This document shows positions 1 to 30,881 of a DNA stretch of 30,881 nucleotides, piece after piece. The stretch covers positions 1-30,881 of the IMG/VR virus record IMGVR_UViG_3300024520_000336. One strand, given 5' to 3'. This DNA comes from a virus. Below the pieces are notes generated by a model. It was not told the origin of the DNA. It saw nothing but the letters and a program-made list of their open reading frames with translations, and made no database searches. The position numbers and the translations under genes are program-made. The number at the start of each line of letters is the position of its first letter. Position 1 is the stretch's first letter.

Positions 1-11
1 GGTAGCGTGTC
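1..11. repeat. Terminal direct repeat, left copy
   Basis: The 11 bases GGTAGCGTGTC are identical to the last 11 bases of the window (30871-30881). They lie about 50 bases upstream of the first gene and 360 upstream of the terminase small subunit, which is where cos phages keep their packaging site. They may be a filled-in cohesive end (lambda has a 12-base overhang) or the overlap left by a circular assembly. The sequence alone does not separate these. Confidence 0.7.
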
Positions 12-57
12 TCCGTTACTTTTTTAGCGACAGCAATTTGGTTCACCGACTCGAGCG

Positions 58-378
58 ATGATAAACCCGAAAGAACTCCCCGACGACGAGACGTTCGAGA
101 CTGTCTCTCGTGTTGGTCGTCTCATGCACGAGTTTATTACCCGGCATGAAACCCCGCTGAAATATCAAGGCGACTTTCCAAAGATCGCCAACGCATTGAT
201 TCGCTCCGGCGCAATCGTGGACGAGTACGGATTCCGGTTTGTCGACCTCCCCGACTTAACGGCGATGCTTGAGCTTTCAAGCCATTGGTTTAACTACTAC
301 ACCGACGAAGACGGCAACACCAAGTCGACCAACAAGATCGATTGGATCAAAGAAGCAAAGGCACGCAATGGCAGTTGA
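58..378 (+). CDS. Hypothetical protein preceding the terminase genes
   Basis: A 106-residue protein that I do not recognise. It is soluble-looking, with no membrane segment or cysteines, acidic at the N terminus and carrying aromatic residues in its second half (HWFNYYTDEDG). The ATG at 58 has no Shine-Dalgarno sequence, but if the window ends are joined the stop of a short frame crossing the junction overlaps it as ATGA, the usual coupling in this genome. Its last 11 bases overlap the terminase small subunit start at 368, so the two are probably co-translated. Its position just before the terminase suggests a packaging accessory or HNH-replacing factor, but that is only inference. Confidence 0.7.
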   Translation: MINPKELPDDETFETVSRVGRLMHEFITRHETPLKYQGDFPKIANALIRSGAIVDEYGFRFVDLPDLTAMLELSSHWFNYYTDEDGNTKSTNKIDWIKEAKARNGS

Positions 379-829
379 CGCTAAAGAGTGGACGCTCTCG
401 GGCTTGTCCGTCGAACTCCGCATGGATCACCGCGGACTCTCAAAGAAGATTGAAGACGTCAAGACGTGCCGCGAAACCAAGCGGTCAAAGTTCTATCGCA
501 TGGCGGACATCGTTCGCGCCCTCATCGATGGCAACAAGTCGGCGCAACCGTTCGAGGAATCCCGAGCGCGGAAGATGGCAGCGGATGCCGATCTCGCCGA
601 GATCAAGGCGGCGATGATGTCGCGCTCATCCATCGAGGTCGAGACAGTCTTGCGGGTATGGGAACAAGTCGTCGTTGCGTTGCGCCAAAAGGTCATGCAC
701 GCCGAGTCGCTTGATGAGACAGAGCGTCGCGAGATGTTGGAAGACTTACAAAAGATCGAGATTGATGAGTATTTTGAGACCGGAAAACAAAGCGTCGACG
801 ATGGTCAAGTCGACGCTGACTCTGCTTGA
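368..829 (+). CDS. terS: Terminase small subunit (Nu1-like)
   Basis: A 153-residue protein likely to recognise the packaging site and hand DNA to the large subunit. Residues about 8-30 (LSGLSVELRMDHRGLSKKIE) look like a helix-turn-helix of the Nu1 kind, in which a regulatory helix-turn-helix picks DNA. The middle and C-terminal parts are charged and helical (RARKMAADADLAEIKAA, then VETVLRVWEQVVVALRQK), as in terminase small subunits that oligomerise. The C terminus is acidic. I chose ATG 368 over an upstream in-frame ATG at 269 because 368 overlaps the end of the preceding gene by 11 bases, while the longer version has an arginine/threonine-rich N terminus typical of out-of-frame translation. 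It overlaps the large subunit by 29 bases. Confidence 0.85.
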   Translation: MAVDAKEWTLSGLSVELRMDHRGLSKKIEDVKTCRETKRSKFYRMADIVRALIDGNKSAQPFEESRARKMAADADLAEIKAAMMSRSSIEVETVLRVWEQVVVALRQKVMHAESLDETERREMLEDLQKIEIDEYFETGKQSVDDGQVDADSA

Positions 830-2657
830 CCCGCCGCCCGACTTGAATGTCTGGCAATGGGCGGAGGCGTATCGTCGCCTCGGCAAAGACGTCACCGCAA
901 AGCCGGGTCGATACAAGACCTCGACCGCTCCGTATCAGATCGAGCCACAAGAGTCGTTCACCGACTCGGAGGTGCAGACAACCGTCTTGTGTTGGGCGTC
1001 TCGTCTCGGCAAGACGGAGTTGATCAACAACTTGCAAGGCTACATCATCGACGTCGACCCGTCTGGCATCTTGGTCGTTTACCCGACTCTCGACTCGGCG
1101 AAGAAATGGAGCAAAGAGTTTTTCACGCCGATGATCAAAGCGACTCCCAAGTTGCACGGCAAGATCGCCGAGCCACGATCGAGAGACGCGAACAATACGA
1201 TCTTGGCGAAGCAATTCCCCGGCGGAAAGATCAGCGGCATCGGCTCGAACTCCCCGACCGGGTTTCGTCAGATTCAAGCGCGCGTTGTTCTCTGCGATGA
1301 GATTGACGCATACGAAGCCGGAAGCGAAGGCGACCCGATCTCGTTGGCATTCCGGCGGTCGGACAATTACAAGAACTCGATTCAAGTCTTGTCGTCGACG
1401 CCAACACTCCGAGGCGTGAGTCGGATCGAGGCGTGGCTCGAGAGGTCAGACAAACAGCAATGGTTTTGCCCGTGTCCGAGTTGCGGTCACTTCCAAGTTT
1501 TGAAGTGGGGCCAAGTCAAGTGGGAGAAAGATCAACCCGAGACCGCTTGGTATGAATGCGAGAAATGCGCCGAGTCGGTTGGTGACGCCGGTCGGGTCGC
1601 GATGGTGCGCGCGGGCGAGTGGAGAGCGACCGCACCGTTCACCGGAGTTCGCGGCTATTGGTTGAGTGGGCTGAACACGATGTTCCCGGCCAAGCGCGGA
1701 TTCGGCGGGCGACTGCATCAGTTCGCGGTTGAGTTTCTCGATGCCAAGCGCGGAGGCGTTGAGATGCTCAAGTCGTGGACGAATACGTTTCTCTCCGAGA
1801 CTTGGGAAGAAGAGACCGAGCGGATTGAGATCGCGCCATTGATGAGCCGCCTCGAGCCATACCCGGCAGAGTGTCCCGACGGAGTGATCGCTTTGACTGC
1901 CGCGGTCGACGTCCAAGGCGACCGTCTCGAGTGTCAGGTCGTCGGATGGGGAGAGTCGGACGAGGCATGGGCGATCGATCTGTTCAAGATATTCGGATCG
2001 CCGGAGTCTCCCGACACTTGGAAAGCACTCGACGAGATATTGACGAAGTCATTCGATCACGAGAGCGGCGCGGTTCTCAAGATCAAGCGAGCGTTCATCG
2101 ATTCCGGTTTTCTCGAGCAATCCGTTTATCACTTCGTCAGAGATCGCCAATCTCGGGGAGTGTTCGCGATTAAAGGCTCGAGCGATCAGAGCGCGCCATT
2201 GTGGAAACCTCCGCGCAGAGTCAAAGGTCATGGCGTCGGCATCATCGGCATCGGCGGCAACGTGGCGAAAGACATCTTGTTTGGGAGGCTCAAACAGACC
2301 GACGTCGGGCCGAGATACGTTCACTTCCCCGAGGGGCGCGGATTCGACGAGGCTTATTTCGCGCAGTTCAGGGCAGAAGAAAAGCGCACCAAGTACGTCC
2401 GCGGGTTTCCCGTGTTCGAGTGGAAGAAAGTCGCCGAGCGCAACGAGGCGATCGATTTGTGGGCATACAACATCGCCGCGCTTGAATCGATGCGGCTCAA
2501 CCTCGATCGCGAGCGGGGCAGCGTTGACAAGCAGACCGAGGCGAAACCAAAACCAGACTCTCGCGAGTATCTATTGCAACCCGCCAAACCCAAGAAACAA
2601 CCCGTCAAGAATCGACCTAGACGTCAAGGCGGCGGATTTGCCCAATCTTGGCGTTGA
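801..2657 (+). CDS. terL: Terminase large subunit, GpA family
   Basis: A 618-residue packaging motor ATPase and nuclease of the lambda GpA family. The Walker A-like motif WASRLGKTEL is at about residues 65-74 and the Walker B motif VVLCDEID at 162-169. A zinc-knuckle-like set of cysteines follows (C225, C228, C253, C256), as in many GpA proteins. The nuclease half begins near VDVQGDRLECQVVGWG and contains the family's conserved block around FLEQSVYHFVRDR. The C terminus is Lys/Arg/Pro-rich. ATG 801 is chosen because it starts the conserved MVKSTLTLLDPPP segment and overlaps terS by 29 bases; upstream in-frame codons give shadow sequence. The length is normal for the family. Confidence 0.97.
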   Translation: MVKSTLTLLDPPPDLNVWQWAEAYRRLGKDVTAKPGRYKTSTAPYQIEPQESFTDSEVQTTVLCWASRLGKTELINNLQGYIIDVDPSGILVVYPTLDSAKKWSKEFFTPMIKATPKLHGKIAEPRSRDANNTILAKQFPGGKISGIGSNSPTGFRQIQARVVLCDEIDAYEAGSEGDPISLAFRRSDNYKNSIQVLSSTPTLRGVSRIEAWLERSDKQQWFCPCPSCGHFQVLKWGQVKWEKDQPETAWYECEKCAESVGDAGRVAMVRAGEWRATAPFTGVRGYWLSGLNTMFPAKRGFGGRLHQFAVEFLDAKRGGVEMLKSWTNTFLSETWEEETERIEIAPLMSRLEPYPAECPDGVIALTAAVDVQGDRLECQVVGWGESDEAWAIDLFKIFGSPESPDTWKALDEILTKSFDHESGAVLKIKRAFIDSGFLEQSVYHFVRDRQSRGVFAIKGSSDQSAPLWKPPRRVKGHGVGIIGIGGNVAKDILFGRLKQTDVGPRYVHFPEGRGFDEAYFAQFRAEEKRTKYVRGFPVFEWKKVAERNEAIDLWAYNIAALESMRLNLDRERGSVDKQTEAKPKPDSREYLLQPAKPKKQPVKNRPRRQGGGFAQSWR

Positions 2658-2756
2658 AAAAAAGTTTCGATTTTTCTTGTACTCTTTAACCTAACAGGGT
2701 AGGTTTCCCCCATGCGGTGCAAGAAACCGCAAAACAACAAGAGAAAAAACAACAAA
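2658..2756 (+). promoter_or_regulatory. Leader with possible promoter before the small-gene cassette
   Basis: This is a 99-base AT-rich gap, unusual in this compact genome. It holds an inverted repeat AACCTA-ACAGGG-TAGGTT (about 2688-2705) and a second small hairpin TGCGGT-GCAAGAA-ACCGCA. The stretch TTG-N20-TAGGTTTC resembles the Bacteroidota promoter layout (TTTG-N19-21-TAnnTTTG), and no good sigma70 pair is obvious. The segment ends in an A-rich leader containing GAGAAAAAACAA (2741-2752), a 12-base string also found before the start codons at 10015 and 24100. A promoter here is plausible, but I could not fix its exact position. Confidence 0.35.
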
Positions 2757-3206
2757 ATGACAACAACAAAAGCAAAAACAAAACTTGCATCATTTAGCAT
2801 TAGCAAAAAAATGGTGCGTGAGATCGCGGTCACTATACGCGCAAACGAAACCGTCGACAGCAAGCTCGGTCTTTATTTAGATTTAGGTTATGACGTCGAC
2901 TTGGTTAAGTGGAAAAAGCTGTCCGACGAAGACAAAGAGAGCATGGCAAAAGGCCAAGCCGCTTACACGTTCGGATGGCGGCTCGTTCTGCAAGATGCAG
3001 CAAACGAATACAAGACACTCAAAAAGTGGGCGGGCAATCTAAACCGCAAAGGCAACATGACTTGCCTTTTGGCTTTAGATGTAAACACCGTAAAGCTAAA
3101 CTTGGAGACATTCGGAAAGTTAAACGACGAAAGCAAGTCGCTTCGGGTTGAGTTTAATGACGACGCCGAGGCTTTGTTTTACTCGGTCGGGAGGGCAAGC
3201 GCATGA
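2757..3206 (+). CDS. Hypothetical protein, first gene of the small-gene cassette
   Basis: A 149-residue protein of unknown family. It starts with a Lys/Thr-rich stretch (MTTTKAKTKLASFSISKKM) followed by a mixed helix/strand body; tryptophans occur in WKKL, GWRL and KKWAGN. There is no signal peptide or membrane segment. I chose ATG 2757, which follows an A-rich leader; an in-frame ATG at 2712 would add 15 residues of translated leader. Base composition is visibly more A-rich than that of the flanking terminase and head genes, which fits acquisition from elsewhere. The stop overlaps the next start as ATGA. Confidence 0.75.
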   Translation: MTTTKAKTKLASFSISKKMVREIAVTIRANETVDSKLGLYLDLGYDVDLVKWKKLSDEDKESMAKGQAAYTFGWRLVLQDAANEYKTLKKWAGNLNRKGNMTCLLALDVNTVKLNLETFGKLNDESKSLRVEFNDDAEALFYSVGRASA

Positions 3207-3451
3207 TTGAACTCGCCAAACCAGTTGCGCGCAAGTCGCGCTTGAATGTCCACGCGGCTCGGGATCGGAAAGTCGTCGTCTCACTCGAGGCGACCGACAC
3301 GATCTCGATCCGCCCGATCGGGACGCGGAAGGCAAAAGCATACTCGATGACGTTCGAGGATTTCTTTTGGTCATGCGCTCGAGCGCGAGTCAATGCCGAC
3401 CGGGCCGAGAAAGCGGCAAAGCGCAAAGCCAAGAGAAAGGCGAAACGATGA
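3203..3451 (+). CDS. Small hypothetical protein with highly basic tail
   Basis: An 82-residue protein of unknown family. The first 55 residues look like a small beta-rich domain (RKVVVSLEATDTISIRPIG) followed by an aromatic helix (MTFEDFFWSCARARV). The last 15 residues are a Lys/Arg/Ala repeat (AEKAAKRKAKRKAKR), typical of nucleic-acid-binding tails. The start overlaps the preceding stop (ATGA) and is preceded by a purine-rich GGGAGG. The stop overlaps the next gene in the same way, so it belongs to one translational unit of four genes. Nucleic-acid binding is inferred from charge only. Confidence 0.75.
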   Translation: MIELAKPVARKSRLNVHAARDRKVVVSLEATDTISIRPIGTRKAKAYSMTFEDFFWSCARARVNADRAEKAAKRKAKRKAKR

Positions 3452-3810
3452 GACATCTCACGAAACTACAACGGCAAGCGATGTATTCGCTCGAGGCATA
3501 CGCGGGCAAGACTGTCGAAGTTGCGACGAGTCAATACGCGATGCCGATGCCAATGGCGGACTCCTCACTTCAAAGCAATTGGTCGCCGGTTGCGCTTGTT
3601 CCGTTCCAAGTCTTGAAAGCATTGGAGAACAAGCGACTCGTCGAGATCGTCAACAAGTATCGGCGGGGCGCGGACGTCAAAGTATTAAGCCCGGCAATCA
3701 AATGCGATTGCGGAGTTGAGTGGGGTCTCAATTGGGTGACGGTCGGCCCCTATAACACCGGCAGCATTTGGGGATGCCGCAAGTGTTCACCGGAGGATTA
3801 TCGTGATTAA
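3448..3810 (+). CDS. Hypothetical protein with C-terminal CxC...CxxC motif
   Basis: A 120-residue protein. Residues 86-113 contain KCDCG...WGCRKC (C86, C88, C110, C113), a likely zinc site. Upstream is a segment that reads like a small winged-helix or regulatory helix pair (VPFQVLKALENKRLVEIVNKY). I do not recognise the family. ATG 3448 overlaps the preceding stop as ATGA and has GAAAGG upstream; longer in-frame starts give shadow sequence. It overlaps the next, very small gene by 8 bases. A DNA- or RNA-binding role is possible but unproven. Confidence 0.75.
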   Translation: MRHLTKLQRQAMYSLEAYAGKTVEVATSQYAMPMPMADSSLQSNWSPVALVPFQVLKALENKRLVEIVNKYRRGADVKVLSPAIKCDCGVEWGLNWVTVGPYNTGSIWGCRKCSPEDYRD

Positions 3811-3970
3811 GAAAATCAAATGCCCGAATTGCGGTGAAGACGTGCCGGTCGCCTCGATACTTGGATCGAAGACGTCCCGCGCCAAGACCAAGTCGAGCCG
3901 CGCCAATGCCTCGAAACCTCCCCGACGGGGATCGAGACCGAGGGGTCGACCGCCCAAGCGCAAAGAGTAG
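3803..3970 (+). CDS. 55-residue CxxC / AT-hook protein
   Basis: This is a short gene with a GTG start. Its codons read VIKKIKCPNCGEDVP at the N terminus, giving a single CPNC zinc-knuckle half-site, and end in RGSRPRGRPPKRKE, which contains the AT-hook core PRGRP flanked by basic residues. AT-hooks bind the minor groove of AT-rich DNA. GGAGG at 3792-3796 lies 6 bases before the GTG, one of the best Shine-Dalgarno sequences in the window, and the start overlaps the previous stop by 8 bases. A strong terminator follows 8 bases after the stop. With only two cysteines it would need a partner or dimer to hold zinc. Function unknown. Confidence 0.75.
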   Translation: MIKKIKCPNCGEDVPVASILGSKTSRAKTKSSRANASKPPRRGSRPRGRPPKRKE

Positions 3971-3977
3971 CAGCAAG

Positions 3978-4004
3978 CCGCCGGATCATCCCGGCGGTTT
4001 TTTT
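3978..4004 (+). terminator. Rho-independent terminator
   Basis: A perfect 7-base-pair GC stem (CCGCCGG at 3978-3984 and CCGGCGG at 3991-3997) with a 6-base loop ATCATC, followed by seven T residues (3998-4004). It closes the four-gene cassette that starts at 2757 and insulates it from the head genes starting at 4030. Confidence 0.93.
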
Positions 4005-4006
4005 GT

Positions 4007-4029
4007 CGCTACCATTGCCGCAAAGTTAA
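4007..4029 (+). promoter_or_regulatory. CGCTACCA leader element, copy A
   Basis: CGCTACCA (4007-4014) is followed by exactly 15 bases and then ATGG of the head-tail joining gene. The same octamer at the same distance from an ATGG occurs at 6017 and 15580, and the 15-base spacers are similar (this one ends GCAAAGTTAA). It lies immediately after the terminator, so it may be part of a start-proximal transcription or translation signal. Confidence 0.45.
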
Positions 4030-4593
4030 ATGGCGGCGGCTATACCGACGAAAGAACCAGAGACGCTAGTTGCGGGCGACACTTGGAAGTGGAAACGCAG
4101 CTTGTCGGACTATCTGGCAAGCGACTCTTGGTCGCTCACTTACTATCTCCGAAAGTCCGGCTCGAGCGCGATCACGGTCACATCGAGCGCGGACGTTGAC
4201 GATCATCTCGTGACGGTTGCCGCGGCGACGACCGCCGCATACACGCCCGGCACTTGGGACTTTCGCGGCTACGTCACCAAGTCCGCCGAGCGTTTCGAGG
4301 TCTTCAACGGAGTTCTCGAGATCGAGACGAACCCGGCGACCGCCGCGTCAAGTTACGATCCGCGGACGCACGCCGAGAAAGTTCTCGACTCGATCGAGGC
4401 AGTTCTCGAATCCCGCGCGACCAAAGAGGTCTTGAGCTTCAGCGTCGAGGGCAACTCGCTTTCGAGCTACCCGCACGAGCAACTCTTGGTGATGCGCTCA
4501 CGTTACCGGGTTGAGGTCGAGCGCGAGAAAGCAGTCGAGCGACTCAAGGTCGGGCGCGCCTCTGGTCGTATCATTCTCACGAGGTTTCAATGA
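4030..4593 (+). CDS. Putative head-tail joining protein with gpW-like C-terminal domain
   Basis: A 187-residue protein between terminase and portal, where lambda-like phages carry gpW. The first 105 residues form a beta-rich domain with the pattern TWKWKRSLSDY, WSLTYYLRK, GTWDFRGYVT and FEVFNGVLEI, resembling the N-terminal Ig-like modules of some phage baseplate proteins. Residues from about 113 onward (THAEKVLDSIEAVLES, a beta hairpin KEVLSFSVEGNS, then helix YPHEQLLVMRSRYRVEVEREKA) match the helix-hairpin-helix layout of gpW, which plugs the portal after packaging. The assignment rests on position and this layout, not on a search. It overlaps the portal start by 4 bases (ATGA). Confidence 0.6.
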   Translation: MAAAIPTKEPETLVAGDTWKWKRSLSDYLASDSWSLTYYLRKSGSSAITVTSSADVDDHLVTVAAATTAAYTPGTWDFRGYVTKSAERFEVFNGVLEIETNPATAASSYDPRTHAEKVLDSIEAVLESRATKEVLSFSVEGNSLSSYPHEQLLVMRSRYRVEVEREKAVERLKVGRASGRIILTRFQ

Positions 4594-6065
4594 ACAAATT
4601 TCTCTCTCGGCTCGCCGACCGTTTCGGTTTTCAACCCAAGATTCACAAGCGGAGTTTTGCCGCGGCAAAGATCAACCGTCTCACAAACGATTGGGCCACG
4701 GTCATCTCAAGCGGCGACGCCGAGATCAAAGGCGACTTGAAGACACTCCGAGCGCGCGCCCGCGAACTCGAGCGGAACAACGACTACGCTCGCCGCTATT
4801 TCAAGGCACTCGAGAACAACGTACTCGGCTCGACCGGGATCGGGTTGCAAATGAAGTCGCGCGACTTCTCGGGAAACCTTGACCAGCAAGCCAACAAAAA
4901 GATCGAGGCCGCGTTCTCGGATTGGGGCAGCAAATACAATTGTTGCGTCGACGGATGCACGACGTGGATTGACGTGCAACGTCTCGCACTCCGCTCGATG
5001 GCTCGCGACGGATCGGTCTTGATTCGCTTCGTCCGCGGTTACGCGAACCCGTACAGTCTCGCCTTGCAGATCATCGAGGCGGATCATCTCGATCACGATT
5101 TCAATGACAAGACCGCCGACGGTCAAGTTCGCTTTGGCGTCGAGACGGACAAGTTCGGCAAGCCAGTTGCGTATCACGTTCTGCAACGGCATCCCGGCGA
5201 CGTTCACGTCTTGGGCTACGCGGCGAACAAGCGCGAGCGCATCCCGGCGAGTGAGGTCTTGCACTTGTTCGTTAAAGACCGACCCGGCCAAACGCAAGGC
5301 GTGCCTTGGCTTGCGAGCGCGATCTCGGGCTTGCGAATGCTTGAAGGCTATCGCGAAGCCGAGCTTGTGGCGGCGCGGCTCGGCGCGGCGAAGTGTGGAT
5401 TTTATACAGAGACAAGTCCCGACGGTTACGTCTCGAGCGAAGATTCGGACGGCAATCTAGTTTATGAAGCCGAGCCGGGCGCGTTCGAGCGTCTGCCGAT
5501 GGGCATGGATTTCAAGACGGTCGACTTTCAACATCCAAACGGAGCGTTTGGCGACTTCAACAAAGCGGTCTTGCGCGGCGTTGCTTCCGGTCTTGGCGTC
5601 TCTTACAACACACTCGCGAACGATCTCGAGGGGGTCAACTACTCGTCGATCCGCGCCGGTCTCTTGGACGAGCGCGAGGAATACAAGACGCATCAAAGTT
5701 TTATCATCGACCATCTCTGTCGCCCGGTATTCTTTGCGTGGCTCGAGCAAGCACTCTTGACGGACGCGCTGAATCTACCCGCCGAGAAGATGGACAAGTT
5801 CAACGCGGCAGAGTTCCGCGGACGACGCTGGCAATGGGTCGACCCACTCAAAGACGTGCAAGCCAACATCACCAGCATCGAGGCAGGTTTGAAGTCCCGG
5901 CGGCAAGTGGTCTCCGAGATGGGCGGAGACTTCGAGGATGTCATCGATGAACTCGCCGAGGATCAAAGTCTGATCGAGGCCGCGGGGGTCAGCTTGGGAG
6001 ATTCATCAAAAGAAACCGCTACCAATGAACAAAAACAAAATGGCGACGAAAACGCTACCGACTAA
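4590..6065 (+). CDS. Portal protein, lambda gpB family
   Basis: A 491-residue protein that forms the dodecameric DNA entry ring at one capsid vertex. It shows the hallmarks of the lambda-type portal family: an N-terminal segment rich in basic residues, then LRARARELERNNDYARRYFKALENNVLG, ARDGSVLIRF, EADHLDH, RIPASEVLHLF and RPGQTQGVPWLA, with the stem region FGDFNKAVLRGVASGLGVSYNTL and the later GVNYSSIRAGLLDERE block. The C terminus is acidic and polar. It overlaps the preceding gene by 4 bases and the protease-capsid gene by up to 41 bases. Confidence 0.95.
   Translation: MNKFLSRLADRFGFQPKIHKRSFAAAKINRLTNDWATVISSGDAEIKGDLKTLRARARELERNNDYARRYFKALENNVLGSTGIGLQMKSRDFSGNLDQQANKKIEAAFSDWGSKYNCCVDGCTTWIDVQRLALRSMARDGSVLIRFVRGYANPYSLALQIIEADHLDHDFNDKTADGQVRFGVETDKFGKPVAYHVLQRHPGDVHVLGYAANKRERIPASEVLHLFVKDRPGQTQGVPWLASAISGLRMLEGYREAELVAARLGAAKCGFYTETSPDGYVSSEDSDGNLVYEAEPGAFERLPMGMDFKTVDFQHPNGAFGDFNKAVLRGVASGLGVSYNTLANDLEGVNYSSIRAGLLDEREEYKTHQSFIIDHLCRPVFFAWLEQALLTDALNLPAEKMDKFNAAEFRGRRWQWVDPLKDVQANITSIEAGLKSRRQVVSEMGGDFEDVIDELAEDQSLIEAAGVSLGDSSKETATNEQKQNGDENATD
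6017..6039 (+). promoter_or_regulatory. CGCTACCA leader element, copy C
   Basis: CGCTACCA (6017-6024) followed by 15 bases and ATGG at 6040, inside the 3' end of the portal gene. The spacing matches the copies at 4007 and 15580 exactly. The downstream ATG at 6040 is an in-frame alternative start of the protease-capsid gene, which suggests that 6040 rather than 6025 may be the real start. Confidence 0.4.
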
Positions 6066-7905
6066 CAAAACGCAACAGCGATCGGTCGAACTAGACCGAG
6101 GCGCAATCAACGAAGACGAGCGAACCGTCGAGCTTGCTTTCTCAAGCGAGGAACCCGTCGAGCGTTCATTCGGGCGCGAGGTACTCGACCACGACCCCAA
6201 GAGCGTCAACCTCGAGAGGCTCAACTCTGGATCGCCTTTGCTTCTCGAACACGACCGTACCCAGCAGATTGGGGTCATAGAAAATGCCCGCATCGATCCC
6301 GACCGAGTGGGACGTGCGACGGTGCGATTCAGTAGATCGGCACTCGGGCAAGAGATATTTCAAGACACTTTGGACGGGATTCGACGGATGACATCTGTCG
6401 GGTATCGGGTTGACGAGTTTGTCCAAGACTCCGTTGACGACGGTGAATCGGAAGTTTACCGCGCAAAAAATTGGTCTCCACTCGAAATCAGCATCGTCAG
6501 TATTGCCGCCGATAGTTCGGTAGGAATCGCTCGCGGTGAAGATGAACCCGAAACGGAGCCGGAGCCACAAACGGAACCGGAGCCACAACCCGCCGCGGAA
6601 AAACCCGAGGCAGAAAGATCAGAAAATATAATGTCAGAACAAAAAACAGAGCCGACCGTTGAGGTCAAAGCCGATAAGCGCGCCGAGAATATCGCCGCCA
6701 TCGGTCGTCAGTTCAAAGCCTCAGACGAGGCTTTGTCATTCATCGCCGAGGGCAAGTCCGCCGACCAGTTCAAAGACTATCTGTTAGAGCAGAGAGCCAA
6801 CGAACCCGTCGCCGTTCCGTCAGACGAGCGCGAGGAAATCGGTTTGTCCGATAAAGAAGTTGAGCAGTATTCGCTCAAGCGTGCCATCGAAGCCATCGCA
6901 TCCGGTCGTCCAAGCGACGCCGGTCTTGAGATGGAAGCAAGCGCAGCGGTTGCCAAGCGCAGCGGCAAGAGTCCGAGAGGGTTCTTTTTGCCGAATGACG
7001 TTAGCAACAAGTTCGTCGGTCAGCGTGATCTCACCGCGGGCGCAGCGTCTAACGGCGCGAAACTCGTTGACGAGATTGTTCAAGTCCCGGTCATTGAAGC
7101 GTTACGCGCTCGGATGGTACTGGGTCAACTCGGCGCAACCGTGTTGAGTGGTCTCTCGTCAAACGTCAGCGTGCCGAAAGTCACGACCGGCGCGGCGGGT
7201 TCGTGGGTTGCTGAAAATGCAGCACCGAGCGAGACGACTCAAGCCATCGGTCAAGTTCAGTTGTCACCGAAAACTTGCGCGGCATACACCGACATAGGTC
7301 GGCGTTTGCTCGTTCAGTCATCGGCGGACGTTGAGAGCTTGATTCGCAACGACATCACCAACGCGCTCGCGGTTGCCATTGATTCGGCAGCGGTGAATGG
7401 CGGCGGAAGCAATGAGCCGACAGGCATCTTGCAGCATTCCGACGTGACGACGATCGCGATGGGTACGAACGGAGCCGCACCGACATACGCAAAACTTTGC
7501 GACGTCGAGGCAGGGCCGGAGAACGCAAACGCCGCGATGGGAACGATGCAGTTCCTCACCAACGCGAAAGTGCGGAAGAAACTGCGCCAAGTTGAGATTG
7601 CAACGAACTCCGGTTTGATGCTTTTCGATTGGCGTTTCAACACGATCCTCGGATACCCGACGACCGTGGCGAACATCGTGCCGTCGACTCTCACCAAGGG
7701 AAGCTCGAGCGTTTGTTCTGGAATCATCTTTGGTGATTTCAGCCAAGTCTTGATCGGCTACTTTGGCGCGGGGATCGATGTGCTTGTCGATCCGTACACG
7801 GGTGGCAACGCCGGGACGGTTCGCGTGAGCGCACTTGTCGACGTTGACGTCAACTTGCGCCACGGCGCAGCGATGTCCGTCATCAAAGACGCCACGACAG
7901 CTTAA
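6025..7905 (+). CDS. Fused prohead protease (S78) and HK97-fold major capsid protein
   Basis: A 626-residue polyprotein. Residues 20-170 are an HK97-type prohead protease with candidate catalytic His76 (LLLEHDRTQQIGVI) and Ser124 (RRMTSVGYRVDEF), followed by the family's PLEISIVSIAADSSVGIA. A Glu/Pro-rich linker (about 172-200) leads to a charged helical delta/scaffold segment (about 203-300) and then the capsid domain, with KLVDEIVQVPVIEALRA, the glycine-rich GSWVAENAAPSETTQA and the later NGGGSNEPTGILQ. The protease normally cleaves off the delta segment before expansion. ATG 6025 and 6040 are both possible starts. An internal in-frame ATG at 6631 could give a protease-free capsid chain of 424 residues. 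Confidence 0.93.
   Translation: MNKNKMATKTLPTNKTQQRSVELDRGAINEDERTVELAFSSEEPVERSFGREVLDHDPKSVNLERLNSGSPLLLEHDRTQQIGVIENARIDPDRVGRATVRFSRSALGQEIFQDTLDGIRRMTSVGYRVDEFVQDSVDDGESEVYRAKNWSPLEISIVSIAADSSVGIARGEDEPETEPEPQTEPEPQPAAEKPEAERSENIMSEQKTEPTVEVKADKRAENIAAIGRQFKASDEALSFIAEGKSADQFKDYLLEQRANEPVAVPSDEREEIGLSDKEVEQYSLKRAIEAIASGRPSDAGLEMEASAAVAKRSGKSPRGFFLPNDVSNKFVGQRDLTAGAASNGAKLVDEIVQVPVIEALRARMVLGQLGATVLSGLSSNVSVPKVTTGAAGSWVAENAAPSETTQAIGQVQLSPKTCAAYTDIGRRLLVQSSADVESLIRNDITNALAVAIDSAAVNGGGSNEPTGILQHSDVTTIAMGTNGAAPTYAKLCDVEAGPENANAAMGTMQFLTNAKVRKKLRQVEIATNSGLMLFDWRFNTILGYPTTVANIVPSTLTKGSSSVCSGIIFGDFSQVLIGYFGAGIDVLVDPYTGGNAGTVRVSALVDVDVNLRHGAAMSVIKDATTA
6619..6633 (+). other. Possible internal translation start for capsid-only chain
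   Basis: ATG 6631 is in frame inside the fused gene, exactly where a stand-alone capsid protein of this family would begin (MSEQKTEP, before the delta helix). It is preceded by an A-rich stretch AGAAAATATA, like the A-rich leaders seen before other starts here, and falls just after the Glu/Pro-rich linker. Use of this start would raise the ratio of capsid to protease. It is an inference from layout. Confidence 0.4.
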
Positions 7906-7920
7906 TCCGCTTGGGTTATC

Positions 7921-7962
7921 GGGGGCGCGTGCAGGGTTTATTGGTTGCCCGGCGCGCGCCCC
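7921..7962 (+). terminator. Strong hairpin after the capsid gene
   Basis: GGGGCGCG (7922-7929) pairs with CGCGCCCC (7955-7962). The stem extends by a G-T pair and two more pairs to about 11 base pairs, with a 19-base loop. There is no T run; the stem is followed by ATTCTTAAAAAATGG, which is the next start. It may be a partial terminator or an mRNA 3'-end stabiliser that lowers downstream expression relative to the capsid. Confidence 0.5.
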
Positions 7963-7973
7963 ATTCTTAAAAA

Positions 7974-8600
7974 ATGGCAGCGTTGCTAAAGCTATTTGTT
8001 GACACCGAGCGGAACAAGCTCGTCAAGTCTTCAACGTCGACGCAAGAGGTCACGCTTCCCACATTCTTCCAAGGTGACGTCGTGCCGATCTCGGTCACGT
8101 TGCTGGAACCAAAAGCCGGGGGCGGCATCTCCGACCCGTACTCGATAGTCGGCGACGCTTACACGGTCAAGATCGGCTTGACCACTCCGCACGCGACAAG
8201 CGGATCGGAGACGGTTCACACAAACTCAAATTTAACTCAAAGCGCGACCAACGAACACGAAGGCACGCTTTTACTGAACGCCACGGCGGTCACGACTTTG
8301 CTCGGCTCGGGAACGTCCGCGGATTGTCAACTCGAGATCGAGGCGCGCACCGGCTCGGGTACTTACTCGACCGAATTGATGCGTCAAGTAAGCGTCAAAG
8401 CGGACGGACTCAAGACATCGACGCCGGTCGATTTAGCGTCCGAGACTTACCCGACAACGGCGGAGGCGACCGCTACTTTTGCCGCAAAGATTGGGGAGGC
8501 GGGCGATTCAATCACGCTCGTTTCACCGGACGGCACGAAAGGCATCATTTTATATTGTACGAACGACGGTGAATTTAAGAGCGACAACGTGACTTTTTAG
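7974..8600 (+). CDS. Hypothetical virion protein, beta-rich
   Basis: A 208-residue protein starting MAALLKLFVDTERNKLVKS. The segment TLPTFFQGDVVPISVTLLEP and the alternating hydrophobic pattern that follows resemble the N-terminal domains of baseplate or fibre-attachment proteins (BppU-like). The C-terminal 50 residues (AAKIGEAGDSITLVSPDGTKGIILYCTNDGEFKS) form a separate small strand-rich module. No membrane segment. It sits between the capsid gene and fibre-like genes, so a capsid decoration or fibre-adaptor role is plausible but unproven. ATG 7974 follows an A-rich leader without a Shine-Dalgarno sequence; the next gene starts directly after its stop. Confidence 0.7.
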   Translation: MAALLKLFVDTERNKLVKSSTSTQEVTLPTFFQGDVVPISVTLLEPKAGGGISDPYSIVGDAYTVKIGLTTPHATSGSETVHTNSNLTQSATNEHEGTLLLNATAVTTLLGSGTSADCQLEIEARTGSGTYSTELMRQVSVKADGLKTSTPVDLASETYPTTAEATATFAAKIGEAGDSITLVSPDGTKGIILYCTNDGEFKSDNVTF

Positions 8601-9992
8601 ATGAGACAAATTTGCTGCATATTGTTTTTGCTTTTGTCGGTCGTCATCGGCGACGCGGCAACGCGAAAGGTCTTGCAGATCGACGTGTCGGGCGTGCCGG
8701 TCGACGGCAACACGCTTGTCATCAACGGGGTGACACGGACTTGGAAAACAAGCGTGACAACCCCGGCGACACAGATCGCCATTGCCGGAAGTGCCGCGCT
8801 TTCCAAAGACAAACTCTTTTTGCATATCGCGTCCAACCCGTATTCCGGCCCGCTCATTTTGCAGAGCGTGGACGCCGACTCGATCAAACTCACAGCCCAA
8901 GTCGACGGTGCGTTGACTTATTCACAAACTGGATCGTGGGCGACGTTCACGCTCTCAACTTTGACAGTCGCCAGCGCGTACAACGTGCGGATGCCGATCA
9001 CCGTCGAACCGGCGGCGACGCGGATCGTGATCGCAAACGATCTTGTGACCGCGTTGGCCTCGGCGACCGGGACGTTCGGCACGGCGGATGCACACATGGC
9101 AAATTTCGCGAGCCTTACCGGATCGCAAACGGTGACAAGCAAGACGCTTCAAAGCGGATACCTCGATTCGATCACACTCCGCAACGGCTCAACCGACAAC
9201 AACACGTCGATCGAGACCGCGGCATACGAGGGCATTCATTTCAACAACTACAACAACACCGCCCGCAAGTTCACGATCCGACCAAACAACAACGGATACC
9301 CGTCGCTCTTTGACACGTCGGGATTGGTGACGGATGACGACGACGTTTCGCCAACCGACGCCACACTCTCTGCAAACGGCGACGCGCTCTTGAACGTGTA
9401 CGGGGCCGACGCACGGTATCTGCGAAAGACCGCGGCGAACACCATCACGGGCGCAATCACGACGAGCGCAAACATCACCGCGACCGGCGTCTCGACGTTC
9501 AGCAATATCAACGCCTCAACGATCAACGGGTCGACCATTGCTACCGCGGCAAGCATCGGCGGGACAATCGGAACACTCGCGGGTGGCACAATCAACAACT
9601 CTACAATCTCGGCGGCGACGGTGACGGGCATCGTGGCCTTTGACTCTGACGGGCAACTGCATCACGGACGACTCGACGACACGGCAGTCACGGGCGGCAA
9701 CGCGACGATCAACCCCGACAAAGCGACGTTTATCCGCATCACCGGCCTGACGGGCGACGCTGACATCGTTGGCATCACGGGCGGGGTAGATGGTCGGATG
9801 CTTTACATTTACAACAATCACGCGACTTGGGACTTGAAGATCATGCACGACTCGAGTCTCGAGACGACCGCGGCAAACCGAATTTATACAAACACGAAAG
9901 CCGACAAGGGCGGATCGAACGGGATGAACATGGGGATTTTTATTTACGACTCAAGCGCGAGTCGTTGGATCATGTTATCTTGGGAAACTTAA
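8601..9992 (+). CDS. Fibre-like protein with an N-terminal signal-peptide-like segment
   Basis: A 463-residue protein. Residues 1-20 (MRQICCILFLLLSVVIGDAA) look like a signal peptide with a hydrophobic core and a small-residue cleavage site, which is unusual for a virion protein. The body is Thr/Ser/Asn-rich. Residues about 270-345 contain a repeating NITATGVSTFSNINAS / STINGSTIATAASIGG / GGTINNSTISAATV pattern typical of trimeric beta-helical fibre shafts. The C-terminal 100 residues form a strand-rich tip with INPDKATFIRITG and RWIMLSWET. A receptor-binding or head-fibre role is inferred. It starts one base after the preceding stop. Confidence 0.7.
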   Translation: MRQICCILFLLLSVVIGDAATRKVLQIDVSGVPVDGNTLVINGVTRTWKTSVTTPATQIAIAGSAALSKDKLFLHIASNPYSGPLILQSVDADSIKLTAQVDGALTYSQTGSWATFTLSTLTVASAYNVRMPITVEPAATRIVIANDLVTALASATGTFGTADAHMANFASLTGSQTVTSKTLQSGYLDSITLRNGSTDNNTSIETAAYEGIHFNNYNNTARKFTIRPNNNGYPSLFDTSGLVTDDDDVSPTDATLSANGDALLNVYGADARYLRKTAANTITGAITTSANITATGVSTFSNINASTINGSTIATAASIGGTIGTLAGGTINNSTISAATVTGIVAFDSDGQLHHGRLDDTAVTGGNATINPDKATFIRITGLTGDADIVGITGGVDGRMLYIYNNHATWDLKIMHDSSLETTAANRIYTNTKADKGGSNGMNMGIFIYDSSASRWIMLSWET

Positions 9993-10014
9993 AAAACTTT
10001 AGGAGAAAAAACAA

Positions 10015-10329
10015 ATGGCAGACATAGCAATCGCAGACGCATACACGACGATCGCCGGAGCAACATCAAGCGCGGTACTCGGAGCAAGCACGATCAAAGC
10101 CGACAACCTCATCTTGGTGGCGCACAAGTCATCCAAGACGGAGAACGCTGGCAAGGTCTACTTTATGAAGACCGGCGGATCGGTGCGAATCCCACTCGAA
10201 CCCGGCGACGTGATGAGCCTCGTCGCACCCGGCGGCGAAGAACTCACGCTCGACCAGTTCACAATCGAGAACGTGTCCGCGGGCGACGGCGTTGGGTACA
10301 TTGCAATCGAGCATTCACCTTTTGACTAA
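10015..10329 (+). CDS. Small hypothetical virion-associated protein
   Basis: A 104-residue protein of unknown family. It is Ala/Gly-rich with a compact beta pattern (NLILVAHKSSKTENAGKVYF, GSVRIPLEPGDVMSLVAPGG) and no cysteines or membrane segment. It resembles small capsid-decoration or fibre-cap proteins in size and composition, but that is only a guess. The leader contains AGGAG (10001-10005) within AGGAGAAAAAACAA, giving an acceptable Shine-Dalgarno sequence plus the A-rich string shared with the leaders at 2741 and 24087. Confidence 0.7.
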   Translation: MADIAIADAYTTIAGATSSAVLGASTIKADNLILVAHKSSKTENAGKVYFMKTGGSVRIPLEPGDVMSLVAPGGEELTLDQFTIENVSAGDGVGYIAIEHSPFD

Positions 10330-10338
10330 ACAAAACCG

Positions 10339-12582
10339 ATGAGTTTCAACATCGTCAAAAACAAGTACACCAAGGCTGAGCAAACGGCTCAACACCTTGG
10401 CCAAGCTGCCGAGGCTGGCCTGAAATTCGACGGTGCGGCTGGCAACATCGACATTGCATCGCCGCCGGACTTGGGAACGAAGTTCAGTTTCGAGCTAATT
10501 ATTCAATCGGATTCGTTTGGCAGCACAAGTCAACATTTCATTGATTTCGGAACTGGTGGGCGATTTATTTTGGCGTCTAGAAGCGACGTCGATGGCTATA
10601 ATTTAGCAATTAACGATAACACAGCTTGGACATCGTTTGGCGTTAAAGTTCTGGACGACCTAAAAGTTCACCATCTTACGCTGACGGTGGACGGGACTGC
10701 TGCGATTCTTTACAACAACGGCAACCAAGTTGCCACGGTAACGATTAGCGCAAGCCACGGCATCGACAATTGCACTAACGCAAGAATAGGCGCGAACGAG
10801 GATGGTCTTGGGCAGTTTATCGACGGCACAATCTACCGCGCCCGATTCTGGAACAAGACGCTTTCCCAAGCGGAGGTAACGGCGAGCTACGAGAACGCTA
10901 CCGTGCCGTTTGCAGACCAGTATGGAGTGCAGACCGAGCTAATCCCCAGCGCAGGCAATCGCACATTTGCAAGCGGCATTGGAAACTGGTCGGCGGTTGC
11001 AATAACACCGACCAACGATGGCGGGATGTTGAAGCTAGACCAAGCACTTGCTTACAGTATTGCCGCCAATTTGGACGCTTTTGGAAATCGGTCTTATATC
11101 TCTGATTCTTATTTCACCAGCTTGGTCGAAGGCAAAAAATATCGGCTGACATTGGATGCGAAAGCTGAAACAGCCGGGAGCAAACTTTATTCGACTTTCC
11201 AAGCCGGTGGAACAACCACTGAAAGCATAACGCTGACAGATTCGACGGCTGCGTATGAGTTTGTGTTCACGGCAGGCAGCGGGTTAAGCGGCACACAATA
11301 TCTTCTATTCGGATTGGATGCAGCCGAGGCGTTTTGGATTGATAATCTGACACTCACTCGCGTTGGCGCGGTGGCTGATTACGACCTAGCGTTCGCCAAC
11401 CCGACCCAATCGTTGCTTGTGCAAGACCGCGCTGGTGCGGCAGACGGCACTTCGTCTGCAACGGGTGTGGTGCAAGTCACGCCGATTGTCCAAGTGAATG
11501 CCACAGCGGCTCGCATAGGAACGACTGCGGCGACACCGGCTGATGGGGAGTTGATGGTGGGGGGTGCGGTTGCTGTTAAATTAGCCGCTCAAGTAAATGA
11601 TGTTCGCATAACGCAGCTATCCAATTCAACGTCAAACGGCGCAATAACATTTAATGACCTTGTAGCTTCGTCAACAATGTCGGGGATTTATGGTAAGAGT
11701 AGCTCGAACCTAACACTTACCACGCCGACTGCGGTAGACTTAAGCATTGCTGATGTTTTGGTTGCTAGAACCTCCTCCACCGGACTAGCAGTCACCGGCG
11801 AAGTTACGACGAGTGGTGCGTTAACAGCAGCAAATCTAAACGCTTCAAATGGAAGTTCTAGTTTTGCAAGAACTCATTCTACAACTACAGCTTCTTTACA
11901 AATTTTAGATATAAAAGCCACAAGTTCGGGAGATATGGCGGACGGATTTGGCCCTTCTATAGTCTTTAGTGCATCCGATACTGGAACAACATCCAATCAA
12001 GTTGCAGAAATAAATGCAGTTAGAGCAGGTTCAGATACAGCATTTAATTTAGAATTTCAAACAGCAGATGCAACTCGCCTCACCATCTCAAGCGCGGGAC
12101 TCGCGACCTTCGCGAACGGGATTGCGGTAACAACCGGCGGCATCAAGTTTCCCGCTACGCAATCGGCCAGCGCAGACGCAAACACTCTCGACGATTATGA
12201 GGAAGGCACTTGGACGCCGACATTGCCAAACGGCGGCACTTTTTACGCGAATTATGCGAGATACACTCGGATTGGCCAACAAGTGACTGTTTACTATTAT
12301 GTAGCAACATTGGCTCCAGCGGCCAATGCAAGCCGATTTCAAATTGCTGGACTGCCTTTTGTCATTTCGGACGTAGCGGCTGCCTATCCCGCAGGGACGA
12401 TTGGATATGTGGGCGACGGAGATTGGACTGCGGTCGGTTTAATCGGCGGACGCGATAGTGCTTTTCTTTATTTTCACGACCTCGACGGCAGCAACATTGC
12501 AGTCACAAATAATGAAGCAATCGCAAAATGGAGTGGGTCTGTTCACGAAATGATTGGTCAACTCACCTACATAGTGAAGTGA
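10339..12582 (+). CDS. Large tail fibre with LamG-like domain
   Basis: A 747-residue, multi-domain fibre. Residues about 27-190 form a LamG/concanavalin-like jelly roll (KFSFELIIQSDSFG, VHHLTLTVDGTAAILYNN, TIYRARFWNKTLSQAE). Residues about 195-350 are a second carbohydrate-binding-like sandwich ending in FWIDNLTLTRVG. Residues 350-600 form a Ser/Thr/Ala-rich shaft including GDADGELMVGG-like and TGLAVTGEVTTSGALTAANL segments. The last 140 residues begin at LDDYEEGTWTPTL, a fibre C-terminal module I associate with marine phages, and probably form the tip. Bases from about 11590 to 12080 are visibly AT-richer than the flanks, suggesting module exchange. Confidence 0.82.
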   Translation: MSFNIVKNKYTKAEQTAQHLGQAAEAGLKFDGAAGNIDIASPPDLGTKFSFELIIQSDSFGSTSQHFIDFGTGGRFILASRSDVDGYNLAINDNTAWTSFGVKVLDDLKVHHLTLTVDGTAAILYNNGNQVATVTISASHGIDNCTNARIGANEDGLGQFIDGTIYRARFWNKTLSQAEVTASYENATVPFADQYGVQTELIPSAGNRTFASGIGNWSAVAITPTNDGGMLKLDQALAYSIAANLDAFGNRSYISDSYFTSLVEGKKYRLTLDAKAETAGSKLYSTFQAGGTTTESITLTDSTAAYEFVFTAGSGLSGTQYLLFGLDAAEAFWIDNLTLTRVGAVADYDLAFANPTQSLLVQDRAGAADGTSSATGVVQVTPIVQVNATAARIGTTAATPADGELMVGGAVAVKLAAQVNDVRITQLSNSTSNGAITFNDLVASSTMSGIYGKSSSNLTLTTPTAVDLSIADVLVARTSSTGLAVTGEVTTSGALTAANLNASNGSSSFARTHSTTTASLQILDIKATSSGDMADGFGPSIVFSASDTGTTSNQVAEINAVRAGSDTAFNLEFQTADATRLTISSAGLATFANGIAVTTGGIKFPATQSASADANTLDDYEEGTWTPTLPNGGTFYANYARYTRIGQQVTVYYYVATLAPAANASRFQIAGLPFVISDVAAAYPAGTIGYVGDGDWTAVGLIGGRDSAFLYFHDLDGSNIAVTNNEAIAKWSGSVHEMIGQLTYIVK

Positions 12583-12601
12583 TACATTCAGTTTAACAAT
12601 T

Positions 12602-12883
12602 ATGGCATTAGAAAAGAAAACAGTTACGGGTCAACTTGAGGTTGGCGAAAACGGTTCAATCGGTGTTCGCACCGACACAGTTGTAACCGATGACGGAGTG
12701 GAATTGAGCCGCACCTATCACCGCAAAGTTCTCGCCCCCGGCGATGATGTGAGCGGCGAGGATGCGAAGACTCAAGCAGTTGCGGGAGCAGTCTGGACTG
12801 ATGAAGTCAAAGCGGCATACGCAGCGGCAGTCGCAGCGGCAGCACCGGCAGCGGAGGAAGCACCAGCGGAGGAATCTGAATGA
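12602..12883 (+). CDS. Hypothetical small protein with Ala/Glu-rich tail
   Basis: A 93-residue protein that follows the tail fibre. The N-terminal 65 residues form a small strand-rich unit (KKTVTGQLEVGENGSIGVRTD, VELSRTYHRKVLAPGDD). The C terminus is a low-complexity Ala/Glu/Pro tail (AAVAAAAPAAEEAPAEESE). The next gene ends in a similar Ala/Glu/Pro tail, which may reflect shared function or simple compositional drift. Proteins like this are often found beside fibre genes, but the role is unknown. The start has an AT-rich leader and no clear Shine-Dalgarno sequence; the stop overlaps the next start as ATGA. Confidence 0.7.
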   Translation: MALEKKTVTGQLEVGENGSIGVRTDTVVTDDGVELSRTYHRKVLAPGDDVSGEDAKTQAVAGAVWTDEVKAAYAAAVAAAAPAAEEAPAEESE

Positions 12884-13206
12884 TAACAGTTAATACAATA
12901 CCGACAGAGGCGTTGAACGCCAGCATCGTCAACATCAACCTAAACAGCGCAGAGATGTTTGGGATGCAGTACAGCCTAGAATGCTTCTCAAAGCGCAACC
13001 TGACCGACGAGGACGGCAACCCGATTGTCGCCACCGGCTTGATTCATTCTGAACTGCTGCAAGTCAAAGGGCCGAAGTGGCGCGATTGGACGCCAGACGC
13101 TGCCGGTTCAGACTCTGAATATATTACCGGACTCGCTTTGGCACAATTGGGATTGGAAGCCGCACCTGTTGAGGAAGCGGCCCCACCGGCTGAATCAACC
13201 GACTGA
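12880..13206 (+). CDS. Hypothetical small protein
   Basis: A 108-residue protein of unknown family, coupled to the preceding gene by an ATGA overlap. The N-terminal part is strand-rich (ASIVNINLNSAEMFGMQYSLE) and carries a well-ordered acidic loop TDEDGNPIVATG. The C terminus, VEEAAPPAESTD, echoes the low-complexity tail of the upstream protein. No membrane segment. It may be a fibre-associated or assembly protein given its place between fibre and lysis genes. Confidence 0.7.
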   Translation: MITVNTIPTEALNASIVNINLNSAEMFGMQYSLECFSKRNLTDEDGNPIVATGLIHSELLQVKGPKWRDWTPDAAGSDSEYITGLALAQLGLEAAPVEEAAPPAESTD

Positions 13207-13231
13207 AACCGTCCAGAGTTGAACGGATGCG

Positions 13232-13384
13232 GTGAAAATCGAAGACCTGAAATGCGCTCTAATGACAATAATTGGCGTCGGGAATTGGCCAATCGATGCG
13301 ATCGATTTCTCTCTCAAGATTACGCTCACCGCGATCTCGATCGTGTACATCGGAATCAGAATTTCAAAAGAACTTAAAAAATAA
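13232..13384 (+). CDS. 50-residue single-span membrane protein
   Basis: A short frame with a GTG start, or ATG 13262 for a 40-residue form. It encodes one likely transmembrane helix (IDAIDFSLKITLTAISIVYI) followed by a short basic tail (RISKELKK). It sits directly ahead of a holin-like gene, 1 base between stop and next ATG. The size and topology fit a small holin-like or antiholin-like component. It is not supported by family recognition. Confidence 0.55.
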   Translation: MKIEDLKCALMTIIGVGNWPIDAIDFSLKITLTAISIVYIGIRISKELKK

Positions 13385-13385
13385 C

Positions 13386-13583
13386 ATGGAAGACGACACA
13401 AAGATTGGCATCAAGACCAGCGAGTTCTGGTTCAGCGTAGTCGCGGCAGTTGCCGGATTACTTTACGCGAGCGGAGTGATCGCACCCGAATCGGGTGGCG
13501 ACAAGATTCTCGGCCTCGTCGCGACAGTATTGTCCGCGATGGGATACTCAGTTTCACGCGGTATCGCAAAGAAGAAAGCGTGA
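13386..13583 (+). CDS. Holin-like membrane protein
   Basis: A 65-residue protein with two likely membrane helices (SEFWFSVVAAVAGLLYASGVI and KILGLVATVLSAMGYSVSR) and a short basic tail RGIAKKKA, a common layout for class II holins. It starts at ATG 13386, after an upstream stop, and overlaps the downstream gene by 4 bases (GTGA). In this context it probably permeabilises or depolarises the inner membrane at lysis. Confidence 0.7.
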   Translation: MEDDTKIGIKTSEFWFSVVAAVAGLLYASGVIAPESGGDKILGLVATVLSAMGYSVSRGIAKKKA

Positions 13584-13795
13584 CGGGCGCGCTCATCTCG
13601 ATCGCAGCCGCGCTCATCGTCTATTGGCTCAAGCGCAAACTCGCAAAAGCGGAAGATGACCGGGAAAAACTCATTGATAAGTTGCACGAGATCGACGCGG
13701 CGATTGCCGACGGTGACGAGAGCGGCGTTAATGTTCTGCTTGATACTGCTTTGCGGATGCCACTCGACGAGGGTCGTCGTGATTCCGGCGAATAA
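13580..13795 (+). CDS. Inner-membrane spanin candidate (Rz-like)
   Basis: A 71-residue protein with a GTG start overlapping the holin-like stop (GTGA). It has one N-terminal membrane helix (ALISIAAALIVYWLKRKL) followed by a charged, helical periplasmic segment with heptad-like spacing (KAEDDREKLIDKLHEIDAAI). This is short for Rz but has its topology. A lipoprotein gene starts inside it in another frame, as in classical Rz/Rz1 pairs, and together they would fuse inner and outer membranes at the last step of lysis. Confidence 0.65.
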   Translation: MTGALISIAAALIVYWLKRKLAKAEDDREKLIDKLHEIDAAIADGDESGVNVLLDTALRMPLDEGRRDSGE

Positions 13796-13964
13796 GACAG
13801 TCATCCGACTCGAGGCGGCTAAACGCTTTACCCCATCAATTTCAGGTTGGTTTGTACCGGATGCCCGGATGCAAGAAATCCTCGCGCGCCTCGGGGGATT
13901 GGTGGTCGGCGCAGAAACGAACGCAGTCGATCGAGTGTCAACGGCTCGCGTTGGCGTTAACTAA
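13731..13964 (+). CDS. Outer-membrane spanin-like lipoprotein (Rz1-like)
   Basis: A 77-residue protein with an N-terminal lipoprotein signal: MFCLILLCGCHST has a hydrophobic core and an LLCGC lipobox, with acylation expected at the second of the two cysteines. It begins inside the preceding gene in another frame and overlaps it by 65 bases, which is the Rz/Rz1 architecture. The remainder (GWFVPDARMQEILARLGGL) is not proline-rich like lambda Rz1, so the match rests on lipobox plus gene arrangement. In-frame ATG 13656 would precede the signal by 25 basic residues and is rejected. Confidence 0.65.
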   Translation: MFCLILLCGCHSTRVVVIPANKTVIRLEAAKRFTPSISGWFVPDARMQEILARLGGLVVGAETNAVDRVSTARVGVN

Positions 13965-13972
13965 ACTAAAAG

Positions 13973-14284
13973 ATGAGCTTCGGAACAGAAATCGCGGAGG
14001 CACTCGCCGAGGTTGAGCTTGTTCTCTCGAAGTCTCTGACGTGGAACTCGACAACCTACGCTTGCAACCCGAGCGGATTGTCATCGCAAGATGATCTTGG
14101 GAGTGGCGGATTCGCACCCGAGGCGGCGATCTCGTTCTCAATCCGCAAGTCTCTTTTCTCAAGCGCGATCCCGTCGGTCGGTCACTCGGTCGTTTTCGAG
14201 ACCAAGACTTACAAGATCACCGAGGTCGTGACGGACGCACCCGGCGCGCTTGTCCGGCTTGTCTGCGCCGATCCAAACGGATGA
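13973..14284 (+). CDS. Putative head-completion / stopper protein (gpFII-like)
   Basis: A 103-residue protein at the start of the neck module. It begins with a helical segment (GTEIAEALAEVELVLSKSL) followed by strands ending GHSVVFETKTYKITEVVTDAPGALVRLVC, the beta-barrel ending expected of gpFII-type attachment proteins, which join head and tail. Its place before a minor tail protein and a tail-terminator candidate supports this. Recognition is by layout, not by search. It overlaps the next gene by 4 bases (ATGA). Confidence 0.55.
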   Translation: MSFGTEIAEALAEVELVLSKSLTWNSTTYACNPSGLSSQDDLGSGGFAPEAAISFSIRKSLFSSAIPSVGHSVVFETKTYKITEVVTDAPGALVRLVCADPNG

Positions 14285-15144
14285 ACATCACGACGACAGT
14301 CACGGTCGACACGCGCGGCTTGAGTAAAGCGTTGAGGGAACTCGCCGCGGTGACGGACAAGACACTCGACGAGACGCTCAAGCAGCAAGCCAAGCTCGCG
14401 GTGAAAGACGCGATCGCGTTGACGCCTCCGTTCCAGAAATTCGGGAGTGCCACAAGCCGCAAGCATCTCAAGGCGGGCGAGAGCGCGATCCGTCGAGACT
14501 TGGCAAACGCATTCGCTCAAGCACCCGAGTCACTCATCGAGGCGCAAATCGCCGCTAACGGATCAAACAGGTGGATCACTCAAGAGCTTCGCAAAAAAGA
14601 CGGCACGGTCTTCTTGACAGATTGGGCGGTCGCCTCGACGTCGCTCTCGGACATGGAGAGGCATCACAAAGATTTGTTGCGCGACGGGAACTCGAGCGGA
14701 GGCAAAGGCGGACGCAACCGGGGTCGCATCGCGGGCGGCGGCAAGTACGACAAGACGATCGGTCGGTGGAAAGAAGAAATCCGCATGGTCGTCCCGCCCG
14801 CCAAGTGGTCAAAGTATCGCGACAAAGTTTTCAAGCGGATCGGCTTTGCCAAAGACGGATGGTCGACCGCGGCTTACAAGCTCGGGCTGAAGGTGCAGCG
14901 ATGGATAGCGCGCCACGATGCGCCGGGAGGGTATCAAGAGAAGCTCGGCAAAGGTGTTCGGGAGAAGTTCATCCAGTTCTCAAACGCGGTCTCTTACATC
15001 AAAGAAACGGGACTCGAGTCGCGCATCCTCGCGCAAGTTTACAAGAATCGACAAAAGCGAATGGAGTCCCAAGTCAAAAGAATCTTCCGCGCAAGTGCTG
15101 CGGGCAAGCTATCCGGCACGGCGGCCAAGTTCGTTTCATTTTAA
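14281..15144 (+). CDS. Putative neck / minor tail protein (gpZ or HK97 gp10-like)
   Basis: A 287-residue protein. The N-terminal 60 residues (TTTVTVDTRGLSKALRELAAV, then LKQQAKLAVKDAIALTPP) match the start of phage HK97 gp10/lambda gpZ-type proteins, which have a short strand, a helix and a conserved TPP turn. The middle is glycine/basic-rich, and the C-terminal half is helical and very basic (KVQRWIARHD, RQKRMESQVKRIFRA). Such proteins complete the neck at the head-tail joint. Length is above the usual 120-200 residues, so there is an extra C-terminal domain of unknown role. Confidence 0.6.
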   Translation: MNITTTVTVDTRGLSKALRELAAVTDKTLDETLKQQAKLAVKDAIALTPPFQKFGSATSRKHLKAGESAIRRDLANAFAQAPESLIEAQIAANGSNRWITQELRKKDGTVFLTDWAVASTSLSDMERHHKDLLRDGNSSGGKGGRNRGRIAGGGKYDKTIGRWKEEIRMVVPPAKWSKYRDKVFKRIGFAKDGWSTAAYKLGLKVQRWIARHDAPGGYQEKLGKGVREKFIQFSNAVSYIKETGLESRILAQVYKNRQKRMESQVKRIFRASAAGKLSGTAAKFVSF

Positions 15145-15578
15145 TGGCATCACTCAACTCAACCGTCGAGACCGCGCTCAAGAAAATCATTGACGATGAG
15201 GGCAGTCCGCCCGTCGCCAACGTCTACACGGGCGCAGATGACGACTCGAGGCAGATACCGTGTGCGGTTGTCGAGTGCGACGGCGGCGAAGAACTCTTGC
15301 CAGAGACCGGGAATTATTCTTGCCGGGCGCGGGTGACGGTCAAGTCGACCGCTGACAACGATGCCGGGGCGACGACTGCGCTCACGACTCACAACTCGCT
15401 TGCCGAGTCCGTGATTGACCTGTTCAAGACGGACAACTTGGCGACGACGCTCTCGGGGAAAGTCGCCGCATTCACCGTGATCGGCGTGATCGACCGCGGC
15501 CAGACGAGCGCGACAGACGGTCGGACGTTTGAGGATTCGATCGAATTTGATCTGATCGCGTGCCTCTCCGCATTGTGA
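15144..15578 (+). CDS. Putative tail terminator (gpU-like)
   Basis: A 144-residue protein starting MASLNSTVETALKKIIDDE, with a strand-rich body (PCAVVECDGGEELLPETG, YSCRARVTVKSTADN) and a long helix before the final strands (SLAESVIDLFKTDNLATTL), the usual order in tail-terminator proteins. These cap the growing tail tube. It lies between the neck protein and the tail-tube genes, as expected. ATG 15144 overlaps the previous TAA stop by one base. Confidence 0.6.
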   Translation: MASLNSTVETALKKIIDDEGSPPVANVYTGADDDSRQIPCAVVECDGGEELLPETGNYSCRARVTVKSTADNDAGATTALTTHNSLAESVIDLFKTDNLATTLSGKVAAFTVIGVIDRGQTSATDGRTFEDSIEFDLIACLSAL

Positions 15579-15579
15579 C

Positions 15580-15629
15580 CGCTACCAATTAAGCAAAGTA
15601 AAATGGGAGTTTTTTTAACTTAACACGAT
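15580..15629 (+). promoter_or_regulatory. CGCTACCA leader element, copy B, with tiny frame
   Basis: CGCTACCA (15580-15587) is followed by 15 bases and ATGG at 15603, as at 4007 and 6017. Here the ATG opens only a six-codon frame (MGVFLT) that stops at 15623, before the tail-tube gene at 15630. The frame contains a T-rich run. The element may be a promoter or translational signal whose ATG is not the gene start, or the leader may attenuate the tail-tube genes. Confidence 0.4.
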
Positions 15630-16046
15630 ATGGCAACAGTCAAAGGTTTAGGAGTGGTGTTTGGTGTGAGTTCAACGGCGATTGCGATTGCCGGAGCCGC
15701 CGCATCGAGTTGGAAGATCACGGGCGAATCAATCTCGAAAGAGGCCGAGACCGTGATCGTCAAAGATAAAGACGGCGAGACGAAGGGCATGGTCGTATAC
15801 GATCCGCGCGACGTGGTTGGACTGACGGTCTACCCGCACGGGTCAAGTCTAGCCAATGCCGTGACCGCAAACTCGCTGCCCGACATCGGTGACAAGTGCG
15901 TCATTACGGACGCGGACGACGGAGACGTCGCCGGGACTTACGTCGTGACAAGCTCGAGCAAGTCCAAGAGTAACACCGACGTCACGAACTTCGACGTCGA
16001 GGTCACGAAGTATTCGACCGACATCTCAACCACGATCGCCTCGTAA
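15630..16046 (+). CDS. Major tail tube protein, first copy
   Basis: A 138-residue protein with the beta-barrel pattern of tail-tube subunits: MATVKGLGVVFG, SWKITGESISKEAETVIVKDKDGE, GLTVYPHG, and a final TYVVTSSSKSKSNTDVTNFDVEVTKY. The next gene encodes a longer paralogue sharing the same N terminus (MATVKGLGVVFG), the EAETV/KAAETV block, the LPDIGDKC/LPGIGDRC block and the SSKSKSNTDV/ASKSKSQTDV block. This copy is the compact one. Which of the two builds the tube cannot be told. Confidence 0.78.
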   Translation: MATVKGLGVVFGVSSTAIAIAGAAASSWKITGESISKEAETVIVKDKDGETKGMVVYDPRDVVGLTVYPHGSSLANAVTANSLPDIGDKCVITDADDGDVAGTYVVTSSSKSKSNTDVTNFDVEVTKYSTDISTTIAS

Positions 16047-16049
16047 GTC

Positions 16050-16601
16050 ATGGCAACGGTCAAAGGTCTCGGAGTGGTGTTTGGCCAATCGTCCTCGGGC
16101 GTTATTCTAAAGACCGTCGCGAGTTCGTCCGCTGGTGCGTACACGACAGTCGACCACTCTGTCGTTGGTGCGGCGGGCGGTCGGTGGCGATTCAACTCTC
16201 AAGGCGTCACCAAGGCCGCGGAGACCGTGCAACTCAAAGACGAGGCCGGTGCGACCATTGGCCAAGTTATTAGCGACAAGAATCGCGAGGTTTCTTTGAC
16301 GTGTTACCCGACCGGCGACACGCTCGCGAGGGCGAAGACCTCGAACGTACTCCCCGGCATCGGCGATCGTTGCATCGTTAAAGAACCGTTTGTCGCCAAC
16401 ACTTACGACGCGGACATCGGCAGCAAGGCGAGCGGATCAAGTTACCATTATCATCACTACTTGGTGACAAGCGCAAGCAAGTCCAAGTCGCAGACGGACG
16501 TCGCGAGCTTCGACGTGACGTTGCAACGATGGGACGCAAACAACGAGACGACCGGAGCCGACGCATCGAGCGCGGTGCAAGACTCTACAACTTTGGCTTG
16601 A
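16050..16601 (+). CDS. Tail tube paralogue, second copy
   Basis: A 183-residue protein beginning 3 bases after the stop of its paralogue. It keeps the same start (MATVKGLGVVFG), a KAAETVQLKDEAGATIG strand pair, VSLTCYPTGDTLARAKTSNVLPGIGDRC and YLVTSASKSKSQTDVASFDVTLQRW. Relative to the first copy it has an N-terminal insertion of about 17 residues, a His/Tyr-rich loop (SSYHYHHYLV) and a Ser/Thr-rich C-terminal extension. It probably arose by tandem duplication. It may be a minor tube subunit that decorates or caps the tube. Confidence 0.75.
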   Translation: MATVKGLGVVFGQSSSGVILKTVASSSAGAYTTVDHSVVGAAGGRWRFNSQGVTKAAETVQLKDEAGATIGQVISDKNREVSLTCYPTGDTLARAKTSNVLPGIGDRCIVKEPFVANTYDADIGSKASGSSYHYHHYLVTSASKSKSQTDVASFDVTLQRWDANNETTGADASSAVQDSTTLA

Positions 16602-16605
16602 TAGT

Positions 16606-17226
16606 GTGGCAGACAAAACAAACGAGAAGTTTCTCAACGCGATTGCGCCGGAACCGTACACGGTTCTCGGGCTACGTCTGAAACCGTTCTCGTTGGGTCA
16701 CGCAATTCTCTTGCAGAGGCACGGGTGCGATCCCGTTCGCGATTACGAGTCGCTCATCACCGGGGTCACGATCTGCGCGCATACTTGGGACGAGTTCCAC
16801 ACGCTCGCGGACGACAAGTGGTTGCCGTGGCGGATGAGAATTTGGGCTTGGCGTGTTGGGAACTTCAACGTCTTGTCAAAAATCAAGATGTTCAACGACT
16901 ACGTCGGCGACGCGATGACATCGCCCGAGGTCTTTGAATCAAACGACAAACCAAGCAACCGACTCGGCGCGCCGTTCTTCTCGGTACTCAAGACGACACT
17001 CTGCGCCAAGCTAGGTTACACGCGCGCCGAGGCACTCAATTTACCGTTTGGCGAGGCACTCTTTGACTACTTCTCTTTTTGGGAGATCGAGGGCGGGTGC
17101 GAACTCGTTGGCGATCACGATCTCGAGATGCGCGAAATGGCGGAAGAAATGTCGGACGACCTCGATGAGATAGCCAAGAGACACTTTCCCGGCTTTAAAC
17201 ATTCAACACCGGAGGCGCGAAACTAA
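16606..17226 (+). CDS. Putative tail assembly protein before the tape measure
   Basis: A 206-residue protein with a GTG start 5 bases after the previous stop. It contains aromatic helices (LRLKPFSLGHAILLQRHG, WLPWRMRIWAWRVG) and ends in an acidic helix (LEMREMAEEMSDDLDEIAKRHFPGF). The place between tail tube and tape measure is that of tail assembly chaperones, but I see no programmed frameshift and no clear family match. The next gene overlaps its stop (TAATG). Confidence 0.55.
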   Translation: MADKTNEKFLNAIAPEPYTVLGLRLKPFSLGHAILLQRHGCDPVRDYESLITGVTICAHTWDEFHTLADDKWLPWRMRIWAWRVGNFNVLSKIKMFNDYVGDAMTSPEVFESNDKPSNRLGAPFFSVLKTTLCAKLGYTRAEALNLPFGEALFDYFSFWEIEGGCELVGDHDLEMREMAEEMSDDLDEIAKRHFPGFKHSTPEARN

Positions 17227-18479
17227 TGGGATTGCTCGGCGGTCTAATCGTAAAGCTCGGAGCCGACTCGAAGGGCTATAACAAGACGCTCACAAAGGCG
17301 GGCGTCATGGCGAAGAATGTCGGCAAGAAGATCAAAGGCTCGCTCTCTGGCAAAATGGTCGGGCTGTTCGGCGTTGCCGCGTTGGGCAAGTTCACAAAAG
17401 ACGCGCTCGAGGCAGCGAACAAGGTCGACCATCTCTCGAGACGCCTCAACATCGGCACGGAAGATTTTCAGAAACTAGATTTCGCAGCGAAGATGAGCGG
17501 ATCGACAACCGACTCGCTCGCGATCTCGTTGCAACGCATCGATGAGGCTCAAGGTCGTCTCGCCGTCGGTAACAAAGAAACCGCGGCAGCGTTCAAGATG
17601 TTTGGCATCACGGCAGACGAGGCAATCGGCATCGAGAAAGCGGACTTGTTCAAGCGTGTCGCGGGAGAACTCAAAGGCATCGTCCCGACCGGGCAACAAA
17701 AGCGCGCGATCCAGCAATTGTTCGGAGCCGAGGCGGGCTTGAAGAACATCCGAATGTTCACCGAGGGTCTCGATGACATGATGCAAACCGCAAGCGATAG
17801 CGGGACGGTCATGGCGGATGAGCAAATACGAATGGCGGCGGACTTCAAAGATCAGTTGGCAGCGTTCAAAGCCGAGACGCTTCCGATCTTTTTGAATCTC
17901 GCGACCTCCGCAATGGGATCGGCGGTCTCGGTTGTCGATCACGTCAAAGTCATCATCGATGCGCTCGCCGCGGCGGTCGTAAAAACTCAAGAGATCGCGT
18001 CGAAGTATTTTGACAAGATAAAAGAAGACGCCAAAGGCACGATGCACGAAATAATGAAAATCGGCGCGAAAATGACCAACGTGCCGATCTTACTTGCGTC
18101 GAAAGCGATGGGGGGGAAAGGGCCGACTGATGATTTGACCGACTCCGAGTTGGCGAAAGACCTCAAGTCGATCGGCAAAGCGTTTCAAGACGCGATGAGT
18201 ACGTCGATGGTCGAACTGCAAGAGAAAGTCGAAGCTCGCGAGAAAGCCTCGAAAGCCGCTCGGCAAAAGGCCGATCAAGCCGGGCTTGCCGGGGTCGGTG
18301 GCGGCGGTGGCGGAGGCAAGCCGACAAAACTCAAAGCCGACGCACTCGCACGGATCGGCGGATTCCGTGGGGGCATCTCGCCCGAGATCAATTTACTCAA
18401 GCAACAAATCCAACAACAAAAAGAGATTGCGCGGGCATCTAAAAAAACCGCGGAGAACACGCAAGTCTTAAAACCATGA
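17226..18479 (+). CDS. Tail tape measure protein (short)
   Basis: A 417-residue protein of tape-measure type: N-terminal GLLGGLIVKLGADSKGYNKT, a long helical body rich in Ala/Lys/Glu, a hydrophobic segment (LFGVAALGKF) and a Gly-rich hinge GVGGGGGGGKPTKLKA near residue 360, followed by a coiled-coil tail (ISPEINLLKQQIQQQKEIARASKKTAE). Tape measure length sets tail length, at roughly 1.5 angstrom per residue, so about 60 nm is predicted. That is short for a siphovirus. It overlaps the next gene by 4 bases. Confidence 0.85.
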   Translation: MGLLGGLIVKLGADSKGYNKTLTKAGVMAKNVGKKIKGSLSGKMVGLFGVAALGKFTKDALEAANKVDHLSRRLNIGTEDFQKLDFAAKMSGSTTDSLAISLQRIDEAQGRLAVGNKETAAAFKMFGITADEAIGIEKADLFKRVAGELKGIVPTGQQKRAIQQLFGAEAGLKNIRMFTEGLDDMMQTASDSGTVMADEQIRMAADFKDQLAAFKAETLPIFLNLATSAMGSAVSVVDHVKVIIDALAAAVVKTQEIASKYFDKIKEDAKGTMHEIMKIGAKMTNVPILLASKAMGGKGPTDDLTDSELAKDLKSIGKAFQDAMSTSMVELQEKVEAREKASKAARQKADQAGLAGVGGGGGGGKPTKLKADALARIGGFRGGISPEINLLKQQIQQQKEIARASKKTAENTQVLKP

Positions 18480-19210
18480 TACGAAAAGGCAACGTCACCG
18501 TTATCGAGCAAGACCGGGAGATCGAATGGAACTCGACAACCGGATACCGCTCGACACGAAAATTCCGCGGCCTGAAAGACGACATTCTCGGAATGGTTCC
18601 GGCAATGCGCCAAGCCGGTTACACGTTCCGTATCTCACCCGACGAGGATGGCCCAATGTCCGAGTGCGTAATGACCGCACCCGACGCGCAAGACGGAGCC
18701 GATCCAAACGCGGAGACGGAGATCACGACCATTTGGACGGTCGCCGGTAACGACATCGAGAAAGATATTGAAAGCCATCCCGATTGGATCGACTTGGCAC
18801 AATCGTCCCGAGAGAATTTGCGCGACTTTAAAAACGGATCAAAGAAAGAGGGCGACGTTGTCTTGGCGGAAGGCGACACAAACGCCGAGGCATTCAAGAC
18901 GTTAATCAAAGCCGGGACGACCTCGTACACGATAAGCCAAATCGTCGTCCAAAGAACGATGACAGTCGCGCCAACCTATGACACCGGAGCCGCCTCGATG
19001 ACAAACGTCAATCGCATTTATTCAAAAGCCGGGTTGACAAGTGCCGAGAGTATCCCCGGCACAATCTTTTTCTCGTTACTCGCCGGTTATTACCTCAAAC
19101 GAACGCCGACAATCACGCAGCAAGCAAATGGCAGTTACCAAATCACAAACGAATGGTGGCACGCGGACACTTGGTCGACGTTGCTTTACGGGGACGTCAT
19201 TGAAGCATAG
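18476..19210 (+). CDS. Hypothetical tail-tip protein
   Basis: A 244-residue protein directly after the tape measure, the site of distal tail or tail-tip genes. It opens MIRKGNVTVIEQDREIEWNS with a strand-rich domain, and its last third is aromatic (GTIFFSLLAGYYLKRTPTITQ, YQITNEWWHADTWSTLLYGD). No motifs identify a family. The ATGA overlap with the tape-measure gene links them translationally. A distal-tail or baseplate-hub role is the default reading from position only. Confidence 0.6.
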   Translation: MIRKGNVTVIEQDREIEWNSTTGYRSTRKFRGLKDDILGMVPAMRQAGYTFRISPDEDGPMSECVMTAPDAQDGADPNAETEITTIWTVAGNDIEKDIESHPDWIDLAQSSRENLRDFKNGSKKEGDVVLAEGDTNAEAFKTLIKAGTTSYTISQIVVQRTMTVAPTYDTGAASMTNVNRIYSKAGLTSAESIPGTIFFSLLAGYYLKRTPTITQQANGSYQITNEWWHADTWSTLLYGDVIEA

Positions 19211-19244
19211 GCCAAGGCGATCACGGTGACACAAATAAGTAAAC

Positions 19245-19439
19245 ATGATCACAAAACCGACAGTCCAATTCGGAGGCAAGCTCGGCAACGAGTTCAATAA
19301 ACTATGGGATGCGATCATGCGGTTGCGCCCTCAATCGACGCCGGGTCAGCGGACGCAGTTCACGACCCAAGGCACTAACGTAATCCCAACCGCAAAAGGC
19401 GGCACATCAATAAATAGTGGGCAAGCAGTTTGGCTTTAA
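19245..19439 (+). CDS. Small hypothetical protein in the tail-tip region
   Basis: A 64-residue protein starting MITKPTVQFGGKLGNEFNKLWD. The first half looks helical, the second is Thr/Gln/Gly-rich. It is separated from the upstream gene by 34 bases with no visible signal and overlaps the next gene, which appears to start at a TTG, by 10 bases. No family recognised. It could be a short tail-tip linker. Confidence 0.55.
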   Translation: MITKPTVQFGGKLGNEFNKLWDAIMRLRPQSTPGQRTQFTTQGTNVIPTAKGGTSINSGQAVWL

Positions 19440-20359
19440 CGCATCTAACCGGCAACGAGTTACCGACTGCCGACAAGATCAACGAGTTGTGGGCGGAAGC
19501 CGATGCCGTCATCAACAAAGCGTTGGACGGCAAGTCGACATATGTCATGCCACTCATCACTTACGACGACCCGTCGATTGAGTTTTACGTCGGCAAAGAG
19601 TTTTTCTTTTACACAAGCGGCAACCACGACGACGACGATCTCTCGGTTCTTTATTCCGTACTGCATCGCGACCGCCCGCTCGAGCCGACCATCCCGGCAA
19701 GTTACAATCAAGCGACATACGACACGGCGGCAAGCGGGGCAGTCGTCAGCTACGTCAACGAGACAAGAGAGTATGCGCTGACGTCAAACGTGATGGGCCT
19801 CGCTGGCAGTCTCAAGGCGCACACGAAAACGATCGACGGCGACGTTCTTTATCTTTGGGAGTTCGGCGAGCCAGCACCGGAGAAGCATTGGAAATTCGCG
19901 GTCGCGGAGATCATCATCGGCGACACGGTTGACGACTCGTTTGATTTTTCGGATTCGTGGAATAAATACAACGCGCTAAAAATCCACAACCTCACGCAGA
20001 ACCAAATCACGGTTCGCTTTGGCACGCATTACACCGTTGTCATCCCGGCTTGGTCGCAGCAATGCGTCCGGCGCGACAACGTCTCGAGCGGATACGACTC
20101 GAGCCACAAGTATTTTTTCAAGACACGAAGCGGCGACCCGCGCTATCTGCACTTTGATTATCAAGCCGGATATATCGCAGCATCGATGCGCGCCAACAAC
20201 ATCACAAACGCGAGTTTTTTGTACAACATAATCGAGATGGTCGGGCAGCGAGACGAATCAAACCGAGTCACATCTTCAGGTCGATCAATTGGCAAACAGT
20301 CCGGGGTCGAGCCAATTCACGAAGCATCACAGCCCGGTTACTCGAGATTGATTCAATGA
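19430..20359 (+). CDS. Hypothetical tail-region protein with C-terminal QPGYSRLIQ
   Basis: A 309-residue protein of unknown family. It begins at a likely TTG (ALTHLTGNELPTADKINELWAEADAVINKAL), within the end of the preceding gene. The body has strand-rich segments and aromatic patches (VGKEFFFYTSGNHDDDD, GDVLYLWEFGEPAPEKHWKFAVAEIIIG). It ends SQPGYSRLIQ. The next protein ends with the same nine residues QPGYSRLIQ and a similar KQS-VEP segment just before it. A virion role is inferred from context. Confidence 0.65.
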   Translation: MALTHLTGNELPTADKINELWAEADAVINKALDGKSTYVMPLITYDDPSIEFYVGKEFFFYTSGNHDDDDLSVLYSVLHRDRPLEPTIPASYNQATYDTAASGAVVSYVNETREYALTSNVMGLAGSLKAHTKTIDGDVLYLWEFGEPAPEKHWKFAVAEIIIGDTVDDSFDFSDSWNKYNALKIHNLTQNQITVRFGTHYTVVIPAWSQQCVRRDNVSSGYDSSHKYFFKTRSGDPRYLHFDYQAGYIAASMRANNITNASFLYNIIEMVGQRDESNRVTSSGRSIGKQSGVEPIHEASQPGYSRLIQ

Positions 20360-20379
20360 TGACAAACAGCCATGAGTAG
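20356..20379 (+). other. Seven-codon bridge frame between two tail genes
   Basis: ATG 20356 overlaps the TGA of the upstream gene (ATGA), reads MMTNSHE and stops at TAG 20377-20379, which overlaps the ATG at 20372 of the downstream gene. It thus bridges the 12-base gap and could keep ribosomes on the message by reinitiation. It is seen in the sequence; function is speculation. Confidence 0.3.
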
Positions 20380-22465
20380 AATCACTTTTGACGCTCACAC
20401 ATACACCGACATCGGCGTCGAGTACGCGAGCGGGGGATATGTCCCGACGATCAGCGACAGCACACTCGTCGGCGATCTAATCTTTCACCGGGGCGATCTC
20501 TCTTACTTTCGCGCGGCGACACTCGGCTCGACTCCCGAGTTCGGTAGCGTGACGTTTAACGGCTTTGACGGACTAACCGGCGCGCTTTCTTCCGCCAATA
20601 TCCCCGGCTCGGACGCCTCAGATGGCTATTCGATTGGGGTCGCATCAAATTACGATGTTTTTTATTTGTGGCAGAGGTCGAGCAATCTGCTCGTGTGGAA
20701 CGATACACCGCGCGTTCTCAATCTCGGCGCGAGTGGCGGCTCCGCGGCATCCCTCGAGACCAACATCCCGACCCCGATAAAATCGACCGGCGGCGACGGT
20801 TATCCCATGCCGACCAACGGAGTCGGCGAGACTTTAATCAGTTCAACCGAGAACGCGGCGACCATCACGGTCGGCGAGTACGTCACGCAATATCAGACCG
20901 CGATGACCGACATCGCGACGACCTCCGGCGAGTCGGTTGTACTCACGACCGAGGGCGCGATGCTTTTATCAACCGAGCATTGGCCAATTGCCAGCGATCT
21001 AACGCCAACCAACCCGACCACATTGTTCGGCGGTTTGAGTGGCTCAAATCATTTCGAGCTTGAACTTGATTATTTCGGCGATGCGCGCCTCAAGTACAAC
21101 ACCGATCGGTCGTTGTCCTACCGGCCAAGCGGCACTCGATCCGGTTGGCCGAGTCATCACCTCAAGTTTCACCGGATGTTTGAAGGCCCGCGGCAGTTGC
21201 GGGTGTACGAGTTGTTTTCAGATGAATCGACAAGCGACGGAATGTCCGAGTGGTCTCATCGCGACATTGAGAACGATCCCGCCGCCGCTGCCGGGGCCGA
21301 CTTCACGCTCAATAACATCGGCGCGCTGACATTGTCGACTGTCGGATTCCAAACGTGCGACATCGCAACCGCATTCACCCCGGTTCAACTCGCGTCGTTT
21401 GCAAATAGAAATTACCCGTACACGATCATCAACGACGTATCGGTCGAGCTTGAGAAACGGAGACAGATCAGCACGTCGATCGACGACTTTGTTGTCGCGA
21501 AGAATGGCGACGACAAAATGTATTCGCGGATCAACCTACTCAAAGAGCATTACAACGATCTCGTGACCGAAATCAAGCGATGCAAAAAGTTCCGCCCGCT
21601 CTGCATTGACGAGGTCAAGTTTGGCGCGGAGCAAGTCACGCCGATCCGAATGGACTTATTCAGCCAAAAGATTGGGCCGCGCGATTGTTACGCCTCATTT
21701 ACCGAGGGGTCGGACACGGAGACGCTTTATCAAAACCTCGGCGTGCCAATCCTCACCGAGTCAGACTTTCCCGACGACCTTGCCCCATATGCAGATTATC
21801 CAGCGCAAGACGTTATGGACAAAATCCGATGGGTTTCGATTTCAGGCGTCCGATCCCGAGCCGAAACGCTTGGATTCAAATTTAGATTCGAGCAGCAGTC
21901 CGCGCTCTTGTCGTACAAGGTCGAAAGTTATCTTGGTTATACCGAGCCGATCGAATCATGGTTTGACGCCGGGACATTCCGCACGACAAGCAGCAGCTTG
22001 GGCGAGTGGAAGATTCCAGTATCATCCCCGGTCTTGTCCGGTTCGGATTACATCGACACGATCGGCGAGTCGCTCATCCCGATCAGCAACGCGCACGCAT
22101 GGACTCACACACGAATGACCTCGACGTCATCCAACGCGAACCGGGCGATCTTGTTTTACTTGATCGACACAAGTCGCCCCGAGACGTTTGTGGACGGCGA
22201 ACCAGTTGACACGATCATCGCCAAGATTGCGACCAAGCAACTCGAGGCAACCGAGGGCGGACTTGGCGACGACACGCTCGTTGACATCGTGGACGACGAG
22301 ATCGTCATCACGCCGCCGGACTCGACCGGACAATTCACCTATCTCTGTCAAACGACCCCGGCGGTCACGCATGAGGGACTCACGACCCGTGCAATCGCCA
22401 AGCAGTCCGTCGAGCCGGATGAAAACGATACCACTCAACCCGGTTATTCAAGATTGATTCAATGA
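20372..22465 (+). CDS. Large tail-tip protein with C-terminal QPGYSRLIQ
   Basis: A 697-residue protein, the largest in the tail-tip region. It is polar and strand-rich throughout with no signal peptide or membrane segment; it contains an asparagine/aspartate-rich N-terminal half and a helical stretch near residues 360-420 (NDVSVELEKRRQISTSIDD, SRINLLKEHYNDLVTEIKR). It could be a tail tip, central fibre or baseplate protein, but I see no lambda gpJ signature. The final residues, DTTQPGYSRLIQ, repeat the end of the upstream protein, which suggests a shared docking or trimer-capping motif. It overlaps the next gene by 4 bases. Confidence 0.7.
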   Translation: MSRITFDAHTYTDIGVEYASGGYVPTISDSTLVGDLIFHRGDLSYFRAATLGSTPEFGSVTFNGFDGLTGALSSANIPGSDASDGYSIGVASNYDVFYLWQRSSNLLVWNDTPRVLNLGASGGSAASLETNIPTPIKSTGGDGYPMPTNGVGETLISSTENAATITVGEYVTQYQTAMTDIATTSGESVVLTTEGAMLLSTEHWPIASDLTPTNPTTLFGGLSGSNHFELELDYFGDARLKYNTDRSLSYRPSGTRSGWPSHHLKFHRMFEGPRQLRVYELFSDESTSDGMSEWSHRDIENDPAAAAGADFTLNNIGALTLSTVGFQTCDIATAFTPVQLASFANRNYPYTIINDVSVELEKRRQISTSIDDFVVAKNGDDKMYSRINLLKEHYNDLVTEIKRCKKFRPLCIDEVKFGAEQVTPIRMDLFSQKIGPRDCYASFTEGSDTETLYQNLGVPILTESDFPDDLAPYADYPAQDVMDKIRWVSISGVRSRAETLGFKFRFEQQSALLSYKVESYLGYTEPIESWFDAGTFRTTSSSLGEWKIPVSSPVLSGSDYIDTIGESLIPISNAHAWTHTRMTSTSSNANRAILFYLIDTSRPETFVDGEPVDTIIAKIATKQLEATEGGLGDDTLVDIVDDEIVITPPDSTGQFTYLCQTTPAVTHEGLTTRAIAKQSVEPDENDTTQPGYSRLIQ

Positions 22466-22788
22466 CGAAGCCGACCAAAGTCCAAGTCTTAAACCTCACA
22501 TATTCGATCCGATGGGTCGACAACGCGATTCAGATCGGCAGCGAGGCGCACGGATGGTGCGACTTTGAGAATCAATTGATCGTTATCAACGGCGACAACT
22601 CGGCGCAGATCGTCGCCGAGACTTGGTTGCACGAAGTGTTGCACGCTCTTTTGGTCAGTCTCGATCTGGTCGACACAACAAATCTCGATCACGAGCAAAT
22701 CGTGAGTCGGACGGCAACCGGGATTTGTACAATCTGGAAACAGAACCCTGCCGCATTCAAGTGGTGGACGGAACAAATGAAAAAATGA
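22462..22788 (+). CDS. Putative zinc metallopeptidase-like protein (HExxH)
   Basis: A 108-residue protein with HEVLH near residues 55-59 (ETWLHEVLHALLVSLDL), the HExxH motif of zinc metallopeptidases, preceded by strands (ENQLIVINGDNSAQIVAE) as in small SprT/ImmA-like domains. The third ligand may be the later LDHEQIV. It is too short for a full peptidase plus other domains. It lies at the junction between tail genes and the metallophosphoesterase and is coupled to both by ATGA overlaps. A role in cleaving a phage or host protein is inferred. Confidence 0.65.
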   Translation: MTKPTKVQVLNLTYSIRWVDNAIQIGSEAHGWCDFENQLIVINGDNSAQIVAETWLHEVLHALLVSLDLVDTTNLDHEQIVSRTATGICTIWKQNPAAFKWWTEQMKK

Positions 22789-23639
22789 AAGTCGAAAAAA
22801 ATCATCGCGGATGTCTCAACGTCTCGCTGAAACTCAAGGCGGGCGAGAGCAAATGGTTTTTGCTAACGAGCGACCGGCATCACGACAACACGCATTGCGA
22901 CCAAGCACTCGAGCGATTGCATCTCGAGCAAGCAGTCGAGCGCGACGCACACATCATCGACATCGGTGATCTGTTTTGCGCCATGCAAGGCAAGTGGGAT
23001 CGGCGCGCGGACACGACGCAATTGCGGCCCGAGTACATCGGCGGCAATTATCTTGATCTAATGGTCGGCGAGGCGACGAAGTTTTTCGCACCATACGCGG
23101 ATCGGTTTTTGCAAATCAGTCCCGGCAATCACGAGACGTCAATCTTGAAGCGTCACGAGACCAACCTCACCGAGAGACTCGTCGACCGGCTCAATCAAAA
23201 GAGTGGCGACCACACGATCCATCTCGGCGGTTACTCTGGATGGATTCGGTTCCAATTAAACTATGCCAAAGGCTCGGTCTCGAGATCGTTTAACCTGTTT
23301 TATCATCACGGGTTTGGCGGCGGCGGGCCGGTCACTCGAGGCGTGATACAGACGAACCGGATGGCGGTCTTTCTGCCGGACGCCGACTTTGTTTACACGG
23401 GACACACTCACGACGAGTGGCTAGTCCCGATCCAACGCGCTCGACTCTCCCAAGCGGGCAAGCCATACCAAGACACTCAAACGCATATTCGCACGCCGGG
23501 GTACAAAGATGAATATGCCGACGGCGAAGGTGGATGGCATATCGAGCGCGGTGCGCCGCCAAAGCCCACGGGTGCGTGCTGGTTGCGTTTTTATTTCCGC
23601 GGGCAAGAGTTCAGGCACGAGATCGTTGCGGCTCATTAG
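22785..23639 (+). CDS. Calcineurin-like metallophosphoesterase
   Basis: A 284-residue protein with the metallophosphoesterase motif order: SDRHHDN (D30, H32), DIGDLF (G61-D62), SPGNHE (N115, H116), the histidine pair in LFYHHGFGGGG and GHTHDEW near the C-terminal third. These residues coordinate the two-metal centre that hydrolyses phosphoester bonds in nucleotides or nucleic acids. The substrate is unknown; related phage proteins are often annotated as phosphoesterases or DNA exonuclease-like proteins. The start is ATG 22785, overlapping the preceding stop; an upstream in-frame start gives shadow sequence. It is the last gene before the 281-base non-coding region. Confidence 0.85.
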   Translation: MKVEKNHRGCLNVSLKLKAGESKWFLLTSDRHHDNTHCDQALERLHLEQAVERDAHIIDIGDLFCAMQGKWDRRADTTQLRPEYIGGNYLDLMVGEATKFFAPYADRFLQISPGNHETSILKRHETNLTERLVDRLNQKSGDHTIHLGGYSGWIRFQLNYAKGSVSRSFNLFYHHGFGGGGPVTRGVIQTNRMAVFLPDADFVYTGHTHDEWLVPIQRARLSQAGKPYQDTQTHIRTPGYKDEYADGEGGWHIERGAPPKPTGACWLRFYFRGQEFRHEIVAAH

Positions 23640-23696
23640 ACGCGAAATTTGAGCATCGCAGCGAGTGCGTTTATCACCGACCCGTTGATAAACGTG

Positions 23697-23709
23697 TTGA
23701 CTCCGTCAA
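23697..23709. repeat. Operator-like palindrome 1
   Basis: TTGAC-TCC-GTCAA is a perfect 5-base inverted repeat with a 3-base spacer, preceded by GATAAACGTG. The same arrangement recurs 78 bases downstream. It is the size expected of a dimeric repressor site or a replication iteron. Confidence 0.6.
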
Positions 23710-23774
23710 GATAAACACACATCGAAACCAGACTTGTGATCAATTCAATTAACAGTTGCAAACCGTTAAACGTG

Positions 23775-23787
23775 TTGACCTTGTCAA
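23775..23787. repeat. Operator-like palindrome 2
   Basis: TTGAC-CTT-GTCAA is a perfect 5-base inverted repeat, preceded by TTAAACGTG. Its flank matches palindrome 1 for 12 bases (AAACGTGTTGAC). The partial third site overlaps the -35 box at 23851. Confidence 0.6.
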
Positions 23788-23850
23788 TATCTGGACTCGA
23801 TTAAAAAAAATCAGCCCACAATTAAACACAACTCGAAGCCAAAACAGGGG

Positions 23851-23879
23851 TTGACACCGTAATCGACCGCCTTTATTGT
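23851..23879 (+). promoter_or_regulatory. Sigma70-type promoter for the early genes
   Basis: A consensus -35 box TTGACA (23851-23856), a 17-base spacer and a -10-like TATTGT (23874-23879; four of six bases match TATAAT). It precedes the HTH gene at 23921 and would give a leader of about 35 bases. The -35 box lies in the third operator-like repeat, so occupancy of that site would block transcription. Confidence 0.6.
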
Positions 23880-23920
23880 GCTTTCGGAGGTCGCGAGGTG
23901 CGTTGGCGAACCCGAAAACA

Positions 23921-24103
23921 ATGTTTAACACAACCCAAGAGATTGCCGAGCGGATGCGCGTCACACCTAAAACCGTGCGAGGCTGGATCACCGACGGGCG
24001 GCTTGGCGCAATTAAATTTGGGCGCGTTTATCGTGTCCGAGATACTGATTTCAACGACTTTCTCGACAAACAAACCGTCGAGGCTAGAGAAAAAACAACA
24101 TGA
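23921..24103 (+). CDS. Excisionase-family helix-turn-helix protein
   Basis: A 60-residue DNA-binding protein. Residues 4-30 (TTQEIAERMRVTPKTVRGWI) form a winged helix-turn-helix of the excisionase/MerR-like kind, followed by the typical wing (GAIKFGRVYRVRDTDFNDFLDK). It is the first gene after the control region and its promoter, so it is a good candidate for the protein that binds the repeats there. With no integrase in the window, a role in excision is unlikely; regulation or replication control is more plausible. ATG 23921 is preferred over an upstream TTG because the predicted transcript starts after that TTG. Confidence 0.8.
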   Translation: MFNTTQEIAERMRVTPKTVRGWITDGRLGAIKFGRVYRVRDTDFNDFLDKQTVEAREKTT

Positions 24104-24501
24104 CAACACAAAACACAATGACGATCAGACCGACGCTCGCGGCGCGGTTTGGAAGATACGACAAAGAACATCCCGTTATCTGGCGGCTGTTCTGCGCGTT
24201 CACGAAAGACGCGATCCGAGCGGGACACAAGTCGTTCTCGGCGCGCTCGATCGTTGAGCGGATACGATGGGAAACGTCGGTGCAATGGCACGGCGAGTTC
24301 AAAATCAACAACTCTTTCGCGGCGTTTTATGCCCGGAAGTTTCACAAAGAGAATCCGCATCTTGACGGATTCTTTTCAACGCGCCACTCGAGCGCGGATC
24401 GGTACAACACTTACCCGCGGTCGATCGCTTGCACGGCAATCGTTTGGCTTTTCACCATCGGCACGATCGGCATCGTTGGATTGCTGGCAGTCGGGGCATG
24501 A
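24100..24501 (+). CDS. Conserved phage early protein with C-terminal membrane segment
   Basis: A 133-residue protein. Its core, VIWRLFCAFTKDAIRAG followed by SARSIVERIRWETSVQ, FKINNSFAAFYARKF and GFFSTRHS, resembles a small conserved phage protein of unknown function that is usually near replication or recombination genes. The last 25 residues (TAIVWLFTIGTIGIVGLLAVGA) form an apparent membrane helix, unusual for the group. The leader shares the string GAGAAAAAACAA with the leaders at 2741 and 10003. It overlaps both neighbours by 4 bases. Confidence 0.7.
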   Translation: MTTQNTMTIRPTLAARFGRYDKEHPVIWRLFCAFTKDAIRAGHKSFSARSIVERIRWETSVQWHGEFKINNSFAAFYARKFHKENPHLDGFFSTRHSSADRYNTYPRSIACTAIVWLFTIGTIGIVGLLAVGA

Positions 24502-24689
24502 ACGAGTTTAGTCATCACACGGCGCGGCCAAATCCCGACCCTCTCGGGTTGCATGGGAGCTCTCCCGATCTAACACAACACGACATTCACCCGCCGAGTG
24601 ATGACATAAAGAAAGCCGACTCCGATCGCTCGGAGCCGACTAAACAAGAGACGCACTCTCGCGGAGTGCGAACAACAAAAACAAGAGAC
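24498..24689 (+). other. Long leader or N-terminal extension of RecT, with hairpins
   Basis: A 190-base stretch in frame with RecT. ATG 24498 overlaps the upstream stop (ATGA), so translation could begin here and add a polar 64-residue extension. But it also holds two hairpins: CTCCGA-TCGC-TCGGAG (24620-24635) and CGCACTC-TCGCG-GAGTGCG (24652-24670, seven base pairs). The second is followed by an A-rich run before ATG 24690. Either an RNA leader regulating RecT or a disordered N-terminal tail fits; I favour the leader. Confidence 0.5.
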
Positions 24690-25499
24690 ATGAACGAAGT
24701 ACAAAAAACAAACAAAAAAACAACGGTGCGCGAATTGATGAAAAGTGAACAATTCAGCGCAGAAATCGAGACGGCGCTCCCGTCGATAATGACGAGCGAC
24801 CGATTCTTGCGGGTCGCCTTGACCACATTGCAAAAGGTTCCCAAGCTACAAAACTGCTCGCAAGAGTCGCTTTGTCAGGCATTGCTTGACTGCGCCTCTC
24901 TCGGACTTGAGCCGGACAACCGGCGCGCGCACTTGATTCCATACGGAAACAACGTGCAACTCATCGTCGATTACAAAGGCGTCGTCGAGTTGGTCTTGCG
25001 AAACGGTGACGTGCGGAAGTTGTACGCCGAAATCGTCCACGAAAATGACGAGTTCGAGTTCGACCGCGGCGAAGTCACCAAGCACTTGATCGATTACAGT
25101 CGAGACGATCGAGGGGATGCGATTGCGGCATACTGTATCGCGACACTCAAGAGCGGCGAGAAGACCGCGACGGTGATGACCGTCAAAGAGATCAACGCGA
25201 TTCGAGACAAAGCCAAGGCGGGCAAGTCTGGCCCGTGGGTCGATCATTGGGGTGAGATGGCAAAGAAGACAGTCTTCAAGCGACTCGCTAAATGGTTGCC
25301 GATGACGCCGGAGGTCAAAGCCGCGGCAGAGTACGGTGACGATCCAATCATCAACGCCAAGCCGGTCGTTGCGACTCCGGTGTTCGCCAAGTCGGACTTT
25401 CTGCCCGAGGTTGATGATATACCGATGGACGACTCGAACAAGCGGGCGCAAGAGATACTTGAAAAGGTCGCAGAAAAACCGGAGGAGGTCAATGCTTGA
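24690..25499 (+). CDS. recT: RecT-family single-strand annealing protein
   Basis: A 269-residue protein (from ATG 24690) that anneals complementary single strands during recombination. The RecT core is evident: TTVRELMKSEQFSAEIETALP, SDRFLRVALTTLQKVPKLQNCS, CQALLDCASLGLEPDNRRAHLIPYG, VQLIVDYKGVVELVLRNGDV and later GPWVDHWGEMAKKTVFKRLAKWLP. The acidic C-terminal tail is typical. It overlaps the nuclease gene at 25492 by 8 bases, the usual annealase-exonuclease partnership. ATG 24690 is preferred because it starts the conserved N-terminal helix and follows an A-rich leader; ATG 24498 is the alternative. Confidence 0.93.
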   Translation: MNEVQKTNKKTTVRELMKSEQFSAEIETALPSIMTSDRFLRVALTTLQKVPKLQNCSQESLCQALLDCASLGLEPDNRRAHLIPYGNNVQLIVDYKGVVELVLRNGDVRKLYAEIVHENDEFEFDRGEVTKHLIDYSRDDRGDAIAAYCIATLKSGEKTATVMTVKEINAIRDKAKAGKSGPWVDHWGEMAKKTVFKRLAKWLPMTPEVKAAAEYGDDPIINAKPVVATPVFAKSDFLPEVDDIPMDDSNKRAQEILEKVAEKPEEVNA

Positions 25500-26571
25500 T
25501 GAACGCCAAGGCTTGCCGAGTGCAAGCGAGACCGAGCGGCTCGCACTTTGCCCCGCCTCGTTTTTGCGGGCGAAAAACCAACCAGACACGTCGTCGGAGA
25601 TCGCACAAACCGGCACGCGGATTCACGAAGCGGTTGAGACCGGCAACCGGGACGGGTTGACGCCGTCCGAGGAACGTCTTGCGGACGAATGCACTCAACT
25701 CGCGTTGATTGTTCACGAGGAGTGCGAATTTGACCCGCGGGCCGAATCAACCGAGACGATCAAAGAGGTGCGGCTCTGGCTACACTCGTTTGGCGTCGAG
25801 AGAATAATGAGCGGCAAGCCCGACCTCGTTGTGATCGACGGAGATCGTGCGCTCGTGATCGATTACAAGACCGGCTATCTCGAGACACTCGAGGCGTCGC
25901 AAAACCTACAACTGCGATCGCTCGCGGTGATGGTTGCGGCGAACCACGACGTCGACGAGGTCAGCGTCGCGATCGTTCAGCCTAACATTAAACCGGGCTA
26001 TTCGATTGCGCGGTATGACGAGGTCGACCTCGAGACCGCCGAGCGGCAGTTGATAAAAATCATCAACGACGCTAATGACGAGAACGCGCTCGCCAACCCC
26101 GGCGAAAAACAATGCCGCTATTGCAAGGCCAAGCCGGTTTGCAAAGAGGCACAAGAGGCATCGTTCTCGGTGATCGAGGCGGACACGACGACGCTTGACG
26201 TCGTCCGTCTTCCCGCCCTGCTCGAGAAATGCGATCTCGCGGATCGCGTCATAAAGGCAATCCGAGACGCCGCTCTCGGTATTGTCCGATCCGGCGGCAC
26301 GGTTGACGGTTGGGAGATGCCCGAGGCGGGTCAATCGCGCTCGTTCGTGTCTACTCACGCCGTTTTTAACGCTTTGGGGGATGTCATACCCCGCGAGGCG
26401 TTTGCGAACGCTTGTGACGTTAAACTCAACAAGCTCGAAGCCGCTTGGCTTGATGCCACGGACGAGAACGAGACGAAGAAAGAGAGGCTCGCGACGCTGC
26501 GCGTATTTCTCGACCCGGTCTCGGTCTACAAAGACAAGACCGTTCGTAAGTTGCGGAGGGTCAAGCCATGA
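25492..26571 (+). CDS. Cas4/RecB-like PD-(D/E)XK nuclease (DUF2800 type), RecE-like partner
   Basis: A 359-residue nuclease predicted to degrade double-stranded ends to expose single strands for RecT. It has H45 in GTRIHEAVE, D111 in GKPDLVVIDG and D124-Y-K126 in LVIDYKTG, the catalytic triad of the RecB/Cas4 group. C20 (LALCPAS) together with C208, C211 and C217 (CRYCKAKPVC) gives the four-cysteine iron-sulfur pattern of Cas4/AddB nucleases. ATG 25492 follows GGAGG and overlaps RecT by 8 bases. It overlaps the DnaA-like gene by 4 bases. Confidence 0.9.
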   Translation: MLDERQGLPSASETERLALCPASFLRAKNQPDTSSEIAQTGTRIHEAVETGNRDGLTPSEERLADECTQLALIVHEECEFDPRAESTETIKEVRLWLHSFGVERIMSGKPDLVVIDGDRALVIDYKTGYLETLEASQNLQLRSLAVMVAANHDVDEVSVAIVQPNIKPGYSIARYDEVDLETAERQLIKIINDANDENALANPGEKQCRYCKAKPVCKEAQEASFSVIEADTTTLDVVRLPALLEKCDLADRVIKAIRDAALGIVRSGGTVDGWEMPEAGQSRSFVSTHAVFNALGDVIPREAFANACDVKLNKLEAAWLDATDENETKKERLATLRVFLDPVSVYKDKTVRKLRRVKP

Positions 26572-26933
26572 GCAGGCAAGCCAGCACAAGCGCGTTGCAC
26601 CGTTTCGACGCCAAGCTCGAACACGCGAAAGAGGCCGAGATCATGTCGATACTCGACCACGTCTGCGACTATTACGACGCTGACCTCGACGGAGTCTTGT
26701 CACGCTCACGCTTGCCTCGGTTCATTTGGCCGAGACACGTCTCAATGGCGATCGCGATGGCACACGGTTTCACGACGACATCAATCGCCGACGCATTCGG
26801 GAGAGAGAGAACGGTTGTTAGTTACGCAAAAAAAAGCGTGCTTGATCAATGCGACGCTTATCCAAAACTAGACAAAGAGATTCGGACGTTAGCAAAAAAA
26901 ATAAGAGAAAATATAACAAAATATGAACTATAA
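26568..26933 (+). CDS. Stand-alone DnaA domain IV-like protein
   Basis: A 121-residue protein. Residues about 25-95 match the DnaA C-terminal DNA-binding domain: ILDHVCDYYDADLDGVLSRSR, RHVSMAIAMAHGFTTTSIADAFGRERTVVSYAKKSV corresponds to the DnaA block with its helix-turn-helix and the GR-hallmark before the signature region. It lacks the AAA+ domain of DnaA. It could bind origin-like boxes in phage or host DNA, so replication control or host-DnaA interference are both possible. It overlaps the nuclease gene (ATGA) and SSB (11 bases). Confidence 0.8.
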   Translation: MSRQASTSALHRFDAKLEHAKEAEIMSILDHVCDYYDADLDGVLSRSRLPRFIWPRHVSMAIAMAHGFTTTSIADAFGRERTVVSYAKKSVLDQCDAYPKLDKEIRTLAKKIRENITKYEL

Positions 26934-27327
26934 CAAAGTGATATTAGGCGGTCGGATGACCGGAGACCCTCAACTAAAACTGACCGAGTCCGGTCTCGAT
27001 GTTTGCGGGTTCAGCTTGGCAATCAATCGAAAGCGTAAAGAACCCGAGCCAGACGAGGTCTGCTTTATTGATTGCACCGCATTCGGTAAGACCGCGTCAG
27101 TCATCGGCAAGCACTTCACCAAGGGCGAGCCGATACTCATCGAGGGGCGTTTGAAGTTCCGGCAATGGGGCGGACAATCCGGCAAAGCCGAGAAAAAGCA
27201 CGAGATAGTTGTCGATCGCTTCGAGTTCGTCGGCGGCAATCGAGACAGCAATCCGGTCGAGACTTCAACGCCTCAACCGAGCACACCAAGTGCCTCACCA
27301 GTTGCCGACAACGACGTTCCGTTCTGA
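26923..27327 (+). CDS. ssb: Single-stranded DNA-binding protein
   Basis: A 134-residue OB-fold protein. It begins MNYNKVILGGRMTGDPQLKLTESG and contains VCFIDCTAFGKTASVIGKHFTKGEPILIEGRLKFRQW, all hallmarks of bacterial-type SSB. After a Ser/Thr/Pro-rich linker it ends DNDVPF, the acidic tip that recruits partner proteins. It coats single strands made during replication and recombination, next to RecT, RusA and the nuclease. It overlaps the RusA gene by one base. Confidence 0.95.
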   Translation: MNYNKVILGGRMTGDPQLKLTESGLDVCGFSLAINRKRKEPEPDEVCFIDCTAFGKTASVIGKHFTKGEPILIEGRLKFRQWGGQSGKAEKKHEIVVDRFEFVGGNRDSNPVETSTPQPSTPSASPVADNDVPF

Positions 27328-27734
27328 TGGACTTCGACGTGCAATGCGATCCGCCAACCGCGACGAGCCAACAAAAAGGCGCGATGCGGTGCGGCAATGG
27401 CATTCGGTTTTTTACCAAGCCGCACGTCGCTCAAGCCAAGGCGGACTTGACCTCTATGTTTCAACCATACGGCCCAAGCGAGCCACTCAAAGGCGCGTTG
27501 CGTTTACGTCTCGATTTCCGTTTTCCAATGCGAAAGTCGGAGACCAAAGCGCGACGCGCTCTCGGGGTCATCATGCACGACAAGCGACCCGACTTGGATA
27601 ACCTAGCCAAGTTGACGATCGACGTCATGGCTGGACTCAACTGGTTTAACGACGACGCTCAAATCTCCCGGCTTGAGTTGTCGAAATCGTGGTCAATATC
27701 GCCGGGTATTAGTGGGAAAATCAATGTTATTTAA
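27327..27734 (+). CDS. rusA: RusA-family Holliday junction resolvase
   Basis: A 135-residue protein with the RusA signature KRPDLDNLAKLTIDVMAGLNWFNDDAQISRLELSK near the C-terminal third; its aspartates form the metal-binding site that cuts four-way junctions. A strand-helix layout precedes it (LRLRLDFRFPMRKSE). Resolving junctions before packaging fits its place after SSB. ATG 27327 overlaps the SSB stop (TGATG); longer in-frame starts give shadow sequence. Confidence 0.92.
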   Translation: MDFDVQCDPPTATSQQKGAMRCGNGIRFFTKPHVAQAKADLTSMFQPYGPSEPLKGALRLRLDFRFPMRKSETKARRALGVIMHDKRPDLDNLAKLTIDVMAGLNWFNDDAQISRLELSKSWSISPGISGKINVI

Positions 27735-28248
27735 CGAGAGAAAACAACTAGGAGATGATTTCGAGGACAAGACCGCGGAATACTTAACTCGCACCGGGTT
27801 TGCGGTGACGCGGTGCGGTATTGAGCGGCACGAGAAACGGTTCGTCGATCGCATACGCTTCGACAATCAACCGCTCGCCAAGTACGTCAAAAACAATCCA
27901 GACGGGTACGCAATAAACGAAACCGGGTTGCTGTTTGCATGGGATGCCAAGATCGGGTTGCACGTCGGTCGAGATGCTTGGGAAACATACCAACATATCG
28001 CCAAGATCGGTGCGCTTTTCTTGTTCTTCAAAGCCGGGTTGCAAGTGCTATCGGGCGAGATCAAGGCACTCGACCTCGAACACGGCGACGAAACAACCGC
28101 GGGATTTGGATCGGGCGCATACCCTCGCGATCGAGACGGGTGGATATGCCCAAAGCTGTCCCCCAACTGGAACCGGGCCGGAAGTGGCGCACCGTACCGC
28201 AAAGTCCGCATCTCAACACTCGACCCGGTCATTGACTTCAACGGATAA
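27724..28248 (+). CDS. PD-(D/E)XK nuclease-like protein
   Basis: A 174-residue protein beginning MLFNERKQLGDDFEDKTAEYL, the N-terminal helix common in restriction-endonuclease-fold proteins. It contains NPDGYAINETGLLFAWDAKIG, where Asp-Gly and Asp-Ala-Lys sit as in the PD...(D/E)XK motif, followed by a helix (RDAWETYQHIAKIGALFLFF). Its role could be junction cutting, end processing or host DNA attack. It overlaps RusA by 11 bases. Family recognition is by motif only. Confidence 0.65.
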   Translation: MLFNERKQLGDDFEDKTAEYLTRTGFAVTRCGIERHEKRFVDRIRFDNQPLAKYVKNNPDGYAINETGLLFAWDAKIGLHVGRDAWETYQHIAKIGALFLFFKAGLQVLSGEIKALDLEHGDETTAGFGSGAYPRDRDGWICPKLSPNWNRAGSGAPYRKVRISTLDPVIDFNG

Positions 28249-28253
28249 GCATC

Positions 28254-29096
28254 ATGCCAAACAGAATTTTACGAGATTGGACGGACTCGTTCGCCGTCCA
28301 CGAACTAAACGCCAGCGAGGAACGGTTCTTTCTGCGACTACTAATGAAAGCAGACGATTACGGACGCTTCCACGGGTCGCCCAAGCTACTCAAAGCGGCA
28401 TTGTTTCCACTTCACTCAATCGACGACAAAGACGTCACCAAGTGGCGCGACAAGTGCAGCAAAGAGGGGTTGATTGATGTGTATGAAGACGAGCGCGGGC
28501 GAGTGTTTCTCGAGGTTAAAAACTTTAATCAGCGCACCCGAGCGACGACTTCAAAGTACCCGGCGCGGTCAAGTGACCGTCAAGTGACCGTCAAACGACC
28601 GTCACATGACCGCCTAGACGGAGACGGAGACGGAGACGTAGACGGAGGCGAGTGCGGAGACGGAACGCGCCAAGGCGCGAGCCACTCGCTCGCAGAGATT
28701 CCAACCATTGACGAGGTCAAGGCTTATTCGGTCACGATCGGCTTGGTCGAGTGGAAGGCGGTCGATTGGTATCAAAAGCAAGAGGCACTCGGTTGGATGA
28801 TGAACAACCAACCCATTCGCAAATGGCGACCCCTATTAACCCGCTTACGGACGTTTTGGGAGGCAGATGGCAAACCACTCAAGCCACCGGGAAAAACGTC
28901 GTCAGCACCCGTTAACGGCGCAGCGATGCCGCCTTGGGCGAGGATCAAGACCATCGAGGGAAGCATCGACAAGCATCGAGGCAACCGGGAGTCGGTTTAC
29001 TTTACCGGGTTAGCAAGAGACAAAGCAGATTTCAAAGCGTTGAAAATCAAATTGAGAGAGTTGAAAGCAGAGCAAGAGAAAGAGGCGATAGCGTGA
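28254..29096 (+). CDS. Replisome-organiser-like protein with iterons in its gene
   Basis: A 280-residue protein. Residues 1-100 read as a winged helix module typical of phage replication-initiation proteins (MPNRILRDWTDSFAVHELNA, then ERFFLRLLMKADDYGRFHG, VTKWRDKCSKEGLIDVYEDE). A low-complexity linker (about 105-140) is encoded by two repeat arrays, 28568-28611 and 28615-28662. The C-terminal half (VDWYQKQEALGWMMNNQPIRKWRPLLTRLRTFW) resembles DnaD/replication C-terminal modules that contact the host helicase loader. This is the layout of lambda O and of Gram-positive replisome organisers, whose origins lie inside the gene. Confidence 0.78.
   Translation: MPNRILRDWTDSFAVHELNASEERFFLRLLMKADDYGRFHGSPKLLKAALFPLHSIDDKDVTKWRDKCSKEGLIDVYEDERGRVFLEVKNFNQRTRATTSKYPARSSDRQVTVKRPSHDRLDGDGDGDVDGGECGDGTRQGASHSLAEIPTIDEVKAYSVTIGLVEWKAVDWYQKQEALGWMMNNQPIRKWRPLLTRLRTFWEADGKPLKPPGKTSSAPVNGAAMPPWARIKTIEGSIDKHRGNRESVYFTGLARDKADFKALKIKLRELKAEQEKEAIA
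28568..28611 (+). repeat. Four 11-base direct repeats (iteron-like)
   Basis: Four contiguous units: GTCAAGTGACC, GTCAAGTGACC, GTCAAACGACC and GTCACATGACC. Three of them contain the small palindrome GTCA-N2-TGAC. They encode the linker of the replication protein, and an origin inside this gene is likely by analogy with lambda O. Confidence 0.8.
28615..28662 (+). repeat. Hexanucleotide repeat tract
   Basis: A run of GAGACG-type hexamers (TAGACG, GAGACG three times, TAGACG, GAGGCG, AGTGCG, GAGACG) directly follows the iterons. It encodes an Asp/Gly-rich linker (DGDGDGDVDGGECGDG). It may simply be a length-variable tract produced by slippage. Confidence 0.75.
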
Positions 29097-29392
29097 CCAA
29101 CGAACAACCAACCAAGACGGTGAAATCATGCTGCTTCACATTAGCCGGGTTTTTTCACGACGGCGCGGCGGCAGACATCAATGAGTTTCTCGGGGGCGAG
29201 GCAATCGGGCGAGAGTTAGTCGTCGCGATACAAAACGAAGAGGGAACGAGGCGGGCAGAATTAGTTTTCACCAACACGGACGCCAAGTTTGAGAGATTAC
29301 CAGAGGTGGAAGGCCAAGGTTGGGGTTGTGTCCATTATGGGATCGCGAAAAAACTAACAAGCAGCGAACTCCCGACGAGCATCCAACAATGA
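29093..29392 (+). CDS. Hypothetical protein
   Basis: A 99-residue protein with a GTG start overlapping the previous stop (GTGA). It reads TNEQPTKTVKSCCFTLAGFFHDGAAADINEFLGG and then VVAIQNEEGTRRAELVFTN, suggesting a small mixed alpha/beta domain. It ends in a polar tail. I do not recognise a family. Its place between the replication protein and an HTH protein suggests an early regulatory role. It overlaps the next gene by 4 bases. Confidence 0.7.
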   Translation: MTNEQPTKTVKSCCFTLAGFFHDGAAADINEFLGGEAIGRELVVAIQNEEGTRRAELVFTNTDAKFERLPEVEGQGWGCVHYGIAKKLTSSELPTSIQQ

Positions 29393-29799
29393 ACAACGAC
29401 GACGACCACGTCTCTTTCGTATTCGGCGCGCCTCATCCGCACGTTGAGTTCGATCTCGATGCGATCGAGGCCAAGCCGGGCGAGCCAATCGTCTTGGACA
29501 TGGGAGAGCAGACAGTCGACCGCCTAGTCGTCGCCCTCGATGCCGTGCTTGATTGGTTAGTGCCGCACCGCGCCAAGCCGCAAACGGTAATGGTTCGCGC
29601 TTGCGTGCTTGCGTTGTTCATCCGGCCCGATGCGCTCGGGTGCAAGAATCAGCGCGAACTATCGCGCAAGCTCGGCGTCTCTCAATGGGCAATCAACCGT
29701 CAAGTGATTGAGTTCCGTGATAAGTTTAATTGGATCGCACCACGGATGCACGGCACACTCGCACGCAAGCGAATGAAGAAGAAAAGAAATGAACGATGA
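29389..29799 (+). CDS. Helix-turn-helix protein
   Basis: A 136-residue protein. The C-terminal third carries a likely helix-turn-helix (KNQRELSRKLGVSQWAINRQVIEF) and a basic end (LARKRMKKKRNER). The N-terminal half is acidic and Val/Asp-rich (VEFDLDAIEAKPGEPIVLD). It resembles phage regulators that act on DNA, but a specific family is not recognised. ATG 29389 overlaps the preceding stop. Its 3' end overlaps the starts of both the methyltransferase (29789) and the second frame (29796). Confidence 0.75.
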   Translation: MNNDDDHVSFVFGAPHPHVEFDLDAIEAKPGEPIVLDMGEQTVDRLVVALDAVLDWLVPHRAKPQTVMVRACVLALFIRPDALGCKNQRELSRKLGVSQWAINRQVIEFRDKFNWIAPRMHGTLARKRMKKKRNER

Positions 29800-30625
29800 C
29801 CGAGCAACTCACCTTGACCTCTTTAGTGGCATCGGCGGATTTGCAATCGCCGCCGAGCGATGCGGATGGAAGACAGTCGCGTTCTGCGAGAGAGAAAAGT
29901 TCTGCCAAAGAGTCTTGCAAAAGCATTGGCCAAGCGTGCCAATCATTGACGACATCCACGACCTCGACGGCAGAGAGTACAGAGGCGTCTCTCTCATTAC
30001 CGGGGGATTTCCATGCCAACCATTTAGTCAAGCCGGGCAGCAACGAGGCGCGGATGATGAGCGTGCGATCTGGCCGGAAATGTTGCGCGTTATTAGGGAA
30101 GCAAGACCGCGCTTCGTCGTGGGTGAGAACGTTGCTGGCATCATCAACATGGCACTCGACGACGTGCTTTCTTCGTTGGAGGCCGAAAGCTACTCCGTTG
30201 GGGCGGTCGTTGTTCCAGCTTGTGCCGTCGATGCCAAACACCGACGAGACCGAGTTTGGATACTCGGAGCCGATACTTTGGCCAAGCCCACGATCCAAAA
30301 AGATAACTTCAGAAAATCCAGACTCGTGGGAGCGTCGGAGGCAAGAAAAGAAAAGACCGGGGAGAACGTTGGGGATGGTTGCAAGAATGTGGCCTACACC
30401 GGCAGCGAGGGACTACAAAGGCGTGAGCGGTGCGGGGAGACAAGAAAGAAAGAATCACCCGGCAGACACTCTACCGAATGCAGTAAATGGTCAATTGAAC
30501 CCGACGTGGGTCGAGTGGCTCATGGGATACCCGAGCGGTCACACCGATTGCGCGGACTCGGCAACGCGATCGTGCCGCACGTCGCGGAGCAAGTGCTAAC
30601 GGCATTGATTGAAAGCGAAAGATGA
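29789..30625 (+). CDS. dcm: DNA (cytosine-5) methyltransferase
   Basis: A 278-residue C5-methyltransferase with its motifs in order: motif I LDLFSGIGGFAIAAERCGW (10-27), motif IV GGFPCQPFSQAG (Cys76 is the catalytic nucleophile), motif VI VGENV (111-115), motif VIII RRDRVWILG (152-160) and motif X RLRGLGNAIVPHVAEQVL near the C terminus. It transfers a methyl group from S-adenosylmethionine to cytosine, probably protecting phage DNA from host restriction. The target-recognition region (about 165-225) is short. No matching restriction gene is seen. ATG 29789 has no Shine-Dalgarno sequence. Nearly the whole gene is covered by another open frame. Confidence 0.95.
   Translation: MNDDRATHLDLFSGIGGFAIAAERCGWKTVAFCEREKFCQRVLQKHWPSVPIIDDIHDLDGREYRGVSLITGGFPCQPFSQAGQQRGADDERAIWPEMLRVIREARPRFVVGENVAGIINMALDDVLSSLEAESYSVGAVVVPACAVDAKHRRDRVWILGADTLAKPTIQKDNFRKSRLVGASEARKEKTGENVGDGCKNVAYTGSEGLQRRERCGETRKKESPGRHSTECSKWSIEPDVGRVAHGIPERSHRLRGLGNAIVPHVAEQVLTALIESER
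29796..30599 (+). CDS. Overlapping second-frame protein candidate
   Basis: A 267-codon frame in +1 relative to the methyltransferase, without stop codons. Its ATG overlaps the upstream HTH gene's TGA as ATGA, the coupling used by most genes here. The translation has features of a real protein: SLSLPGDFHANHLVKPGSNE, SWVRTLLASSTWHSTTCFLRW, PLGRSLFQLVPSMPNTDETEFG, WPTPAARDYKG (residues 199-209) and NGQLNPTWVEWLMGYPSG (231-248). I recall similar segments in proteins reported beside phage C5-methyltransferases; I cannot tell how far those conserved blocks simply mirror constraint on the methyltransferase frame. If real, two proteins are read from one stretch of DNA. Confidence 0.5.
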   Translation: MTEQLTLTSLVASADLQSPPSDADGRQSRSAREKSSAKESCKSIGQACQSLTTSTTSTAESTEASLSLPGDFHANHLVKPGSNEARMMSVRSGRKCCALLGKQDRASSWVRTLLASSTWHSTTCFLRWRPKATPLGRSLFQLVPSMPNTDETEFGYSEPILWPSPRSKKITSENPDSWERRRQEKKRPGRTLGMVARMWPTPAARDYKGVSGAGRQERKNHPADTLPNAVNGQLNPTWVEWLMGYPSGHTDCADSATRSCRTSRSKC

Positions 30626-30831
30626 TTGGACTTATGGAACAACACGGAGGCGAGTCGGAAGAAGAAAAGAAATTCAAGAAATATATTCTCGAGAAGTGGC
30701 CGCCCATGACTCCCGAGGATATGGTAAACCTAATAAAAGAAGAGCGGATTCAAATCCAAGCGCATTTGACGGTTGTCGATGGTTGTCTCAAGCAACTGAC
30801 CAAGGCGTTGATGACAGATGATGGCGAATAA
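30622..30831 (+). CDS. Small hypothetical protein
   Basis: A 69-residue helical protein, coupled to the methyltransferase by an ATGA overlap (alternative start ATG 30634). It reads as an acidic N terminus followed by amphipathic helices (EEKKFKKYILEKWPPMTPEDMVNLIKEERIQIQAHL) and an acidic end (TKALMTDDGE). No family recognised. Its last 11 bases overlap the short frame that crosses the ends of the window. Confidence 0.65.
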   Translation: MIGLMEQHGGESEEEKKFKKYILEKWPPMTPEDMVNLIKEERIQIQAHLTVVDGCLKQLTKALMTDDGE

Positions 30832-30881
30832 ACTCATTGAAAAGGTACTCCCGGCGGGTCTGCCACCGGGGGTAGCGTGTC
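30821..30881 (+). CDS. Short frame crossing the window ends (partial)
   Basis: ATG 30821 starts inside the end of the preceding gene and runs off the window. If the ends are joined over the shared 11 bases, it continues through the left end to a TGA at 59-61, giving MANKLIEKVLPAGLPPGVAC then LRYFFSDSNLVHRLER, 36 residues. The TGA overlaps the ATG at 58 (ATGA). That fits continuous coupling across the junction, but a 36-codon frame could be chance. Confidence 0.35.
   Translation, partial: MANKLIEKVLPAGLPPGVAC
30850..30870 (+). terminator. GC-rich hairpin at the right end
   Basis: CCCGG-C-GG (30850-30857) pairs with CC-A-CCGGG (30863-30870) through seven pairs with one mismatch; the loop is GTCTG. 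It lies directly against the right terminal repeat. If the ends join, a T-rich run follows only about 20 bases later, so it is a weak terminator at best; it could also be a structural part of the packaging site. Confidence 0.4.
30871..30881. repeat. Terminal direct repeat, right copy
   Basis: GGTAGCGTGTC, identical to bases 1-11. It follows directly after the GC hairpin at 30850-30870. Confidence 0.7.

Follow-up and report, generated by a model that had tools for sequence, protein, structure and literature searches.

The window, the whole stretch of DNA analyzed here, is an entire IMG/VR virus record of 30,881 bases. Two overlapping reading frames can be read directly from its sequence: frame 0 runs from the ATG at 29789 to the TGA at 30625 and encodes 278 aa, and the +1 frame runs stop-free across it for 267 codons, from the ATG at 29796 to the TGA at 30599. 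A preliminary description of this DNA had pointed to a 278-residue and a 267-codon frame in this arrangement, and both sets of coordinates are borne out. So is the ATGA coupling it noted, as the ATG at 29796 overlaps the TGA at 29797–29799 that ends the upstream HTH ORF (the HTH label is that of the preliminary description). ATGA stop-start overlaps join the genes upstream of the methyltransferase (window 28934–29799) at 29389–29392 and 29796–29799, and a 69-aa ORF (30622–30831) begins on the methyltransferase stop, at ATGA 30622–30625. An Rfam search around the locus gives no match. The locus contains the following features:

29789..30625, plus strand: C5-cytosine methyltransferase catalytic (alpha) subunit, frame 0, 278 aa, motifs I–VIII and X (PF00145, phrog_363, TIGR00675, AF2 model compared with M.HhaI)
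29796..30599, plus strand: nested ORF, frame +1, 267 aa, putative specificity (beta) subunit with modules like those of a target-recognition domain (TRD) and motif IX (phrog_1008, viral relatives, stop depletion, substitution pattern)
29789..29799, plus strand: twin start ATGAACGATGA, frame-0 ATG 29789 and +1 ATG 29796, within the end of the HTH gene (sequence; recurrence in window-like loci)
29816..29842, plus strand: motif I, DLFSGIGGF, frame 0 (translation, alignment A2)
30011..30019, plus strand: motif IV, catalytic PCQ, frame 0 (translation; invariant in alignment A2)
30051..30560, plus strand: conserved core of the +1 protein (about residues 86–255), over frame-0 motifs V–VIII and the TRD region (per-column conservation, sister-pair substitution classes)
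30125..30133, plus strand: motif VI, ENV, frame 0 (translation)
30236..30259, plus strand: motif VIII, KHRRDRVW, frame 0 (translation, alignment A2)
30275..30535, plus strand: frame-0 segment 163–249, predicted disordered and weakly conserved, the site of the TRD and motif IX in canonical enzymes (AF2 pLDDT, substitutions at frame-0 codon position 1)
30390..30422, plus strand: +1 block WPTPAARDYKG, TRD-like module (conservation, module count)
30495..30551, plus strand: +1 block LNPTWVEWLMGYPSGHTDC, putative motif IX (near-invariant in alignment A1; resembles M.HhaI LHPRECARVMGYPDSY and RB16 LTPRECFRLQGFPDSF)
30560..30577, plus strand: motif X, GNAIVP, frame 0 (translation; AF2 residues 261–278 with pLDDT about 90)

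Profile searches identify frame 0 as a C5-cytosine methyltransferase: residues 8–177 match PF00145 (E 5e-41), phrog_363 is matched at E 1.2e-75, and TIGR00675 scores above its cut-off. Motifs I–VIII and X are read in the translation. In the AF2 model the catalytic domain and the C-terminal helices with motif X are predicted with confidence, and its closest structural counterpart is M.HhaI (Z about 22, rmsd about 3, 193 residues aligned). Between these parts, however, segment 163–249 is disordered, with pLDDT about 50 and no secondary structure to about residue 239. The preliminary description had credited the methyltransferase with all key motifs; that claim does not hold, since frame 0 has no recognizable TRD or motif IX, and both appear in the +1 frame. 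The canonical single-chain layout, in which the TRD and motif IX share the catalytic frame, is thus absent from frame 0, whereas it is present in the control enzymes RB16 and IPP64, which carry motifs IX and X in frame 0 and have many +1 stops.

A profile search with the 267-residue +1 translation, a step proposed in the preliminary description, finds phrog_1008 (E 1e-30) and a large set of relatives: 98 annotated phage records (E 1e-3), 593 stretches retrieved from viral contigs, and 338 from bacterial genomes and MAGs spanning Bacillota, Bacteroidota, Proteobacteria, Acidobacteria, Planctomycetes and others. In the viral and bacterial loci read, these relatives likewise sit in the +1 frame of a methyltransferase; the bacterial genome scan yielded no stand-alone homolog, and 80 of 80 loci read overlap a methyltransferase frame. 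The homologs mostly contain one to three TRD-like modules of the form WPTPxARDxKG (WxTP) upstream of a conserved C-terminal block, LNPTWVEWLMGYPSGHTD, that resembles canonical motif IX (M.HhaI LHPRECARVMGYPDSY, RB16 LTPRECFRLQGFPDSF). Its core, LNPTWVEWLMGYP, is near-invariant in alignment A1 and is assigned to motif IX by resemblance, not by a profile E-value. Pfam, NCBIfam and PADLOC give no match to the +1 protein, nor does its profile match any PDB sequence. AF2 models it too poorly for use (mean pLDDT 58.7), which is unsurprising for half a domain whose alignment is shallow, and a VIA-align fold search returned a single row, to a designed protein at Z 2.5, which was judged meaningless.

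Several of these loci show individual peculiarities. Four close relatives (L006, L008, L025 and L030) have their first +1 WxTP modules in common and differ in the last ones, as if recognition modules had been exchanged. In three others (L013, L024 and L156) frame 0 is broken by a stop or frame change and the +1 ORF stays open across its conserved core; in L156 it ends early, inside motif IX. In two Clostridia/Oscillospiraceae MAGs (L137 and L144) the segments carrying motifs IX and X switch frame together part-way, so that the C-terminal +1 segment lies in a different frame from the N-terminal part, through either a natural frame switch or an assembly indel. An uncultured Roseovarius MAG chromosome (OX638333.1) contains the methyltransferase locus at five places (L127–L131) with identical match coordinates and scores, which suggests a repeated prophage or an assembly effect.

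Two isolated phages, linked to the +1 family by profile matches, carry the two halves as nearly separate genes. In Arthrobacter phage KBurrousTX, gp79 contains motifs I–VIII and ends after VIII, and gp80 contains, in one frame, LPTP modules, LNPAFVEWMMG and LKALGNGVCPQQ / LKALGNGVCPQQAETAI. Mycobacterium phage Peaches gp77 and gp76 have a similar layout, and both gp80 and gp76 continue from the +1-like part into motif X without a change of frame. A MAG locus (L138) has a catalytic ORF that stops just after motif VIII and a nested ORF, with its own Shine-Dalgarno (SD) start, that continues through the TRD modules, IX and X. Peaches gp76 (L176:1985–2569) is annotated as hypothetical and KBurrousTX gp80 (L175:2077–3405) as ‘DNA methyltransferase’; from their motif content, both look like the TRD/IX/X half of a split enzyme whose partner gene lies just upstream.

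Taken with the IX- and TRD-like parts of the +1 protein, the gap in frame 0 and the single-chain controls, these non-nested relatives point to the +1 product as the probable specificity subunit of a split methyltransferase. It is improbable that it is instead an independent accessory protein, such as a regulator or anti-restriction factor, with no role as a subunit. The N-terminal half of the +1 protein has no known relative and the domain and defense-system libraries are silent, as such a protein might have it, but its C-terminal half holds the motif IX look-alike and the TRD-like modules, its profile matches gp80 and gp76, where motif X follows in-frame, and frame 0 has no TRD of its own. 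The suggestion of an anti-restriction factor in the preliminary description is therefore retained only indirectly, insofar as phage methylation can protect against restriction, and otherwise disfavored.

Internal starts were analyzed in 86 loci whose +1 frame is closed by a stop in the 30 codons before residue 68. Downstream of the last such stop, a start codon with an SD match of at least 5 nt is found in 56 of the 86, compared with 8.5 expected under synonymous shuffling, and a match of at least 6 nt in 31 loci, compared with 2.1 expected. These starts cluster at aligned residues 61 and 65; one example, in L136, is AAAGGAGGACTTTTATG (longer reading TGACAAAGGAGGACTTTTATG). Window-like loci have no internal SD start and instead have twin start codons, in which the frame-0 start is followed by a +1 ATG 4 nt (RTGAATG) or 7 nt later (as in the window, ATGAACGATGA). 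Residues 8–60 of the +1 frame are stop-free in 24 of 25 twin-start loci versus 24 of 183 others (Fisher p 4e-17, kinship ignored). The window +1 start has no clear SD site. The two window starts fall within the final few bases of the HTH gene; ribosomes terminating there could reinitiate in either frame. The window may also hold a later +1 start, at ATG 30054 or 30057 after GAGGCG.

These start signals also bear on programmed frameshifting, by which a single chain would be read through motifs I–VIII in frame 0, take its TRD and motif IX from the +1 frame, and possibly go back for motif X. The canonical order I–VIII, TRD, IX, X is indeed restored only by two frame switches, but these would have to be in opposite directions, and the relatives with +1 stop codons followed by an SD site and start codon, together with the separate genes of KBurrousTX and Peaches, speak for two polypeptides. 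Moreover, constraint on the +1 frame begins at about residue 88, over motifs V–VIII, a stretch that a frameshifted chain would still read in frame 0. We consider this mechanism highly improbable.

Three lines of evidence from related loci support the +1 frame as a protein-coding gene in its own right. First, +1 stops are strongly depleted relative to synonymous shuffles that keep the methyltransferase sequence and codon usage. In the window alone, 0.28% of shuffles leave the +1 frame stop-free (0 stops seen, mean 3.8). Among loci L001–L085 there are 40 +1 stops compared with 424 expected, and the +2 control is near expectation (903 versus 997). Because these loci were picked mostly by their +1 sequence, the analysis was rerun on loci found by the conserved frame-0 peptides LFSGIGGF and GYPCQPF; a frame-0 scan of viral contigs gave 5 loci with a single-protein query and was redone with an alignment. 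The 59 new frame-0-picked loci contain 10 +1 stops versus 339 expected (+2 control, 774 versus 807). Second, individual +1 residues are better conserved than the frame-0 residues they overlap: W 0.99 versus M 0.53 at residue 121, L 0.99 versus S 0.59 at residue 128, and P.89, T.93, P.92 versus A.78, D.51, T.38 at residues 202–204.

Third, the substitution pattern changes along the locus. A change at frame-0 codon position 3 alters the second base of a +1 codon, and a change at position 1 alters a +1 wobble base, so that changes affecting only one of the proteins can be counted separately. Close kin of the window itself were not found, and the counts come from 31 independent sister pairs of other related loci; ratios are used, as sites synonymous in both frames are few and make absolute dN/dS values rough. 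Changes altering frame 0 only versus +1 only number 46 versus 324 at residues 8–55, where most loci have no +1 gene, and 36 versus 160 at residues 60–87. The counts then draw together, at 44 versus 56 for residues 88–105 and 140 versus 200 for residues 106–160, and reverse in the TRD region, residues 161–233, with 520 versus 260. They are 38 versus 50 at residues 234–256 and return to 30 versus 120 at residues 259–275. In the TRD region changes thus fall on the +1 wobble base, and the +1 frame is the better kept of the two. By these ratios, the two ends of the gene are constrained in frame 0 only, and both frames are constrained over motifs V–VIII and around motif IX. Amino-acid constraint on the first ~55 +1 residues is slight in window-like loci, on small counts.

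Judged from these comparisons, the +1 frame is conserved, and purifying selection acts on it at the protein level; stops, substitutions and starts alike identify it as an overlapping second gene. That the frame is no gene at all, its openness and conserved blocks mirroring only methyltransferase constraint and codon bias, would fit its lack of a Pfam match and the only moderate improbability of so long an ORF in one genome (0.28% of shuffles), but this is next to impossible given that +1 stops are depleted 10- to 30-fold under shuffling and +2 stops are not, that +1 residues exceed frame 0 in conservation and form the constrained frame at 161–233, that relatives have internal SD starts, and that the canonical RB16 and IPP64 enzymes have many +1 stops. 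A by-product of frame-0 constraint, the alternative named in the preliminary description, was rejected on stop depletion, conservation and substitution pattern. The comparisons it had called for, of +1 stops in homologous loci and of constraint in both frames, favor its idea of overprinting with a methylation partner, a protein under selection with initiation signals of its own in relatives and a TRD-like and IX part; it had not drawn the link to split C5 methyltransferases such as M.EcoHK31I and M.AquI.

The locus very likely encodes a split C5-cytosine methyltransferase like M.EcoHK31I, its specificity subunit nested in the catalytic gene, and both halves would form the active enzyme. Frame 0 would supply the catalytic subunit, with the SAM site, the PCQ loop, motifs I–VIII, a disordered linker and motif X. 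The C-terminal half of the +1 polypeptide would be the target-recognition domain with motif IX, and its N-terminal part, overprinted on motifs V–VIII, probably serves in folding or in docking on the catalytic subunit. In the window, ribosomes would reach the +1 frame through the twin starts (ATGAACGATGA), which lie 7 nt apart where the upstream gene ends; in most relatives they would use an internal SD site and a +1 start at about codon 61–65. The two polypeptides would then assemble into an enzyme that methylates phage DNA. Orphan methyltransferases of phages usually shield phage DNA from host restriction, and it is plausible that methylation by this enzyme protects in the same way.

Nesting of this kind has a precedent. 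M.EcoHK31I (YGGCCR), with alpha and beta polypeptides, was reportedly described by Lee, Kam and Shaw (NAR 1995, 23:103), and its beta gene is said to be nested in alpha and read in a different frame. M.AquI and M.EcoHK31I are the characterized two-polypeptide C5 methyltransferases; in M.EcoHK31I, motifs I–VIII and X belong to the large subunit and motif IX to the small one, and the TRD is assigned by prediction to the large subunit instead of the small (PMC3404938). For M.AquI, the same source places motifs I–VIII in the catalytic subunit and the variable region and motif IX in the second (PMC3404938). Compared by described motif layout, the window resembles M.EcoHK31I in having two polypeptides, with I–VIII and X in frame 0 and IX in +1. 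It may differ in the place of the TRD, predicted for the large subunit of M.EcoHK31I, as residues 161–233 here evolve under +1 constraint and lie in the disordered part of the frame-0 model, and it differs in being a phage orphan with no nuclease seen. A search for the M.EcoHK31I sequence through plasmids and E. coli genomes found only prophage and plasmid relatives. The layout of M.AquI (CYCGRG) is that of KBurrousTX gp79/gp80, Peaches gp77/gp76 and L138, in which the second subunit carries both IX and X. The window departs from M.AquI in keeping motif X with the catalytic frame and in nesting its second gene instead of placing it after the first.

The same nested +1 arrangement, with a profile match, is present in phage records: K1G ORF30 (‘Mte8-like’), K1ind2 ORF28 and Paenibacillus phage Shelly gp56 (‘g55 internal gene’). 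These inner ORFs carry either no functional annotation or a second ‘DNA methyltransferase’ label, and the records state no mechanism. Given M.EcoHK31I and these ORFs, the nested arrangement itself is of a known kind. Within the literature covered, our search on nested C5 methyltransferases returned only papers mentioning M.EcoHK31I, with none stating how common nesting is or placing a TRD in the nested frame, and the breadth of the arrangement and the presence of the TRD in the nested frame appear little recognized. Both phrog_1008 (+1) and phrog_363 (frame 0) are labeled only ‘DNA methyltransferase’; by these data they would be two halves of one enzyme.

More broadly, a whole class of C5 methyltransferases from phages and prophages, spanning phyla, probably consists of half-enzymes, with a specificity subunit overprinted on the catalytic gene. 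Recognition modules in the +1 frame would be gained, lost and exchanged, with the catalytic frame tolerating them as a disordered linker, and translation would be secured by two solutions, twin starts or an internal SD site. Automated annotation mostly retains a single frame, so that many cytosine methyltransferases of phages may have been cloned or modeled without their specificity subunit. If true, this reading would account for the missing TRD in frame 0 and give phrog_1008 a function. It would also supply many natural split methyltransferases, a useful resource given that targeted methylation has already drawn on M.EcoHK31I and split M.HhaI (PMC3439449), and it would offer an unusually old and widespread overlapping gene pair in which to study the evolution of double coding.
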